From positions 2,256,819 to 2,320,818 of the forward strand of contig CP129479.1 of the NCBI GenBank assembly GCA_030583865.1: DNA of 64,000 nt. The letters are read 5' to 3'. Shown here piece after piece: positions 1 through 64,000 of the stretch. A model generated the notes under the pieces. That model was not told the origin of the DNA. It saw nothing but the letters and a program-made list of their open reading frames with translations, and searched no databases. The stretch is from Thermodesulfobacteriota bacterium (GTDB lineage Bacteria > Desulfobacterota > GWC2-55-46). Every line of letters begins with the position of its first letter. Positions within the stretch are counted from its first letter, which is position 1. The position numbers and the translations under genes were made by a program.

Positions 1-576
1 CCTCAAGGCCCGCATCTCGTTGAATCTGGCCTCGTTCACGTTCTCTTTCGAGTAGGGCCTTATCACCTCAAGGTTGGACCGGTCTTCGGCTATCCATGAT
101 TTCATGCTCCCGCCGAAAGGCGGATAGTAGATATCCGTCCCGGCGAGCATGAGGCCCGACCCTCCCATCGCAAGGAGGACCGCGAAGAGGGCCGCGACCA
201 TGAGCTTTCCTATCGGGTTATGCCCGAGCCAGCCGGGGGCGTCGCCCATCCTGAAGCCTGCCGAGTATTCCCTCAAATCGGCCATATAGCCCCTGCCGAA
301 GGGCAGCACGGCCCTCCACCTCGCGTAGCGGTTGCCGATGAAGCCCCAGACTATCCTCCATGCGAGGTTCACGACAAAGACATAGCCCGTGAGCACGTGG
401 ACGGTCTTAAGGAGCACCTTGCCGTCGTTCCCGATCCCCAGCTCCTTGCTGAAGAGTATGACCGTCCCGAGGACGATAAGCCCAAGGACGGATGCGAAGT
501 TTATCCAGTGGAACCAGCGGACCGTGCGGTCCCAGACATGATATTCCTTGAGGTCAGCCTTTGCGATATGCCCCAT
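1..576 (-). CDS. Cytochrome b561-family membrane subunit (partial, runs off left edge)
   Basis: Reading the minus strand from ATG at 576 gives 192 open codons to the window edge. The protein begins MGHIAKADLKEYHVWDRTVR and has membrane helices with spaced histidines (RWFHW near residue 22, a TVHV histidine near 60). This is the layout of prokaryotic cytochrome b561 and Ni/Fe-hydrogenase b-type subunits, which pass electrons between quinone and periplasmic partners. An AGGAG lies 8 nt before the ATG and a sigma-70-like promoter is just upstream, so it may be transcribed separately from the genes at 675-3152. Its electron-donor partner is probably outside the window. Confidence 0.8.
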   Translation of the reverse strand, partial: MGHIAKADLKEYHVWDRTVRWFHWINFASVLGLIVLGTVILFSKELGIGNDGKVLLKTVHVLTGYVFVVNLAWRIVWGFIGNRYARWRAVLPFGRGYMADLREYSAGFRMGDAPGWLGHNPIGKLMVAALFAVLLAMGGSGLMLAGTDIYYPPFGGSMKSWIAEDRSNLEVIRPYSKENVNEARFNEMRALR

Positions 577-619
577 ATCGACTCCTGAAAAAAATAAATC
601 ACACGACGCTTCAACCGTC

Positions 620-648
620 ATTTTATGCCGGACAAAGCGAAAAGTCAA
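620..648 (-). promoter_or_regulatory. Sigma-70-type promoter for the cytochrome b561 gene
   Basis: On the minus strand TTGACT (648-643) and TAAAAT (625-620) are separated by exactly 17 bp, in an AT-rich gap before the ATG at 576. Predicted start is near 613. Confidence 0.6.
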
Positions 649-674
649 TACTGGTTTTTTCTAATTGATTGAAT

Positions 675-1226
675 TTACTTGCTTTTTCTGGCAGGCGCAG
701 GATGACGTCTTTCGACGTGGCCTTCGGGTTTCCTGCCTGACGGCGCGCCGTTTTTCGCGACCCTCAACGACAGGAAGGCCGCGATAAGAAGCAGGGCGAA
801 GGAGACCTCGAACAAGGTGAGCGAGGCGATCTTCAAGTAGGCGAATTCTTCCGATACATAGACTATGAGCCAGCCTGAGAGCGCATCCGTAAGGCCGGAC
901 GCGATGGGCAGGAGCACGAGCAGGTACTTGGCGGCCATGGAAATCGGCAGGGCAGCCGCGAGATGGCCGGCAAGGAGTATGGCTATGCCCATGGAGAACA
1001 TGTGCATGTGCGTAATCTCGAGGAGCCCCTGGAATGAGACGGGGTTCTTGAACGCCTCCTCCGAGCCGAGGTAATGGGTCACCACCGCTTCATAGCTCCA
1101 CCCTATCCTTTCGGCGTGTATTACTATGCCCGACAGGTGCGAGAAGGCGAGATAGAGGAGCCCGGCAAAGAGGACGACCTTCAAGAGATTCCCCTGCGGA
1201 GCCTCCCCTTTTCCAAGGTACTTCAT
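675..1226 (-). CDS. Four-helix membrane protein of unknown function, His-rich helices
   Basis: A 183-residue protein with four predicted membrane spans (about 14-38, 66-92, 97-124, 129-152) and a basic C-terminal tail. Histidines lie in or next to helices 1 and 2 (FSHL, VIHAE, THMHMF, AGHL), which would suit haem b or metal binding, but no known haem-protein signature is recognised. Its ATG overlaps the stop of the FMN-binding gene (ATGA at 1226-1223), so the two are translationally coupled. With the FMN protein on one side and cytochrome b561 on the other, a role in membrane electron transfer is a reasonable inference. I cannot name the family. Confidence 0.7.
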   Translation of the reverse strand: MKYLGKGEAPQGNLLKVVLFAGLLYLAFSHLSGIVIHAERIGWSYEAVVTHYLGSEEAFKNPVSFQGLLEITHMHMFSMGIAILLAGHLAAALPISMAAKYLLVLLPIASGLTDALSGWLIVYVSEEFAYLKIASLTLFEVSFALLLIAAFLSLRVAKNGAPSGRKPEGHVERRHPAPARKSK

Positions 1227-1840
1227 CTCATGCCTCCGGGGACGGCTATCTCCATTGTGGCGAGCGTCTTCCTTACTTCCCTCGTTAGTCCGAACGCGGT
1301 AAGCGTCGCCCCGGTTATTGCCTGTATGTCCCTGTTTATCCAGAGGCTTTCGGAAAGCCTTTTACCCCTGAACTGGTCGAGCCACCTCTTGGAGGGTATG
1401 TATTCGAGCGGCTCGTAGAAGGCGAGTATCTCGACATAGCGGAGCTCCCCTCCTGGACTTATAACGGCCATGTACGCCTCGGGCTTGGTCCTGACTACAT
1501 GGCTCTCTATTACCGCGTAGCCTTCTATGCCGGCTTTTCCTCGGGCCGCGTAATAGGTGAAGAGCTTTGAGCCCGGCCTCACCCCTGAGGCCTTCTCGAT
1601 CTCATCGAGGTCCGAGTCCTTGAGGAAGACCGATTCTTTTTGTATCTCAAGGCCGGGGAAGGCCCTCGCCAGGGCCTCGTCCCTCGTCGAAAATACCTTC
1701 GCATCGAGGGGCAAGGCCCAGACGAGGAGCGCCGCAAGGACCAGGAAAACCGACCACGCCTTCAATGCGGACGCCCTGGCCGTATTGAAGCGAAGGAGGA
1801 AGAGAGGTCTTTTTTTCTGTCCCATGCAGGCGCCTTTCAT
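1223..1840 (-). CDS. FMN-binding domain protein, covalent flavinylation motif
   Basis: A 205-residue protein with one N-terminal membrane anchor (about 29-45) and a periplasmic FMN-binding domain like RnfG/NqrC. The motif ITGATLTA (175-182) contains the TGAT in which threonine (T179) receives FMN covalently from ApbE in this family. No apbE is in the window. It follows the porin gene with almost no gap and overlaps the next gene by ATGA. An internal ATG at residue 6 (1825) has a slightly better ribosome site (AAAGG, 7 nt away) and may be the true start. Likely role: an extracytoplasmic one-electron flavin carrier between the membrane cytochromes and another redox partner. Confidence 0.82.
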   Translation of the reverse strand: MKGACMGQKKRPLFLLRFNTARASALKAWSVFLVLAALLVWALPLDAKVFSTRDEALARAFPGLEIQKESVFLKDSDLDEIEKASGVRPGSKLFTYYAARGKAGIEGYAVIESHVVRTKPEAYMAVISPGGELRYVEILAFYEPLEYIPSKRWLDQFRGKRLSESLWINRDIQAITGATLTAFGLTREVRKTLATMEIAVPGGMR

Positions 1841-1841
1841 C

Positions 1842-3152
1842 TTAGAATATGAAGCCGACTCCCAGGTTGAACTGGTCTATCTTGTTCTCGTCGAGCCCGG
1901 TCCCCTTGCCTTCCGGCAGGCCGGAAGCGGTGTCCCTTATCTGGTAGTCCGCCTTTATGACGACGTTATGTATGGGCTTGTAGCCGACGCCTATGGTCGT
2001 TATCTTCCTGTGCTGGGTCGGGTCCTTCGTAACGCCCGCGAAGACCTCGTGGTGGGTGTCGTAGTCCTCGTAGCGTATAAATGGCGTAAGCGACGACTCG
2101 GACATGGGCTTTATATGGGGCATTACATCATAGGCAGCCTCCACATACCAGCCCTTGGCCTTCTTGCCTACCGGAGCAGTAGTAAGAGGATCCGCCGTTG
2201 TGCCCGGAGGTGCCGTCTCGAACGCGCTATTGCCGTCGAGCTTGCCCTCGGCATACAGGCCGCGTAGCTCAAGCCCCTTCTGCCGGAATATGGTGTGAAC
2301 CTCCCAGAAATCAATGTCTGCGTTCTTGTCCGCAGCCGAAACCACGCTTCCGCCCGCGCCTGCCCCGGCCTCGCCGAAGTAGTAGCTGCCGCCGACGGAA
2401 AAGCCCTCTGTCACCCCGTACTCGAGGCTCAGGACATAGGCCAGGCTCTCGGCGTTGGCGCTCGTGCCCTTGAACCTGCCGTTCCTTATCCAGTCGGCCT
2501 TCCTGAAGCTGTCGGATCTAAGGCCGTTCAAGACCGCGGCCTTGTAGGAGAGGCCGCCCACCTCGCCGTGCACCATTACGCCGAGGTCGCGCCAGGTGGT
2601 GGGGATTATGTTCCTCTCGACCTCGGGGCGGTTGACCCCGTGGAAGGTCGTGGGCTCGTGGAACTCGTTCACTATGCCCATGGGCACGAGCACGAGTCCG
2701 GGCCTTACGTTGAAGGCCTCGTTAATAAGGAAGTCGATATAAAGGAACTCTACGAAGACCTCGTTCGCGTGCTCGAACTCTATCTCCGCGTTGAGGACGA
2801 TGTTGTCCGTGAACTTGTACCCGGTGTACAGGATGAACCTGAGCGTATCAGCCAGGTCTTTTTTCGTGTCGTCGAGATAGTTGGTGTAGAAGAACTCGCC
2901 GTAGCCGCCTATCGAGAGGCCGCCCCTTTTGCCGTAGACCTTCGATGCCGCCGGGCCGAGGCCGGAGAACGACTCGTACTTGTCGTCCGCCACCTCACCG
3001 AGCTTCAATTTCTCGACCTCTCCGGTCAGGATTTCCACCTTCCTGTTAAGCTCGCTCAAATCGCTTTCCGCCGCCCGGCTCTCCGGCGGCGCGACCCCCA
3101 AAAGCAGCGCAGCCGTGAACGCCATCGCGGTCATGTTTCTCAAGCCCTTCAT
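1842..3152 (-). CDS. Outer-membrane porin with N-terminal coiled coil
   Basis: The 436-residue product starts at MKGLRN, chosen because AAGGAGGGG lies directly upstream; the open frame extends 34 codons further but lacks a signal. It has a signal peptide (about 1-26), a short coiled-coil segment (SDLSELNRKVEILTGEVEKL, about 28-47), and then a long region of alternating aromatic and polar residues ending in GVGFIF, typical of a beta-barrel with a terminal phenylalanine. Substrate is unknown. It is first in the porin, FMN-binding, membrane-protein set, so it may admit a substrate or redox partner to the periplasm. Confidence 0.8.
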   Translation of the reverse strand: MKGLRNMTAMAFTAALLLGVAPPESRAAESDLSELNRKVEILTGEVEKLKLGEVADDKYESFSGLGPAASKVYGKRGGLSIGGYGEFFYTNYLDDTKKDLADTLRFILYTGYKFTDNIVLNAEIEFEHANEVFVEFLYIDFLINEAFNVRPGLVLVPMGIVNEFHEPTTFHGVNRPEVERNIIPTTWRDLGVMVHGEVGGLSYKAAVLNGLRSDSFRKADWIRNGRFKGTSANAESLAYVLSLEYGVTEGFSVGGSYYFGEAGAGAGGSVVSAADKNADIDFWEVHTIFRQKGLELRGLYAEGKLDGNSAFETAPPGTTADPLTTAPVGKKAKGWYVEAAYDVMPHIKPMSESSLTPFIRYEDYDTHHEVFAGVTKDPTQHRKITTIGVGYKPIHNVVIKADYQIRDTASGLPEGKGTGLDENKIDQFNLGVGFIF

Positions 3153-3410
3153 CTTCCCCTCCTTGCATGGTTGATTGTCTTCACCAGCCCGGCATTGCAG
3201 CCGACCGGCAGTGCAGCCGAAAAAACCCAATCGGCTCCGAACGCCAGCTTGCATCCAGAGCCCCGCTTGCTACTACTCGAGCCGCATGCATTGTGCGGCA
3301 TCTGTACGGGACTCGGAATCCTCTACAAACTACATACGGCGCTCGGAAAGCACTCGCCCTGGCCCGGGATGGGCATTGGAGGGGTAAACACAGGTACTAG
3401 ACGGGGGAAA

Positions 3411-3563
3411 TCATTCTTCGGCCTCAGGCGTGCCGATCTCCTGGATGAGGCCGCATTTCGGGCATTTTATCTCGATATGCCTGACCTCTCCCTTCATGAG
3501 GAGCCTTTTGCATTTCCGGCACCTTATCTCGCTTTTCATCTGCTTCTCGTAGTCAACGCACAT
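3411..3563 (-). CDS. Com-like small zinc-finger protein
   Basis: The reading frame on the minus strand encodes about 50 residues with two CxxC knuckles, RCRKCKRLL and KCPKCGL, separated by a KGEVRHIEIK stretch. This matches the arrangement of the phage Mu Com family, small zinc-finger translational regulators also found on bacterial chromosomes. Three in-frame ATGs exist (3581, 3569, 3563); the last has GGAG 7 nt upstream and is preferred. No other phage gene is nearby, so it looks like a stand-alone domesticated copy. Three near-identical 17-bp operator-like sites lie upstream, suggesting tight transcriptional control. Confidence 0.65.
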   Translation of the reverse strand: MCVDYEKQMKSEIRCRKCKRLLMKGEVRHIEIKCPKCGLIQEIGTPEAEE

Positions 3564-3589
3564 GTTCATGCTCCGCCTCATTTTTGAAC

Positions 3590-3606
3590 ATGAATTTCAC
3601 TTTCAT
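3590..3606. promoter_or_regulatory. Operator-like site 1 upstream of the Com-like gene
   Basis: ATGAATTTCACTTTCAT, an inverted repeat with arms ATGAA and TTCAT. It differs from the site at 3757 by one base. It sits immediately upstream of the Com-like start. The composition resembles Fur boxes, but the regulator is not proven. Confidence 0.5.
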
Positions 3607-3626
3607 TACCCAGCAAAAGGCCAGCC

Positions 3627-3649
3627 ATGATTTTGATTTTCATATTCAT
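3627..3649. promoter_or_regulatory. Operator-like site 2
   Basis: ATGATTTTGATTTTCAT followed by ATTCAT. It matches site 3 at 21 of 23 positions. On the minus strand it reads as successive GAATAT, GAAAAT and CAAAAT hexamers, the pattern described for Fur-binding DNA. Confidence 0.5.
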
Positions 3650-3756
3650 CAGCTCAGGAATCGTGGCTCGCGAAGGACTCTGGCCTGCCACATGGAGGGC
3701 CTTAGCCCCTGGACCGCAAGGCGCCCTCTTTCGCGCCACATGGCCGGAGCGCGTCT

Positions 3757-3779
3757 ATGAATTTGACTTTCATATTCAT
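3757..3779. promoter_or_regulatory. Operator-like site 3
   Basis: ATGAATTTGACTTTCAT followed by ATTCAT, 130 bp from site 2. The sequence between sites 2 and 3 is GC-rich and unlike the sites themselves. Apart from these sites I see no gene in 3582-3956. Confidence 0.5.
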
Positions 3780-3956
3780 TTACACCGGATCTACTCGCCT
3801 TGTCAAGCGGATTCGTGCAGGCCGCTCCTTTTTCTTTATCCGTGTTTTTCGGCCCAGGAATAATGCCGCAGTAAGTCCCTGTCCTGGAAAGGAAATTCCT
3901 TATAAGGTCCTTGAACCTCAGGAAGGGCCTTGGTGCGGAGCGGCGCCCGTTTTCAG

Positions 3957-4721
3957 CTAAAGGCCGGGCCTTTTCCTTGCCGATCGGAATATGTAGAGCG
4001 CGAAGAAGAGGAAGGCCGTATAGACCACGAGCCCCATCCCGACCTTTGCGAGGAAGCCGTAATCGGGGCCGTATGTCCCGGTCTCCTCGTCGTAGGTGTA
4101 GCAGATGGATTTGAGAAAGGCCATGATGCCCGAGGACGCCGGGACAGCCGGCCCGGCCGCCGGGTCCGTTGAGAGCCTTATTGCCCTGGAGAGTTCTCCC
4201 GGGTCGACCTGGTTGCCGTAAAGCCTCGTTGCCACCCTGCCGTCGGGCCCGATGACGACCGCCAGGCTGGGGTGGTCGAAGCCGTTTTCGGTCTTCCTGT
4301 ACGCGAAGCCCGCCTCCTTTACGAGCGCGTCAACCGTCTCCTGGCCGGATGTCGCAAACCTCCACGGGCCGAAGTCGTCCGTGAAGTTCGCGCCGTACTC
4401 CTTGAGGGCAGCCGGGGTGTCGTTCGCCGTATCGAAGCCTATTGTAAGCGCGTTGAATTCAGTGCCGAAGCCCGAGCCGGGGCTCGTGAACGCGCCCTTG
4501 AGGCTGTCGGTATGGGTCCCGCAGGTATGTGTACAGTCGGTGTAGACGAAGCTCAGGACGATGGGCTTCCCGTAGAGATCGCTCAGCCTGAAGGCCTTGC
4601 CGTCCTGGTCCACGAGCGCGCGGTCGGTCAGCCGGGCGCCTGCGGGGACCTCGGCAAAGGGCGCGGGCGGGGCGGCAAGGGCCAGTATCGCTATCATTAT
4701 GAAGACAAGCGCGCGGAGCAT
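3957..4721 (-). CDS. sco: SCO1/SenC-type copper chaperone for cytochrome oxidase
   Basis: A 254-residue thioredoxin-fold protein with signal peptide or anchor (1-23), the copper-binding CxxxC (C63 and C67 in CTHTC) and the conserved histidine (H150 in FDHPSL). These are the three ligands needed to deliver copper to the CuA site of oxidase subunit II. An extra membrane helix lies at the C-terminus (about 227-246), less usual for Sco. The ATG at 4721 is 2 bp after the ctaB stop, and the frame continues upstream only as an antisense-like extension through ctaB. It is the last gene of the oxidase operon. Confidence 0.92.
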   Translation of the reverse strand: MLRALVFIMIAILALAAPPAPFAEVPAGARLTDRALVDQDGKAFRLSDLYGKPIVLSFVYTDCTHTCGTHTDSLKGAFTSPGSGFGTEFNALTIGFDTANDTPAALKEYGANFTDDFGPWRFATSGQETVDALVKEAGFAYRKTENGFDHPSLAVVIGPDGRVATRLYGNQVDPGELSRAIRLSTDPAAGPAVPASSGIMAFLKSICYTYDEETGTYGPDYGFLAKVGMGLVVYTAFLFFALYIFRSARKRPGL

Positions 4722-4723
4722 GG

Positions 4724-5647
4724 CTATCCTGCCAGGGCGTCCAGCATTACGCCTGCGAAGAGTATGGCAAGATACGCCATTGAGGCCTTGAAGTTCCTCC
4801 ATGCGGCTTCCTTTGACTGCTCTCTTACGAGGAGCGCGCTCCGGTAAAGGAAGAGCCCCCCGGCGACCGAGGCGGCGGCAGCGTAGAGCGCCCCGAAAAG
4901 GCCGAGGGCTACCGGCACGAAAGAGGACGCGACGAGCACCGCGGTATTCCCCATTATCCAGAGGGCCGCCTTCCGGTTGCCCACGACGTTCGGGAGCATC
5001 GGCACCCCCGCCCTCTCGTAGTCTTCCCTGTGCACTATCGCGAAACTCCAGAAGTGCGAAGGGGTCCAGAAAAAGAGCACCACCGCGAGCAGGGCAGGCG
5101 CAGAGCAGAAGGCCGGCTCGGCCGACGCCCCTCCGGCGAGCACGGCGAAGCTGCCGGCGAGGCCGCCTATGACGATATTGAGGCTGCTCCTTCTTTTGAG
5201 CCACACCGTATAGACGACCGCGTAGACGAACGCGCCCAGGAATAGGTGCAGGACCACCATGTAGTTGAGCTTGAGTAGCGAGACCGCCGCCGAAACGGCA
5301 AGGAGGACAAGGGCGAGCGCCGGGGCTGCCGAAGGCGGGCAGGCCCCGACGAGCGGCCTGCCCCTGGTCCTTTTCATTACAGCGTCTATGTCCCTGTCGA
5401 AATAGTGGTTGAGCGCGCTCGCCGCCGAGGCCGCGGCCAGCGTCGCGAGCGCGAGATACAGCGCCTTTTCAGCCGAAAAGCCGTACGGCGCGGCCATAAG
5501 CCCCACCACCGCAGTGAGCGTTATGAGCCAGCATATCCTGAGCTTCAGAAGGGCCAGGCACCTCGATTGCCTGAGGAGCCCCGCGGCTCCGGAAGCCGCG
5601 ACGGCCCTGAGCCCGGATGGGACTATATGCATCATCGTTCCCCGCAT
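4724..5647 (-). CDS. ctaB: Protohaem IX farnesyltransferase (haem O synthase)
   Basis: A 307-residue polytopic UbiA-family prenyltransferase. The first Asp-rich motif NHYFDRDIDAVMKRT (80-94) and the second region VHREDYERAGVPMLP are typical of haem O synthases, which attach farnesyl to haem b for the aa3- or bo-type oxidase. GGGAGG precedes the ATG at 5647. It lies between coxA and sco in one transcription direction. No ctaA (haem A synthase) is in the window, so whether the oxidase carries haem A or O is open. Confidence 0.93.
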   Translation of the reverse strand: MRGTMMHIVPSGLRAVAASGAAGLLRQSRCLALLKLRICWLITLTAVVGLMAAPYGFSAEKALYLALATLAAASAASALNHYFDRDIDAVMKRTRGRPLVGACPPSAAPALALVLLAVSAAVSLLKLNYMVVLHLFLGAFVYAVVYTVWLKRRSSLNIVIGGLAGSFAVLAGGASAEPAFCSAPALLAVVLFFWTPSHFWSFAIVHREDYERAGVPMLPNVVGNRKAALWIMGNTAVLVASSFVPVALGLFGALYAAAASVAGGLFLYRSALLVREQSKEAAWRNFKASMAYLAILFAGVMLDALAG

Positions 5648-5832
5648 GGCAGCCTCCCTGTCAGTCTCTCATCTCGGCCCGGCCGGGCCTTGCAACGTGC
5701 CTGCATCTCTCGCTCGCTGGGCAGCCTGACCCGGCCCTGCACGCCGGACATGCGACCGCCTCCGGCGCCCCGTCCGGCCGCTCGGGAATCACCCCTGTTC
5801 CGCCCATGGCCGGACCATTTCCTGGCCTTATG

Positions 5833-7461
5833 CTATTTGCCGTATCCGTAAGGGCTCCAGTCCTCCGGTACCTTCACCTCCCCGCCGAAGTTGCCGGGCG
5901 GAGGGGGCGAGGGAGCGTGCGTCCATTCGAGCGAGCGCGAGCCCCAGGGGTTGGGCCCGACCTTCTTGCCGAAAAAGACGCAGTGCAGCCAGGAGACGAG
6001 CACAACGAGCGCCCCCAGTAGTATTATATACGAGCCGATGGTCGCCCACTGCTGCATCCATTCGAGCTCGGGGAACTGCTGGTAGTCGTAATACCTCCTC
6101 GGAAGGCCCTTAACCCCCATCAGGAGAGTGAACATGAAGGTTATGTTCACGCCAATGAAGAAGAGAATGAAGCCGAGCTTCCCAAGCGTTTCGCTGTACA
6201 TCCTGCCGGTCATCTTGGGGAGCACGTAATAGGTGCCGCCGAGGATCGCGGTAGTCATGGAAACCGCCATGACGTAATGGAAGTGGCCGGGCATCCAGTA
6301 GGTGTCCGTGAGGTGCATGTAAATGGCGGACATGGCGTTCGGTATGCCGGTCAGGCCCCCTATGAGGAAAAGGAAGAGGAACCCTGCGGCGTAGAGCATC
6401 GGCGTCGAGTACTGGATGGAGCCCTTGTAGAGCGTGCCGACGAGCCCTATCATGAGGAGCCCCACAGGGATGCTTATCAGAAGCGTTGTGAATACATGCA
6501 CGAGGACCATCCAGTTGGGTATGCCCGCGATGTAGAGGTGGTGGGCCCAGACGAGGCCCGTTAGCGCCAGGACGCCGAAGATGCCGTAGTAGACCATCTT
6601 CATGTGGTTGAATATCCTGTTCCTCGCGAAGGTGGCCACTATCTCGTATATGAGACCGACCGCGGGGAGGAATATGACGTAGACCGCCGGGTGCGAATAG
6701 AACCAGAAGAGGTTCTCGTATATGAGGGCGCTCCCGCCGGCGGCGGCGTTGAAGAAGTGCGTGCCGAGATACTTGTCGAGCGAGAGCATCGTGACCGCCA
6801 CGCCCAGTATCGGGACGAAGATTATCTGAATGATGAAGGCCGCCAGCGTGCACCAGATGAAGATATTGAGCTTGCTCCAGGTCAGGCCGGGCGCCCTCAT
6901 GTAGATTATGGTCGTAAGGAAGTTCACGCCCGCCGCTATGGAGGAAAAGCCCATCAGGAGCACTGTGAAGGTGTAGAAGGCCGTGTTCCCGCCGGTGAGT
7001 ATGGAGTACGGCGGGTACCCCGTCCACATTATGTCCGGCGGGTCGGGTATTACGAAGGTGAGTAGCGCCACCACAAGGCCCATCCAGAAGAGCCAGACGC
7101 TCAACGCGTTCACCCTCGGGAACGCCACGTCCTTCGCGCCTATCATGAGGGGGACGTAGTAGTTGGCGAAAAACCCGGTGAGGGCCGGTATCTGGTAGCC
7201 GAGTATCATCGCGGCCCCATGGAAGTAGAGCCATGTGTTATAGGTGCTCGGGTTGTCGGTAACGGTAGGGCCGAGGCTCGCGAGCTCCGTCCTCATGAGG
7301 ATGGCCATTATGCCCGCTATAAGGAAGGCGGCGAAGGCGCCTACCATGTAGAGCACCGCGACCCTCTTGTGGTCGGTAGTGAAGACCCATTCCTTCAAAC
7401 TGAAACCGGAGCCGGCCGCGTGGTGCGTTTCAACGGAACCGGTGACCATGGTTGAGCTCAT
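5833..7461 (-). CDS. ctaD: Cytochrome c oxidase subunit I (A2-type haem-copper oxidase)
   Basis: A 542-residue, about 12-helix catalytic subunit. Ligands are visible: H81 (low-spin haem), H257 and cross-linked Y261 in YSHPAVY, CuB histidines H307-H308 (WAHHLY), and H393/H395 (GHFHYV) for the haems. The YS motif replaces the GHPEV glutamate of A1 oxidases, so proton uptake should follow the A2 (YS) variant of the D pathway. It reduces oxygen to water at the cytoplasmic membrane while pumping protons. It lies 9 bp after subunit II; the 185 bp before ctaB contain only a GC-rich hairpin. Confidence 0.96.
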   Translation of the reverse strand: MSSTMVTGSVETHHAAGSGFSLKEWVFTTDHKRVAVLYMVGAFAAFLIAGIMAILMRTELASLGPTVTDNPSTYNTWLYFHGAAMILGYQIPALTGFFANYYVPLMIGAKDVAFPRVNALSVWLFWMGLVVALLTFVIPDPPDIMWTGYPPYSILTGGNTAFYTFTVLLMGFSSIAAGVNFLTTIIYMRAPGLTWSKLNIFIWCTLAAFIIQIIFVPILGVAVTMLSLDKYLGTHFFNAAAGGSALIYENLFWFYSHPAVYVIFLPAVGLIYEIVATFARNRIFNHMKMVYYGIFGVLALTGLVWAHHLYIAGIPNWMVLVHVFTTLLISIPVGLLMIGLVGTLYKGSIQYSTPMLYAAGFLFLFLIGGLTGIPNAMSAIYMHLTDTYWMPGHFHYVMAVSMTTAILGGTYYVLPKMTGRMYSETLGKLGFILFFIGVNITFMFTLLMGVKGLPRRYYDYQQFPELEWMQQWATIGSYIILLGALVVLVSWLHCVFFGKKVGPNPWGSRSLEWTHAPSPPPPGNFGGEVKVPEDWSPYGYGK

Positions 7462-7470
7462 ATACCCCTC

Positions 7471-8208
7471 CTAAGCTTCTTTATTCCGAGGAGTGTTCTC
7501 CTCTATCCATTTTTTAAACTCGGCCTCGGGCATCACGATGACCTTGCCGTGCATGCTCGAATGCAGCACCCCGCAGAACTCCGCGCAGGTCATGACGTGC
7601 TCGCCCGCCTTCTTCGGGTAGAACCAGATGTAGGTGTCCATGCCCGGGACCGTGTCCCACTTGACCTTGAAATCAGGTATGAAGAAGCTGTGGAGGACGT
7701 CCCTGCTCGAGAGCGAGACCTTTATGGGCGTGCCCTCCGGCACCCTGAGCTCGTTCGTGGCGGTCGCCCCGCCCGGGTAGGTTATGTCCCAGCCCCACAT
7801 GTAGGACTCGACCTTGACCTCGTAGGCCCCTTCCGGCACTTCCCTCATCTTGTTCCACAGCTCGAAGTTCTTGGCGGCCAGGTAGACGTCGTCCGCGAGG
7901 AAGATGAACGCGGGTATGAGCACCCAGCCCAGCGAGGCCAGGGGCGAGAGACTTGAGCCCTTCCCCTCCTCCCCTTCCCTCCTCCTCCTGTACTTAATAA
8001 GGAGATACAGCGTCACGGCCGCGAAGATGACGCCTATTATGGTAATATCGAGAATGAGCTCCTGCCAGAGGTGGTGCCAGCCCTCGGTTATGTCCGGCAC
8101 TGCCCCGCCGCCCTCCGCAGCCTCGGAGGCCGCGGCGGGAAGGAGGAGGGCGCCCCCCGCGATGAGCCGCTTGAATGTCTTCATATGTACCAGCTCCTTT
8201 CCTTTCAT
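7471..8208 (-). CDS. ctaC: Cytochrome c oxidase subunit II (CuA)
   Basis: A 245-residue protein with signal peptide, two membrane helices (about 49-72 and 90-110) and a periplasmic cupredoxin domain. CuA ligands are all present: H173, C208, E210, C212, H216 and M219 (CAEFCGVLHSSM). The aromatic patch YMWGWDITY is the electron entry route. There is no fused cytochrome c domain, so a separate c-type cytochrome must deliver electrons. Two starts have ribosome sites: ATG 8208 (GGGGGAG) and ATG 8184 (AAAGGAG); the second gives a more standard signal peptide. Confidence 0.95.
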   Translation of the reverse strand: MKGKELVHMKTFKRLIAGGALLLPAAASEAAEGGGAVPDITEGWHHLWQELILDITIIGVIFAAVTLYLLIKYRRRREGEEGKGSSLSPLASLGWVLIPAFIFLADDVYLAAKNFELWNKMREVPEGAYEVKVESYMWGWDITYPGGATATNELRVPEGTPIKVSLSSRDVLHSFFIPDFKVKWDTVPGMDTYIWFYPKKAGEHVMTCAEFCGVLHSSMHGKVIVMPEAEFKKWIEENTPRNKEA

Positions 8209-8224
8209 GATAATCTCCCCCGCC

Positions 8225-8986
8225 CTACCAGAAATAGAGCTGCGAGACCACGAAGAACCAGACTACGTCCACGAAGTGCCAGTAGACCGATGCCGATTTT
8301 ACGAAGGCCTTGTTGACCTTGCCCGAGAGCGCCGGCAGCAGTATGCACAGGAATAGCGCAAGCCCCACCAGGACGTGCGAGCCGTGGAAACCCGTTATGG
8401 AGAAGAAAGACGACGAGAAGACGTTCGTGCCGAAGGTGAAGCCGTGGTGGTAGAACTCGGTCCACTCGAAGGCGGATATGCCGAGGAAGACCGTGCCCAA
8501 TACCATCGTGACCACCAGCCAGAAGATGAACCCCTTCCTGTCGTAATGCTCGTCCTCGATCTTCCCCTCGGCGAGGTGGATGGTGAAGCTCGAGGCCACC
8601 AGTATGAAAGTCATGACGACCGGCAGCGCCATCGATATATCCGGGGTGCCCGGCGGCGGCCAGAAGGGGGCCGTAAGCCTCGTCACCCAGTATGCCGCGA
8701 AAAAGCCTACGAAAAGGAAGGCCTCGGCCACTATGAAAAACGGCATCGCCCAGACGCTTAAGCCCATCGAGTACCCGTGCTCGTCCTCCAGCCCCTCCCT
8801 GACCCAGCCTACGATGGATATGAGCACCAGGGGGGTCCCTATCCCGAGGCAGATCAAGGCCGCCATCGGCATCTTGTAGACGAAATAGAAGCCGAAGGCC
8901 AGCGGCGCGAGGAAGAGTATCCCCACGCTCACCAGGAGAGGCCAGTAACTGGTGTGCCACTTCAGTTCATGCGCGTGCCCGTTCAT
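8225..8986 (-). CDS. ctaE: Cytochrome c oxidase subunit III
   Basis: A 253-residue, seven-helix protein with the subunit III hallmarks FHGSHVLVG and YWHFVDVVWFF near the C-terminus and EAFLFVGFFAAY in the middle. It stabilises subunit I and its proton entry path. AGGAGG lies 10 nt before the ATG. It is the first structural gene of the operon (order III-II-I, then ctaB and sco), unlike the common II-I-III order, and lies 82 bp behind the Rrf2 regulator. Confidence 0.94.
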   Translation of the reverse strand: MNGHAHELKWHTSYWPLLVSVGILFLAPLAFGFYFVYKMPMAALICLGIGTPLVLISIVGWVREGLEDEHGYSMGLSVWAMPFFIVAEAFLFVGFFAAYWVTRLTAPFWPPPGTPDISMALPVVMTFILVASSFTIHLAEGKIEDEHYDRKGFIFWLVVTMVLGTVFLGISAFEWTEFYHHGFTFGTNVFSSSFFSITGFHGSHVLVGLALFLCILLPALSGKVNKAFVKSASVYWHFVDVVWFFVVSQLYFW

Positions 8987-9008
8987 CTCGTTTTTACCTC
9001 CTGGACAG

Positions 9009-9031
9009 TCCGGCCCTCAGGCCGGATTTTT
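9009..9031 (+). terminator. Terminator-like hairpin between rrf2 and ctaE
   Basis: A perfect TCCGGCC/GGCCGGA stem with a CTCA loop followed by TTTTT on the plus strand. Flanking genes are on the minus strand, so it would either stop antisense transcription or, read on the minus strand, form a hairpin next to the ctaE ribosome site. Confidence 0.45.
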
Positions 9032-9068
9032 GCGATTTTCTGGATAATTAAGGTCTTCTTAGTCCTTT

Positions 9069-9482
9069 TTATTTGCAAAAAAAACCGGGCCCTATCCCCC
9101 CGATGCTCTCGGATGCGAGGATGCCCGCGACGCTCAACGAACACCTTTTAAGCACGGCGTGCAGCAGGCATTCGGAAAGGTCCGAGCAATCGCCGTCCTT
9201 TATGGCGCACCCTGCCTCGACCGGGCCGTCTATGGCCTCCACGACCTCGAGGAGGGTGATGGCGCCCGGGTCCCTGTCGAGCATGAACCCGCCGTCCCTA
9301 CCCCTTGCCGACCTGATGATGCCCCTTGATGCGAGCGTCCGGAAGAGCTTCGCGAGGTACTGCTTCGAAATCCCCGTGGCCCTCGATATCTCGTCTATCC
9401 CGGTGTAATCGGATGCCTTGCTGGTGGATATGTACACGAGACCGGCTATCGCGTAACCGGAACCTTTGCTGAACCTGAACAA
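9069..9482 (-). CDS. Rrf2-family transcriptional regulator with three-cysteine cluster motif
   Basis: A 137-residue protein with an N-terminal winged helix (FSKGSGYAI, ISRATGISKQYLAKLF) and a C-x6-C-x5-C motif (GCAIKDGDCSDLSEC), the spacing region that binds [2Fe-2S] or [4Fe-4S] in IscR and NsrR. It probably senses iron-sulfur status, nitric oxide or redox state. The start is TTG at 9482, preceded by GAGAGG at 7 nt. The upstream ATG at 9557 is rejected because the sigma-54 promoter predicts transcription from about 9558 and the added residues are not Rrf2-like. It sits first in the oxidase operon, so it may regulate that operon. Confidence 0.85.
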   Translation of the reverse strand: MFRFSKGSGYAIAGLVYISTSKASDYTGIDEISRATGISKQYLAKLFRTLASRGIIRSARGRDGGFMLDRDPGAITLLEVVEAIDGPVEAGCAIKDGDCSDLSECLLHAVLKRCSLSVAGILASESIGGIGPGFFCK

Positions 9483-9568
9483 ATTACACCCTCTCTTCCC
9501 GCGCCGGTTGGAAGACAGCCGAGCAGCCGTTGTGTATAGCTTAGCATGTATTGACATATTGGCAACTT

Positions 9569-9585
9569 AGCAACAAGCGTGCCAA
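9569..9585 (-). promoter_or_regulatory. Sigma-54 (-24/-12) promoter for the rrf2-oxidase operon
   Basis: The minus strand reads TTGGCACGCTTGTTGCT, a full match to the sigma-54 consensus TGGCAC-N5-TTGCW with correct GG/GC spacing. The predicted start is about 9558, giving a leader of about 75 nt to the TTG start of rrf2. An NtrC-type activator is encoded immediately upstream. Confidence 0.8.
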
Positions 9586-9649
9586 TAACGCATAAGGCTT
9601 TTTCAAAGGGGTTTTTCGGAATCCAGACTGGTTCTGGCGGAAGGACGCT

Positions 9650-9664
9650 GCGGCATAATGCCGC
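9650..9664. promoter_or_regulatory. Palindrome 1, candidate NtrC-type upstream activator site
   Basis: GCGGCATAATGCCGC, a perfect 7-1-7 palindrome centred about 99 bp upstream of the predicted sigma-54 transcription start, the usual distance for enhancer-binding proteins. Confidence 0.5.
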
Positions 9665-9730
9665 TCTGTTGGATTTTTCCTGAAGGAAAAAAGCTGTAAT
9701 ACCGTAAGCTTACCGGCAGATGCGCCATTT

Positions 9731-9744
9731 TGCCGCATGCGGCA
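9731..9744. promoter_or_regulatory. Palindrome 2, candidate activator site or terminator stem
   Basis: TGCCGCATGCGGCA, a perfect 14-bp palindrome with the same GCCGCAT half-site as palindrome 1, centred about 180 bp upstream of the sigma-54 start. It lies just after the activator gene's stop and has a T-run on the plus side, so a terminator role is also possible. Confidence 0.45.
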
Positions 9745-9764
9745 TTTTTGCGCCTTGCCACGTA

Positions 9765-11078
9765 TCAGGCGGGGCCGCCCTGCCTCAAGCCGTACTTGGC
9801 GATCTTCCTCTGGAGGGTGCGGCGGTCTATCCTGAGGACCCGTGCCGAGCGGCTTACGTTCCAGCCGTTGGCCTCAAGGACGCCTGCTATGCAGTCCCTC
9901 TCGGAGCATTCGAGCGTGCCTGTTTCCGGGCGCGCCAGGGGACCGGAGCGGCGTCTTTTGAGCGAATCCGAAAGCAGGCCCTCTGTTATGGCCTCGCCCG
10001 TGCTCATGACCGCCGCGCTTTCAATGAGGTTCTTAAGCTCCCTTACGTTACCCGGCCAGTTGTGGGCTTTAAGGATATCGAGCGCGCCCTGGCCGAAGCA
10101 GAGCCTTTTCCCGCGCGCCTTAGAAGCCCGCTCAAGGAAAAAGGACGCGAGCGCCGGTATGTCCTCGGGCCTTTCCCTGAGCGGCGGTATATGGACCCTG
10201 CATACGTTCAGCCTGTAATAGAAGTCCAGCCTGAACCTCCCGGCCGCAACCTCCTTTTCAATGTCCTTGTTGATGGCCGCCACTATCCGGGTGTTTACGC
10301 TCATCTCGCGGTTCGAGCCCAGTGGCCGGAACGAGCCCGTCTCCATGAACCTCAAGAGCATGGCCTGCACCGGGAGTTCCATGTCGCCTATCTCGTCGAT
10401 GAAGAGGGTGCCGTTGTCGGCTGCCCGCAGCAACCCGTCCTTCGAGTCCAGCGCGCCCGTGAACGCGCCCTTTACGTGCCCGAAGAGCTCGTTCTCCAGG
10501 AGGCCCGCTTTCAAAGAGGCGCAGTTCACGGCGATGAAGGGCATCTCCTTTCTCACGCTCTCGAAATGGAGGGCGCGCGCAACAAGCTCCTTTCCCGTGC
10601 CGCTCTCGCCGGAGATGAGCACAGGAAGGCCCGTGTCCTTTACCCGCAGCACGAACCTCGCGACCTCCTTCATGGCGGGGCTCGACCCTGCCATGCCCTG
10701 GCAGGCGGGCTCGGGCCCGTCCGCCGGGGTCATGCCCGAGAGCACCTTCTCTATCTCGTCTATGGAGCACGGTTTCGTGAGGTAGTTATAGCCGCCGAGC
10801 TTCATGGCGGTCACCGCGTCGGCTATGGAGCCGTACCCTGTAAGTATGATGCAGGCCGTGGCGGGCCTGGCCACCCGGAGCCTTGAAAGCACCTCGAAGC
10901 CGTTCATGCCGGGCATCATCATGTCTATAATGGCGGCGTCAAAGGGCGAAGACGAGGCGATCGCGAGCGCCTCGTCGCCTGTAGCCGCGGGCTTAACGTC
11001 GTGTCCGCGGGCGGAGAGCGCCATGCAGAGCGTTTTCCTGAAGACCCTGTCGTCGTCGAGGACCAGTATGCGCGCCAT
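9765..11078 (-). CDS. NtrC-family sigma-54-dependent response regulator
   Basis: A 437-residue activator with a receiver domain (phospho-acceptor D52 in IIDMMMPG), an AAA+ domain (Walker A GESGTGKE 157-164, sigma-54-contacting GAFTGA 204-209, Walker B LFIDEIGD) and a C-terminal Fis-type helix-turn-helix (about 395-430). All residues needed for sigma-54 activation are present. It overlaps the sensor kinase stop by one base (TGATG). Its neighbour downstream is the sigma-54 promoter of the oxidase operon, with palindromes in between, so that operon is the likeliest target. Confidence 0.93.
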   Translation of the reverse strand: MARILVLDDDRVFRKTLCMALSARGHDVKPAATGDEALAIASSSPFDAAIIDMMMPGMNGFEVLSRLRVARPATACIILTGYGSIADAVTAMKLGGYNYLTKPCSIDEIEKVLSGMTPADGPEPACQGMAGSSPAMKEVARFVLRVKDTGLPVLISGESGTGKELVARALHFESVRKEMPFIAVNCASLKAGLLENELFGHVKGAFTGALDSKDGLLRAADNGTLFIDEIGDMELPVQAMLLRFMETGSFRPLGSNREMSVNTRIVAAINKDIEKEVAAGRFRLDFYYRLNVCRVHIPPLRERPEDIPALASFFLERASKARGKRLCFGQGALDILKAHNWPGNVRELKNLIESAAVMSTGEAITEGLLSDSLKRRRSGPLARPETGTLECSERDCIAGVLEANGWNVSRSARVLRIDRRTLQRKIAKYGLRQGGPA

Positions 11079-12166
11079 CAGCCTGCCCCCTTTCCGCTAC
11101 CATCGGCAGCCGGGGGCAGGAGGAGGTCCACCCTGGTGAGGCCGGGCCTGCTCTCTATCCGTATCTCGCCCTTAAGGTCGCGCATTATGCCGTAGCTCAC
11201 GGAGAGGCCGAGGCCCGTGCCCTTGCCGACCGGCTTTGTCGTGAAGAAGGGCTCGAAGACCCTCTTTAAGAGCTCCCTGGGGATGCCTGGACCGTCGTCC
11301 GACACGCTCACCCGCACGAAGCCGGAGAAGGAGGTAGAAACCGAAACCTTTCCGCCCCCGTTCTCCTCGACCGCGTCCATCGCGTTCCTTACGACGTTAA
11401 AGAGGACCTGCCTGAACCTGTCCGGGTCCGTGGAGGCAAGCGGTATTTCGGGATCGAGGCTGGTGGAAAGCTCGACCGATTTCGACCCCTCCCCCCTGGT
11501 GGCGAACTTCAAGGCCCTCTGGACGAGCGGGTTTATGTCGGTCGGCTGAAGGCGAGTGGCCCCGGCCTGCGAGAAACCCAGGAGGTCGTTTATTATGCCC
11601 CTGCACCTTTCTATCTCGCCCTTCATGTCTGAGAGGTGCTCGCTCAGGACCTCCCGAGGGAGGTCCTGAGAGCCGCCCCTTTCCACCATGCGCGCTATTT
11701 CGTCGGAGATTATCGAGATGGTGCCGAGGGGGGTATTGAGCTCATGGGCTATGCCGGCGGCAAGCTGGCCTATGGCGGCCATCTTCTCGACCTTCTCCAT
11801 AAGCTCCTCCTGCTTGATCCTTATGAGCCCCTTTCCGGTCACGTCCATTATGATCTCGAAGACGCTGCCCGGGGCGCCGCCCTTGCCGCCCGCAGGGACG
11901 GCAACCACCTCGAGCTCGCGCGGCCCGCCGTCGCCCTCGAGCGTGAACTCGTAGTGGGCGGGCGCGCCGCATTCGATGGCTCGCCCGGTGGGGCAGATGG
12001 CGCAGAACTCCAACCCCCTGCTCGCGACCCTGTAGCAGGCCCTTCTCCTGCCCGTCCGGGCCCCGAACCACTCGGCGGCCCTCCGGTTCATCCACTGTAT
12101 CTGGTGCCGGCAGTCTATATAGAGCAGCGCGGCATCCAGGCTGTCGAGCGCTTCCTCGATCTTCAT
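11078..12166 (-). CDS. Soluble PAS-domain sensor histidine kinase
   Basis: A 362-residue kinase without membrane helices: PAS domain (about 5-110), HisKA with phospho-accepting H141 (AAGIAHELNTPLG), and an HATPase domain with the DGPGIP and GTGLGLSVSYG boxes. The PAS domain carries a cysteine cluster (C44, C55, C58 in CAICPTG, C66) that could bind a metal, an Fe-S cluster or sense thiol redox state. It is co-transcribed with the NtrC-type regulator. Signal is unknown; given the oxidase next door, oxygen or redox state is a reasonable guess. Confidence 0.88.
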   Translation of the reverse strand: MKIEEALDSLDAALLYIDCRHQIQWMNRRAAEWFGARTGRRRACYRVASRGLEFCAICPTGRAIECGAPAHYEFTLEGDGGPRELEVVAVPAGGKGGAPGSVFEIIMDVTGKGLIRIKQEELMEKVEKMAAIGQLAAGIAHELNTPLGTISIISDEIARMVERGGSQDLPREVLSEHLSDMKGEIERCRGIINDLLGFSQAGATRLQPTDINPLVQRALKFATRGEGSKSVELSTSLDPEIPLASTDPDRFRQVLFNVVRNAMDAVEENGGGKVSVSTSFSGFVRVSVSDDGPGIPRELLKRVFEPFFTTKPVGKGTGLGLSVSYGIMRDLKGEIRIESRPGLTRVDLLLPPAADGSGKGAG

Positions 12167-12243
12167 GGGTCAATCCGGTTTGAGAAAAGGACCGCTTTCC
12201 TGGCCAAGGCGGCTCGGAACTTCTGACGCGGCCCTGCCCCTGG

Positions 12244-12273
12244 ATTATACTCCTAAGAAACCGCCCCAGACAA
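12244..12273 (-). promoter_or_regulatory. Putative sigma-70 promoter for the two-component pair
   Basis: On the minus strand TATAAT (12249-12244) lies 18 bp after TTGTCT (12273-12268). Predicted start is about 70 nt before the kinase ATG. Confidence 0.4.
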
Positions 12274-12360
12274 GAAGAGAGATGCCAGGCCGCACGGTGC
12301 GGCGCTTTTGTATTTAGCCCCGGCAGGTCTTAAACCAAAAAAAGACGGGTCCAAAATGGA

Positions 12361-12389
12361 TTGACAAAGGCGTAAAAGATAAATAATCT
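12361..12389 (+). promoter_or_regulatory. Sigma-70 promoter for the flavocytochrome operon
   Basis: TTGACA (12361-12366), 17-bp spacer, TAATCT (12384-12389). The leader of about 78 nt contains an inverted repeat (GGTCCGG with CCGGACC around 12405-12450) that could fold before the ATG at 12474. Confidence 0.65.
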
Positions 12390-12473
12390 GGTCAGGGCCT
12401 GCCGGTCCGGACGTAGTCTGCGCGATACGCCCGGACCGGGCCCGCAAACCGCCTTCAGGGGGACCATCTCCGC

Positions 12474-13793
12474 ATGAGGCACCTCCTTTACGGGGCCTTC
12501 TGGATAACGATATATCTCGTGCTCGCCGTCTCGCCGCTTCTCGTCCTCCTCCTCGGCGATGCCCCTTCCGGAAGGGACTTCTGGAGGGACTTCTCTGTCG
12601 GCCTGGGGTTCACGGGCCTTTCCATGGCCGGGCTCCAGTTTTTCCTCACCGGGCGCTTCAAGGGGCTTACGCTCCCATACGGCATAGACGTGGTCTACCA
12701 TTTCCACCGCCAGATATCCATAATCGCCTTCTTCTTCGTCCTATCCCACCCGGCAATCCTCATCATATCGAGCCCGGAGACGCTCTCCATCCTCCGGCCT
12801 TCCGGGATGCCCTGGAGGACGGCAGCCGGGGTCGCCGCGCTCGCCTCCTTCGCGGTTATAATAATAACTTCCGTTTACCGCGGACGGCTCGGCATCGCGT
12901 ACGAGCGCTGGCGGGTGATACACGGGTATGTGGCGGTCGGCGCAGTGGCCCTTGCAGTGGCGCACATAATCGGGGTGGACTACTACACGCAGGCACCGCT
13001 TAAGCGCTGGTTCTGGGTGGCCCTCGCGTCCGCCTGGGTGCTGGCCCTCGTCTATATCCGCATCGGCAAGCCGGCGATGATGCTCAGGAGACCGTACAGG
13101 GTGGAGAAGGTGATAAGGGAGCGGGGCAGCTCCTGGACCCTGGTATTGAAGCCCGACGGGCACGCGGGCATCCGGTTCAAGCCCGGGCAGTTCGCGTGGC
13201 TCACGCTCGGCAGGTCGCCTTTCTCGATAAAGGAGAACCCGTTCTCGTTCTCGTCGAGCGCCATGAGGACCGGCGAAGTCCGCATGACCATCAAGGAGCT
13301 CGGGGACTTCACCTCGCGAATAAAGGACACGGCTCCGGGCACGCGCGCCTACATAGACGGGCCATACGGCATGTTCACCATAGACAGGCACCTGGCCCCG
13401 GGCTATGTCTTCATAGCGGGCGGGGTCGGGATAGCCCCGATCATGGGCATGCTGCGGACGCTTGCCGACAGGGCGGACAAGCGCCCGCTCTTCCTTTTCT
13501 ATTGCAGCAGGTCGTGGGAGGAGGCAACGTTCCGGGAAGAGATCGCCGAGCTTGAGGAGAGGCTCGACCTCAAGACCGTATACATACTCGAGAAGCACCA
13601 TGAAGGCTGGGCCGGGGAGACCGGCTATATAAGCGCCCCTGTTATGTCGCGACACCTGAAGACGCCTGAAAGGCTGGATTACGAGTATTTCGTATGCGGC
13701 ACGCACCTCATGCAGCTGGCGGTAAAGGACGCCCTGGACGAGCTCGGGGTGCCCATGGAGCAGGTCCAGTCGGAGAGCTTCAATTTCATATGA
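12474..13793 (+). CDS. Ferric-reductase-like transmembrane flavocytochrome
   Basis: A 439-residue protein. The N-terminal half is a ferric-reductase/NOX-type membrane domain of about six helices with haem-ligand histidine candidates (YHFHRQ, LSHPAI, VIHGYV, VAHII). The C-terminal half is a ferredoxin-reductase-like unit with an FAD-binding region (FKPGQFAWLTL, NPFSFSS) and a nucleotide-binding region (IAGGVGIAPIMGML, YFVCGTHLM). It should move electrons from cytoplasmic NAD(P)H through FAD and two haems across the membrane. The next gene, a tetrahaem cytochrome, overlaps it by ATGA and is the obvious periplasmic acceptor. Confidence 0.88.
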   Translation: MRHLLYGAFWITIYLVLAVSPLLVLLLGDAPSGRDFWRDFSVGLGFTGLSMAGLQFFLTGRFKGLTLPYGIDVVYHFHRQISIIAFFFVLSHPAILIISSPETLSILRPSGMPWRTAAGVAALASFAVIIITSVYRGRLGIAYERWRVIHGYVAVGAVALAVAHIIGVDYYTQAPLKRWFWVALASAWVLALVYIRIGKPAMMLRRPYRVEKVIRERGSSWTLVLKPDGHAGIRFKPGQFAWLTLGRSPFSIKENPFSFSSSAMRTGEVRMTIKELGDFTSRIKDTAPGTRAYIDGPYGMFTIDRHLAPGYVFIAGGVGIAPIMGMLRTLADRADKRPLFLFYCSRSWEEATFREEIAELEERLDLKTVYILEKHHEGWAGETGYISAPVMSRHLKTPERLDYEYFVCGTHLMQLAVKDALDELGVPMEQVQSESFNFI

Positions 13794-14254
13794 GAGAGAC
13801 GTATTCGACGCACATAGCCCTCCTTACCGGCTTCCTAATACTCGTGGTCACGGCCGCCTTCGCGCTTATCCAGAACCCCGGCCTTTCGGCCCTGGACAGG
13901 AGGAGCGCCCCGTACATCCCTCACGGGACAGATGGAAAGGAGAACTGCCTGGCCTGCCACGGGCACGGCGCCACGAGCCCGTACCCGCAAAAACACCTTG
14001 GCTGGAAAGAGGCGAGCTGCACGAGGTGCCATGTCCAGGCGGCCAGGCCGGAGGCCGGGCCTGAGCCGGACGCCAATCCCGCGCCCCCCGCCGGGGCGTC
14101 TGCAGCGCACGCACGCCCCGTACCGCATCCGTTCGACGGATACGAAAGATGTTTCGGCTGCCACCACCCGGATACAGGCATGATGCGGGCGCCGTCGGAC
14201 CACAGGGACCGGCCGGAGGGCGGCTGCTCGGGATGCCATGCCGACGGCTTGTAG
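13790..14254 (+). CDS. Membrane-anchored tetrahaem c-type cytochrome
   Basis: A 154-residue protein with an N-terminal signal anchor (about 8-28) and four CXXCH haem sites (CLACH, CTRCH, CFGCH, CSGCH). A Pro/Ala-rich linker separates haem pairs 1-2 and 3-4. The CFGCHH and SDHRD histidines are candidate distal ligands. The ATG at 13790 overlaps the flavocytochrome stop (ATGA). It probably receives electrons from that protein on the periplasmic side. It is not a recognised NapC/NrfH family member. Confidence 0.87.
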   Translation: MRETYSTHIALLTGFLILVVTAAFALIQNPGLSALDRRSAPYIPHGTDGKENCLACHGHGATSPYPQKHLGWKEASCTRCHVQAARPEAGPEPDANPAPPAGASAAHARPVPHPFDGYERCFGCHHPDTGMMRAPSDHRDRPEGGCSGCHADGL

Positions 14255-14266
14255 ACGGGCAAGGCT

Positions 14267-14295
14267 TGGCAAGCCAGGGCCCGGTGTTCTATAAT
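14267..14295 (+). promoter_or_regulatory. Sigma-70 promoter for the Mrp antiporter operon
   Basis: TTGGCA, 18-bp spacer, then a perfect TATAAT (14290-14295). Predicted start is about 14302, at or next to the first ATG of mnhE. Confidence 0.6.
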
Positions 14296-14301
14296 AGCGC
14301 C

Positions 14302-14793
14302 ATGCCTGTAGCGAGCCGAAATTTTTCGTATATGCGCCTGGCCCTTCATACCGCTCTGCTCCTCGTCATCTGGTGGTCTCTCACTGACGGCGATACGGGG
14401 GCGCTCTTCGCGGGCCTGCCCTTTGCCGTCATAGGCGCCGTCATCTGGTCGCTTCTCGGAAGCCCGCCTCCGATAAGCGCCCGGGGGCTTGCGGCCTTCG
14501 TGCCCTTTTTCGCGTGGGAGTCGCTCCAGTCCGGGCTCGACGTTGCCTTCAGGGTATTCAACCCGCGCATCCCGGTGGCGCCGGCCTTCATCCTTGTCCC
14601 GCTCCGGCTGCCCGAGAGCGCGCCGAGGACCTTCCTTGCCGGCGCGCTCAACCTCCTGCCGGGGACGCTTAGCGTGGAGATAAACGGGGACCTGATCCAA
14701 GTGCACGTGATCGACGAAAACGGAGGCGCCATGAGGCGATTGAAGATGCTTGAAGAGCGCGTGGCCGGCGTATTCGGCCTGCGGCTCGATTGA
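14302..14793 (+). CDS. mnhE: Mrp-type Na+/H+ antiporter subunit E
   Basis: A 163-residue MnhE/MrpE protein with helical N-terminus and the conserved cytoplasmic tail (LNLLPGTLSVEINGD, VHVIDE). MrpE supports assembly of the multisubunit antiporter. ATG 14302 coincides with the predicted transcription start and would be leaderless; ATG 14332 (MRLALH) leaves a short leader and equally fits the family. It heads a tightly packed eight-gene operon. Confidence 0.9.
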   Translation: MPVASRNFSYMRLALHTALLLVIWWSLTDGDTGALFAGLPFAVIGAVIWSLLGSPPPISARGLAAFVPFFAWESLQSGLDVAFRVFNPRIPVAPAFILVPLRLPESAPRTFLAGALNLLPGTLSVEINGDLIQVHVIDENGGAMRRLKMLEERVAGVFGLRLD

Positions 14794-14804
14794 CGGGGGC
14801 CGGA

Positions 14805-15092
14805 ATGGACAGGCTCTTCTTCGCCCTTGCGGTCTTCCTGATACTCAACATACTCGCGGGCCTGTACCGCGTGCTGCGCGGCCCGACCAGGGCCGACAGG
14901 ATGCTGGCCTTCCAGCTCTTCGGGACTACCGGGGTAGCAGCGCTCCTCCTCCTTTCCGAGGCCGCTCAGGAACCCATGCTCCGTGATATCGCCCTTGTCT
15001 TCGCGCTCCTTTCGGTCATAACGTCCGCCGGTTTCGCGAGGACGGTAAGAGGCCGTACGGCCCCGGGGGGAGCGGCAGATGACCGTGGTTGA
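14805..15092 (+). CDS. mnhF: Mrp-type antiporter subunit F
   Basis: A 95-residue, three-helix protein with the MnhF core YRVLRGPTRADRMLAFQLFG and a conserved acidic end to helix 3 (LRDIALVFALLS). ATG 14805 is chosen; a TTG at 14790 overlapping the mnhE stop is an alternative. It overlaps mnhG by 14 nt. Confidence 0.88.
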   Translation: MDRLFFALAVFLILNILAGLYRVLRGPTRADRMLAFQLFGTTGVAALLLLSEAAQEPMLRDIALVFALLSVITSAGFARTVRGRTAPGGAADDRG

Positions 15093-15393
15093 CGCGCTCT
15101 CGACGGCCCTCCTCCTTTCAGGCGCGGTCTTTTTCCTCGCGGGGACGGTCGGCATCATACGCCTCCCGGACGTCTACACGAGGCTACATGCCCTTACCAA
15201 GGCCGACAACCTGGGGCTGGGGCTCATAACGGCGGGGCTCGTCCTGCAGGCAGGGTCCCTTCCCGGAGCGATAAAACTCGCCCTCATCTGGTTCCTGGTG
15301 ATATCAAACAGCTCTACCATAAGCTATCTGATAGCGAACGCCGCGAAGAAATCGGGCGTAATGCCCTGGAGGAAGGGCGATGGAAAACGCTAG
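15079..15393 (+). CDS. mnhG: Mrp-type antiporter subunit G
   Basis: A 104-residue, three-helix MnhG protein with the signature GTVGIIRLPDVYTRLHALTKAD. It overlaps its neighbours by 14 nt on both sides, indicating translational coupling. Confidence 0.9.
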   Translation: MTVVDALSTALLLSGAVFFLAGTVGIIRLPDVYTRLHALTKADNLGLGLITAGLVLQAGSLPGAIKLALIWFLVISNSSTISYLIANAAKKSGVMPWRKGDGKR

Positions 15394-15664
15394 CCTACTC
15401 GACATTATCCTCGCCGCCTCGCTTGTCCTCCTTGCCTGGCGTCTCATCACGACCCCTGACCTTTTCAAGGCGGCGGTCCTTTTCATCACGCTGAGCCTCT
15501 TGATGGCGCTGGCCTGGGTGCGCCTCAAAGCCCCGGACATAGCCCTTGCCGAGGCGGCCATAGGCGCCGGGATCACCGGCATCCTCCTCATAGACACGCT
15601 CGGGCGGCTCGGCACGGGACGTCGCGGCAGAGGGGACGGCGGCTGCGGCAGGCAGGGAGAGTAA
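15380..15664 (+). CDS. MbhD-like (DUF4040) antiporter subunit
   Basis: A 94-residue, three-helix protein matching the MbhD/DUF4040 domain (LFKAAVLFITLSLLMALAWV, APDIALAEAAIGAG). In classical Mrp systems this segment is fused to the end of MrpA; here, as in membrane-bound hydrogenases, it is a separate protein. The basic/Gly tail is unremarkable. Confidence 0.82.
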   Translation: MENASLLDIILAASLVLLAWRLITTPDLFKAAVLFITLSLLMALAWVRLKAPDIALAEAAIGAGITGILLIDTLGRLGTGRRGRGDGGCGRQGE

Positions 15665-15673
15665 GGATATTGG

Positions 15674-16363
15674 ATGGGAACAAGCAGGCTTCATAAGATA
15701 TTGGCCGCCCTCCTTTCGGGAGGCCTCGCGCTGGCCCTTGTCGCAGCTATTTCCGGCCTGAACGGGGGAGAGGGCCTTTCGCGCCAGGTCCGCGCCTCGC
15801 TCGCGGAAAGCGGCGTGAAAAGCGAGGTAACCGCCGTGCTCCTCAATTTCAGGGGCTATGATACGCTCCTCGAGATAGCGGTGCTCCTCCTGGCGCTCAT
15901 AGGCGTGACGGCCCTGGCCGAGGGGGAAGCGGCCCCGGAAAAGGCAGTAGCCCGCGACCCGGCCCTCTCGGGCCTTGCGGAGCTTATACTGCCTCTCATG
16001 GTGCTGGCCTCGGGCTATCTCCTCTATGCCGGCACATACGCGCCCGGAGGGGCGTTCCAGGCAGGGGCGGTGCTGGCGGCCGCCATACTCCTGGCGCGCC
16101 TTGCCGGGATTGCCGAGCCTGAAAGGCGGAAAGGCGCGCTCGCTGGCATTGCGGCCATCGGTTTCGCCGCGTTCCTCTCCGCGGCACTCGTCCCGCTTCT
16201 GCTCGGCGCTCGTTTTTTCGATTATCCCGGACAGGCCGCGCACGTAATCATCATCGTAATCGAGGCGGCCCTTACCATCTCGACCGCCCTGATACTCTAC
16301 CTCCTGTTTTCCGGATGCTCCTCCATCCGGCAGTGGCGCGGTCGGGAAGGAGGGGCAGAATGA
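15674..16363 (+). CDS. mnhB: MbhE-MnhB fusion antiporter subunit
   Basis: A 229-residue protein. The N-terminal part (1-95) has the MbhE motif VLLNFRGYDTLLEIAVLL; the rest is MnhB (GYLLYAGTYAPGGAFQAGAVLA). In canonical MrpA the MbhE-like part ends subunit A, so the gene boundaries differ here. The stop overlaps mnhC by ATGA. Confidence 0.87.
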   Translation: MGTSRLHKILAALLSGGLALALVAAISGLNGGEGLSRQVRASLAESGVKSEVTAVLLNFRGYDTLLEIAVLLLALIGVTALAEGEAAPEKAVARDPALSGLAELILPLMVLASGYLLYAGTYAPGGAFQAGAVLAAAILLARLAGIAEPERRKGALAGIAAIGFAAFLSAALVPLLLGARFFDYPGQAAHVIIIVIEAALTISTALILYLLFSGCSSIRQWRGREGGAE

Positions 16364-16686
16364 CCCAGTGGATGACGTATTCCGTATGCGGGCTGCTCCT
16401 CTTCACAATCGGCCTGTACGGCGCCATAGCCTACGGCCACATCTTCCGGAAAGTACTCTCCTTCAACATAATGGGGAGCGGCATATTCCTTTTCCTCGTA
16501 AGCATAGCCAGCCGCTCGCCAGGCTCCACCGACCCGGTGCCCCATGCAATGGTGCTTACCGGCATAGTGGTGACCGTGAGCGCAACGGCCTTTGCCCTCG
16601 CGCTCCTGGGAAAAATAAATTCTGAAACCGGAGAGGAAAGCCTCGGGCCGGGGCAGGAGCACCATTCCGGGAAGGGGGGCGAGTGA
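16360..16686 (+). CDS. mnhC: Mrp-type antiporter subunit C (NuoK-like)
   Basis: A 108-residue, three-helix NuoK/MnhC homologue (GLYGAIAYGHIFRKVLSFNIMGSGIFLFLV, PVPHAMVLTGIVVTVSATAFALAL in two parts). Start ATG 16360 follows GGAAGGAGG and overlaps the mnhB stop. The C-terminal tail is cytoplasmic. TGATG overlap joins it to the next gene. Confidence 0.88.
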   Translation: MTQWMTYSVCGLLLFTIGLYGAIAYGHIFRKVLSFNIMGSGIFLFLVSIASRSPGSTDPVPHAMVLTGIVVTVSATAFALALLGKINSETGEESLGPGQEHHSGKGGE

Positions 16687-18104
16687 TGCAGGGCGCTCCG
16701 CCGTGGGCCGCACTGGCCATAGCCCTGCCGCTCGCCGCCGGGGTTTTGGCGCTCCTCATCAGGGGCCGCCCGGCAAGGGCCGTTTCGGCTGCAACGGCGC
16801 TCCTCATACCCGGCTCGCTCGCGCTGCTCTCGGAAACGGTCCTCCGGGGCGGCGCGCTCCGTTATCGCGTAGGCGGGTGGGGAGCGCCGCTGGGCATAGA
16901 CCTTTTCGCGGACGGCCTGAGCATGGTAATGCTCTGGATGACCGCGCTCGTGGGGACGGCCGTCACTGCCTACTCCGTCTTCTACTTCCGGGACAATACC
17001 GAAAAAGAGCGCTTCTTCTGGCCGCTCTGGATGTTCCTCTGGGCGGGGCTCAACGCCATTTTCCTTTCAGGAGACGTCTTCAACCTCTACGTCTCCATAG
17101 AGGTGATGGGGCTCTCGGCGGTGGCCCTCGTCTGCATCGCGGGAGGCAGAGATGCACTCACTGCGGGCATGAGGTACTTCCTTGTGGCCATAACGGGCTC
17201 TCTCACCTATCTCCTCGGCGTGGCCATGCTCTACGCCCAGTACGGGGCGCTCGACCTCTCCCTTATCGGGGAGGCTGCCGGGCCCGGGCCTGCCGCGGCT
17301 ATGGCGGCGGCGCTCATGACAGCCGGCCTCCTTGCCAAGACCGCGCTCTTCCCGCTCCATTTCTGGCTCCCGAGGGCGCACGCGAGCGCGCTCTCCCCGG
17401 TCAGCGCCGTCCTTTCGGCGCTGGTCGTAAAGGCGTCCTTCTACATGGTTCTGCGCCTCTGGACCGGCGCCTTCGAGAAAGTGCTTGCCCCTCAGGCCGG
17501 CCTCATCCTCGGCGCGCTCGGATGCGCGGCCGTCATCTGGGGCGCGCTCATGGCAATGAGGCAGAAGAGGCTAAAGATGCTCGTGGCCTACTCTACAGTC
17601 AGCCAGATAGGCTACCTCTTTCTCTTCTTCCCCATGTCGGCCCATTCGGACGCTTTTACCGGGGCCGTGTACCAGGCCCTCTCCCACGCGTTCGCAAAGG
17701 CGTCCATATTCCTGTCCGTCGGCAACATGATGAAGGCTATCGGGAACGACTCCGTCGACGGGCTCGCCGGGGCAGGGAAGAGCGTCCAGACAAGCGTGTT
17801 CGCCTTCGGCATCTCGGGGGCGAGCCTGATGGGACTTCCGCCGAGCGGAGGCTTCATAGCCAAATGGCAGCTCGTAAAGGCCTCCGTCGAAACAGGGCAG
17901 TGGTGGTGGGCCGCCGTGATAATGGCCGGGGGGCTGCTTGCGGCGGCATACGTGTTCCCGGTCCTCCGGCGCTCTTTCGCGGACGGGGAGGCCGCCGGAG
18001 AGGCTAAAAGGGTGCCGTACGGGATGGAGGCGGCGGCTATGGCCCTGGCCGTGCTTTCCCTTGTCCTCGGGATAGGCGCGGCGATACCGCTTTCTTTCTT
18101 CTGA
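16686..18104 (+). CDS. mnhD: Mrp-type antiporter ND-like subunit (MnhD)
   Basis: A 472-residue, about 14-helix protein of the NuoL/M/N family. Key proton-path residues are visible: a glutamate in helix 5 (YVSIEVMGLSA), lysine in helix 7 (AKTALFPLHFWLP) and a lysine in the RLKMLVAYSTVSQIGY region. It is closest in style to MnhD. The ATG at 16686 overlaps the mnhC stop (TGATG). Confidence 0.87.
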   Translation: MQGAPPWAALAIALPLAAGVLALLIRGRPARAVSAATALLIPGSLALLSETVLRGGALRYRVGGWGAPLGIDLFADGLSMVMLWMTALVGTAVTAYSVFYFRDNTEKERFFWPLWMFLWAGLNAIFLSGDVFNLYVSIEVMGLSAVALVCIAGGRDALTAGMRYFLVAITGSLTYLLGVAMLYAQYGALDLSLIGEAAGPGPAAAMAAALMTAGLLAKTALFPLHFWLPRAHASALSPVSAVLSALVVKASFYMVLRLWTGAFEKVLAPQAGLILGALGCAAVIWGALMAMRQKRLKMLVAYSTVSQIGYLFLFFPMSAHSDAFTGAVYQALSHAFAKASIFLSVGNMMKAIGNDSVDGLAGAGKSVQTSVFAFGISGASLMGLPPSGGFIAKWQLVKASVETGQWWWAAVIMAGGLLAAAYVFPVLRRSFADGEAAGEAKRVPYGMEAAAMALAVLSLVLGIGAAIPLSFF

Positions 18105-18130
18105 CCTGCGCGGCATAAGGAAGGGATCAA

Positions 18131-19627
18131 ATGAGCGCTGAAAACTGGATGCCGATATTCGTCCTCATGAGCTCTTTCATGACCGGGCTCCTCATCTTCA
18201 GCCTGGATGAGGGCCGGCACGCGCTCCGGACCGTCCTTAACATGCTCGGGGCCACCATTAAGCTCGTCCTCGTCGGCGTCATGCTCTGGGGCGTCTTCCA
18301 CGAGAGGGCGTACGAGATGCGCTTTCCCGTGGTCCCGGGCGTTGAAATGATATTGCGGGCGGACGCCCTGGCCATGATATTCCTCACGCTCTCCGCGGTA
18401 CTCTGGCTCGTGACCACTGCCTATGCGGTCGGCTACCTCGAGGGCGCGCCGAACAGGAGGAGGTTTTTCGGGTTCTTCAGCCTCTGCGTCACCTCCACAA
18501 TGGGCATCTCGCTGGCCGGGAACCTCTTTACCTTCTTCATATTCTACGAGATGCTCACGCTCACGACCTATCCGCTCGTGGTGCACAGGGGCACGAAAAA
18601 GGCCCTTGACGCCGGCGCTGCATATCTAAGGTACACGCTCGCCGGCGGCGCCGTGCTGCTTGTCGGCATAGTCTGGCTCCACGCGCTCGCCGGGCCGTTC
18701 GAGTTCACGACCGGCGGGGCGCTCGGCCATTTGGGCACGGAGCACGCGTCCTCCCTCGTCATCATCTTCGCTATCCTCATGGCCGGGCTCGGGGTGAAGG
18801 CGGCCATAGTGCCCCTTCACGGATGGCTCCCGACAGCAATGGTCGCGCCCGCGCCGGTAAGCGCGCTCCTGCATGCGGTCGCCGTCGTCAAGGCGGGTGT
18901 CTTCGGCATCGTGCGGGTTGTCTATAACGTCTACGGCATCGAGTCCGCCTCGGCCCTGGGCGTGACCGCGCCGCTGGCGGCTGTCGCGGCTGTGACGATC
19001 GTGTACGCATCCGTAAGGGCCCTTTCGCAGGACGACTTGAAAAGACGGCTCGCCTTTTCTACCGTCAGCCAGTTGTCGTACATAATCCTCGGCATAGCGC
19101 TTGCCGGGCCGATATCCACGGTCGGGGGGCTCGCACACCTGGCGCACCAGGGCATAATGAAGATTACCCTCTTCTTCTCGGCAGGGATAATAGCCGAGAC
19201 AATAGGGCTCCACAGGATAAGCGAGATGAACGGGGTTGGCCGAAGGCTCCCAGTCACCTCAGCCGCGTTCACGATCGCGGCCCTCGGCATGATAGGCGTT
19301 CCGCCCACGGCGGGTTTCATATCCAAATGGTACCTCGGGACCGGCGCGCTCGCCTCCGGGCAGCCCTGGGTCCTCGCCGTGCTGGCCGTGAGCACGCTCC
19401 TGAACGCGGCCTACTTCCTTCCCGTAATAAACGCCCTTTGGTTCGGGGAGCGCAGCGCCTCCTGGCCGGAAGAGAAGGGCCGCGGGCGGTTGTGGGAGAC
19501 CGACCCGTGGCTCCTCGTCCCGATGTGCGTGACCGCGGCCATGACCGTGCTCGCGGGCCTGCTTGCAGGCGAGTTCTTGAGCCCCCTCGAATGGGCGAAG
19601 CTCATAGCCTGGAGGGAGTACAAGTGA
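18131..19627 (+). CDS. Second ND-like antiporter subunit
   Basis: A 498-residue NuoL/M/N-family protein. It keeps the helix-5 glutamate (FIFYEMLTLTTYPLV), the helix-7 region (GVKAAIVPLHGWLPTAM) and DDLKRRLAFSTVSQLSYI, so it looks competent for proton transfer. AAGGAAGGG precedes the ATG. It overlaps the following GTG start. It may replace part of the missing long MrpA. Confidence 0.85.
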   Translation: MSAENWMPIFVLMSSFMTGLLIFSLDEGRHALRTVLNMLGATIKLVLVGVMLWGVFHERAYEMRFPVVPGVEMILRADALAMIFLTLSAVLWLVTTAYAVGYLEGAPNRRRFFGFFSLCVTSTMGISLAGNLFTFFIFYEMLTLTTYPLVVHRGTKKALDAGAAYLRYTLAGGAVLLVGIVWLHALAGPFEFTTGGALGHLGTEHASSLVIIFAILMAGLGVKAAIVPLHGWLPTAMVAPAPVSALLHAVAVVKAGVFGIVRVVYNVYGIESASALGVTAPLAAVAAVTIVYASVRALSQDDLKRRLAFSTVSQLSYIILGIALAGPISTVGGLAHLAHQGIMKITLFFSAGIIAETIGLHRISEMNGVGRRLPVTSAAFTIAALGMIGVPPTAGFISKWYLGTGALASGQPWVLAVLAVSTLLNAAYFLPVINALWFGERSASWPEEKGRGRLWETDPWLLVPMCVTAAMTVLAGLLAGEFLSPLEWAKLIAWREYK

Positions 19628-21396
19628 CGGAGGAGCTCCTCATATCCGCAGGGGGCGCGCTCAGGCCGTGGCTGCCGGTTATCGCCGCCGCCCTGCCGCT
19701 CTTTGCAGCTCTCCTTTTAGCTCTCATTGCGAGATTCAGGGAAAGCCGGTCGGTCATCCTATGGCTTGCGCTCATCCCGGCTCTAGTCGCGGCTAGCCTG
19801 GCCGTATCCGGCTACAGGTCTATCGAAGTCTATCCGGGCGCGCTCCTGGGCCTGAGGCTCGGTCTCGACGACATCGGGGCGGCGTTCCTCCTTTTCACCT
19901 CCTTTCTATGGGCGGCCTCCGGCGCATACGCGAACCATTATATAAAGGGAGATGGCTCGCGGAGGAGGTTCTTCTTTTTCCACCTACTAGCGATGTCCGG
20001 CAATTTCGGAGTGATACTGGCGCAGGATATCGCGGGCTTTTACATGTTCTTCGCGCTCCTGACCTTTTCAGCCTACGCGCTGGTGATACATGACGGCACC
20101 GGGGCGGCGCTCCGCGCCGGCAGGGTGTACATTGCAATGGCGGTCCTCGGCGAGGCCCTCCTTGCGATAGCTTTCTTCCTTGCAGCTGACGCGGCGGGCG
20201 GGCTGACAGATTTATCCATCATCCCGTCGGTTGTCGCGAGCGGTACCTACCGCGACTTGATCATCGCTCTCCTAATCTCAGGCTTCGGCATAAAGGCCGG
20301 CATGGTGGTCCTTCACGTGTGGCTGCCGCTCGCCCACCCGGTCGCCCCGGTGCCGGCGAGCGCGCTCCTTAGCGGCGCAATGATCAAGGCGGGCTTGCTC
20401 GGATGGATAAGGTTTCTGCCGCTTGGTGAGGCCGCGCTTCCGGAATGGGGTTGGCTCCTCATGGGAGCCGGCCTTTCAGGGGCCTTTTTTGGAGCAATCG
20501 CGGGCTCTCTACAGGAGGACAAAAAGACCGTCCTCGCGTATTCGAGCGTAAGCCAGATGGGAGTGATGGCGGCCGCCCTGGGCATTGCCCTCGTCGCGCC
20601 GGACGCGTGGCCAGGGGTCCTCGCGGCCGTCCTCATCCTTGCGGCGCACCATGCATTCGCAAAGGGTGCGCTATTTCTTTCGACCGGCATCCCAATGCCG
20701 GGCAGGCACCGTGCGCCGGCACGCGCTCTTTTTTTAACAGGCGTGCTGCTGCCTGCCCTGGCCCTTGCCGGAGCGCCGTTTACGACCGGCGTTATGGCAA
20801 AGTCGGCCCTCAAGGAGAGCCTTTCCTTCCTCCCCGCGGACGGAGGACCGGCAATGGAGGTTATGCTCCTTCTCTCGTCAATTGCCACTTCCGTTATCAT
20901 GGCAAGGTTCGTTGTCGTCATGCTCCGGACGGAAAGCCCCCATGCCGGAGGCAGCCTGGCCCGGCCCGGCCTGGTGCTCCCCTGGGCCGCGCTGGTCGCG
21001 CTCGCTCCGGCCGTTCTTTTCGCGCTCTATCGGGAAAGCTCCGCGGTATTGAATCCCTCGGTCCAGTCCGTGGCCGCGTCCGTCTACCCGGTCATGGCAG
21101 GGGTCCTTGCCTACGCCATCATGGCGATACTGGCCCGAAGGACGGCCTTCAGGATATCCGTCCCTCCCGGGGATCTGCTGGTCATTATGGTTCTTTTGCT
21201 GGGCGCGGCAAGGAGGGCTTTAACGGGTATCCCTTCCGCACTTTCAATCGGGCCGGGCCGGGCCGCCGCCAGGACGGCAGGGCTCAATGAGGCCCTTACA
21301 AGCACCCTGGAAAGGCTTGAGGCGAGGTTCCTCGACGGCCTGGGCTGGCTTTTATTTCTCGCCATCGCTGCCGGGCTGGCGCTCATATTCTATTAA
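19624..21396 (+). CDS. Third ND-like antiporter subunit
   Basis: A 590-residue NuoL/M/N-family protein starting at GTG 19624, which overlaps the previous stop (GTGA) and follows GGAGGGAG. Conserved parts include GIKAGMVVLHVWLPLAHP and EDKKTVLAYSSVSQMGV. The usual helix-5 glutamate position reads FYMFFALLTFSAYALV, without a glutamate, so this subunit may not pump like the other two. A long divergent C-terminus (about 460-590) is less conserved. It ends the operon. Confidence 0.82.
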   Translation: MTEELLISAGGALRPWLPVIAAALPLFAALLLALIARFRESRSVILWLALIPALVAASLAVSGYRSIEVYPGALLGLRLGLDDIGAAFLLFTSFLWAASGAYANHYIKGDGSRRRFFFFHLLAMSGNFGVILAQDIAGFYMFFALLTFSAYALVIHDGTGAALRAGRVYIAMAVLGEALLAIAFFLAADAAGGLTDLSIIPSVVASGTYRDLIIALLISGFGIKAGMVVLHVWLPLAHPVAPVPASALLSGAMIKAGLLGWIRFLPLGEAALPEWGWLLMGAGLSGAFFGAIAGSLQEDKKTVLAYSSVSQMGVMAAALGIALVAPDAWPGVLAAVLILAAHHAFAKGALFLSTGIPMPGRHRAPARALFLTGVLLPALALAGAPFTTGVMAKSALKESLSFLPADGGPAMEVMLLLSSIATSVIMARFVVVMLRTESPHAGGSLARPGLVLPWAALVALAPAVLFALYRESSAVLNPSVQSVAASVYPVMAGVLAYAIMAILARRTAFRISVPPGDLLVIMVLLLGAARRALTGIPSALSIGPGRAAARTAGLNEALTSTLERLEARFLDGLGWLLFLAIAAGLALIFY

Positions 21397-21437
21397 GGGC
21401 CGGAACGCATAACGGATGATGACCGGTCCTATGCCGG

Positions 21438-22196
21438 TCAGAGCATCGCTGTCCAGCCGCCGTCTATGACTAGCGCGTGGCCTGTTACGTAATCCGACGC
21501 CCTTGAGGCCAGGAAGACCGCGGTCCCCGCGAGCTCTTCCGGCCTTGCGCCCCTTCCGAGCGGGACCCTTTCCCTTATGAACTCCATGAATGAGCTGTCG
21601 CCCGTCAAGTCCATGGTCATGTCCGTCTCGAACAAGCCGGGGCAGACCGCGTTCACCTGTATGTTGTGCTTGCCCCACTCGGCGGCAAGGGTCTTGGTAA
21701 GGAGTATCACCCCTGCCTTGCTCGCGTTATAGGCCGCCGATTCGGGAAATGCCGCGAGCCCGGCAACGCTCGCGATATTGATTATCTTGCCGGAGCGCTG
21801 CCGTATCATGTGCCTGCCCGCCTCCTTTGCGCAAAGGAGCTGTCCCCTGAGGTTAACGTCCAATACCGCGTCCCAGTCCTCTGTCTTCATATTCTCCGCG
21901 GAGGATATCCTGAAGATGCCCGCGTTATTGACGAGTATGTCTATTCTGCCGAGCTCTGCTATCGTCTTTTCGACCAATGTCCTTACGCTCCCCTCGTCTC
22001 CGACGTCGGCCTTAACGCCAATCGCGTTTCTCCCCAGGGCCATCACTCCGTCCACCGCTTCGCCAGTGTCGATTATATCCGATACAGCCACATCGGCGCC
22101 TGCGCCGGCGAGGCCAAGGGCCATTGCCCTGCCGAGCCCCCTTGCCCCGCCCGTCACGATGGCGACCTTGCCCGCCAGATCGAAAAGACCAGTCAT
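21438..22196 (-). CDS. Short-chain dehydrogenase/reductase
   Basis: A 252-residue SDR with the nucleotide motif TGGARGLG, the NNAG motif, and catalytic Ser/Tyr/Lys (NIASV, YNASK). The C-terminal PLGRGARPEELAGTAVFLAS is typical of 3-oxoacyl-ACP reductase and sugar/polyol dehydrogenase subfamilies. Substrate cannot be assigned. Start ATG 22196 is preceded by GAGGTGGG. It is convergent with the antiporter operon; a GACCGG/CCGGTC stem overlaps its stop. Confidence 0.88.
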   Translation of the reverse strand: MTGLFDLAGKVAIVTGGARGLGRAMALGLAGAGADVAVSDIIDTGEAVDGVMALGRNAIGVKADVGDEGSVRTLVEKTIAELGRIDILVNNAGIFRISSAENMKTEDWDAVLDVNLRGQLLCAKEAGRHMIRQRSGKIINIASVAGLAAFPESAAYNASKAGVILLTKTLAAEWGKHNIQVNAVCPGLFETDMTMDLTGDSSFMEFIRERVPLGRGARPEELAGTAVFLASRASDYVTGHALVIDGGWTAML

Positions 22197-22332
22197 AGCC
22201 CACCTCTGTTTCAATTTCGGAATAAAAACCGTTTGTGCGAACCGGACCTCTTATAAGTATACCAACCGCTGTTCAGTTTTGTTTTCTGGCAGGACAGCCG
22301 GCGCATTGCTGCTCTGCCGTGGAACTCTCGAT

Positions 22333-22361
22333 TTGACAAGAGAGCAATATGGGTCAGAATA
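22333..22361 (+). promoter_or_regulatory. Putative sigma-70 promoter of the PEP-CTERM gene
   Basis: TTGACA (22333-22338), 17-bp spacer, AGAATA (22356-22361), leaving a leader of about 165 nt before the ATG. The rest of 22215-22533 shows nothing else recognisable. Confidence 0.45.
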
Positions 22362-22533
22362 GAAATATAGAGAAGAGCATCTGTCCAGAAGGTGAATACC
22401 TTCCCCTCTGCTTTAAACCTCTTAGGACCGTTCACCAAGAATCACGCCACCTTCTCCCAAACAATCAATCTCGAGCGACAGGGGAACAAGAACCCCTTGA
22501 GGGGGAACCCTTCCGATAAAGGAGGTGCATGAG

Positions 22534-23052
22534 ATGGCAAAGAGGCACATTCTGAGCGGCGTAATATCGGCAGCAACTCTTGCTGCGTTATCCATAACCG
22601 ATGTCAATGCGGCTTCATTGGACGGAGCCTCTCTTATTAAAAAAGACCCCGCCACAGCCGAGGAACCCACGGTGGGGAGAGCCCCTATCCCCGTAGCCGA
22701 GGAGCCCACGGTGGGGAGAGCCCCTATCCCCGTAGCCGAGGAGCCCACGGTGGGGAGAGCCCCTATACCCGTAGCCGAGGAGCCCACGGTGGGGAGAGCC
22801 CCTATACCCGTAGCCGAGGAGCCCACGGTGGGGAGAGCCCCTATACCCATAGCCGAGGAGCCCACGGTGGGGAGAGCCCCTATACCCGTAGCCGAGGAAC
22901 CCACGGTGACAAGGGCGCGTATTCCAGTGACCGTACCTGAAAGGCCTACTCAGGTTCCCGAGCCTGCGACCATGGCCATGCTTGGTGCAGCTTTTGGCGG
23001 GCTGTTTTTTACGCGTCGTTATTTGCGCGAACTGAAAAATCCTAAGCTGTAA
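22534..23052 (+). CDS. PEP-CTERM protein with tandem 13-residue repeats
   Basis: A 172-residue exported protein: signal peptide (1-27), seven tandem copies of AEEPTVGRAPIPV (the last degenerate), then a PEP-CTERM sorting tag (VPEPATMAML, hydrophobic helix, FTRRYLR). Such proteins are cleaved and sorted by an exosortase, often with exopolysaccharide; no exosortase is in the window. AAAGGAGGTG lies 7 nt before the chosen ATG. It has its own promoter and a strong terminator, so it is a monocistronic gene. No function can be given beyond surface or extracellular placement. Confidence 0.85.
   Translation: MAKRHILSGVISAATLAALSITDVNAASLDGASLIKKDPATAEEPTVGRAPIPVAEEPTVGRAPIPVAEEPTVGRAPIPVAEEPTVGRAPIPVAEEPTVGRAPIPIAEEPTVGRAPIPVAEEPTVTRARIPVTVPERPTQVPEPATMAMLGAAFGGLFFTRRYLRELKNPKL
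22657..22929 (+). repeat. Tandem 39-bp coding repeat, seven units
   Basis: Seven 39-bp units, six almost identical and the seventh diverged, encode the 13-residue repeats. Differences are mostly silent or single base, pointing to recent expansion by slippage or recombination. Confidence 0.92.
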
Positions 23053-23072
23053 AGGGTCCCCCCCTGTCGCCA

Positions 23073-23121
23073 AGTCCCGCTTTCAGGCGGGACTGGCCCC
23101 GCCATTCCGGCGGGGCTTTTT
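23073..23121 (+). terminator. Double hairpin terminator after the PEP-CTERM gene
   Basis: AGTCCCGC/GCGGGACT (23073-23094) is followed directly by GGCCCCGCC/GGCGGGGC and TTTTT (23095-23121). Confidence 0.85.
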
Positions 23122-23330
23122 CGTCTACTCAATCGACTTGCCTTTTTCCAATCCCGGTGATGTAAATGATGCTGACCAGCGCCCAGTGCCGCGTAATAAC
23201 GTGGTTTCCATTGGTTGTTTACGCCTATCACAAATATACATAGCCATTCCTACCCCACATTCCTGGTGTGAATTGAAATCCGGGCCGGTTCATATAGAAT
23301 CGGTTTATGGGGACATAAGGAGGTATTGCC

Positions 23331-23909
23331 ATGTCGGTAAAAAGACTTGAGGAATTCGAAGGCAGGCCCGAGGTCTTGAACGGAATAGACCTTAATAAGC
23401 TCCTCGCCTCGGTGGATGCGCTGAAAAACAACCCCGAGCTCGCGAAGTTCAAGTTCAGGCTGCACAACAGATGGATAGGAGGCGGGCACAACCGATCCCG
23501 GATAAGCGGGTTTTTCGGGGTCAGCCAGGAGAACAGGCACAGGCAGCCCTTCGAGCTCGACGGCGACGAACCCGATGTGCTGGCCGGCACGGATGAAGGG
23601 GCAAACCCGGTAGAGCACCTGCTTAACGCCCTTGCCGCCTGCCTTACCACGACGATGGTCTACCATGCGGCCCTGAGGAATATCAAGATAGACGAGCTCG
23701 AATCGGAGCTGGAGGGCGATATAGACCTGAGGGGCTTCCTCGGCCTGTCGAACGACGTGCGGCGTGGTTACCAGGACATCCGGGTAACCTTCAGGGTCAA
23801 GACCGACGAGAAGAACCTGGACAGGCTCAGGGCCTTGTCCAAGCTCTCGCCGGTGTTCGACGTCACGTCCAACGGCACCGCTATAGACGTACGGGTGGAA
23901 AGGAAATAG
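23331..23909 (+). CDS. OsmC/Ohr-family protein lacking the second cysteine
   Basis: A 192-residue protein with the OsmC fold signature PVEHLLNALAACLTTTM and one reactive cysteine (C104). The usual second cysteine, in a CP motif near the C-terminus, is replaced by serine (KLSPVFD). Peroxidase activity by the two-cysteine mechanism is therefore doubtful, so it may use another thiol or have another function. AAGGAGG lies before the ATG. It is flanked by non-coding gaps; 23910-24151 contains nothing I can identify. Confidence 0.85.
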   Translation: MSVKRLEEFEGRPEVLNGIDLNKLLASVDALKNNPELAKFKFRLHNRWIGGGHNRSRISGFFGVSQENRHRQPFELDGDEPDVLAGTDEGANPVEHLLNALAACLTTTMVYHAALRNIKIDELESELEGDIDLRGFLGLSNDVRRGYQDIRVTFRVKTDEKNLDRLRALSKLSPVFDVTSNGTAIDVRVERK

Positions 23910-24151
23910 TCGAAACGGCTCACATGCATCAGGCGGGCCGCGCCAAGGCCCGCCATGCCTGGCAGCTTGGACGAAAAAAAACAGCCCTCCCCCGCTGCAT
24001 GGGCTCACTCGCCTACGCTTCTCTTTTTTTCCAGATATATAATATTCATTTTAAAAAAAGTTAAAACCGTGGTAAATATTTTCATATTTGATTAAAAACA
24101 TGGATCCTCCATGTCAAAATATTCAGCGAGCCGCATTAAAACAAAGACCAG

Positions 24152-26836
24152 ATGAAATCAGCCGTTCAGTCGCGTTTACATTTTATCGGCCTTTTCGCCG
24201 CGCTGCTCGCGTTCCTCTTCGCCGGGAGCGCGTCCAGTGCGGAAGTCCCTGCCTCAATCCGAGTAGCCTCCGAGCGGGAGTTCAAGCCCTACGCCTTTGA
24301 AGACGCAAGCGGCAGGCCCGCCGGCTTCGGCGTAGAGCTAATAAGTGCTGTTGCAGAGGCTATGGACATCCCCGTGGAAATATATTCCGTCTCGTGGGAT
24401 ACCGCCTGGAACGGGCTTGTAGAGGGCCGCTTCGACGCGCTCCCGATCGTCGCGAAGCTTCCGAGCCGCGTACCCCTCGTCGACTTCAGCCTTCCTCATA
24501 CCGAGACCTTTGATTCGTTTTTCGTCCGCGACGGCGCCCCCCTCATCAGGGACATCGCAGGGGCCGAAGGCAAGGAAATAATAGTCATGCGCTCGGACGC
24601 GGCCCACCACGCGCTTTTGGAGCGCGGGTTCAATGGCAAGGTCGTCCCTGTAGAGACCATCTCGGAAATGCTCCACCTACTCGCGTCCGGGAAATACGAC
24701 GCGCTACTTTACCCGAAACTCCTCGGCATGATAATGATGAAAGACCTCAAGATAAAAGGTGTCGTGGCCGGGCCGACCATACCGGACTACAAGCGCGAGT
24801 TCTCCTTTGCGGTAAAGAAGGGAGACAGAGAGCTCCTTGAAAAACTCAACCAGGGCCTCCTCATAGTCAAATCCAACGGGGAATACGAGCGCATTTACAA
24901 AAAATGGTTCGGGTTCGAGAACCCGTGGCGGAGATACGTCGAATATTTCTGGCCAGTGATGGTCGTCTCAGCCGTGATAGCGGTTACGGCTTCCGTGAGC
25001 GCGGTAATGCTCCGGGGGATGGTAAGAAAGCGCACCGACGAGCTGGCTGAAAAGAACAGGCTCCTTAGCCTTGCAAGGGAAGAGCTGAACGACAGGGTCG
25101 TGCAGAGGACGGCGGAGCTTTTGAAGGCGAACGCCGCGCTCATGAGCGAGAACGCGGAGCGGAGGCTCGCCGAGGCCACTCTACGGGACAGCGAGGAGCG
25201 GTACCGGTCGCACATAGAAGTGACCGGCCAGATCGGCTGGTCCACTGACGCGGGAGGAAATGTCGTGGACGACATCCCGGCCTGGAGGAGGTACACCGGG
25301 CAGACCATGGATGAAATAAAGGGGGCGGGCTGGGCCAGGGCCGTCCATCCGGACGATTTAAACCGCACTATCGAGAAGTGGCAAAAGTCAATTACCGAAG
25401 GGGGCTTTTACGAGACGGAGTACAGGATCCGAAGGCTTGACGGCGCGTACCGCCATTTCATGGCCCGCGGCATACCCCTTTTCAGGGAGGACGGGAGGAT
25501 ACGGGAATGGGTGGGCACCTGCATAGACATAACCGAGCGGAAGCAGTCTGAAGACCTCCTGAGGAAGGCGCACGAGGAGCTGGAAACGAGGATCATAGAG
25601 CGCACGGCCGAGCTCAAGGCCGCCAACATGCGACTCAAGCAGGAGATAGCCGAGCGGGAGCGGATGGAGGACGAGCTTATAAAGGCGCAAAAGCTCGAAT
25701 CGCTGGGAGTGTTCGCGGGCGGCATCGCCCACGACTTCAACAACCTCCTTCAGTCCATAACGAACAACATAGGCGTCGCCAGGCTTTACGCTTCTGAGAA
25801 AAACAGCGTGGAGGGCGCGCTGGGCGACGCTGAAACGGCGGCGAAGTACGCCTCGCAGCTTAGCCAGCGCCTCCTGACCTTCGCAAAGGGAGGCAGCCCC
25901 GTAAAGAAGGCCACCCCCGTATCCCGCCTTATAGAGGAATCTATCTGTATCTCGCTTAGCGGCTCGAATATCCTCACCGAGTGCGAAATCCCGGAGGGCC
26001 TGAGCCCCGTGGAAGCGGACGAGGGGCAGATAAACCAGGTGCTCAACAACCTGCTGATAAACGCCAAGGAGGCCATGCCCCGCGGCGGAAAGATAAGGAT
26101 ACGGGCCGAGGGCGTGAAGGCCGGCGAGAGCGACAATCTTTTCCTTAACGAAGGAGACTACGTGCGGATATCCGTGGAGGACCAGGGAGCAGGCATACCC
26201 GGGGAAAACCTCTTAAGGATATTCGACCCCTATTTCAGCACTAAGGAGCGGGGGGCGGAGAAGGGCACCGGGCTCGGGCTCTCGGTCTGCCACTCGATAC
26301 TCATGAAGCACGGCGGGCTGATAAGCGTTGAGTCGAAGGTGGGCGTCGGCTCTATCTTCCATGTCTTCCTTCCCGCTTCAAAGGAGCCGCTTCCCGAGGC
26401 CGAGGACAGGGCGCCCGGATTTGGCTCGCCAGGCGGAAGGATATTGTTCATGGAGGACGAAAAGACCATGTGGAAGTCCGCCGGGCTGCTTCTCAAGACG
26501 ATGGGGCTCGATGTGGAGTTCACGATGAACGGGGCTGAGGCCCTATCCCTTTATGAGAAGGCGCTCGGAGACGGGCGGCCGTTCGACGGCGTCATCCTCG
26601 ACCTCACGATACCGGGGGGCATGGGAGGCAAGGAGACAATAGCGCGCCTCCGCGAGATCGACAGCGGCGTAAAGGCGATAGTCGTGAGCGGCTATACCGA
26701 CGACCCGGTGATGACGAACTTCAGGGAATACGGTTTCGTGCGCGCCCTGGCAAAGCCGTACACGGTGGAGCAGCTGAATAACGCCGTCCGCGAGGAATTC
26801 GGAGGCGCCCGGCCCGCGTCCGCGGGGCTGAGCTGA
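24152..26836 (+). CDS. Hybrid sensor histidine kinase with periplasmic solute-binding domain
   Basis: An 894-residue protein: signal peptide (1-29), SBP_bac_3 solute-binding domain (about 33-252, amino-acid-binding type), membrane helix (about 269-290), coiled coil, PAS domain (about 348-468), second coiled coil, HisKA with H527 (GGIAHDFNN), HATPase and a C-terminal receiver with D817 (ILDLTIPGG). It should sense a small periplasmic ligand and relay phosphate to its own receiver. No output gene is adjacent, so the downstream partner is unknown. The C-terminal half closely resembles the hybrid kinase at 52648-55548. Confidence 0.92.
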   Translation: MKSAVQSRLHFIGLFAALLAFLFAGSASSAEVPASIRVASEREFKPYAFEDASGRPAGFGVELISAVAEAMDIPVEIYSVSWDTAWNGLVEGRFDALPIVAKLPSRVPLVDFSLPHTETFDSFFVRDGAPLIRDIAGAEGKEIIVMRSDAAHHALLERGFNGKVVPVETISEMLHLLASGKYDALLYPKLLGMIMMKDLKIKGVVAGPTIPDYKREFSFAVKKGDRELLEKLNQGLLIVKSNGEYERIYKKWFGFENPWRRYVEYFWPVMVVSAVIAVTASVSAVMLRGMVRKRTDELAEKNRLLSLAREELNDRVVQRTAELLKANAALMSENAERRLAEATLRDSEERYRSHIEVTGQIGWSTDAGGNVVDDIPAWRRYTGQTMDEIKGAGWARAVHPDDLNRTIEKWQKSITEGGFYETEYRIRRLDGAYRHFMARGIPLFREDGRIREWVGTCIDITERKQSEDLLRKAHEELETRIIERTAELKAANMRLKQEIAERERMEDELIKAQKLESLGVFAGGIAHDFNNLLQSITNNIGVARLYASEKNSVEGALGDAETAAKYASQLSQRLLTFAKGGSPVKKATPVSRLIEESICISLSGSNILTECEIPEGLSPVEADEGQINQVLNNLLINAKEAMPRGGKIRIRAEGVKAGESDNLFLNEGDYVRISVEDQGAGIPGENLLRIFDPYFSTKERGAEKGTGLGLSVCHSILMKHGGLISVESKVGVGSIFHVFLPASKEPLPEAEDRAPGFGSPGGRILFMEDEKTMWKSAGLLLKTMGLDVEFTMNGAEALSLYEKALGDGRPFDGVILDLTIPGGMGGKETIARLREIDSGVKAIVVSGYTDDPVMTNFREYGFVRALAKPYTVEQLNNAVREEFGGARPASAGLS

Positions 26837-26945
26837 AGTGAACCAGCCTGTTCTGAGATAGTAATCACCTGACACTTGACTGCTTTTAAATCGGAATAAT
26901 ACGCTTTATAGATTGCATACCCCTTTCCAGCGGAGGCCCCGGAAA

Positions 26946-26985
26946 CAAAAATGCCGCAATCGCGAAGCGATTGCGGCATCGATTT
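26946..26985. terminator. Bidirectional terminator
   Basis: A 13-bp perfect stem (ATGCCGCAATCGC/GCGATTGCGGCAT, 3-nt loop) has T-runs on both strands. It separates the plus-strand kinase from the minus-strand tRNA pair. Confidence 0.85.
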
Positions 26986-26989
26986 TTCT

Positions 26990-27065
26990 TGGCGTCCCCA
27001 CAGGGATTCGAACCCTGGTCGCCGCCGTGAAAGGGCGGTGTCCTTGGCCTCTAGACGATGGGGAC
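26990..27065 (-). tRNA. tRNA-Glu (anticodon UUC)
   Basis: A 76-nt cloverleaf on the minus strand starts GTCCCCA and ends TGGGGACGCCA, with CCA encoded. The anticodon loop CTTTCAC gives UUC, and the T arm contains GGTTCGAATCC. Confidence 0.96.
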
Positions 27066-27086
27066 TTTATGATTTATTTTTTCTTA

Positions 27087-27162
27087 TGGTGAGCCGCCCG
27101 GGACTCGAACCCGGGACCACCTGCTTAAAAGGCAGATGCTCTACCAACTGAGCTAGCGGCTC
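27087..27162 (-). tRNA. tRNA-Lys (anticodon UUU)
   Basis: A 76-nt cloverleaf on the minus strand starts GAGCCGC and ends GCGGCTCACCA, with CCA encoded. The anticodon loop CTTTTAA gives UUU. It is 21 bp upstream of tRNA-Glu and probably shares its transcript. Confidence 0.96.
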
Positions 27163-27247
27163 ATGGACCCTGGGGGGCATCGAACTTAGACAAAATAAAA
27201 TATCACAGCACCCCTGGGTTGTCAAACGCAAAACCGGCACAGCCGGT

Positions 27248-27643
27248 TCAGGCCTCTGCCGCCAGCCTCTTCAGGGCATCCAGCGCCGCCTTCCTTCTTA
27301 TGCTCTTGAACTTCAGGTATACCGTGCCGACGAAATCGTCCTGCTCGGCAGGCCTGAGCATACGGTAAAACCTTACGAGCCTGCGCTCCCTGGGAGCGAG
27401 ATCGGACATGACCAACACGGATTTTCCCGAGGCGTTGAAAAAAAACGACGGGTCGCGGCCCAGCGCCTTCGCGAGCTTGAGCCATTCGTCTGTGGTTATC
27501 GGGATGGCCCCAAGTTCCTTCCGGACGTAGGTAGACCTGTCCACCCCGAGGCGCGCCGCAAGGTGCTCCTGCCTGAGGACAAGCTCTTCCCTGAGCTCTC
27601 TGAGCCTCGCGAGAATATCTCCGGTGCTGAAGGTGCCGCCCAT
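27248..27643 (-). CDS. XRE-family helix-turn-helix regulator
   Basis: A 131-residue protein with an HTH_3 domain (about 12-70: RLRELREELVLRQEHLAARL, VDRSTYVRKELG, LAKALGRDP) and a basic helical C-terminus. Targets are unknown. It is downstream of and co-directional with a HEPN-domain gene (115-bp gap), so it may regulate that gene. Confidence 0.8.
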   Translation of the reverse strand: MGGTFSTGDILARLRELREELVLRQEHLAARLGVDRSTYVRKELGAIPITTDEWLKLAKALGRDPSFFFNASGKSVLVMSDLAPRERRLVRFYRMLRPAEQDDFVGTVYLKFKSIRRKAALDALKRLAAEA

Positions 27644-27758
27644 ATCCCTTATACTACCTTAACGAGCGTTCCAAGTCGAGATGCATGGCGACCACCGCGT
27701 ATTCCCGGCAGATGCCCGGACCGGAATGGGGCTTGCCGGCCCCATGCAGAAGAACCCC

Positions 27759-28202
27759 TCAGCCCTTCACCGTCCGCCTGAGAAAGTCCTTGACCTCGTA
27801 CAGAAGGTCTCTTGCCTGATATATGCGAAAAAGCGATTCGTTCTCGGTGTAGTCGATTGCGGCGCTGTAGCCCCATTCCTTTCTCGACTCCAGGAGCTTC
27901 TCCAGGAAAGGGTCCAGCTTGGAGCTGAACTTCTGAAGCGAGTTGACGAAGCCCGTAAACGAGCTCGCCTGCGCCTTGACCGTACCGGCAGTGAGGAACG
28001 CAGCCAGGGCCGCATGGACCGAGGAATAGCAGGCAAGCGTCATGGCCGGGTTGTAAAGGCCGCTCTTATGCAGCGCCTCTGCCGCATGAAAGTACTCCTC
28101 GGCCATACGGAACTCGACCTTTATCCTCTCAGCGCTTCTGGACCTCAAAAGCAAAGCCTCGCGGGAAGAGGTGATTCCCGGCATTGATGAACTGGTTAAC
28201 AT
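27759..28202 (-). CDS. HEPN-domain protein
   Basis: A 147-residue, all-helical protein with the HEPN pattern (MAEEYFHAAEALHKSGLYNP, ACYSSVHAALAAFL). The catalytic R-x4-6-H motif of RNase HEPN proteins is not evident. It belongs with the HEPN/UPF0332-like group, often paired with a minimal nucleotidyltransferase; none is next to it. Function unknown. Confidence 0.65.
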   Translation of the reverse strand: MLTSSSMPGITSSREALLLRSRSAERIKVEFRMAEEYFHAAEALHKSGLYNPAMTLACYSSVHAALAAFLTAGTVKAQASSFTGFVNSLQKFSSKLDPFLEKLLESRKEWGYSAAIDYTENESLFRIYQARDLLYEVKDFLRRTVKG

Positions 28203-28417
28203 AAAAAACCTTGACTCGCGTCGTATTAGGCACGCGGGATTTTAAATACCTGAAATCCAGGCCATTGTCAATATCCCTATGAGCCGGCCCGGTATTTGTC
28301 TCGAAATAAAACGCCTATATTTCTTTTTCGGACGAGCGGGCGGATTCTTTAATTTACAAAAAGGACGGGCCCCTTTAACAGATTGTCCGTAAACCGTCTT
28401 TATAGTATTATTGTGTA

Positions 28418-29560
28418 ATGCGCTGGATCCTCGGCCGTTACATACTCAAGGAGATATGGACCCCGTTTCTCCTGAGCCTCGTCATATTGACCGCGATTTC
28501 GCTACTTACAAAGGCGGTCCGGATAGTAGAGCTCCTGCTCGTGCAGGGCGTTGGCGGCGGGTTCATCCTGTGGTTCATCGTCTCGGTGCTGCCGTCGCTC
28601 CTTCTCTACACCCTTCCCATCGCATTTCTCATAGGCGTCCTCGTGGCGTTCACGCGGCTCAGCTCCGACAGCGAGCTTACGGCCATGAAGGCCTCGGGCC
28701 TGAGCCTTTACGCGGCGCTCCGGCCCGTCCTTCTTTTCGCGGCGTTCGTGTACGCGGCGAGCCTCGTCGTTACCCTTTACCTCTTCCCCTGGGGGAACCT
28801 CACTCTCAAGAACCTCGTCTACGAGGCCTCAAAGGAAAGGTTCATCTCCGGCCTCGAGGAAAAGACATTTTACGACAGTTTCAAGGGCTTCGTCATCTAT
28901 ATAGACAAGATAAACCTCAAGAACGGAGAGATGGAAGGCATATTCATCTCGGAGTCCGGCGGCGAGGGCGAGCCGAGCCTCTTCTTCGCTGCAGGCGGCG
29001 TGTTTTCCCCGGCAACCGACCGCCACACGGTCTATCTCAAGCTGAACGACGGGGTAATGCACCGGAAGACCGAGGGCGACCGCACCTATCACATAGCCGA
29101 TTTCTCCTCGTACACACTTGAGCTCGGCCTCTCGGGCCAGCCCGGCTCCGCCGGCGAAAGGCGCAACAAGGAAATGTACGCCGGAGAGCTGCGGGATAAG
29201 ATAGAGCTTGCAAAGGCATCCGGCGAAGACCCTTCACGCCACATAATAGACCTGCATAAGAGGTTCGCCATCCCCTCGTCCGTCTTCGTCTTCGCGCTCC
29301 TGGGGGTCCCGCTGGGGCTTCAGAAGATACGGGTTGCGCGCTTTACGGGCTTCTCGATAGCCATAGGCGTGGTGCTCGTATATTACCTCCTCTCAACGGG
29401 CTTCGAGGCCCTTGGCGAGAGCGGCTCGTTAAACCCGTTCGTCGCTGTCTGGGCGACCGACTTCGTCTTCCTAGTCGCGGGCCTTTTTGTATTCTCACGG
29501 ACATCGGCCGACAGGCCGGCAAACCCGCTGATGATGTTCCGCGCGGGGAGGTCGAGATGA
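28418..29560 (+). CDS. lptF: LPS export permease LptF
   Basis: A 380-residue YjgP/YjgQ-family permease with six membrane helices and a periplasmic beta-jellyroll (about 130-260). N-terminal ILGRYILKEIWTPFLL and the RLSSDSELTAMKASG motif are diagnostic. LptF with LptG and ATPase LptB pulls lipopolysaccharide out of the inner membrane. It overlaps lptG by ATGA. The 215 bp before it hold AT-rich sequence without a clear promoter match. Confidence 0.94.
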   Translation: MRWILGRYILKEIWTPFLLSLVILTAISLLTKAVRIVELLLVQGVGGGFILWFIVSVLPSLLLYTLPIAFLIGVLVAFTRLSSDSELTAMKASGLSLYAALRPVLLFAAFVYAASLVVTLYLFPWGNLTLKNLVYEASKERFISGLEEKTFYDSFKGFVIYIDKINLKNGEMEGIFISESGGEGEPSLFFAAGGVFSPATDRHTVYLKLNDGVMHRKTEGDRTYHIADFSSYTLELGLSGQPGSAGERRNKEMYAGELRDKIELAKASGEDPSRHIIDLHKRFAIPSSVFVFALLGVPLGLQKIRVARFTGFSIAIGVVLVYYLLSTGFEALGESGSLNPFVAVWATDFVFLVAGLFVFSRTSADRPANPLMMFRAGRSR

Positions 29561-30630
29561 AGGTACTGCAGAAATACCTCCTCCGCGAGTTCCTCAAGCT
29601 CGCCGCCATCGCCGCGGCAGGCTTCGTCGTGCTCTTCGTGACGGTCGATATTTTCGAGAACATGGACAGCCTCATGGAGCACAAGGTCCCGCTCGTCTCA
29701 GCCGCGGGGTTCTTCCTTTACAAGATACCTTTCATAATAAGCCAGGTCCTGCCGGTCGCGCTCCTGGTGGCGACGTTCGTCTCTCTCGGCCTCCTCTCAA
29801 GGCACGGCGAGATAACTGCTGTAAAAGCCGGGGGCGTGCGGGTGCTCCGGGCGGCCTTGCCACTTCTTGCCGCGGGGCTCGTCGCAAGCGCCGGCGTGAT
29901 ACTCATGAACGAATACGTAACGCCGACCGCCATGAAAAAGGCCGATTCCTTCCGGCAGAGGTGGCTCGGCGCACAGGAAGGGAGCTTCGGCAGGGAAGGC
30001 CTCTGGATAAAGACCTCCGAGGGCATACTGAACGCGAAAAACATGGACCCCGACGGCAGCCGCCTTCACGGCGTGACATATTATTTCATCGGAAAGCCCT
30101 TCACGCCCACGGGCCGGGTCCATTCGAGGACGGCCGTCTGGAAAGGGAGCGCATGGGCCGCAGAGGAAGCGACGGTCTGGAATTTCACACCGGGGAGAGA
30201 GGCCCAGATGACTGAAAGGGCCTCTTTTATACTTCCGGGGCTCGCGAAGCCGGAAGAGATGATAAACATGGAGAGCTTCCAGCGGAACATGGGCTTCATG
30301 GACTTAAGGGAATACGTGAAAGACCTCGAAAAGGAGGGCTACGAGGCGACCCGGTTCAAAACCGACCTCTGGAGCAAGCTCTCATTCCCGCTCGTCAACT
30401 TCATAATGGTGCTCGTGGGCATCCCCTTCGCCCTACGGACAGGAAGGCAAAGCGGCATAGCAGCCGGAATAGGCCTGAGCATCGTTATCGCTTTCAGCTA
30501 CTGGGGGGTGTACGCGCTTACGAGGTCGCTCGGACAGAGCCAGCTCGTGCCGCCGTTCCTCGCGGCTTTCTTCCCGGATATACTTTTTGTCGCAATCGGC
30601 GCGCTGATGCTGGGGTATGTGAGGGAGTAG
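29557..30630 (+). CDS. lptG: LPS export permease LptG
   Basis: A 357-residue partner of LptF with the same six-helix plus jellyroll layout (LQKYLLREFLKLAAIAAAGF, SRHGEITAVKAGGVR). Coupled to lptF by ATGA. It ends only 36 bp before the AT-rich, opposite-strand HEPN-like gene. Confidence 0.94.
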   Translation: MKVLQKYLLREFLKLAAIAAAGFVVLFVTVDIFENMDSLMEHKVPLVSAAGFFLYKIPFIISQVLPVALLVATFVSLGLLSRHGEITAVKAGGVRVLRAALPLLAAGLVASAGVILMNEYVTPTAMKKADSFRQRWLGAQEGSFGREGLWIKTSEGILNAKNMDPDGSRLHGVTYYFIGKPFTPTGRVHSRTAVWKGSAWAAEEATVWNFTPGREAQMTERASFILPGLAKPEEMINMESFQRNMGFMDLREYVKDLEKEGYEATRFKTDLWSKLSFPLVNFIMVLVGIPFALRTGRQSGIAAGIGLSIVIAFSYWGVYALTRSLGQSQLVPPFLAAFFPDILFVAIGALMLGYVRE

Positions 30631-30666
30631 GGGCAAATACAAGCTGGTTACGCTAAGACAAGAGAA

Positions 30667-31350
30667 TTACTCGAAACGCACCCGTTGATAATTTGGCATT
30701 ACTTTGATTTGTGCAAAAAAAGCGTCAGCAAATTCGACAACAGAACTAATTGCCCAAAAAGCACAACCCGCTCCGAGGCATTTGTCAGGGAAAAAAGGAT
30801 TTCCGCTATTTTTCATCATTTTATTTTCAGGAAAATATGATTTCAAAGAATCGCCCAATTCGTGTGGAATATCACTACAGACATCCTCTGGCATGAAATG
30901 AACAAGCGTATTACGTAATTTTATTACTAAAGCGACCTCTTGGAATGGAGTTTTTCCTTTATCGAATGGCTTTAGCCCACAACATTCCATTGCTATATTA
31001 TATTTTTCAAGTATTGATTTATGTATTCTTCGTGATCCATAAAACCATTCTTTCCACTTCGCTCCGAGTAAACCTATTGCTTTTTTACTGAGCGGTTCGA
31101 TATAACTCAAATCCTTCTTATCTGTGGCATCTTGGTATAATTCATTAATGGCAGATTCAAGAAAAGCCACAGAGGAAAGAATAGTTCCATTAATCAACGC
31201 TCGATGTCTAATATCAAATTTTGATTTTTCTCCCGAGTGCATTTTTTCCAATGCTTGCGCTTCATCAGCAAACATCCTTGCTGCCCAAAGATGATGGCTT
31301 GAAAAATAATTTCGCATTGAAATGCGAAGTTCAAAAATGTCACTACTCAT
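30667..31350 (-). CDS. HEPN-like hypothetical protein in an AT-rich islet
   Basis: A 227-residue protein, mostly helical. It contains LRNTLVHFMPE, an R-x4-H motif preceded by Leu and followed by hydrophobic residues, typical of catalytic HEPN ribonucleases. Base composition and codon use are visibly AT-richer than all neighbours, indicating recent acquisition. No partner antitoxin gene is adjacent. Function is unknown; a defence or abortive-infection role is possible, based only on the motif and composition. Confidence 0.6.
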   Translation of the reverse strand: MSSDIFELRISMRNYFSSHHLWAARMFADEAQALEKMHSGEKSKFDIRHRALINGTILSSVAFLESAINELYQDATDKKDLSYIEPLSKKAIGLLGAKWKEWFYGSRRIHKSILEKYNIAMECCGLKPFDKGKTPFQEVALVIKLRNTLVHFMPEDVCSDIPHELGDSLKSYFPENKMMKNSGNPFFPDKCLGAGCAFWAISSVVEFADAFFAQIKVMPNYQRVRFE

Positions 31351-31505
31351 ATTATAAATGGCATTATCAAAACCTTAAATCAGCCGGGTAGGGTACGCTG
31401 TGCGCACCATCGATGTGAGCCCGCCTGAGATTGCTTCGGGGCCTCGCCCCTCGCAATGACGACCTGAATCTCCCCCTTTTTCTAAAGGGGGACGAAGGGG
31501 GATTT

Positions 31506-31532
31506 GTTATGGTGCGCATAGCGCACCATAAC
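31506..31532. repeat. Perfect 12-bp-arm palindrome
   Basis: GTTATGGTGCGC / GCGCACCATAAC with an ATA loop, in the 228-bp gap between the HEPN-like gene and aspS. The rest of the gap (31428-31500) looks like fragments of dispersed intergenic repeats (GAGATTGCTTCGG...CGCAATGAC, and CCCCCTTTTTC...AAGGGGG). Confidence 0.7.
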
Positions 31533-31578
31533 AAGATAATCTCCACCGTCTCCTCTTTAAAAAAGAGGGGCGTTTTTC

Positions 31579-33378
31579 CTACGCCCCCGTCTTCTCCGCC
31601 TGCCTCTTGGCTACCCTTATAAAGAGATCGTCGAGCTGCTTCTGGTCCACTACCGACGGCGCGTCGCTCATGAGGTCAGTGCCCTTCTGCGTCTTGGGGA
31701 AGGCTATTACGTCCCTGATGGACTCCGATCCCGTCATTATGGCGAGTATCCTATCGAGGCCGAAGGCTATGCCGCCGTGCGGGGGCGTGCCGAACTTCAA
31801 TGCATCTAGGAGGAAGCCGAACCTTGCCTTTGCCTCCTCCTCGGCTATGCCGAGCATCTTGAATACACGGGCCTGCACGTCGCTCCTGTGTATCCTTATG
31901 GAGCCGCCTCCTATTTCGCTGCCGTTCAATACGAGGTCATAGGCCTTTGCCCTGACGCTAAGGGGCGCGCTCTCCATCCTGTCGATGTCCTCGTCCATCG
32001 GAGAGGTGAATGGGTGGTGGACAGCCACGTGCCTCTTCTCGGCCTCGTCGTACTCGAACATCGGGAAGTCGGTCACCCAGACGAAGCTCGTGCCCTCTTT
32101 CGGGATAAGGCCGAGCCTTCCGCCGATGTTGAGCCTCAAGCGCCCGAGCACGGTATTGGCTATCGAGGGCTTATCCGCCCCGAAGAGGAGGAGGTCGCCT
32201 GTCGCCGCGCCAGTGGCCTTTGCTATGCCTTCCTTTTCCGCGTCGCTCAGGAACTTGGCGATGGGCGACTGCCAGCCTTCTTCGGTTATCTTCACCCAAG
32301 CGAGCCCCTTTGCGCCGAAAGAGACGGCGAACTCGGTGAGGTCGTCGAGGTCCTTCCTCGAAAAAGAGGCCCCGCCCTTTACGCATAGCGCCTTCACGAT
32401 TCCGCCTTTCGATACTGCGTCCGCAAAGACCTTGAAGCCCGAGCCTGAAAGGAGGGTCGAAAGGTCGACGAGCTCGAGGCCGAACCTGACGTCAGGGTTA
32501 TCCACCCCGTACCTGCCGATTGCTTCCGAATAGGTGAGCCTCGGGAAAGGCGGCTTAAGCTCCACGCCCGCCTCCTTGAAGAGCCGCACGATAAGCCCTT
32601 CCATCAGGGCCATCACGTCTTCCCTGTCCACAAAGCTCATCTCCGCGTCTATCTGCGTGAACTCGGGCTGGCGGTCCGCGCGAAGGTCCTCGTCCCTGAA
32701 GCACTTGACTACCTGGAAGTACCTGTCGAACCCGGCTATCATCAGTATCTGCTTAAAAAGCTGCGGCGACTGCGGCAGGGCGAAGAAGCTCCCGGGGTTA
32801 AGCCTGCTCGGCACGAGGAAGTCCCTCGCGCCCTCGGGGGTGCTCTTCGTAAGGACAGGTGTTTCCATCTCGATAAAGCCGTTCTCCGCGAGATAGTTCC
32901 TGGCGGCCATGGCCACCCTGTGCCTCAGCATCAGCTTTTTCTGCAGCTCTGGCCTCCGGAGGTCGAGGTACCTGTATGTGAGCCTCGTCGTCTCGGACAC
33001 GTCGGTGTCGTCCTCTATCATGAAGGGGAGCGTTTCCGAGTCGTTCAGGATCCTGAGCTCGTGCACCTCTATCTCGACCTCGCCGGTAGGGATGTTCGGG
33101 TTGTCCGTCCCCTCCGGGCGCTTCCTTACGAGGCCCTCGATCGCCAGCACGAACTCGTTCCTCAATCCGTGAGCCCTCTTATGCACCTCGTTAGGGCTGT
33201 TTGGGCTGAATACGAGCTGCACGATCCCTGCCCTGTCCCTCAGGTCTATGAATATAAGCCCGCCGTGGTCCCTCCTCCTCTGCACCCAGCCCATAAGGCA
33301 GGCCTTTTTTCCTATATCGGCCCGGGAGAGATCCCCGCAGTAGGAGCTCCTTCTCCAGCCACCCATTTTCTCAAACAA
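31579..33378 (-). CDS. aspS: Aspartyl-tRNA synthetase
   Basis: A 599-residue bacterial-type class IIb synthetase: anticodon-binding OB-fold ([20 protein letters not shown]), motif 2 ([18 protein letters not shown]), GAD insertion and motif 3 ([13 protein letters not shown]). Start chosen is TTG 33378, which has AAGGAGG 8 nt upstream; the ATG ten codons into the longer open frame is too far from the ribosome site. The bacterial-size enzyme may be discriminating or also charge tRNA-Asn; sequence alone does not settle this. Confidence 0.95.
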
Positions 33379-33439
33379 ATCGAATACCTCCTTCAAGCGG
33401 TTGTAAATATGATTTTTCAGGCTATCATATACTGTATAC

Positions 33440-33580
33440 GCTACCTCTAAAAATGATTATTTTTCCTGATCTCTGTGTCAGGGCTGAAATAAAAATGCTC
33501 ACATATTCCCATATATGCTGCGCTTTTTATTTCCGCCCTTCCTTGACCTCAGAAAAAAATTCCTAAATTTTAGAGGCATC
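33440..33580. repeat. Family A inverted-repeat element, diverged copy
   Basis: Ends GCTACCTCTAAAAA and TTTTAGAGGCATC are variants of the A termini. The interior holds the shared GCTCACATAT...ATATGCTGCGCTTTTTATT core in reverse orientation relative to the other copies. It lies between aspS and the cytochrome promoter. Confidence 0.7.
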
Positions 33581-33713
33581 TTATAATAAATAGCAACCGT
33601 TCCAAAAAACAAGAAAAATCTTGACTGGTCCGCGCCTTCGGGAGCGGAGCGCCTCCGTCATGAGCCTGCCCCATCAAGAGCCATAAAATTATACGGCAAA
33701 ATCCATTTTTGTC

Positions 33714-33744
33714 TTGACAGTAAGTACGTACTCAGGGCTATAAT
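33714..33744 (+). promoter_or_regulatory. Promoter with palindrome in a 19-bp spacer, upstream of the trihaem cytochromes
   Basis: TTGACA (33714-33719) and TATAAT (33739-33744) are perfect boxes separated by 19 bp. The spacer holds the palindrome AGTACGTACT (33723-33732). An over-long spacer with a central palindrome is the layout used by MerR-type activators; a TetR-type repressor is an alternative. Confidence 0.6.
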
Positions 33745-33805
33745 GCAACTTCTGTAACCCCAAAAAAGCCCATATCCCAGGGAAACATACACAAGGAGGC
33801 ACCCG

Positions 33806-34189
33806 ATGAAGAGAACGCGCTTCTGGACTCTCCTCCTGGCTTGTATCGGTATGGCCGCAGGGTTGCTCGTTCCGGGCAGCGGCCAGGCGGAATACGGGGA
33901 CATAGTCCTCAACAACAAGTCAGAGAGCATGCAAAAGGCCGGAGTGGACCCGGTCCTCTTTCCGCATTGGTTCCACAGGATCAGGTTCAAGTGCAAGGTT
34001 TGCCACGAGGACATATTCATCCTCAAAAAGGGCGCCAACGACATCAACATGGCCGCCATAATGAGCGGCGAGTTCTGCGGCAAATGCCACAACGGACTGG
34101 TAGCCTGGGAGCCTCTTTATTGCGACAGGTGCCATAGCTACAAAGGCGATCCGGCGGCGGCCGGCGCTCCAAGCAGGATTTCCGAATAA
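33806..34189 (+). CDS. Trihaem c7-type cytochrome 1
   Basis: A 127-residue periplasmic protein with signal peptide (1-28) and three haem sites (CKVCH, CGKCH, CDRCH). The order GDIVLNNKSESM, FPHWFH, CHEDIF, INMAAIMSGEFCGKCHNG matches the c(7)-type trihaem domain, found singly or in tandem arrays in metal-reducing bacteria. Histidines in FPHWFHR are expected distal ligands. First of three related genes behind one promoter. Confidence 0.9.
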   Translation: MKRTRFWTLLLACIGMAAGLLVPGSGQAEYGDIVLNNKSESMQKAGVDPVLFPHWFHRIRFKCKVCHEDIFILKKGANDINMAAIMSGEFCGKCHNGLVAWEPLYCDRCHSYKGDPAAAGAPSRISE

Positions 34190-34201
34190 AGGAGGATTGA
34201 G

Positions 34202-34861
34202 ATGAACGCATCTTCATTCAGAAAATTGAAGGTCGCTCTCCTCTGCTCGCTTGTGGCGGTAATCGGCTATACTTTCGCCGGCACGGTCGCCGACGCGGCG
34301 CAGACAAAGAGGCAGCAGCCACCAGCATCCAAGGAAACGGCGCCTCCGCCAAAGATAGACCCCAACGACCCGTCGAGCGTCATCTACCTCGACAGCGCCG
34401 GGAAGCCGGCAGGCATAGGCGACCCGAACAAGCCCGCGAGCGAGGCCTTCAAGGCCGGCATGGGCTGGCACCCGCAGGCCCTTTCAGCCGCAGGGCTCCC
34501 CAAGGACAGGTACGGGCTCGTCGACTGGGCGAAGCTCGTGAGGCAGAACATAATAAACCCCAAGCACTCGCTCGACCCGGCCGAGGAAGAGGCCCCGCCC
34601 CTTAAAATGGACGTGGTGATACCGGCCAAGGGCGACTTCGTGGACGACGTCATATACCCGCACGAGATGCACACCTACTGGCTCAAGTGCGACGTATGCC
34701 ATCCCCAGATATTCGTCCCCGCAAGGGGCGCGAACGAAATGACGATGGTGGGCATAGTTAAGGGCGACTGGTGCGGCAGGTGCCACGGGAAGGTGGCCTT
34801 CCCGCTCACGGACTGCAATAAGTGCCATTCCGTGCCCAAGAACAAGGCCTCGAAGAAGTAA
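34202..34861 (+). CDS. Trihaem c7-type cytochrome 2 with long N-terminal extension
   Basis: A 219-residue protein: signal peptide or anchor (about 8-32), a Pro-rich linker, a segment of about 80 residues of unknown fold (SVIYLDSAGKPAGIGDPNKP, AGLPKDRYGLVDWAKLV), then one trihaem domain (CDVCH, CGRCH, CNKCH). The extra segment is not in its neighbours and may dock to a partner. AAAGGAGGA lies before the ATG. Confidence 0.88.
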   Translation: MNASSFRKLKVALLCSLVAVIGYTFAGTVADAAQTKRQQPPASKETAPPPKIDPNDPSSVIYLDSAGKPAGIGDPNKPASEAFKAGMGWHPQALSAAGLPKDRYGLVDWAKLVRQNIINPKHSLDPAEEEAPPLKMDVVIPAKGDFVDDVIYPHEMHTYWLKCDVCHPQIFVPARGANEMTMVGIVKGDWCGRCHGKVAFPLTDCNKCHSVPKNKASKK

Positions 34862-34866
34862 TCCGT

Positions 34867-35208
34867 ATGCGGCCAGGCTTGATCGCGTTCGTAGCTGCCC
34901 TGGCGATGGCACTGCCGGGAACCGTACCGGCGGCGGCCGTTGGAGACATAGTGCTCGACTCCAAATCAGGGAGCATGGGCAAGGCGGGCGTCGGGCCGGT
35001 CGTTTACCCGCACGCGCTTCACGAGAAGCTCTATAAATGCGCCGCATGCCACCCGAAGATTTTCAAGGAGAAGGCCGGCGCGACAGAGATGTCGATGAAG
35101 CTCAACATGGAGGGCAAGCTCTGCGGCTCTCCGAACTGCCACAACAGCGAGAAGGCCTTCCCGCTTTACAATTGCGTCAAGTGCCATACCAAAGCAGGGG
35201 CGAAGTGA
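34867..35208 (+). CDS. Trihaem c7-type cytochrome 3 with a CX4CH site
   Basis: A 113-residue protein with signal peptide (1-22) and three haem sites: CAACH, CGSPNCH and CVKCH. The middle site is C-x4-C-H rather than CXXCH, a known but less common variant in c3-type cytochromes. The start ATG 34867 follows the previous stop by 5 bp. The stop codon lies inside the operon's terminator stem. Confidence 0.87.
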   Translation: MRPGLIAFVAALAMALPGTVPAAAVGDIVLDSKSGSMGKAGVGPVVYPHALHEKLYKCAACHPKIFKEKAGATEMSMKLNMEGKLCGSPNCHNSEKAFPLYNCVKCHTKAGAK

Positions 35209-35227
35209 TCCGCCCCTGCTTTTTTTC
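35193..35227 (+). terminator. Terminator of the trihaem cytochrome operon
   Basis: AGCAGGGGCG / CGCCCCTGCT stem followed by a T7 run. The left arm overlaps the last codons of cytochrome 3. Confidence 0.9.
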
Positions 35228-35260
35228 ATCCCTTCGCTGAAATCCTCTCATAATGCGCTT

Positions 35261-35998
35261 TTAATTGGATTGTTCCCCCAGGAGGGCCGCCGCCTCCCTG
35301 TCAACATGCCACACGACCTCCCTGGCTTCGACCAGTCCGGCCGGACCGGCCCCCGGCGCTTCGCCCCGCAGGACGTCCCTCAAGGCCGCAGCCTTGTCCC
35401 AGCCGGAGGTGAGGAACATTGCCTTGCGGGACTCCCTGAGGGCGCTTATGGTGAGCGTCACCCTCCACGAGCCGAGCATGCTTACGTAGTTCTCGGTGAC
35501 GAGCCTTTCCTTCTCTCCGAGGGCATTTGTCCCCTGGAAGACTGAGAGCGTGTGGCCGTCTGCGCCGAGTCCCAGGAGCACGAGGTCGAAAGGGGGCGGC
35601 TTTCCGGGGCCGAGGCTGAAAAACGACCGTATCTCGTCCTCATAGGCCCGGGCAGCCTCTTCCGGGGGGAGCTCCCCTTTTATGCGGTGGATGTTTTCGG
35701 GAGGTATCGCTATCCGGGAGATGAGGCTTTCGCTTGCCGCCTTGAAATTGCTCTCGTCGCTCTCGGGCGGGACGCACCTTTCGTCGCCCCAGAAAAGGTG
35801 CACGCGGCTCCACTCGATCTTGTCGCGGTATTCCGCGCCAAGGAGCTCGTACAGCGCCCTGGGGGTCCTTCCGCCCGAAAGGACTGCCGTAAAAAAGCCC
35901 CTCTCGCGGACGGCTGCCCTGCCGGCATCATGGAATATCGAGGCGGCACCCCTTGCAAGCTCCTTTACCCCGCGGTGGATGACAAGGCCTTTTCTCAT
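35261..35998 (-). CDS. pgl: 6-phosphogluconolactonase
   Basis: A 245-residue NagB-fold lactonase with LSGGRTPRALYELL, WGDERCVPP and GLGADGHTLSVF, the motifs of the DevB/SOL group. It hydrolyses 6-phosphogluconolactone made by Zwf in the cytoplasm. It is the last gene of the six-gene pentose-phosphate operon, 10 bp after glk. Confidence 0.93.
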   Translation of the reverse strand: MRKGLVIHRGVKELARGAASIFHDAGRAAVRERGFFTAVLSGGRTPRALYELLGAEYRDKIEWSRVHLFWGDERCVPPESDESNFKAASESLISRIAIPPENIHRIKGELPPEEAARAYEDEIRSFFSLGPGKPPPFDLVLLGLGADGHTLSVFQGTNALGEKERLVTENYVSMLGSWRVTLTISALRESRKAMFLTSGWDKAAALRDVLRGEAPGAGPAGLVEAREVVWHVDREAAALLGEQSN

Positions 35999-36008
35999 CC
36001 GCGTCCCC

Positions 36009-37040
36009 CTACTTCCCGTTGGCCCCGATTATCCTCTCGGCCCTTTCCCCGGCGAGAAGGGCCGCGTAGCTCGCCGCGCCCATGAGCCCGGTCCTGTCAT
36101 TGAGGATCACACGGACAGGGATGCCTGCCATGAAATCCCTGAACCTGCCCTTGTCCCTGAAGGCTTCGAGGAACCCGCCTTTCTTTAACGCTTCGATTAT
36201 CTTCGGAGCGATCCCTCCGCCGATGTAGACCCCGGCAATCGAAAGGGCCTTCAAGGCCAGGTTTCCCGCCTCCGCGCCGTATACAGAGACGAAAAGGGCA
36301 AGGGCTTCTTTACAGTCCGCGTCCGTGCCGTTTATCGCCTCGTCCGATATAACTGGAGCAGCGCCTTCGGCTTCCATCCTCGCCCGAAGGCGCTCAGGCG
36401 GCTTCCTGTCATTTTTCGCAAGCAGGAACTCGTATATGTTCGCGAGGCCCGGGCCTGAGACTATCCTTTCATAGCTCACGTGCCCGTACCTGGGAATGAG
36501 GTATTGAAGCAGCCCTATTTCAATGTCGTTCCTCGGGCCGAAGTCCGTGTGCCCGCCTTCGGAAGCGGACGGCCTGAACCCCTCTGCTTCCCTCACGAGT
36601 ATCGCCTCTCCGAGCCCCGTTCCGGCGGCTATGAGCGCCGCGTTTCCGGGCCCTGCGGCCCCCTCCTGCAAGGCTAAAAAATCAGCCTTGCCCAGCAGCC
36701 CTACGCCCCATCCCAGGGCCTCGAGGTCGTTTATGAGGCCGAGCTTTTTGAGCCCGAACCTTTTCTTAAGCCCCTCGCCGTCAACTACCCAGCCGAGGTT
36801 CGTGAGAGTGCAGCGGTTCCCGATAATCGGGCATGCGAGCCCGAGGGCCGCGCCCTCGACCTTCGGGGCCTCGCCCTCCTCCAGGAACTCGCCGAGTATG
36901 GCCTCCGGCCCGGAGTAGCGTTCGTTGGAGTATACGCTTTCTCTTATGGAGGAGAGCGCACCTGCGGAGAGCGCGTAAAGCGCCATGTAGGTCTTTGTGC
37001 CGCCTATGTCTCCGGCGAGGACGAGCCGCTCACCCTTCAT
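36009..37040 (-). CDS. glk: Glucokinase (Glk family)
   Basis: A 343-residue kinase with the phosphate-binding motif [14 protein letters not shown] near the N-terminus and [11 protein letters not shown] in the middle, typical of the PF02685 glucokinases rather than ROK kinases. It makes glucose 6-phosphate for Zwf. Its start overlaps the zwf stop by 11 nt. Confidence 0.92.
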
Positions 37041-38592
37041 AGTTCACCCAGGCCCTCCCGTCCCTTGCCATCATCCTTTCCGCCTCGGCCGGGCCGAAGC
37101 TCCCGGCCCTGTAAAGGTGGAGGTCCGATCTTCCGGGACCCTTGCCGTCCGCGCGGTCGAGTGCCGGGCCGAGCCAGCTCCAGCTGAGTTCCATTCCGTC
37201 CCTCCTTACGAAGAGCATCTTGTCGCCAGTCATGCAGTCCATGAGCACTCTCTCGTAAGCGTCGAGCACCAGCCCCTGATAGCCGGAGAGGTATGAAAAA
37301 TCCATGACCACGTCCCTCAGGCAGACCCTCGACCCCGGGTTCTTGGCGTGGAACTTGAGCTGTATCCTCTCGTCCGGCTGTATCCTCATTATGAGGGCGT
37401 TGGGGCCTATCTCGCCGGGGAAAACGCCCCTGAACATGAGGTGCGGCACGTTCTTGAACTGAATGGTTATTTGCGTGAAGCGGCTCCTGAGCCTCTTCCC
37501 CGAGCGGAGGTAAAAAGGGACCCCCTGCCATCTCCAGTTGTCTATGTGCGCCTTCATGGCGGCGAAGGTCGGCACGATCGAATGGCTGGAGACCCCCTCC
37601 TCCTCGGTATACCCTTTCACGTGCCTGCCCTCTGATTCGCCTTCCACATATTGCCCGAGGACAAGCGATTCGTCGAGCAGGCTGTCGAGCGGACGGATCG
37701 CCCTCAAAAGCTTCACCCTCTCGTCCCTGACAAGTTCGGACGAGTAGACCGAGGGCGGCTCCATCGTGACAAAGGAAAGGACCTGCAGCATGTGGTTCTG
37801 GAAGATGTCCCTCAAGACCCCCGACTCCTCGTAGAAGCCCGCCCTCTTTCCTATGCCGATGGATTCCGCCACGGTTATCTGGACGTGGTCTATGAAGTGC
37901 CTGTTCCAGACCGGCTCGAATATGGCGTTCGCGAACCTGAACATCATTATGTTCTGGACGGTGTCCTTGCCGAGGTAGTGGTCTATCCTGAAGACCTGCC
38001 CTTCGCGGAGGCAGCGGCCCACGGTCTCCTCGAGGGCGAGAGCGCTTGCGAGGTCCCTGCCGTGGGGCTTCTCGATGACGAGCCTCACCCAGCCGCCCTC
38101 CTCTCTGAAAAGGCCCGCGCCCGCGGTGGACTCTATGATGTCGGAGTAGACCGATGGAGGGGTGGCGAGATAGAACATCCTGTTCCCGCCGGTCCCGTAC
38201 TCCCCTGCCTTCTCGTGAAGGAACGCCTTGAGCGCGCCCAAGGACGCGCTGTCCCCGTAGTCGGCCCTCCTGTAATAAAGCCTGCCGGCGAATTCGGCCC
38301 ATGCGGACTCGTCGAAGTTGCCGGCCTTCTTCACCGCCTTTTCCATCTCGGCGCGGAAAGAGCCGTCGTCGAGCTCGGTCCTCGCGACCCCGAGCATGAA
38401 AAAGTTACTGGAAAGGAGCTTGTTCCTGAAGAGGAAAAAGAGGGCCGGGAGGAGCTTCCTTTTCGTAAGGTCGCCGGAGGCCCCGAATATCACCATCGCG
38501 CACGGGTCCGGGGCCGTCTCCTCGCAGGGCTGGCCCGTTGCGGCGACCTTGCCGATCCTTATGGCCGGGCGCCCTTCTGAACTGTCGTCCAT
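37030..38592 (-). CDS. zwf: Glucose-6-phosphate 1-dehydrogenase
   Basis: A 520-residue enzyme with the nucleotide motif [12 protein letters not shown] and the active site [13 protein letters not shown]. It oxidises glucose 6-phosphate and reduces NADP+ in the cytoplasm. ATG 38592 is chosen; a GTG two codons upstream is the alternative. It sits between gnd and glk. Confidence 0.95.
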
Positions 38593-38644
38593 CTTCACCT
38601 GTTTTCCATCGGATTATTCGCTAACGGGTTTTCCGAGTATCCAA

Positions 38645-38677
38645 TAGCTTGCTGAAAAAACTCCGTTTTTATTCAGG
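38645..38677. repeat. Family B end fragment overlapping the gnd stop
   Basis: TAGCTTGCTGAAAAAACTCC followed by GTTTTTATTCAGG equals the left end of the family B copy at 50961. The last two gnd codons and its TAA stop lie within it. Confidence 0.7.
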
Positions 38678-39580
38678 GACGCGCTTTACGGCATGGCCGC
38701 CGAACTCCTCCCTCAAGGCGGCAAGGAGCTTTTCTCCAAAGGGCTCCTCCTGCCTGGAGCGGAACCTCCGCATGAGTGACTCGGTTATGGCCGGGATGCT
38801 TACGCCCATGTCCACCGCCTCCTTGACCATCCACCTGCCCTCGCCAGAGTCCTCGACGTATCCGATTATGGATTCGAGCCCGTCTTCCTTATCAAAAGCG
38901 CTCTCAAGGAGCTCCAGCAGCCATGACCGCACGACGCTTCCCCTGTTCCAGAGGCGCGCAAGCTCAGCGTTCCTGATTCCCTCGCCGTACGGAGAGGCCT
39001 TTATGAGCTCGAAACCTTCCGCATAGGCCTCCATGAGGCCGTATTCTATCCCGTTATGCACCATCTTCATGAAATGCCCTGCGCCGACCTCTCCGCACCA
39101 GAGATAGCCTCCGGGCGGGGCGAGGGTCTTAAGGACCGGCTCCAGGACTTCGAACGCGGCCCTCTCACCGCCTATCATCGTGCAATAGCCTTTTTCGAGC
39201 CCCCATATGCCTCCGCTTACGCCGGCGTCCACGTAACGAAGCCCGAGCGGCTTTAGACCCTCGGACCTCCGGAGGTCGTCCTTGTAATATGTATTCCCGC
39301 CCTCCACCACCATATCTCCGGATGCCAGGAGCGGCTTAAGAGACTCTATGGTGTCGTCCACTGGCCTGCCTGCCGGGAGCATCATCCAGACGGTCCTCGG
39401 CCTCGGGAGCTTATCGACCAGTTCGGCGAGCGAATATGCGCCCTCGATGCCTTCCGCCTCGGCGCTCTTCGTCGCCTGTGCCGTCCTGTTGTAGCCGACA
39501 ACCCTGTGCCCGCCCCTCGCGAGCCGCCTGGCCATGTTGAGCCCCATGCGGCCCAGGCCTATCATGCCGACGTCCATCAT
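38669..39580 (-). CDS. gnd: 6-phosphogluconate dehydrogenase, decarboxylating (short type)
   Basis: A 303-residue short-form (GntZ/YqeC-like) enzyme with MIGLGRMGLNMARRL, SGGIWGLEKGYCTMIGG and KMVHNGIEYG active-site motifs. The short form is often NAD+-preferring. The last codons and TAA stop fall in a repeat fragment, so the natural C-terminus may have been altered slightly. Confidence 0.93.
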   Translation of the reverse strand: MMDVGMIGLGRMGLNMARRLARGGHRVVGYNRTAQATKSAEAEGIEGAYSLAELVDKLPRPRTVWMMLPAGRPVDDTIESLKPLLASGDMVVEGGNTYYKDDLRRSEGLKPLGLRYVDAGVSGGIWGLEKGYCTMIGGERAAFEVLEPVLKTLAPPGGYLWCGEVGAGHFMKMVHNGIEYGLMEAYAEGFELIKASPYGEGIRNAELARLWNRGSVVRSWLLELLESAFDKEDGLESIIGYVEDSGEGRWMVKEAVDMGVSIPAITESLMRRFRSRQEEPFGEKLLAALREEFGGHAVKRVPE

Positions 39581-39601
39581 CCCTCCCGGTGCATCGCTTT
39601 T

Positions 39602-42448
39602 TTATTGAGCGCTCTTGAGAAGAGACTCGAATTCCCTGAGGCACCCTGTGCCGGGTTCCTTCATGTCAACGAGCGCGACCCTCAGGCCCTTGGAGTCGAG
39701 CGCCTCCATGTCGCCGTAGGCCTGCGAGAGCTCAAGCTCTGAAAAGCTGAAATTGCTCCCAGGCACTTTAATGTCATCCCCGGGCCTGTGGCAGAGGATG
39801 AGGAACACGCCGCTACGCGGCCCGCCCTTATGCAGCTGCCCTGTAGAGTGCAGGTACCTCGGCCCGTACCCGAGCTGGACCGCCGCGCCCGTCATCTCTC
39901 TCAGCGTTCTCCTCAGGCTTTCAAGCCCCGCTCCTATCCCGGTGTCAGAGGGGTTGTAATAGGCGAGGAGGCCTATGTAGTCGCCCGCCCCTACCAGGCC
40001 CACGAACTCCTTGAGCATCTTTCCAGGGTCGGAATCAACGGCCCCGAGCTTATCGAAGGTGTTCCTCCCGAGGCGCACCCCGAACCTTTCCGCCTCAGTG
40101 CCGATGCCGGGAGGCTTGAGCCCGTCGGGTTTCCCGATGCTGTTGAGCCTAGATATGGTAAGCTTCTTGGCGAGCTCTACATCAGGCTGGTCAAAGGGGT
40201 TTATGCCGAGTATCTGCCCGGCTACTGCCGTAGCTATCTCCCACCTCAGGAACTCGCCGCCGAGCTCGTACTTGCTCTCGAGCCTGAAATCGATGATGGG
40301 ATGCCCGTCCTCGGCCAGCCGTTTCAAGGCCCGTCCGCGCTCGGCGTCCTCTTCTCCGAGCGTGATGGATATGAAGACCCTGTCGTTCCCGTAGCTTCCC
40401 GGGTCCCCGAGCGGCTCGCCCACGACTGGCACGAGCCCCTTCCCCTCCTTGCCGGTGCTCTCCGCTATGAGCTGCTCAAGCCACATGCCGAACGGCGCTA
40501 TCTCTTTCGAGATGAAAAAAGTGAGCTTGTCCCTTCCGAGCCTCCCGAGCGTGCCGAGCGCGGCACCGAGCATGAGGACCGGGTTCTCGTCGGTCGCGCA
40601 CGGATGGACCGCCGCCTCCACCCTCGATGCGTGCTCAAGGAGCATTGTGAGGTCCATGCCAATGAGGCCGGCTGGAACGAGCCCGAAATATGAAAGCACT
40701 GAGAACCTGCCGCCTATGTCGCTCGGGTTCGTGAATAGCTTCCTGAAACCGTACTTCCGGGCAAAGCCCTCCAACGGCGTGCCGGGGTCGGTTATGGCGA
40801 TAAAGCTCTTCCCTGCCGCCTCGCCCATGCCTGAAGACAACTTATCGTGGAAGAACTCGAATAGGCTCAGAGGCTCTATGGTCGAGCCGGACTTGCTCGA
40901 CACGATAAACAGCGTCCTCTCCGGGTCGATGGCCCTTGCGACCGAGCTTACGGCCTCCGGGTCGGTAGAGTCCAGGACCGTAAGCCCGGGATACCCCGGG
41001 GCGCTGCCGAAGGCCTCGGCAAAGACGAGAGGAGCGAGGCTCGACCCGCCCATGCCTAAGAGGACCGCGTCCCTGAAGCCCGCCTCCTTCACCTCTTTCG
41101 CGAAGCCTTCTATCTCGCCTATATGGTCGTCCATTATCTCGGCCAGGGCCACCCAGCCGAGCGCGTCCTTTATGAGCTTCCTGTCCTCGGGCCCCGTCTT
41201 CCAGAGGGTGGGGTCCTTGGCCCAGAGCCTCTCAAGGAAGTTTTCGCTCCCGACCTCCTGGAGCGCCTCGGAGACGGCTGCCTCGAACCCGTTCAGGGAA
41301 AACCTAACGGCAAACGCCTTCTTTCTTTCCAGCGCCTCCCTTTTAGCGGCTATCGAGGAGAGTATGCCGATATAGGAGACGGAGAAGGCGTCTATGCCCT
41401 CCTTTTCGAGCCTGTCGGTCGCCGCCCGGTAGTCGATGCCGAGGGACTTTATCTCCTCGAAGACCTTTTCCGGGCCGTCGAACTCCTCGACGAGGGCCGG
41501 CTCGGCCTTGCCGTGGTCGTAGAAGGCGAGCATCGTATGGAGCGGCATGGTGTTCACCGTGCCGCTCATGACGAGCTCCTCGACGTATTTGACATCAGAA
41601 TAGCGCGGGTTCTTGGTCCCGGTGCTCGCCCAGAGGAGCCTCTGGGGCCTTGCACCTGCGTCCTTCAACTTCCTGAACCTCTCCCCCGAGTATATCTCCC
41701 CGAATTTGAGATAGGCGAGCTTCGCGTTGGCAACGGCCACCCTGCCGAGAAGGGATTTGAAGTGCGCCTTCTCGTCATTCGATTTTGAGCGCTCTATCCT
41801 TTCCTCCATTGTCCTGTCGAAAATGGAATCGACCCTGCTCACGAAAAAACTCGCCACACTCGATATGTTGTCCACCGGCAGGCCGTTCGAAAGCCTCTTC
41901 TCAAGCCCCCTTATGTAGGCGTCCGCTACCTCCGCGTACCGGTCGACTGAGAAGAGGAGCGTGACGTTTATGTTCCGGCCTTCGAGCGTAAGCTCCTCGA
42001 GCGCCTTCAGACCCTCGACGGTGCCCGGCACCTTTACCATGACGTTCGGCCTGTCCACGGCCTCAAAAAGCCTCCTCGCCTCGTCGATGGTCGAGCCCGC
42101 GTCCCCGGCAAGCCTCGGGTCGACCTCGATGGAGACGAACCCGTCGATGCCGCCCGTGGCCTTTGAGGACTCGGCCATGACGTCGGCAGCCAGCCTTATG
42201 TCCCTCGTAACCAGCCTTTCGAGTATGGCGTCGTCGTCGAGGCCTTCCTTGAGGAGCCTGCGGATGTCCTCGTCGTACTCGGTCGTCCCAGCTATGGCCC
42301 TCTCGAAGGTATTTGGGTTCGAGGTCACGCCCGATACGGCGTACTCGTCCATGAAGCGCTTGAGCTCCCCTGAGGTGACGAGGCCCTTCCGGAGGTTGTC
42401 ATACCAGACGCTCTGGCCGATCTTGTTAAGCTCTATCAAGGGGTTCAT
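39602..42448 (-). CDS. tal-pgi: Transaldolase / glucose-6-phosphate isomerase fusion
   Basis: A 948-residue bifunctional protein. Residues 1 to about 370 are transaldolase (Schiff-base lysine in MVKVPGTVEGLKAL); about 395 to the end is phosphoglucose isomerase (SSKSGSTIEPL, GGRFSVLSYFGL, HSTGQLHKGGP). The fusion links the pentose and hexose ends of the cycle. ATG 42448 is chosen for its AGGAG at 6 nt; the longer frame lacks a ribosome site. No separate pgi is in the window. Confidence 0.94.
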   Translation of the reverse strand: MNPLIELNKIGQSVWYDNLRKGLVTSGELKRFMDEYAVSGVTSNPNTFERAIAGTTEYDEDIRRLLKEGLDDDAILERLVTRDIRLAADVMAESSKATGGIDGFVSIEVDPRLAGDAGSTIDEARRLFEAVDRPNVMVKVPGTVEGLKALEELTLEGRNINVTLLFSVDRYAEVADAYIRGLEKRLSNGLPVDNISSVASFFVSRVDSIFDRTMEERIERSKSNDEKAHFKSLLGRVAVANAKLAYLKFGEIYSGERFRKLKDAGARPQRLLWASTGTKNPRYSDVKYVEELVMSGTVNTMPLHTMLAFYDHGKAEPALVEEFDGPEKVFEEIKSLGIDYRAATDRLEKEGIDAFSVSYIGILSSIAAKREALERKKAFAVRFSLNGFEAAVSEALQEVGSENFLERLWAKDPTLWKTGPEDRKLIKDALGWVALAEIMDDHIGEIEGFAKEVKEAGFRDAVLLGMGGSSLAPLVFAEAFGSAPGYPGLTVLDSTDPEAVSSVARAIDPERTLFIVSSKSGSTIEPLSLFEFFHDKLSSGMGEAAGKSFIAITDPGTPLEGFARKYGFRKLFTNPSDIGGRFSVLSYFGLVPAGLIGMDLTMLLEHASRVEAAVHPCATDENPVLMLGAALGTLGRLGRDKLTFFISKEIAPFGMWLEQLIAESTGKEGKGLVPVVGEPLGDPGSYGNDRVFISITLGEEDAERGRALKRLAEDGHPIIDFRLESKYELGGEFLRWEIATAVAGQILGINPFDQPDVELAKKLTISRLNSIGKPDGLKPPGIGTEAERFGVRLGRNTFDKLGAVDSDPGKMLKEFVGLVGAGDYIGLLAYYNPSDTGIGAGLESLRRTLREMTGAAVQLGYGPRYLHSTGQLHKGGPRSGVFLILCHRPGDDIKVPGSNFSFSELELSQAYGDMEALDSKGLRVALVDMKEPGTGCLREFESLLKSAQ

Positions 42449-42624
42449 AAAGGACTCCTGGACCGGAAAAACTCCTCCGGAAAAGAACGGGGCCCTCAGC
42501 AAGGCGCGCGCAACCGCCCGCCCCGCAAGGGACTTTCGATTAAAGGCAAGAAGGACCTGGGAAACGGATATACAGAAGGCCGGTTTAACTTTTTCAGGGC
42601 CTGCTGTAAACTATAGCAGGGATA

Positions 42625-44676
42625 TCAGATTCCATCAACAAACCGGCCCTTTTTGGCGTTGAGAAGGGCCAGCGCCTTTTCGGCGACGTTTCCGGCAGTG
42701 AGGCCGTATTTCTCGAAGACGATTTTGTAGGGGGCGGATGCGCCGAAACGGTCTATGCCTATTACAGCCCCGTCGATGCCGGTGTACCTGTGCCAGCCCA
42801 TTGGCGAGGCCGCCTCAACCGCGACCCTGACCCTTACATCCTGAGGGAACACGCTTGATTTATAGGCATCGTCCTGGGCCTCAAAGAGCTCCCAGCTCGG
42901 CATGTTCACGACCCTCGCCCTGACGCCCCTCTTCGAGAGGTCCTCGTAGGCGGCGACCGCAAGTTGCACCTCGGAGCCGGTTGCCATGATGATGACCTCG
43001 GGTTTGCCTTCCCTGGGGTCGGCCAGCACATAGGCGCCCTTCGAGAGGCCTTCCGCCGGGGCGTATTTCGTCCTGTCTATTACGGGCACGCCCTGCCTCG
43101 TGAGCACGAGCGCGGTGGGGCCGGTCTCGTTAAGGAGCGCGGCCTTCCATGCCTCGGCGGTCTCGTTCGCGTCAGCGGGCCTTATTACGGTCAGGTTCGG
43201 AATGGCCCTGAGGCCCGCGAGCTGCTCGACGGGCTGGTGGGTGGGGCCGTCCTCGCCGAGGCCGATGGAGTCGTGCGTGAAGACATAGACGACCTGGAGG
43301 CCCATGAGGGCCGCAAGCCGTATCGCGGGCTTCATGTAATCGGAAAATATGAGGAAAGTAGCGCCGTAGGGCACCACTCCCTTTGTGAGGGCCATTCCGT
43401 TAAGGAGCGAGCCCATCGCGTGCTCGCGGACGCCGAAGTGGAGGTTCCTGCCGACCCCAGTGGGGAGGAAGTTACCCATGCCCTTCATGAGGGTGTTGGT
43501 CGAGGGCGCAAGGTCGGCAGAGCCGCCTATGAGGAACGGCGCGCTCGCCGCTATTGCATTAAGCACCTTGCCGGAGGCGCTCCGGGTGGCCACTGCGCCG
43601 TCCTTTTCCGCGAAGGACGGCAGTTTCCCCATCCATGCACTGTCCCGCGTCCCGTTCATTATCGCCCTGACTTCGCGCCCCTCCTCCGGGTATTCCTTCT
43701 CGTATTTTTCGAGCATGGAAAGCCATTCCCTCTCAAGGGCCTCTCCCCTGGGGAGCAATTCCCTGAAGTCCTTCAAGACCTCCTCGGGGATGAAGAACTC
43801 GGGCTCGAGCGGCCAGCCGAGCTTCTCCTTGGTGGCCCTTACCTCGTCCTTGCCTAATGGCGCGCCGTGCACCTCGGCGGTGTCCTGCTTGCCGGGGCTC
43901 CCGAAGCCGATGATGGTCCTCGCGATTATTATGGAAGGCCTCGTGCGCTCTTCTTTTGCCGACTCTATCGCAAGGGCGATCGCTCCGAGGTCGTTTCCGC
44001 CTACGTGCTGCACGTGCCAGCCGAGCGCCTCGAACCTTTTCCCCGCGTCCTCGGACATGGAGAGGTCGGTCTTGCCCTCGATGGTTATCCTGTTGTCCGA
44101 ATAGAGATATATTATATTCCCGAGCTTGAGATGTCCGGCGATGGAGGCCGCCTCGTTCGAGACGCCTTCCATTATATCGCCGTCGCTGCATATGGCGTAG
44201 ATGTCGTAGTCGAAAAGCGGATAGCCGGGCCTGTTGAACCTGTGCGCGAGGTATTTCTGTGCCATCGCCATGCCGACGCCGTTAGCGAAACCCTGGCCAA
44301 GAGGGCCGGTCGTCGTCTCTATCCCGATTTTCGGGTCGTGCTCGGGGTGGCCCGGCGTGTGGCTCCCCCACTGCCTGAACCTCTTTATCTCGTCGATCGG
44401 GAGCGGATAGCCCGAGAGGTGTAGGAGCGCGTAGAGGAGCATGGAGCCGTGTCCGGCTGAGAGGACGAACCTGTCCCTTGCGGGCCACTGGGGGTTCGAG
44501 GGATTATGCCTCAAGATGCGCCTCCAGAGGACATATGCCATGGGAGCGTCCCCCATCGGCATCCCGGGATGGCCGGAATTGGCGGCCTCGACTGCGTCGA
44601 CTGCAAGGAAGCGCAATGTATTTATGGACATTTCGTCAAGGGGTTCGAATTTGTAGGAACGTGGTCTCTTTTCCAT
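42625..44676 (-). CDS. tkt: Transketolase
   Basis: A 683-residue thiamine-diphosphate enzyme with the cofactor motif [20 protein letters not shown] (GDG-type), N-terminal [17 protein letters not shown], and C-terminal [20 protein letters not shown]. It moves two-carbon units in the non-oxidative pentose-phosphate branch. First gene of the operon, behind its own promoter. Confidence 0.96.
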
Positions 44677-44713
44677 CAGGTCCTCTTAAAATCGGGTATT
44701 CTGAAAAGATTGC

Positions 44714-44741
44714 ATATTATCAGATCCGGCCAAAAAGACAA
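44714..44741 (-). promoter_or_regulatory. Sigma-70 promoter of the pentose-phosphate operon
   Basis: On the minus strand TTGTCT (44741-44736), 16-bp spacer, TAATAT (44719-44714), about 30-40 nt before the tkt start. Confidence 0.5.
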
Positions 44742-44807
44742 CGTAAATTTGCGCATTTCAAGCGGAATGTTCTGGCCGAAATTATGCTTTGGGATTATAG
44801 ATGTGGA

Positions 44808-45479
44808 TCAGGGGATATTGCCTGCAGCGTCCTTGGCTGCCGGGTTCTGCACGACCACCTTGAGCCCGTTCTTGCCCTCAGGAGGGGCGACCATGCCGCC
44901 TGTCATTATGACCTTGAACGCGTCCTCCACCGACATGTCGAGGAACACGACCTCGTTCTCCGGGATGACGGCGAAATAGCCGGATGTGGGGTTCGGGGTT
45001 GTGGGGATGAAGACGCATATGGAAGGCTCCGAGGTCTTGCACTTTATTTCCCCGCAGGTGACCCTGCTGGTCATGAAGCCCATGGAGAATAGCCCTTTCC
45101 TGGGGAACTCCACCAGCACGACCTGCCTGAAGCCCTGGTTCCCGTGGGTAAAAAAAGTCTCCATGAACTGCTTGGTGGCGTTATATATCATTCTCGCCAC
45201 AGGCACTTTGAGCATTATCCTCTCGGCGAACTCAAGGACCCTTTTCCCAAGGAAGTTGGTTGCAAGGACGCCGATTATGATTATGCTCAGGACGGTAAAG
45301 ATTATGCCGAGGCCCGGTATGTGGAAAGGCAGATAGGTGTGCGGATGCACAACCTTCGGGAGCAGGTTCAGCATGCTGTCCATGAACCTGACTATGAGCG
45401 AGACGACGTAGATGGACAGGTAAAGGGGCACCACCACCAGAAGCCCGGTAATGAAATAGCCTCTCAGGTGTTTTGTCAT
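44808..45479 (-). CDS. DUF502 membrane protein
   Basis: A 223-residue protein with two N-terminal helices (about 8-32 and 55-77) and the DUF502 signatures [36 protein letters not shown] and [13 protein letters not shown]. The family is widespread and uncharacterised. It overlaps the panD stop by 4 nt, so it is transcribed with the pantothenate genes. Confidence 0.9.
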
Positions 45480-45856
45480 AGGCAGTGGGCCGCCAGCTCA
45501 GCGCTTATCTTCTTAATAGAGTTCTTTTCGTCGACGTAGACGAGAACAGGCGCGTGCTTCCTGGCCTCGGACTCCTCAAGGACAGAATAGCTCGCTATTA
45601 TGACCAGGTCCCCCCTGGCGGCAAGGTGGGCCGCGGCCCCGTTTATGGAAATAACGCCGCTCCCCCGCTCGCCTTTTATGGCATAGGTGGTAAGCCGGTT
45701 TCCGTTCCGGATGTTGTATATCTGGACCTGCTCGAACTCGTAGATTCCGGCAGCTTCCATAAGGGCCTCGTCGATAGCGACCGAGCCCTCGTAATCGAGG
45801 TTGGCGTCAGTGACGGTGGCCCTGTGAATCTTGCTCTTGAGCATCATCCGCTGCAT
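45476..45856 (-). CDS. panD: Aspartate 1-decarboxylase proenzyme
   Basis: A 126-residue pyruvoyl enzyme precursor with the self-cleavage site YEGSVAI, followed by [10 protein letters not shown] and GDLVIIASY. It makes beta-alanine for pantothenate. GGAGG lies 12 nt before the first ATG (45856); ATGs at codons 4 and 5 are alternative starts that give the usual MLKSKIHRA beginning. Confidence 0.95.
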
Positions 45857-45877
45857 CTTGTAGAAATGTCCTCCCTT

Positions 45878-46726
45878 TTATTGCACGAGCTTCGTGTTGT
45901 CTATGAGCCTCGCCTTCCCTATCCTGACCGCGAGGAAAAGAACGGAGCCGCTTGACGTAATTTCGGTATCCTCAAGCGATTCGCCGTCGCACACCCTGAT
46001 ATATTCTATCACGGCTAGAGGCTCTCCCTCTATGATTTTTTTCACTTTTTCGATGATTATCCGGCTTTCCCGCACCCCGGCCCCTACCGCCTCGCGGGCC
46101 GCCGTAATGGAGGCCGGGATGGCGCGGGCGGCCATCCTCTCAACAGGCGTAAGATACGAATTACGTGAGCTCATGGCCAGGCCGTCAGCCTCCCTTACGG
46201 TTTCTACCCCGATTATTTCAACGGGAAGGTCGAGGTCCCTGGCCATTTTCCGTATTACCCTGAACTGCTGGAAGTCCTTCAGCCCGAATACGGCCTTTTG
46301 AGGCTGGACCGCGTTAAAGAGCTTCAGGACGACCGTCGCGACCCCCCTGAAGTGGCCGGGCCTTGCCGCCCCGCAGAGCTTCTCCGACAGCCCCTCTACC
46401 TCGACCCACGTACTGAACCGGGGGGGGTACATCTCACCGGCGTTCGGCGCGAATACGATATCCACGCCCTCTTCGGAGGCTGTCTTCAGGTCCCGGTCAA
46501 GGTCCCTCGGATAGGACGCGAAATCCTCTGCCGGGCCGAACTGGGAAGGGTTTACGAAAAGGCTCATCACGAGGAGGCCCCCCTCGGCCCTGCCCTTTTT
46601 GAGGAGCGCCCTGTGGCCGTCGTGGAGATACCCCATTGTCGGCACGAGGACGACCGCCTTCCCCTTTGAACGCGCCTCGCTGGAGGCCTCGCGCATATCT
46701 CTTATACTGGTTACGACTCTTGTCAT
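45878..46726 (-). CDS. panC: Pantoate-beta-alanine ligase
   Basis: A 282-residue ATP-dependent ligase with PTMGYLHDGH, LFVNPSQFGP, GLKDFQQFRVI and MSSRNSYLTP. It joins pantoate and beta-alanine. ATG 46726 is chosen; a TTG three codons upstream is possible. Repeats B1 and A-b separate it from panB. Confidence 0.95.
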   Translation of the reverse strand: MTRVVTSIRDMREASSEARSKGKAVVLVPTMGYLHDGHRALLKKGRAEGGLLVMSLFVNPSQFGPAEDFASYPRDLDRDLKTASEEGVDIVFAPNAGEMYPPRFSTWVEVEGLSEKLCGAARPGHFRGVATVVLKLFNAVQPQKAVFGLKDFQQFRVIRKMARDLDLPVEIIGVETVREADGLAMSSRNSYLTPVERMAARAIPASITAAREAVGAGVRESRIIIEKVKKIIEGEPLAVIEYIRVCDGESLEDTEITSSGSVLFLAVRIGKARLIDNTKLVQ

Positions 46727-46785
46727 ATACGACAAAGCACCTTAAAATTTCTTCCCTAATAAATAGCAAAATCAAAAAGTAATTC

Positions 46786-46912
46786 GGGCTGCTCAAAAAG
46801 CTCAAGATGCAAGGAGTCGAAAAATGAGGGATGAGGCGTACTTTCTTTGTACGCCGCAGTGACGAATTTGAAGACGACGCCTTGAAGCGGGCTTTTTCAG
46901 CAGCCTGCTAAT
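46786..46912. repeat. Family B repeat, copy 1
   Basis: Ends GGGCTGCTCAAAAAGCTC and GCTTTTTCAGCAGCCTGC. A central hairpin GGCGTAC/GTACGCC is present. It lies between panC and panB and is followed immediately by a family A element. Confidence 0.85.
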
Positions 46913-47054
46913 GGCAACCTCTAAAAATTCGAGAATTTTCCCGCAATCGAGGAAGACAGGGAATAAAAAGCGGAGCATATATTACAATATGTGAGCATTT
47001 TTATTCACGGCCTGACAAAGAGTCCGGGAAAAAGATCAATTTTTCGAGGTTGCC
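46913..47054. repeat. Family A repeat (MITE-like), copy b
   Basis: Terminal inverted repeats GGCAACCTCTAAAAA and TTTTTCGAGGTTGCC are flanked on both sides by TAAT. Subterminal AATAAAAAGC...GCATTTTTATT arms also pair. Its last base forms the third position of the panB TAG stop. Confidence 0.85.
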
Positions 47055-47854
47055 TAATACGAATGCTCCTTTGAGGGAAACCTCTCCTCCACAACGTCCT
47101 TTATATACTCGGTAGCCGCAAGGAAGATGAGATTCCTCAAGTCCGCATACCTCTTCACGAACCTCGGGACCTTCTGCCCGGTGAGCCCGAGCATGTCGTT
47201 CACCACCAGCACCTGCCCGTCGCAGTGCGGTCCCGCGCCTATGCCTATGGTCGGTATGCCGAGCCTTCCGGTTATCTCCCTTGCGAGCCCCGAGGGCACG
47301 CCTTCGAGGACTATAGAGAAGGCGCCCGCCTCCTCCACGGCAAGCGCGTCCTCGAGTATCTCCTCGGCCTCGTCTTTTGTCTTCCCCTGCACCCTGTAGC
47401 CGCCCATCCTGTGGACCGACTGGGGCGTAAGCCCCACGTGGCCCATCACAGGCACGTCCATGCCCGTTATGGCCCTTATGGCCTCCGCGGCCCGTCTTCC
47501 GCCTTCGAGCTTTACCGCCTCTGCCCCGCCCTCCTTGACAATCCTCGCGGCGTTCCTCCGTGCGTCGTCAATGGAGGCCTGGTAAGAGCCGAAGGGCATG
47601 TCGCTAACGACGAGCGCGTTGGTCCTGCCCCTCGCTACGGCCCTCGTATGGTAGATTATCTCGTCAACGGTCACGGGGAGGGTGGTCTCGTAGCCAGCCT
47701 CGACCATGCCCGCCGAATCTCCCACCAGTAATAGCGGTATCCCGGCCTCGTCCAGTATGCTTGCGGTCGCGAAATCATAGGCAGTAAGGACGGGTATCTT
47801 CCTCCCGTCCTTCTTCATTTTCAGGATTTCCGCTATCGTGTACTTCTTCATCAT
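47054..47854 (-). CDS. panB: 3-methyl-2-oxobutanoate hydroxymethyltransferase
   Basis: A 266-residue TIM-barrel enzyme with TAYDFATASI, LLVGDSAGMV, MPFGSYQ and the Mg2+-binding region. The ending FPSKEHSY is normal for PanB, so it is full length. Start ATG 47854 (or 47851) is chosen; the longer frame runs into a repeat. The TAG stop is formed at the terminus of repeat A-b. Confidence 0.94.
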   Translation of the reverse strand: MMKKYTIAEILKMKKDGRKIPVLTAYDFATASILDEAGIPLLLVGDSAGMVEAGYETTLPVTVDEIIYHTRAVARGRTNALVVSDMPFGSYQASIDDARRNAARIVKEGGAEAVKLEGGRRAAEAIRAITGMDVPVMGHVGLTPQSVHRMGGYRVQGKTKDEAEEILEDALAVEEAGAFSIVLEGVPSGLAREITGRLGIPTIGIGAGPHCDGQVLVVNDMLGLTGQKVPRFVKRYADLRNLIFLAATEYIKDVVEERFPSKEHSY

Positions 47855-47882
47855 CTGGACCCGCCGCTTTCTGGTTGAGAGG

Positions 47883-48031
47883 GTGTTGAAAAACACCCTG
47901 CCAGGCAATCCACGGATGGATCGCCAGATTACGAAGACTTTCCAAGTCGAGCAGTTTGTGAGGCCTGGGCGGATTCATTCCGGCCAAGCCGTGTTGAAAA
48001 AATCCAGAAGGACTTTTTCAACATCCTGCCG
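47883..48031. repeat. Family B-like repeat in the panB leader
   Basis: AGGGTGTTGAAAAACACC at one end and GACTTTTTCAACATCCTG at the other form an imperfect inverted repeat with the B-type end pattern. It lies in the 5' leader of panB. Confidence 0.55.
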
Positions 48032-48182
48032 GTGGCTTACTACTGCGCCTCTTATTATTCAATCCCATTATCCGGGTTATTGCAAGGGGAATGGGGTACA
48101 TGCACGGCCTCTACCTATGTATGCTGAAGGCCAAAAAGCTCCGGTATTCCCTTTTTTCAAGCCAGGCCGCCGGCAATCCGGT

Positions 48183-48211
48183 ATTATAAACCAATGCCGA
48201 CACTGGTACAA
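48183..48211 (-). promoter_or_regulatory. Sigma-70 promoter of the pantothenate operon
   Basis: On the minus strand TTGTAC (48211-48206), 17-bp spacer, perfect TATAAT (48188-48183). The predicted leader to panB is about 320 nt and includes the B-like repeat. Confidence 0.55.
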
Positions 48212-48242
48212 TATCCCCAATACGGGTCAAAAAAGGGTGGGT

Positions 48243-48884
48243 TTACCTTGAGGCGACTGGGATATAGTGCTGGGACCCGCCTCTTATGGACCTTATTTCC
48301 TTGACAAGGCTTGCGAGGTCGGCGGGGTTGTTGACGAAATCTATGTCGGTCGTGTTTACGACAAGAAGGGGCGTGTCGCTGTAATAGAAGAAATACCTGT
48401 TGTAGGCGTCGACGAGCTTCTCAAGGTAGTCCTCCCTGACATGCTTCTCGTAATCTATGCCCCTGCCGGCTATCCTTTCAAGGAGCACCCCTGTCGAGGC
48501 CTGGAGGTATATGACGAGGTCCGGCTTCGGTATCCTCGTATCGAGGAGCCTGTAGACCTGCTCGTAGAGGCATAGCTCGTTCTCGTCGAGGTTCAGGTAG
48601 GCGAATATCCTGTCCTTGGCAAAAAGGTAGTCCGCGACCACCGATGTCTTGAAGAGGTCCTGCTGGAACATCTCTTTCTGCTGCTGGTAGCGGCTCAGGA
48701 GAAAGAAAAGCTGGGTCTGGAACGCGTATTTCTTTATGTCCGAGTAGAACCTGGGGAGGAACGGGTTATCGTCGACCGCCTCGAGGAGGGTCCTCCCTCC
48801 GAGCTCCTTTGCAAGGAGCTCGACAAGGCTCGATTTGCCGACCCCGATCGGGCCCTCTATGGCTACGTATTGCGATTTTTCCAT
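48243..48884 (-). CDS. Deoxynucleoside kinase (deoxyadenosine/deoxyguanosine type)
   Basis: A 213-residue P-loop kinase with GPIGVGKSSL, the substrate motif ending in ADYLF, and the ERS-like lid region (RIAGRGIDYE). It phosphorylates purine deoxynucleosides for salvage. It stands alone between the panB promoter and rsmA. Confidence 0.88.
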   Translation of the reverse strand: MEKSQYVAIEGPIGVGKSSLVELLAKELGGRTLLEAVDDNPFLPRFYSDIKKYAFQTQLFFLLSRYQQQKEMFQQDLFKTSVVADYLFAKDRIFAYLNLDENELCLYEQVYRLLDTRIPKPDLVIYLQASTGVLLERIAGRGIDYEKHVREDYLEKLVDAYNRYFFYYSDTPLLVVNTTDIDFVNNPADLASLVKEIRSIRGGSQHYIPVASR

Positions 48885-49001
48885 TAAGTCTCGGGGATGA
48901 AACCTGGCTGAAATCCAGCTGGTTTTCGGGAATCCGGGAATCGAAGCAGAGACAAGTTATCTCAGGGGCAGAAAAAAGTCAAGAGCGTATAAAGACTGAT
49001 T

Positions 49002-49859
49002 TTACGCGCCCGGCCCGGCCTTTTTCCTTTCCAGTAGGGCGCGCGTAAGCCGCCCGAAATCATTCAAATCGAGGGTCTCGCCGCGCCTTCCGGGGTCTAT
49101 CCCGGCCTCCTTGAGGGCCGCCTCGATGTCCGGCTTTTGAAGGCCGGTTAATGCGAGCGAATTTATGAGCATCTTGCGCCGTGTCCCGAACGCCGCCCTC
49201 ACGGTTGACTTGAAAAACCGCTCGTCTTCAATTGGCACCTTCGGCGAGTCCAGCACCCTGAAGCTCAAAACCGTCGAGTCGACCTTCGGCTTCGGGAAAA
49301 AGAGCCTGGCAGGCACGTCGAATTCCCTTTTTACTTCAGTATACGCCTGCGCAAGTACGGAGAGTATGCCGTAGTCGCGGCTCCCTGGCCCGGATACGAT
49401 CCTGTCGCCGACCTCCTTCTGGAACATGAGCACCATCACCGTGAAGGCATCCCTCTCGTCGAGGAGCTTTGCGAGGACCGGCCCCGAGATGTAATAGGGC
49501 AGGTTGGCGACGAGCTTTAGCTTCCCGTGCCGCTCTCCCAACTCCCTGCCCAGTTCCCGGAACGACAGCTTCAAGGCGTCGCCCTTTATGACCTCGACCC
49601 TGTCCGCCGGGAACCTCTCCCTTAAGCCGTCGGCCAGCTCCTCATCCACCTCTATGGCGAGGACCCTTGCCCCTGCTTCGACGAGCGCCTCGGTAAGCGC
49701 GCCTCTTCCCGGGCCTATTTCCAGGACCAGTTCGCCTTCCGAGACTTCCGCGGCTGAGACTATTTTCCTTACGATATTCTTATCGGTAAGGAAGTGCTGC
49801 CCGTACCTCTTCTTTGGCCTTGCCGGACGTGTGCCGCCTTTACGCGTGGCTGAAGACAT
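49002..49859 (-). CDS. rsmA: 16S rRNA dimethyladenosine transferase
   Basis: A 285-residue KsgA-family methyltransferase with YGQHFLTDKNI, EIGPGRGALTEAL and NLPYYISGPVLAKLL. It dimethylates two adjacent adenines near the 3' end of 16S rRNA. ATG 49859 follows AAAGGG; a TTG five codons upstream is less likely. It follows tsaD in one direction. Confidence 0.94.
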   Translation of the reverse strand: MSSATRKGGTRPARPKKRYGQHFLTDKNIVRKIVSAAEVSEGELVLEIGPGRGALTEALVEAGARVLAIEVDEELADGLRERFPADRVEVIKGDALKLSFRELGRELGERHGKLKLVANLPYYISGPVLAKLLDERDAFTVMVLMFQKEVGDRIVSGPGSRDYGILSVLAQAYTEVKREFDVPARLFFPKPKVDSTVLSFRVLDSPKVPIEDERFFKSTVRAAFGTRRKMLINSLALTGLQKPDIEAALKEAGIDPGRRGETLDLNDFGRLTRALLERKKAGPGA

Positions 49860-49911
49860 AAAAAACCCTTTCAAAGGGGATGCTGCTTCGAAAAAAAGCC
49901 CTGCGCCCTGG

Positions 49912-50931
49912 TCAGAACCCCTCCCAGGTTGGTTTTGCGTTCATGTCGAGCCCCGCAAGCCGGCCTTTCCTGATCTGGTGAAAGCCGAGGGACGCGACCA
50001 TCGAGGCGTTGTCTGTGCAATATTTTGGCGGCGGAATGAAAAGCCTGAGCCCCTCTTCTTCGGCCATCTCCGCAAGCCTTGCCCTGAACCGCGAATTCGA
50101 GGCCACGCCCCCGGCTGCCACGAGGTCTTTTGCGCCCGTAGCCCGGAGGGCCCAGAGCGCCTTTGTTACGAGGGCGTCTACGACCGCCTCCTGGAAGCTC
50201 GCCGAAAGGTCTTTTAAATGCGCCTCCGTCGGCGGCCCGTCGAGCTTCCTGACATGGGTTAGCATCGAGGTCTTGAGCCCGCTGAAGCTGAAGTCCAGGC
50301 TGCCCTTGCCCATGAGCGGCCTGGGGAAATCGATCGCCCTCCTGTCGCCCTCCCGGGCGAGCCTGTCTATTGCCGCGCCCCCGGGATACCCGAGCCCCAG
50401 TAGCTTCGCCACCTTGTCGAAGGCCTCGCCCGCAGAGTCGTCAAGGGTCTGGCCGAGCACCCTGTAAGAGGTAACGTCCTCGAAGAGGAGCAGTGTCGTA
50501 TGCCCGCCGGAGACGATGAGCGCGACAAAGGGGAAGCCCGGCCCCTCGCCCTCTCCCTCTCTTTCCGTAAGGAAGGCCGCGTGCGCGTGCGCCTCGATAT
50601 GGTTTACGCCGGTAAGCGGAAGCCCCCTTGCAAGCGAAAGCGACTTGGCGAAGGAGAGGCCTATGAGGAGCGAGCCCACGAGCCCGGGGCCCTGCGTAAC
50701 GGAGATGCCGTCGATATCGTCGAGAGTCTTCCCGGCTTCAGACAGGGCTTCTTCCACAACGGGCACTATTGCTTCTATGTGCCTCCGCGACGCAAGTTCA
50801 GGGACAACGCCCCCGTATTTCGCGTGGACGGACTCCTGCGACGCGACCACCGACGAGAGCACGACCCGGCCATTGTGCAGGACTGACGCGGCCGTGTCGT
50901 CGCACGAGGATTCTATGCCGAGGATTATCAT
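49912..50931 (-). CDS. tsaD: tRNA threonylcarbamoyladenosine transferase TsaD
   Basis: A 339-residue ASKHA-fold protein with GIESSCDDTAAS, metal-binding HIEAHAHA and VSGGHTTLLLF. With TsaB and TsaE it installs t6A on ANN-decoding tRNAs. Full length and intact. Confidence 0.95.
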   Translation of the reverse strand: MIILGIESSCDDTAASVLHNGRVVLSSVVASQESVHAKYGGVVPELASRRHIEAIVPVVEEALSEAGKTLDDIDGISVTQGPGLVGSLLIGLSFAKSLSLARGLPLTGVNHIEAHAHAAFLTEREGEGEGPGFPFVALIVSGGHTTLLLFEDVTSYRVLGQTLDDSAGEAFDKVAKLLGLGYPGGAAIDRLAREGDRRAIDFPRPLMGKGSLDFSFSGLKTSMLTHVRKLDGPPTEAHLKDLSASFQEAVVDALVTKALWALRATGAKDLVAAGGVASNSRFRARLAEMAEEEGLRLFIPPPKYCTDNASMVASLGFHQIRKGRLAGLDMNAKPTWEGF

Positions 50932-50960
50932 AATGGCGTGCGTTTTCCCGATTTCGTACT

Positions 50961-51124
50961 AACAGCTTGCTGAAAAACTCCGTTTTTGTTCAGGCTGCTC
51001 AAAAAGCTCCAGATGCGAGGCCCCATCAGGAACAGGGGAGCGAGGAATGAGGCGTACTTTTCGTGTACGCCTTCGTAGCCAGCGACGTAGCCTTCGAAGC
51101 AGATGGACTTTTTCAGCAGCCTGC
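50961..51124. repeat. Family B repeat, copy 2 (with extra outer end)
   Basis: AACAGCTTGCTGAAAAACTCC outer end, then CAGGCTGCTCAAAAAGCTCC, the central hairpin GGCGTAC/GTACGCC, and GACTTTTTCAGCAGCCTGC. Its arms (GAGGCCCCATCAGGAACAGG) match copy 3 rather than copies 1 and 4. Confidence 0.85.
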
Positions 51125-51183
51125 AAGGGCATGATAACCGAGGAGGGGGGCCGATATCCAGCCTTAAAGCGGCAAGGGGCTGG

Positions 51184-52314
51184 CTATCTCGACGCCAGCT
51201 TTTTTACGGCCCGTATGAGCGCCTCTATCTCTTCTTCGGTCGTGAAATATCCTGGGCTCACCCTTATCGAGCCTTCGGGCCAGGTGCCTGCCTGCCTGTG
51301 CGCCTCGGGCGCGCAATGCGTGCCGCACCTCGCCATTATGCCGAACTCCTGGTCGAGCCTGAGCCCGGCCTCGGAGGGAGACACGCCCTCAATATTGAAG
51401 GAGACGAGCGCGGTTCTCCTGGACGCGTCCCGGGGCCCTGTGATGGAGACCTTGTCTATGCCTGAAATGCCCCTTAGGACCATGTCCACGAGATCCTCCT
51501 CCCTGGCTTTTATCCTGGGAAGCTTTTCGGAAAGGAGGAACTCAACGCCCGCGCCGAGGCCGCCAATGCCCGGGGTATTGTGGGTCCCGGCCTCGAGCCT
51601 CTCGGGGAGCTCCGCCGCGTGCGCGCCCTCGCCACCCGAGCCTCCATCGACCAGGGGCTCGGGCTCGATGCCCTCTTCCACGTAAAGAAACCCTGTGCCC
51701 TGCGGGCCGAAAAGGGCCTTGTGTCCGGTCGCGGCCAGGACATTCACCCCCATGCCCCTCACGTCCAGCGGCATGGCCCCCATCGTCTGCGCGGCATCGG
51801 ACATGAAGACAACCCCCTTCCTCTTGCAAATCTTGCCGATTTCATCGAGGGGCTGTATGGCGCCGAATACGTTCGAGGCGTGGGAGATTACTACCATCCT
51901 TGTATTCCGCCTGATGGCCGCCCCTATCGAGGCGGGCGAGAGGAACCCCTCCTCATCCGGCGCTACCCTTGTCGCCTCCACCCCGGACTTTTCAAGTCTC
52001 AGGACGCACCTTGCGACCGCGTTGTGCTCGAAGGTGGAGGTGACAAGGTGGTCGCCGGGCTTCAAGAGCCCTTTAAGCGCGATGTTTATGGCCTCGGTAG
52101 CGTTCTTGGTGAATACTATCCTCGACGAGTCCGGGATCCCCATGAGCATGGCAACGGACTCCCTGGCCCTGAATACTACGCGGCTCGCCTCTATGGCAAG
52201 TGTGTGGCTCGCCTTCCCGGGGTTGCCGCCCTTTTCCCTAAGGACCTCGTTGATCCTCTGGTAGACCGATTCCGGCTTGGGGAATGAGGTGGCGGCATTG
52301 TCGAGGTAAATCAT
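51184..52314 (-). CDS. Class V aminotransferase / cysteine desulfurase-like protein
   Basis: A 376-residue PLP enzyme with YLDNAATSFPKPESV, PLP lysine in GHKALFGPQGTGFLYV and a cysteine-rich loop (ARCGTHCAPEAH). It resembles the SufS-like cysteine desulfurase/selenocysteine lyase subgroup outside standard isc/suf operons. No Fe-S assembly genes are adjacent, so the sulfur acceptor is unknown. ATG 52314 is chosen (AAAGG at 7 nt). Confidence 0.87.
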   Translation of the reverse strand: MIYLDNAATSFPKPESVYQRINEVLREKGGNPGKASHTLAIEASRVVFRARESVAMLMGIPDSSRIVFTKNATEAINIALKGLLKPGDHLVTSTFEHNAVARCVLRLEKSGVEATRVAPDEEGFLSPASIGAAIRRNTRMVVISHASNVFGAIQPLDEIGKICKRKGVVFMSDAAQTMGAMPLDVRGMGVNVLAATGHKALFGPQGTGFLYVEEGIEPEPLVDGGSGGEGAHAAELPERLEAGTHNTPGIGGLGAGVEFLLSEKLPRIKAREEDLVDMVLRGISGIDKVSITGPRDASRRTALVSFNIEGVSPSEAGLRLDQEFGIMARCGTHCAPEAHRQAGTWPEGSIRVSPGYFTTEEEIEALIRAVKKLASR

Positions 52315-52375
52315 GAGATGACCTTTCTTGAGGAAAAACCCTGATGGAAATTCCAAAACAGGCGGCTGTTACTCA

Positions 52376-52493
52376 ACAGGCTGCTGAAAAACTATTTTAG
52401 CCTGTCATTCTGAGCGAAGCGAAGAATCTCGGCGCTAATAAGATCAATGAATCTACGAGATTCTTCGTCGCCTTCGGCTCCTCAGAATGACAG
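52376..52493. repeat. Family B end fragment followed by a 13-bp-arm inverted repeat
   Basis: ACAGGCTGCTGAAAAAC (52376-52392) is a B end. It runs into CTGTCATTCTGAG...CTCAGAATGACAG (52402-52493) with an inner GAATCTC/GAGATTC pair, a form common among dispersed bacterial intergenic repeats. Confidence 0.75.
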
Positions 52494-52499
52494 CTCTCG

Positions 52500-52624
52500 G
52501 GATTTTTCCCGCAATCGAGGAAGGCCGGGAATAAAAAGCGGAGCATATATGATTAATTTGTGAGCATTTTTATGCCCGGCCTGACAAAGAGTCCGGGGAA
52601 AAGATCAATTTTTAGGGGTTGCCT
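52500..52624. repeat. Family A repeat, copy c, left end missing
   Basis: The shared core (CCCGCAATCGAGGAAGGCCG, AATAAAAAGCGGAGCATATA) and right terminus TTTTTAGGGGTTGCC are present. The left GGCAACC end is missing and replaced by the adjacent repeat. It lies 23 bp after the stop of the hybrid kinase. Confidence 0.8.
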
Positions 52625-52647
52625 TATTAAATGATAGCACCTTTTTT

Positions 52648-55548
52648 CTACCCCTTGCCTCCCTGCTCATTCCCGCCGTCGCCTACGACCTTCTTTACGA
52701 CCTTGCTGAACTCGGCCACCCTGTAGGGCTTGGCCATTACGGCCGAGAACCCGAACTTCCTGTAATCCGCCATTATCGGGTCTTTGGAGTAGCCGCTTGA
52801 CACTATGGCCCTTACGCCGGGGTCTATCTCCTTAAGCTTCTGCATGGTCTCCATGCCGCCGAGGCCGCCGGGGACCGTCAAGTCGAGTATGACTGCGTCA
52901 AAAGGCCTGCCCTCGTCCCTGGCCTTCATGAAAAGCTCTATCGCCTCGCCGCCGCTTACGGCGAAGACGGCCTCATATCCGAGGAGCTTGAGCATCTCTC
53001 CGGAGACGTCACGTATAAGCTCCTCGTCGTCCATGACGAGGACCCTGCCCGCGCCCTTTACTACCGTGTCGTCGGAGGCCGCATCAACAGGCTTCCCCGC
53101 CGACGCGGGCAGGTACACGTGGAACGAGGAACCCTCGCCAATTTCAGAGTCCACGCCTATGTGGCCGCTGTGCTTCTTTATTATGGAATAGGTGACCGAT
53201 AGCCCGAGGCCGCTCGCCTTTTTCCTGGTCGTGAAGAACGGGTCGAAGAGCTTGGGGAGGAGCTTTACGGGAATGCCGGTCCCGTAGTCCCTGAAGGTCG
53301 TCTTTATGTATTTGCCTGGCTTAAGCGGCAGGTGCGCCTGCTCGTCCACTTCGATATTCGAGGCGCTCACCCGGAGCCTTCCGCCGTCCGGCATGGCCTG
53401 GAGGGCATTGAGGACTATGTTGCTCACGGCCTGGGCCATCTGCCCCTGGTCGACCTCGACCGGCCAGAGCCCGTCCGGGAACGAGTACTCGCAGACCACC
53501 TCGGAGCCCCGTAATACCAGGGGCGCGGAGTCCCTCACAATCTGCTCGATCGACGCAGGCTCCCGCACCGGCTCCCCGCCCCGCGAAAAAGTGAGTAGCT
53601 GGCGCGTGAGGCTCTTTGTCCGTAAGGCCGCCTTCTCTATCTCATCGAGCACGCCCGCGACCCTGTCAGCGGGCTTCACCAGGTTCTTGGCTATTGAGAC
53701 GTTCCCCAGTATCCCGAGCAGCAGATTATTGAAGTCATGTGCTATGCCACCGGCAAGGACGCCGATCGAGTCGAGCTTCTGCGCCCTCAGCATCTCGGCC
53801 TCGAGCCTCTTGTGCTCGGTAACATCCTGGACAGTGCCGTACATGCGGACGGGCTTCCCTTCGGGGTCCCTCACGACCTCGGCCCGCTCGGTCACGATGC
53901 GCTCGGTTCCGTCTGGCCGGAGCACCCTGTGCCGGACATCGTAAGGCTTGCCGTGCTCCAGCGCCTCTTTCACCGCTATCTGCACCTCATCCCTGTCGTC
54001 CGGATGGACGAGCGAGAGGAAGGCGTCGTAAGTGGCCTCGAACTCCGCGGCGTCGAGGCCGAATATCCTGAATATCTCGTCCGACCAGTGGAGCCTGTTA
54101 TTCGGTATGTCCCAGTCCCAGTTCCCGATATGCGCTATGGCCTGGGCCTCCCTGAGCCGCTCCTCGCTCCTTCTCAAGGCCTCTTCGATCTTCTTCCTTT
54201 CGGTTATGTCCGTGGAGATGGCGCAGATGGCGCCCGGCAGACCGGGGACCGGGAACTTGACCGAAAGGAAGGTAAGGAGCCTGCCGTCGGGGTTCAAGAC
54301 CTCCTCCTCGAACTCGACGGGCCTGCCAGCCTCGAGCGCCTTTATGTCGTTCGCCCTGAAGCCCGCCGCGGTCAGCGCCGGAAAGAGGTCACGGTCCCTT
54401 AAGCCGAGTATCTCCTCTTTCTTCCTTTTGAACAGGTCCTCGAACGACTTGTTTACGAATATGTGCCTGCCTTCCGAATCCTTGATCAATATCGCCGCGC
54501 CCGAGTGGTCGGAGATGATATTGAGCATCTCGATGGACTTCTTCCTCTCGTCCTCGGACCTCTTCCTCTCCAGTTCGAGGGCCGCCCTGAGCGCAAAGAG
54601 GCGCATTAGCGCCCTCGCGTCATGCTCCACGACAAGGGGCTTGTCGTCTATGGCCACAAGGAGGCCCAGGGCCCTGCCGTCCGAGCCCACGAGCGGCACG
54701 CCCACGTAGCTCTCGGCCTCCATCTGGACGAGATACCGGTCCCGGGGAAAGGCCTCCTGCACGCGGCTCGGGTATGCGCAGAGCTCGCCCCTGGCGACAT
54801 TTTCACAAGGGGTGCCTTCGAGCGCGTATTCGAAATTATCCGCGAACCGCCCCTTGGCCCAGAACGCCAGGGTTCGGGCCTTCATCCCGCCGACGTGCTC
54901 CGCCACGAGCGCGTATTTGAATTCCAGCGCGACGGCGAGATGGCGGACGAGGGTACGCAGGAACTCCTCGCCCGTTACGGACGAGGTCGCCTTCAGGATG
55001 GTATGGAGGAGCTCTTCGGTCCTCACCCTCTTCGATATCTGCATCTCGAGGGACCTGTTGACCGACTTCAGCTCGGCCGTGCGCCTCCTGACCTTCTCTT
55101 CCAGCTGCTCCTTCGAGGTCCTTATCCCGTCGAGGTACTTCTTCCGCTCGGTAACGTCCCTTTTTACGGCAAGCTTGAGCTTCTCGCCGCCGGCCTGGAC
55201 CGTCTTGACCGTCATGCCCACCCAGACCTCGGACCCGTCCTTCCTCCTCATCCTGTAGCTCGGGTGAAATACCCCGTCACTACTCCTTATCTCCTCGAAG
55301 GCCCTCGGCGCGTCCTCGGGGAAAAGGAGGAGGCTCGTATCCGAGATCATGAGCTCTTCACGCGAGTACCCGAACATCATGCAGCCCGCTGGGTTCACCT
55401 CGCGGTATCTCCCGTCCATGCCGATGACGAATATCCCGTCCATCGCGGAATCGAAGATGGCTGAGAGTAGCTCGATATCCGCGCCTCCGGGCCAGCGCTT
55501 CGCCTCCGGCTTGCCCGGGGCCTCTTTTATGTCCTTACCGTCCTTCAT
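52648..55548 (-). CDS. Multi-PAS/GAF hybrid sensor histidine kinase
   Basis: A 966-residue cytoplasmic protein: PAS (about 28-140), coiled coil, GAF-like domain (about 185-335), PAS (about 345-460), PAS (about 475-585), HisKA with H604 (GGIAHDFNN), HATPase and a C-terminal receiver with D889 (ILDLTVPGG). No membrane helices. It overlaps the comM stop by one base (TGATG), which is unlikely to be functional coupling. No response-regulator gene is adjacent. Confidence 0.92.
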   Translation of the reverse strand: MKDGKDIKEAPGKPEAKRWPGGADIELLSAIFDSAMDGIFVIGMDGRYREVNPAGCMMFGYSREELMISDTSLLLFPEDAPRAFEEIRSSDGVFHPSYRMRRKDGSEVWVGMTVKTVQAGGEKLKLAVKRDVTERKKYLDGIRTSKEQLEEKVRRRTAELKSVNRSLEMQISKRVRTEELLHTILKATSSVTGEEFLRTLVRHLAVALEFKYALVAEHVGGMKARTLAFWAKGRFADNFEYALEGTPCENVARGELCAYPSRVQEAFPRDRYLVQMEAESYVGVPLVGSDGRALGLLVAIDDKPLVVEHDARALMRLFALRAALELERKRSEDERKKSIEMLNIISDHSGAAILIKDSEGRHIFVNKSFEDLFKRKKEEILGLRDRDLFPALTAAGFRANDIKALEAGRPVEFEEEVLNPDGRLLTFLSVKFPVPGLPGAICAISTDITERKKIEEALRRSEERLREAQAIAHIGNWDWDIPNNRLHWSDEIFRIFGLDAAEFEATYDAFLSLVHPDDRDEVQIAVKEALEHGKPYDVRHRVLRPDGTERIVTERAEVVRDPEGKPVRMYGTVQDVTEHKRLEAEMLRAQKLDSIGVLAGGIAHDFNNLLLGILGNVSIAKNLVKPADRVAGVLDEIEKAALRTKSLTRQLLTFSRGGEPVREPASIEQIVRDSAPLVLRGSEVVCEYSFPDGLWPVEVDQGQMAQAVSNIVLNALQAMPDGGRLRVSASNIEVDEQAHLPLKPGKYIKTTFRDYGTGIPVKLLPKLFDPFFTTRKKASGLGLSVTYSIIKKHSGHIGVDSEIGEGSSFHVYLPASAGKPVDAASDDTVVKGAGRVLVMDDEELIRDVSGEMLKLLGYEAVFAVSGGEAIELFMKARDEGRPFDAVILDLTVPGGLGGMETMQKLKEIDPGVRAIVSSGYSKDPIMADYRKFGFSAVMAKPYRVAEFSKVVKKVVGDGGNEQGGKG

Positions 55549-57074
55549 CAAACGAGCTGCCTGTCGAGGCTCCTGTACTGGATGGCCTCGGATACGTGGT
55601 TCGAAAGTATTATTTCCGAGCCGTCGAGGTCGGCTATCGTCCTTGCGACCTTCAATACCCTCGTATACGCCCTTGCCGAGAGGCCGAGCCTCTCGACGGC
55701 GGTCTCAAGGAGCTTCGAGGTCTCTCCCTTCACCTCGCAGAACTTCCTTACGAGCCTTGCCGTGAGCCTGCTGTTCGAGAATATGCCCAGGCCCTTGAAC
55801 CGCTCGGCCTGCGCGGCCCTGGCCCTGTCGACCCTCTCCTTTATGTCCGCCGAGGCCTCCCCGGACCTCGATCCCGAAAGCTCCCTGAACCTCACGGCAG
55901 GCACCTCGCAGTGTATGTCTATCCTATCGAGAAGCGGCCCGGATATCCTCGACCTGTACTGCTGCACCTGAAGGGGCGTGCACACGCATTCCTTGTGCGC
56001 GTCTCCCAGATACCCGCAAGGGCAGGGGTTCATGGCCCCTATAAGCATGAACTCGGCCGGATATGTGAGCGATACCGCGGCCCGGGAGATGGTGACCTTG
56101 CCGTCTTCCAAGGGCTGCCTCAGGACCTCGAGGACGTTCTTCCTGAACTCGGGCAGCTCGTCGAGGAAAAGTACCCCGTTATGGGCGAGGCTCACCTCGC
56201 CCGGGCGGGGCACCCGCCCGCCGCCGATGAGCCCGGCGTCGGATATCGTGTGGTGCGGCGACCTGAACGGCCGCTCGGTTACGAGCGCGCTCCCCGGCAG
56301 AAGCATTCCGGCCACGCTGTGCACCTTTGTCGTACCGATCGCCTCGTCGAGGGTGAAGTCCGGCAATATCGTCGGGACCCTCTTTGCGAGCATGGTCTTC
56401 CCGGAGCCGGGCGGGCCTATCATAAGGACGTTGTGCCCGCCGGCGGCCGCGACCTCAAGCGCCCGCTTTACGTGCTCCTGCCCCTTGACGTCTGAGATAT
56501 CAAGGCGGCTCCCTGGATCGGCGCTCAAGGCCGCATTTTCATCTATAGTAAAAGGCTCGATGCTGGAATTGCCGTTCAGGAACTCCATAAGCTCCGCAAG
56601 GCTCCCTACCCCGAAGACGTCCACGCCCTTCACTATGGCCGCCTCGCTACGGTTCTCCAACGGCAGGATGATTTTTTTACGCAGCTCGCGCGCGAGCACG
56701 GCCACGGAGAGCGCCCCCCTTATGGGCCTAATGCCGCCGTCGAGCGAAAGCTCGCCCATTACCAGGTAATCCTCGATCGACTCGCTCTTTATCATGCCTT
56801 CGGCTTTGAGTATGCCGACAGCGACCGGCAGGTCGAAGGTGGTCCCTTCTTTCTTGATGTAGGCAGGGGCGAGGTTTACGGTAATCTTCTTGGCCGGGAG
56901 CGCATATCCCGAGTTCTTGACAGCGGCCCTTACCCTGTCCTTGCTTTCCTTGACCGCGTTGTCAGGAAGGCCGACCGTTGAAAAGGAGGGGAGGCCCCTT
57001 GAAATGTCGACCTCTACCTCTACGAGCAGGGCATCAACTCCGAGCGTAGATGCCGTAAGCACCCTTGAAAGCAT
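55548..57074 (-). CDS. comM: ComM/YifB-type magnesium-chelatase-like AAA+ ATPase
   Basis: A 508-residue protein with the YifB N-terminal Lon-like domain ([19 protein letters not shown]), Walker [14 protein letters not shown], Walker [10 protein letters not shown] and a Zn-binding [13 protein letters not shown]. ComM helicases drive branch migration during natural transformation. Full length. Confidence 0.93.
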
Positions 57075-57213
57075 ATGGCGGAACCCGTCTGAATTGTGAA
57101 GGAGCCCAAGTGGAACGGAGGGATATAGTACCAGAAAAAAACGGCTGGTTACAAGCGGAACGGGAGACTGCCCAGGATGAGGCCCAAGCCCTTGATTAAC
57201 ATGCGTTTACTTT

Positions 57214-57306
57214 AGGGCGCCTCTAAATTAGGATTTTTTCTGAGGTCGAGGAAGGGCGGAAAATAAAAAGCGCAGCATCTATGTGAATATGTGAGCATTT
57301 TCATTT
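57214..57306. repeat. Family A repeat, copy d, truncated
   Basis: GGGCGCCTCTAAATTAGGAT at the left, then the AATAAAAAGCGCAGCAT core to GTGAGCATTTTCATTTCAGC. The right half beyond the core is missing. The cobB stop codon lies within its last bases. Confidence 0.7.
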
Positions 57307-58674
57307 CAGCCTCCGGTATAGCATCGCGGTACGGAGAAAGGCCCTGGGGAAGGCCGGGTTGCTCGCGAAATGGAGATGTATATAGCTCGCAAGGGCGCTC
57401 CCTTTGCTGAACCCTTCTGGAAAGGTTTCAGGGCCGCCCCTGGCCATGTAACCCATGCCCACCCCCTTTGGGCCGGAAGCCATCTCCGAGTAATGGAACT
57501 CATGCCCCCGGACCGTGCCCCTCTTGAGGAAAGGGCACTCCTGCGTAAGAGAGACCTCCCTGTAGCCGAGCGCCTTTCTCCTGGAAAGAAGCCGCGTGGT
57601 CCAGGGAAAGACCCCTGCCATGCCGGACCTTTTACCCTCGCGCTCGATCGCCTTCCCGAGATACATGAGGCCGCCGCATTCGGCATATATGGGAAGCCCT
57701 TTTTTTGCAAGCACCCTTATTGAGTCCCTCAAGAATCTATTCGCTTCGAGGGCCGGGGCATGCAGCTCCGGGTATCCGCCTCCGATATAGAGGCCGTCAA
57801 CGCCTTCGGGCAGCTTTTCGTCCCTTAAGGGGCTGAAGGGCAAGATATCCGCCCCGAGCCATACAAGGATATCGAGGTTCTCCTGGTAATAAAAGGAGAA
57901 GGCCTCGTCCATTGCGACAGCTATCCTGACCTTCCCGCCTTTAGCGGGCCGGGTTTCAGTAAAGCGCGCTACCTTCACACCCTGCTTAAGGAGCCTGTCG
58001 AGGTCGATGGAGGACTCAATGGCGAGCGCCGCCTTTTTTGCCGCTCTCCTTATGATATCCGGGTCTTCCGAGGCGGTCACAAGGCCAAGGTGCCTTTCCT
58101 TTATCCCGAGGGACTCGTCCCTCCTGATACACCCCAAGAGCTTTATACCCGAACCCCGGGGCATGGAGTCCATCAATATTTCAGCGTGCCTTGGGCTCCC
58201 GGTCTTGTTGAATATCGCCCATCTTATGTCCACTCCGGGGTCATACGCCTCGAAGCCCTTTATGACCGCGCCCATGCTGCGGGCGGCCTTCTCGGCGTTG
58301 GCAACGAGAAGTACCGGCACGCCGAGCGTCTTTGAAAGGTGCGCTGTTGAGCCTTCCTCGCTCCTGCCGTCCCTGCCGTCAAAGAGCCCCATGACGCCTT
58401 CTATTACCGCGCAGTCCGCGTCTTTTACCGCACGGGCGAAGGTCTCCCTTACGCCTTCTGCACCCATCATCCAGGTGTCGAGGTTATAGGAGGGGCGTCC
58501 GAGGACAGCCCTGTGGAGGCCGGGGTCTATGTAGTCCGGCCCGGCCTTGAAGGCCTGCACCTTGAGGCCCCGCTTCTTAAGCGCCTCCAATATGCCGAGG
58601 GTCACAAGCGTCTTTCCTGAGCCGCTCGCCGCCCCTGCCACGATGAATGCGGGTATCTTTCGGGTCTCTGACAA
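57301..58674 (-). CDS. cobB: Cobyrinate a,c-diamide synthase
   Basis: A 457-residue CobB/CbiA-type amidotransferase: ATP-binding GAASGSGKTLVTLG, central domain DYIDPGLHRAVLGRPS, and C-terminal class I glutaminase with cysteine in YAECGGLMYLG. It amidates the corrin ring. The last codons and TGA fall in a family A fragment. It is separated from cobC by repeat B3. Confidence 0.94.
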   Translation of the reverse strand: MSETRKIPAFIVAGAASGSGKTLVTLGILEALKKRGLKVQAFKAGPDYIDPGLHRAVLGRPSYNLDTWMMGAEGVRETFARAVKDADCAVIEGVMGLFDGRDGRSEEGSTAHLSKTLGVPVLLVANAEKAARSMGAVIKGFEAYDPGVDIRWAIFNKTGSPRHAEILMDSMPRGSGIKLLGCIRRDESLGIKERHLGLVTASEDPDIIRRAAKKAALAIESSIDLDRLLKQGVKVARFTETRPAKGGKVRIAVAMDEAFSFYYQENLDILVWLGADILPFSPLRDEKLPEGVDGLYIGGGYPELHAPALEANRFLRDSIRVLAKKGLPIYAECGGLMYLGKAIEREGKRSGMAGVFPWTTRLLSRRKALGYREVSLTQECPFLKRGTVRGHEFHYSEMASGPKGVGMGYMARGGPETFPEGFSKGSALASYIHLHFASNPAFPRAFLRTAMLYRRLK

Positions 58675-58708
58675 AGGAATCCTACCGGCTTACCAAGCTC
58701 GGCTTTAA

Positions 58709-58838
58709 GGCTGATCAAAAAGCTCCGGATGCGAGGCCCCCATTGGAACAGGGGAGCGAGTAACGAGGCGTACTTTTCGTGTACGCCTTCGTAGCCAGCG
58801 ACGTAGCCTTCGACGCAGATGGATTTTTTGAGCAGCCT
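58709..58838. repeat. Family B repeat, copy 3
   Basis: GGCTGATCAAAAAGCTCCGG to GGATTTTTTGAGCAGCCTAG, with the central hairpin GGCGTAC/GTACGCC. Its arms match copy 2. The end sequence forms the TAG stop of cobC. Confidence 0.85.
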
Positions 58839-59472
58839 AGTATATTTCCGTGGGCCGCATATCCTGGTTCGGCCCCCCGTTAAGTAGCTTCACTACCTTC
58901 AGGCCGTCGTCCAGGTAGTCGATTACGTTGAGGCAGCCGAAGTCCTGCTCGATGCTGAAAAACCTTTCGAGCGGCAGGCCCATTGCCTCGCTCAAGACCA
59001 CCCTGTTTACGCCCCCGTGTGCGACGACGCATACGGACTCGTGCCTGTGGCGGTCGAGTAGGGTGGCGAGGGCCGGGACCACCCTTGCCCGGAGCTCCAC
59101 GAGGCTTTCGCCTTCCTTCACCTTGCTCGTCGCAAGGTCCTTGAAGCTGAAGTCCGCCTCCTCGGGGTATCTGGCTATGGCCTCCTCCCTCGTAAGGCCC
59201 TCCCACCTCCCGAGGTTAAGCTCGCGGAGGTCGTGCACCATGACCGGCTCGATCCCCAGGGCCTTGCCTATGATGCGCGCGCCCTTCACGGCCCTCTGGA
59301 GGTCGCTCGAATAGACCGCCTTTATGGGCTCCGTTGCGAGGAACTCGGACACCCTCCTCATCTGATCGACCCCGGTAGGGGTTATGTCGATATCGAAGTG
59401 GCCGTTATAGCGGTACTCGTGGTGGTTCACCACCTGTCCGTGCCTTATCAGGTAAAGCCTTGTGGCTCTCAT
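58837..59472 (-). CDS. cobC: Alpha-ribazole phosphatase-like histidine phosphatase
   Basis: A 211-residue phosphoglycerate-mutase-superfamily protein with LIRHGQVVNH and VVAHGGVNRVVL. Position beside cobS in the cobalamin locus supports CobC. It overlaps cobS by 4 nt. Its TAG stop is made by the first bases of repeat B3 (TAC TAG GCTGCTC). Confidence 0.87.
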   Translation of the reverse strand: MRATRLYLIRHGQVVNHHEYRYNGHFDIDITPTGVDQMRRVSEFLATEPIKAVYSSDLQRAVKGARIIGKALGIEPVMVHDLRELNLGRWEGLTREEAIARYPEEADFSFKDLATSKVKEGESLVELRARVVPALATLLDRHRHESVCVVAHGGVNRVVLSEAMGLPLERFFSIEQDFGCLNVIDYLDDGLKVVKLLNGGPNQDMRPTEIY

Positions 59473-60236
59473 ATCCCAATGCCTCCGGTCGATCTCGTGC
59501 CTGCTATCGCGAGCGCCCCGATAAGGAAAAGGAGCTCGGCCATCTCGCTGTGGAAACCGAACACGTCACCCGTCACCCCGCCGAGCTTTCTTTTGAAGTA
59601 TAGTGACGACATATAGATTATAACCCCGAGAAGAGCGAAAATGAGAACGGGAAACGGACCGGCGAACGGCGCGGCAAGGACGACCGCGAGCAACGTGGCC
59701 ATAACGAGCACACCTTTCGTATTCCCGGCGAATGCCTCTCCGAGGCCGCCCGAGGGCCTCGCGTAGCCGGAGAACGCGGCAAGCGGCACCATCGCCCACC
59801 TCCCGAATACCGGAAATAGGAATATGGCCCAGGCCTTATCGCTTGAAGGAAGCTCGTGGAGCGAAAGGAACTTCAAAAGGATAATGAGCGTGACTCCTGC
59901 CGCGCCTATGGCGCCCACGGAGCTGTCGCGCATTATGCGGAGGATATCCTCCCTGTCCCTTCCGCCCGCGAGCCCGTCTATCGTGTCAGCGAACCCGTCC
60001 AGGTGAAGTCCCCCGTTCGTAAGGAGGAGGACCGGGATGAGGGAGGCCAGGGCCACACTCTCGGGCAGGAACGCCTTAAGGACGGAATACGCGACGACCA
60101 GTATAAGCCCCTGGAGCGCCCCGACTACCGGGAACCAGGCCATTGAGCGGGAAAGCTCCCGGGGCTCGGGCACACTTACGGGCTTCCCGATCCTGAAGAT
60201 GGTAAGGAACTGGAGGGCTACTATGAATCCTTTCAA
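59469..60236 (-). CDS. cobS: Adenosylcobinamide-GDP ribazoletransferase
   Basis: A 255-residue polytopic protein with the CobS motifs GGLHLDGFADTIDGL, GRDREDILRIMRDSSVGA and GGVTGDVFGFHSEMAELL. It joins alpha-ribazole and cobinamide-GDP in the membrane. Repeat B4 separates it from cobT. Confidence 0.94.
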   Translation of the reverse strand: MKGFIVALQFLTIFRIGKPVSVPEPRELSRSMAWFPVVGALQGLILVVAYSVLKAFLPESVALASLIPVLLLTNGGLHLDGFADTIDGLAGGRDREDILRIMRDSSVGAIGAAGVTLIILLKFLSLHELPSSDKAWAIFLFPVFGRWAMVPLAAFSGYARPSGGLGEAFAGNTKGVLVMATLLAVVLAAPFAGPFPVLIFALLGVIIYMSSLYFKRKLGGVTGDVFGFHSEMAELLFLIGALAIAGTRSTGGIGI

Positions 60237-60254
60237 TTTCTCTCCCGTTTTAAT

Positions 60255-60414
60255 TAGCAGGCTGCCGGAAAACTCGGAATCACATTTTCAGGCTGCTCAA
60301 AAAGTTCAAGATGCAAGGAGTCGAAAAATGAGGAATGAGGCGTACTTTTTGGTACGCCGCAATGACGAATTTTGAAGACGACGCCGCAGATTGAGCTTTT
60401 TGAGCAGCCTGCTA
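60255..60414. repeat. Family B repeat, copy 4 (most complete)
   Basis: Outer ends TAGCAGGCTGC and GCAGCCTGCTA are perfect inverted repeats. An inner GGCTGCTCAAAAAG end, the hairpin GGCGTAC/GTACGCC and the arms GATGCAAGGAGTCGAAAAAT match copy 1. The right end TAG is the cobT stop codon. Confidence 0.88.
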
Positions 60415-61467
60415 CGCGTTTTCTTCAGAGACGCCCGCGTCCCCGAAGGTCGCCATCTCGTTATACGCCCTTAAAGCGGCTTCGATGAGCGTTATGCCTA
60501 TGGCCGCGCCAGTGCCCTCCCCGAGCCTCAAATCCAGGTCCACGAAAGGCTTAAGGCCCAGCCTTTCGAGCATCGCGCCGTGCCCCTTCTCCACAGACCT
60601 GTGCGCGGCGAACATGTACTGGGCGGTAACTGGCTCAAGCTCGCGTGCCATGAGAGCGCCCGCGGTGGAGATGAAGCCGTCCACCACGACAGGCACCCTT
60701 TTTGAGGCCGCGCCTATTACAAGCCCGGCTATACCCGCTATCTCCGCGCCGCCGAGCTTTGCGAGCACGTCGAGCGGGTCCGAGGGGTCGGGCCTGTTGA
60801 CGGCTATCGCGTCCTCAATGACCTTCACCTTGTGCCTGAATATCGCGTGGTCTATCCCGGTGCCCCTTCCGGTTACCGCCTCCGGCGGAAGGCCCGAGAG
60901 CGCGGCTATTATGGCGCTCGCCGGGGTGGTATTCGCTATGCCCATCTCCCCTGTGCCGAATATCGCGCCCTTGCCGGCGTAATCCCTGGCAAGGGAAATG
61001 CCGACCTCAATGCAGTTTACCGTCTCTCCCCTGGTCATGGCCGGGCCCTTCCGGATATTCCGCGTGCCACGGACGACCTTCCTTTTAACCAGCCCCGGCG
61101 CGTCGTCGAAATCAAAGTCCACGCCTATGTCGACCACCACCACATCCGCGCCTGCGTGCCTGGCAAGGGCGTTTATCCCGGCCCCGCCCATGAGGAAGTT
61201 ATGGACCATCTGCCGTGTGACTTCCTTCGGGAACGCCGATACCCCTTCGTCGGCCACCCCGTGGTCACCGGCAAAGGTGAAGATCGTTTTCCTGTCCAGA
61301 CAAGGCCTGAGCTCGCCGGTTATTGCGACCATCCTTTTCGCGAACTCCTCGAGCCTTCCCAGGCTGTCCCTGGGCTTAGTAAGTGAGTCGAGCCGCTTCC
61401 GGGCCTCTTCGATGAGCCCGGCGTCGACCGGCCTTATGCCCCCGAGGGCTTCCTCAAACATCGACAT
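60412..61467 (-). CDS. cobT: Nicotinate-nucleotide-dimethylbenzimidazole phosphoribosyltransferase
   Basis: A 351-residue CobT with [29 protein letters not shown] and the catalytic glutamate in [12 protein letters not shown]. It makes alpha-ribazole phosphate. ATG 61467 has AAGGAG at 7 nt and overlaps the previous gene by 14 nt. Its TAG stop coincides with the TAG that begins repeat B4. Confidence 0.94.
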
Positions 61468-61951
61468 CCGCCGTCTCCTTTTTATTTTTACCGAAGACCG
61501 CGCTCCCGGCAATGCCGCCGAGCGCGGTCATAGCGAGAAACAGGGCCAGGTACATCAACCTTTCCGGGCCTCCGCCTGCTTTTACGAGGAAGAAGACGGA
61601 GAGCGGAGACGCCGCGAGGACCGACCATACTATCGCGAGCCTTCTATTTTTCGCGAGCATCGCCCCGGCAAAAAAGCCCATTACGAAACCGGAAACCGGC
61701 GTGAGGAAGAGGTTGGCGAACGTCGAGGCCTCGGCCAGCATCGATTCGAAAAGGGCCCTCTCCGACTCTATCCGCGCCGCTGCCTCTTCCCTGGTCCTGC
61801 CCCTGAAAAAGGCCGCCACGAACCTGCCGTATGGGGTGATATTGAAAAAGGCCAGGGCCCAGGCGATTGCCGCGTTAAAGAAAACGAAGACAAGGTTTCC
61901 GCCGAAAACGGCGGCAAAGATGCGGGTTTTTGACGTCGCGCTCTTCGTCAT
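61454..61951 (-). CDS. Unknown membrane protein inside the cobalamin operon
   Basis: A 165-residue protein with about four membrane helices (about 12-35, 86-103, 107-126, 131-152) and a charged loop of about 40 residues between helices 1 and 2 ([20 protein letters not shown]). It overlaps cobU by 4 nt and cobT by 14 nt, so it is translationally embedded in the operon. It does not resemble CbiM, CbiN, CbiQ, BtuC or CobD. A role in cobalamin assembly or corrinoid transport is inferred from position only. Confidence 0.75.
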
Positions 61952-62466
61952 TTCATTCTAAGGGGCAGGCCCGCCGCGAGAAACCATACCTCTTTAGCGG
62001 AGGAAGCCATCTCCTTATTGACCGCGCCCGAGAGGTCCCTGAACCTCCTTGCGAGCGCGTTCTCCGGCACTATGCCGAGTCCGACCTCGTTTGATACGGC
62101 GACCACGCTTGAGGCGGACTCTTTGCACGCCATTGCGAGCGCCCCTGCCTCGTCCAATATATCCCTGTCAGAAAGGCCCCGGGAGATTAAATTCGTTATC
62201 CACAGCGTAAGGCAATCTATTACCACGGCGCATCCCGGGCCGAGCGACGATACCCTCTTGCCCAGCTCCTTACCCTCTTCGATAGTCTCCCATTCCGCGC
62301 CGCGCTCCTCCCTGTGCCTCCGTATCCTCTCATCCATCTCCGGGTCGAGGGCCTCGGCTGTAGCTATGTAGACCTTCCTCCCGGGCAGGTTCGAGGCGAG
62401 GCCGAGCGCGAACGCGCTCTTGCCGGAACGCGCGCCGCCGATGACGAAAGAGAACTCTCCCGGCAT
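61948..62466 (-). CDS. cobU: Adenosylcobinamide kinase/guanylyltransferase
   Basis: A 172-residue CobU with P-loop FVIGGARSGKSAFA, ATAEALDPEMDERI and VSNEVGLGIVPENALAR. It phosphorylates and guanylylates adenosylcobinamide. Overlaps cobO by one base and the membrane-protein gene by four. Confidence 0.95.
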   Translation of the reverse strand: MPGEFSFVIGGARSGKSAFALGLASNLPGRKVYIATAEALDPEMDERIRRHREERGAEWETIEEGKELGKRVSSLGPGCAVVIDCLTLWITNLISRGLSDRDILDEAGALAMACKESASSVVAVSNEVGLGIVPENALARRFRDLSGAVNKEMASSAKEVWFLAAGLPLRMK

Positions 62467-62993
62467 CAGAACTCTATCCCCTTCCTCGCCTGCACCCCGT
62501 GGTCGAACGGGTGCTTTATCTTGAGCATCTCGGTTACGTAGTCAGCCGCCTTCACAAGCTCCAGGGGCGCGTTCCTTCCGGTAAGGACGACTTCGAGAGA
62601 GGCCGGCCTTGAATCGAAAAAGCCGAGCACGTCGTCAGCGCTTATCCAGCCGCCGTTCACGGCAGACATTATCTCGTCGAAGACCGCGAGGCCGTAGCCG
62701 CCTTCCGACAGCTTGTCCTTTGCCGCCTCGTAGGTCCCCACAACGGACGCCTTGACCGCCTGTAGGTCGGTCTTCCCGCCTGTGAACATGGGATGACGCA
62801 CATCGGACCGGACAAGGTCCACCCCGAGACTCCTCAGGCTCTCCTTTTCGCCGGACGAGGCCTTCTCCTCCTTGAAGAACTGTATAAAAAGCACCTTCAT
62901 GCCCTGGCCGGCGGCCCTGGCCGCGAGCCCCACAGCGGCGGTAGTCTTCCCCTTGCCTTCGCCGGTATAAATGTGAACCAGACCACGCTCCAT
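62466..62993 (-). CDS. cobO: Cob(I)alamin adenosyltransferase, CobA/BtuR type
   Basis: A 175-residue P-loop protein with YTGEGKGKTTAAVGLAARAA, LFIQFFKEE and AVFDEIMSAV. It adenosylates reduced corrinoids. ATG 62993 follows GGAGG at 5 nt; the upstream ATG 63005 contains this ribosome site and is rejected. First gene of the operon, behind the B12 riboswitch. Confidence 0.95.
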   Translation of the reverse strand: MERGLVHIYTGEGKGKTTAAVGLAARAAGQGMKVLFIQFFKEEKASSGEKESLRSLGVDLVRSDVRHPMFTGGKTDLQAVKASVVGTYEAAKDKLSEGGYGLAVFDEIMSAVNGGWISADDVLGFFDSRPASLEVVLTGRNAPLELVKAADYVTEMLKIKHPFDHGVQARKGIEF

Positions 62994-63031
62994 GCGGACC
63001 TCCATTTACGGTCTCAAATGCCGGAAATGAG

Positions 63032-63062
63032 AAAACCCGGCCTTCTCTTCCGAAGGACGGGT
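63032..63062 (-). terminator. Riboswitch-controlled terminator before cobO
   Basis: On the minus strand CCCGTCCTTC pairs with GAAGGCCGGG and is followed by TTTTC. Located between the B12 riboswitch and cobO, it fits a transcription-attenuation expression platform. Confidence 0.6.
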
Positions 63063-63138
63063 CACGGGCAAGCCATGCGCCACAATCATGCTTCCAGCGC
63101 CTGCCGACCCTCTCCCTCGGAAGGTCTTCGAAAAAGCT

Positions 63139-63275
63139 CCGGCAGGTCTCCTGGCTCGCGGGTCTTCCTACTCCCTCGCCCTTCCCGGCCAAGGCCAGTG
63201 GATCCGCAAGGTTTCGTCGCCGCTCACAGTTGCGGGGCAGCTCCCGTTTTTACGGGAATTCCCTATTGGCCCGGC
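63139..63275 (-). ncRNA. Cobalamin (B12) riboswitch
   Basis: The minus strand shows the conserved B12 box AGCCAGGAGACCTGCC (63156-63141), the upstream GCTGCCCCGCAACTGTGAGC segment and the 5' GGGCCAATAGGGAA part in the correct order. Adenosylcobalamin binding would repress the downstream cob genes. Confidence 0.92.
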
Positions 63276-63292
63276 TGAGAGGCAGAAGACTT

Positions 63293-63376
63293 TTGAGAGA
63301 ACCTTTTTGTAAAAAGGTTCTCTCAAACTCTTTTTGAAGGGGGTCTGGGGGAAACTTTCTACAGAAAGTTTCCCCC
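63293..63376. repeat. Pair of long perfect hairpins upstream of the B12 riboswitch
   Basis: TTGAGAGAACCTTTTT/AAAAAGGTTCTCTCAA (63293-63326) and GGGGGAAACTTTC/GAAAGTTTCCCCC (63347-63376). They may terminate the isomerase transcript. The remaining 63377-63471 shows nothing recognisable. Confidence 0.7.
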
Positions 63377-63471
63377 AAAAGGTTCTTCAGCCTCCAAGCG
63401 GGCACCGGTGCGTCGAGTTTCGCGTAAGGCTAACAGGTTGCCCGGGGGCAGTCAAGGGAAAAGCTTTTAAA

Positions 63472-63614
63472 GGCAACCTCTAAAAACTAGAGATTTTTCA
63501 CGCACTCAAGGAAAGCCGGGAATAAAAAGCGGGGCATATATGATTAATATGTGAGCATCTTTATTCACGGCCTGACACAGAATCCGGGGAAAAGATCACT
63601 TTTTAGAGGTTGCC
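63472..63614. repeat. Family A repeat (MITE-like), copy e, intact ends
   Basis: GGCAACCTCTAAAAA and TTTTTAGAGGTTGCC are perfect 15-bp terminal inverted repeats. Flanks are TAAA and TACA. The last base forms the third position of the TAG stop of the isomerase gene. Confidence 0.88.
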
Positions 63615-64000
63615 TACAGGTAGCGCCTGACCGCCTCGATGGCCCGGAACATGGCGTCCTCGCCGTGCGGCTCGATCGTGTAGACGGGGTCTTTAGTATA
63701 TTTCGAGAGGAGGTCCATGAACCTTTCGAAGTCTATCGAGCCGTCGCCTATGGGGAGGTGGTCGTCGCGCTTTCCGTGGTTGTCGTGCAAATGGACCTCG
63801 GCGACCCTCGGGCCGAGCGCGGCGAACCATTCCTCGAAATCCACCTCCGAGAAGACCCTCATGTGGCCGGCGTCCAGGCAGATCCCCAGGTTCGGGGAGG
63901 GTAATTCATCCATGAGAAGCCTCAAGGTCGAAGGCTCCCTCTCGAATATGTTCTCCACGGCAATAACGGTACCTATGCGCTCTGCCCTTTTGACGAACTC
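63614..64000 (-). CDS. Sugar phosphate isomerase/epimerase (xylose-isomerase-like TIM barrel), partial
   Basis: The last 128 residues of a protein entering from the right edge. VEHLHDNHGKRDDHLPIGDG-type metal-binding residues (AEVHLHDNHG), CLDAGHM and IEPHG are typical of AP_endonuc_2/xylose-isomerase-like barrels. The substrate is unknown. Its TAG stop is completed by repeat A-e. Confidence 0.85.
   Translation of the reverse strand, partial: EFVKRAERIGTVIAVENIFEREPSTLRLLMDELPSPNLGICLDAGHMRVFSEVDFEEWFAALGPRVAEVHLHDNHGKRDDHLPIGDGSIDFERFMDLLSKYTKDPVYTIEPHGEDAMFRAIEAVRRYL

Follow-up and report, generated by a model that had tools for sequence, protein, structure and literature searches.

A com-like gene with putative Fur boxes and candidate Com hairpins ahead of a porin-like gene, and its relatives in iron-uptake operons

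The com gene, its neighbours and its upstream sites

On the reverse strand of the window (the whole stretch of 64,000 nucleotides that was analysed, from a single-contig genome of 2.75 Mb), the open reading frame at 3411-3581 was found to match the Pfam profile Zn_ribbon_Com (PF10122) over residues 15 to 46 (E 5e-10; 39.1 bits compared to a cut-off of 22.9), in agreement with an earlier note on this DNA that had proposed a Com-like zinc finger. This PF10122 match was the sole one genome-wide, and comparison to PDB sequences gave weak matches only, the best being eS27 zinc ribbons (E 9e-5). The start at 3569 was preferred because the com ribosome site, of a GAGG(C/T)GG type common to the congeners, is conserved in congeners (3-4).

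The nearest neighbours of com were SCO1 and a UbiA-type (ctaB) gene on the upstream side, with cytochrome-oxidase genes recognized by eye beyond them, and a porin-like gene downstream (Table 1). This arrangement is not that of a com-mom system, and no phage gene was recognized among these nearest genes, as the note had stated. Its term 'stand-alone' needs qualification, as com heads a conserved row that continues with the porin, FMN_bind-like, four-TM and cytochrome-b genes; four com-bearing congeners had the same row, the call of cytochrome b561 by Pfam applying to the window genome only. Across six congeners com and the porin were either both present or both absent, and searching the two com-less congeners (G002 and G003, the latter only 77% complete) at E≤0.001 gave no porin.

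Table 1. Positions of the com-like gene, its upstream elements, the com-porin leader features and the downstream genes in the window.
Feature	Position	Strand	Evidence and remarks
com-like gene	3411..3569	(-)	52-aa CxxC-CxxC zinc ribbon; longest ORF from 3581; PF10122 and congener start/ribosome site
-35 element TTGACA (predicted promoter)	3801..3806	(-)	kept in all four congeners
-10-like GTAAAT (predicted)	3778..3783	(-)	17 nt from -35; sequence
Fur-like box A TGAAAGTCAAATTCA	3758..3772	(-)	just downstream of -10; 1 of 3 exact genome matches; matched in four congeners
Fur-like box B TGAAAATCAAAATCA	3628..3642	(-)	overlapping copy at 3634-3648
Fur-like box C TGAAAGTGAAATTCA	3591..3605	(-)	just before com ribosome site; at this place common to G001 only
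CCCCTCC	3378..3384	(-)	complementary to porin ribosome site; pairs with SD core in 4/4 congener MFE folds
Candidate Com hairpin 1 GAGTGCTTTCCGAGCGCC	3338..3355	(-)	7-nt loop ending GA; invariant in four congeners; loose scan
Candidate Com hairpin 2 GAGGATTCCGAGTCCC	3308..3323	(-)	4-bp stem, loop TCCGA; strict motif; one loop change in four congeners
GGCGTTCGGA	3236..3245	(-)	could pair at long range with hairpin 1's 3' arm as an alternative; MFE and consensus folds
Porin ribosome-binding site GGAGGGG	3156..3162	(-)	sequence
Outer-membrane porin-like gene, presumed target	1842..3152	(-)	OMP_b-brl/BBP2 Pfam matches weak, below cut-off
FMN_bind-like gene, same row	1223..1840	(-)	PF04205 E 0.03, below cut-off
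Four-TM-like membrane protein, same row	675..1226	(-)	topology by eye; without family match

Three near-identical 17-bp sites had been noted upstream of com, and of these ATGAA-N7-TTCAT was exact at 3590-3606 and 3757-3773 and carried one mismatch at 3627-3643. With up to one mismatch allowed, this pattern had 7 matches in the 64-kb window compared to 0.89 expected, a number reached in 0 of 100 shuffles. By genome motif scan, the 15-bp 7-1-7 form TGAAARTNAAAWTCA had three exact matches in 2.75 Mb, all upstream of com, and ten one-mismatch places. One of the ten overlapped the com sites and one preceded a porin-feoA-feoA-feoB row; a TonB receptor and an ExbBD-TonB row accounted for three, a position about 300 nt before a ferritin gene for one, and the stretch just before a DUF2325 gene for another. 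The remaining three were in or near other genes, including one where, by eye, a succinate-dehydrogenase-like iron-sulphur gene starts. A Fur-family gene was located directly upstream of feoB, with TGATAATTATAATCA ahead of it beyond a tRNA-like stretch. The genome has a FUR-family gene, and the com boxes resemble those at its own iron genes. Based on the kin sites at the feoAB, TonB/ExbBD and ferritin genes, the three com-upstream sites are very probably Fur boxes, a resemblance to which the note had pointed. Since three FUR-family proteins were detected in the window genome, naming the one that would bind is conjecture.

The outermost box comes directly after a predicted TTGACA-N17-GTAAAT promoter, and TTGACA, spacing and a box at this place were kept in four congeners. 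Among the congeners, G001 had all three boxes; in G004, three matches with at most one mismatch were spread over two places, and in G005 two such matches were seen.

Scanning of named-species genomes for Com relatives gave 59 loci, from Deltaproteobacteria MAGs, Nitrospirae/Nitrospira, Nitrospina, SAR324, Deferribacteraceae, Negativicutes and others, and including a divergent group from WOR-1/Saganbacteria/Margulisiibacteriota. PF10122 itself was present in 7 of 59 relatives; among 395 genomes of the phylum, 25 matched it, 19 of these above cut-off. At least 14 of these 25 phylum loci had no clear Com motif and were left out. For comparison across species, the 59 loci were combined with the window, L018 and L020 into a set of 62, of which 40 were core and 22 divergent by lineage, a split made after the first hairpin scan. 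Locus counts from this set are not independent: the window, L076, L077 and L020 represent one genus, and L088/L097, L118/L127, L083/L086, L089/L099 and L090/L093 are pairs from the same assembly.

The expectation that homologues would carry the same upstream sites held in part. A Fur-like site at or above 95% of control windows preceded com in 9 of the 36 core loci covered (the Com motif of the other 4 of 40 was missed by the script) compared to about 2 expected, four of the nine being from the window's own genus and one (L103) looking phage-borne. In many of the other loci com sits inside an operon (by eye), so that no box is expected directly before it. In some other genera, com was preceded by near-classic Fur consensus sites (L081, L018, L099 and L102).

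The DUF2325 gene with a Fur-like box (G000:C1:1758925-1758945, L022) has likenesses elsewhere, as DUF2325-like genes were seen by eye just upstream of com in two Nitrospiraceae loci (L078 and L085), hinting that DUF2325 belongs to iron regulation.

Candidate Com hairpins at phage, core and window loci

In the portion of the 2019 phage Com study available, the SELEX motif consists of tandem GAG(N)2CC cores in a hairpin, GAGNNCC-type RNA hairpins are bound experimentally, and binding lowers the reactivity of the loop GA (PMC6483171). Phage search with a phage-type com yielded 19 records; tblastn of the L097 com against phages gave no match. Ten phage or plasmid Com regions served as positive control, and in nine of these the next gene was annotated as methyltransferase, methylase, modification or mom. 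A hairpin of the form A-[4-bp stem]-Y..GA-[stem]-C was present within 110 nt before the next gene in 9/10 regions compared to 11/814 control windows from the same loci, and the exact 16-nt motif in 2/10. A looser pattern (any 4-bp stem, loop ending in GA) matched 10/10 regions but also 335/814 controls and was replaced by the stricter one.

Around the com stops of the 62 loci (-120 to +400; 31.7 kb), 36 strictly paired GAG-NNN-YNN-GA-NNN-CC hairpins were detected, compared to 13 in the other 1.04 Mb. When the anchors alone were searched in the 40 core loci and pairing was not demanded, 36 of 39 matches near com (-120 to +300) proved fully paired, compared to 13 of 50 elsewhere in these loci. 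At least 10 of these 13 likewise occupied leader positions, e.g., before a TonB receptor at L089 or upstream of com itself (L090, L092, L102, L098, L105, L106 and L109). A fully paired hairpin lay by the com stop in 25 of the 40 core loci and in none of the 22 divergent ones (25/62 overall). The hairpins beside com were usually tandem with covarying stems. With the hairpins elsewhere included, the com strand of the fetched DNA had at least one strict hairpin in 35 of the 40 core loci. Among the other five, L087 had two matches to model R1 (34.8 and 22.1 bits), the genome of L018 had one 12 kb away, and for L100, L103 and L110 (frame-broken com) none was found. The divergent zinc ribbons of CxxC(H/N)RLLAK type (L111-L117, L119-L126 and L128-L134) had neither strict hairpins nor an iron context by eye.

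The two hairpins of a pair, some with a looser first hairpin, were 25-31 nt apart in 21 of 24 pairs and 43-55 nt apart in 3. By alignment of 21 tandem elements, 98.8% of cells were found to pair, double changes were seen in 7 of 8 pairs, and covariation was 0.674 compared to 0.248 after shuffling; the anchor-only search is the cleaner test, because the training rows of R1 were chosen partly for pairing. Applied to 395 genomes, R1 matched in 12 at E≤5e-4, 7 of them with Com, and in 8 at E≤1e-6, 6 of them with Com (hypergeometric 9e-7), an overlap that mainly shows rarity in Com-less genomes, since all six matches belong to the training set. Five genomes without Com had a match. That of G241 came after a FeoB/FeoC-like pair; in G354, G358, G124 and G214 no iron context was evident, and three or four of these matches were in coding sequence by eye. 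Rfam models gave a single weak match near the com region (SAM-Chlorobi, 17 bits compared to a cut-off of 35) and six matches at cut-off over 15 loci, none at an element. At E≤1 in 4 loci, two sub-cut-off matches overlapped an element or its terminator (L10_leader on L095, 29.3 bits compared to 44, and a miRNA model on L097).

The leader between com and the porin has two candidate hairpins with GA-ending loops. The one at 3308-3323 conforms to the strict motif, and that at 3338-3355 has a 7-nt loop instead of 5; apart from one loop base both were invariant in four congeners, compared to a mean column identity of 77% for the leader. Model R1, trained on sequences from outside the window's genus, matched at 3306-3355 (20.1 bits, E 0.004 in 472 kb), second in the genome to a match at 2124079 (24.8 bits) that was considered as a trans target and counted as chance, as it lies inside a coding gene. 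With R1, no Com element was detected at the Fur-box loci L022, L034, L035, L069, L071 and L072 of the window genome, and no second genome copy of the conserved block GAGTGCTTTCCGAGCGCCGTA was found at ≤3 mismatches. Single hairpins are uninformative genome-wide, because the pattern gave 337 matches, roughly as many as the 311 of the reversed control. A single hairpin with a GA loop was noted at 1322-1362 (-), within the FMN_bind-like gene and some 100 nt ahead of the four-TM gene; its stem is kept in L019 through two synonymous changes, its loop differs in L020, and it is a possible internal Com site.

By folding of the congener leaders, the arms of hairpin 1 were found to pair with distant segments, not with each other, in all four MFE structures. 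The porin ribosome site was paired with a pyrimidine stretch just after com, and in G004 a G-to-T change in the ribosome site was matched by C-to-A. Forcing both Com hairpins cost 9-20 kcal/mol and left the pairing of the porin ribosome site unchanged in all four leaders; in the window the probability of its being unpaired was 0.17 with and 0.17 without the forced hairpins. Simple unmasking of the ribosome site was thus unsupported by constrained folding of the com-porin leader. Over 15 leaders (L089 left out), forced hairpins made the site more open in 6 and less open in 2. RNAalifold of the four congeners revealed little covariation (2 of 63 pairs with double changes, too few to decide). Neither a conserved terminator nor a conserved U-run behind a stem was found in the window-genus leaders (alignment and folds, by eye), and in the window leader no hairpin 3' arm was shared with an intrinsic terminator. 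A terminator switch was rejected for the com-porin leader, the long T-run at an AGCCGA hairpin being present in this genome only.

Terminator overlap and iron context at other loci

In 32 leaders from outside the window's genus, an intrinsic terminator began at the GA in the last hairpin's loop in 18, compared to 290 of 9600 random positions; within this count L081 is doubtful (its U-run is inside the gene) and the coordinate of L087 was wrong, with no hairpin there. The Com hairpin and such a terminator cannot coexist, because they share an arm. By duplex test, 17 of 31 last-hairpin arms paired with downstream sequence at z≤-2 (the coordinate of L091 being one base off). In L082, L084 and L089 the arm paired with the ribosome site or start codon, at modest z values of -1.4, -1.8 and -2.0, a pairing that resembles the structure inhibiting mom translation. 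Across the Com family, formation of the hairpins would thus exclude an inhibitory structure: a terminator in about half of the leaders and, in some of the rest, probably the pairing of the ribosome site.

Pfam was applied to the target genes of 20 of the 32 leaders. Eight coded for TonB-dependent receptors and three for porin-like proteins (two just below cut-off), and one each for a radical SAM protein (ChuW/HutW by NCBIfam), a FeoB behind a FeoA-like gene (by eye), a Com-fused binding protein (best NCBIfam match IsdE, below cut-off), a TonB, another outer-membrane-type protein and a MauG-like protein; three were genes at phage-type loci. Sixteen of the 20 were assigned to iron, heme or outer-membrane uptake. 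The Com of these relatives probably controls the adjoining iron and heme uptake genes by binding the matching hairpins.

Com elements were also seen in rows with a FeoA, FeoB or FeoC-like gene at L088 and L097 (same MAG) and at L209; beside the L209 element no com was detected. In G051, com has a Fur-like box, and a second element (G051:C55:99789-99838; L164, L182) was found 12 kb away with its own promoter and box TGAAAGTGATTTTCA, tandem hairpins and an overlapping terminator, ahead of a small ORF without Pfam match that is upstream of a pilin-like gene (by eye). Judged from these features, the second element is likely a trans target under the same two controls.

In four Negativicutes loci (L098, L105, L106 and L109) the Com ribbon was N-terminal in one ORF with a substrate-binding domain, without a signal peptide by eye. 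The sole fusion scanned, L105, matched both Peripla_BP_2 and Zn_ribbon_Com, and each of the four leaders had a Com hairpin overlapping a terminator. The fusion could be a ligand-sensing RNA-binding protein.

Proposed mechanism, alternatives and known systems

We consider it likely that com is repressed by Fur and that Com binds the two leader hairpins, changes the fold and, most probably, raises the porin operon. When iron is plentiful, Fur would repress the com promoter; under iron shortage, com and the porin operon behind it would be transcribed, Com would bind both GA-loop hairpins of the com-porin leader, and the refolded leader would most likely allow higher expression of the operon. For the window porin we infer activation from the Com family, since its own leader is without a conserved terminator and folding gave no release of the ribosome site. 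The small iron-responsive regulator suggested earlier is likely right as far as it goes; RNA hairpins and the presence of com in iron and heme operons elsewhere had been missed.

The same binding could have the opposite outcome, with Com repressing porin translation or setting RNA stability as a delayed brake on the Fur-derepressed operon. This is rather unlikely: the porin ribosome site does stay paired with or without forced hairpins, and antitermination would find no conserved terminator in the window leader, yet the geometry elsewhere, in which hairpin excludes terminator, predicts activation, and Mu Com activates mom in the available part of the report on it (PMC6483171). That the hairpins serve another system as attenuators, with Com a neighbouring bystander, appears quite improbable. 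A strong element without detected com after the FeoB/FeoC-like pair in G241 and the hairpins upstream of com at some loci would fit, but the hairpins fit the SELEX motif of Com, phage com-methyltransferase operons have a close variant, and hairpins follow Com across phyla; Com is present in 6 of the 8 genomes with strongest R1 matches, though these were training sequences. Very improbable is a DNA-binding Com that regulates its own promoter through the ATGAA-N7-TTCAT sites as operators; the sites are close to com, and NCBI names relatives 'Com family DNA-binding transcriptional regulator', yet the same site type stands at feoAB, TonB/ExbBD and ferritin genes, near-classic Fur consensus sites precede com elsewhere (L081, L018, L099 and L102), and phage Com binds RNA by experiment as far as the accessible text of PMC6483171 describes it. 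Com is best known from phages, but a neutral phage remnant with boxes and hairpins by chance is hardly credible in view of the frame, ribosome site, promoter, boxes and hairpins conserved in four congeners, the hairpin enrichment far over background and the co-inheritance of com and porin.

By analogy to Mu Com, the best reading of the Com of iron-uptake operons would be a Fur-controlled RNA-binding antiterminator or translation regulator. More broadly, and here we see the chances as evenly balanced, Com proteins may be widespread bacterial RNA antiterminators or translation switches acting on tandem GA-loop hairpins. In deltaproteobacterial, Nitrospirae, Nitrospina, SAR324, Deferribacteraceae and Negativicutes genomes they would then add a second layer, at the RNA level, to the Fur-type iron control of heme, siderophore and ferrous-iron uptake, with some heme-type binding-protein fusions of Negativicutes perhaps sensing ligand directly. 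The Com zinc ribbon is known so far mainly from phages. The element supplies a candidate RNA target, a predicted mechanism (hairpin excludes terminator) and a putative regulon of iron and heme uptake; if this is true, iron uptake in many bacteria is under a small-protein RNA switch, the zinc-ribbon equivalent of HemP/HmuP, and phage Com is one branch of a larger regulatory family.

Among known systems, the BglG/SacY/LicT antiterminators are alike in that the protein stabilizes a RAT hairpin that shares bases with a terminator; their fold is unrelated to Com and they serve sugar-phosphotransferase system control. We know of no zinc ribbon in HemP/HmuP/ChuP. In the sections of PMC9131926 at hand, these are similarly small proteins, encoded in a Fur-regulated operon before the gene of a TonB receptor, and are proposed to be post-transcriptional activators acting by way of an element in the 5'-UTR; the sequence of this element, HPRE, differs from the Com hairpin, and ChuP binds heme (PMC9131926); they may be regarded as a functional parallel to Com. 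Com-like genes of Pseudomonas likewise stand directly ahead of non-mom genes, those for lectin-like bacteriocin and levansucrase, and the accessible text of a 2018 review calls their general role unexplored and mentions no iron link (PMC6240691); according to the part of PMC3899960 available, a com stop mutation in P. syringae left lscB expression unchanged. In the open-licence literature, mostly titles and beginnings of abstracts, no report of a Com-iron link or of Com antitermination was recognized.

Compared to Mu Com/mom, the window com differs in being chromosomal, with Fur-type boxes and a presumed uptake-gene target, and its family in usually having two hairpins about 28 nt apart, many of which overlap intrinsic terminators, an overlap not described for mom in the available portion of PMC6483171. 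Shared with Mu, by the same portion, are the zinc-ribbon family, the position of com upstream of its target, the GA in the hairpin loop and, as proposed there, the exclusion of an inhibitory RNA structure (PMC6483171). Taken together, profile and RNA element identify the window com as a member of the Com family that is not part of a mom system.
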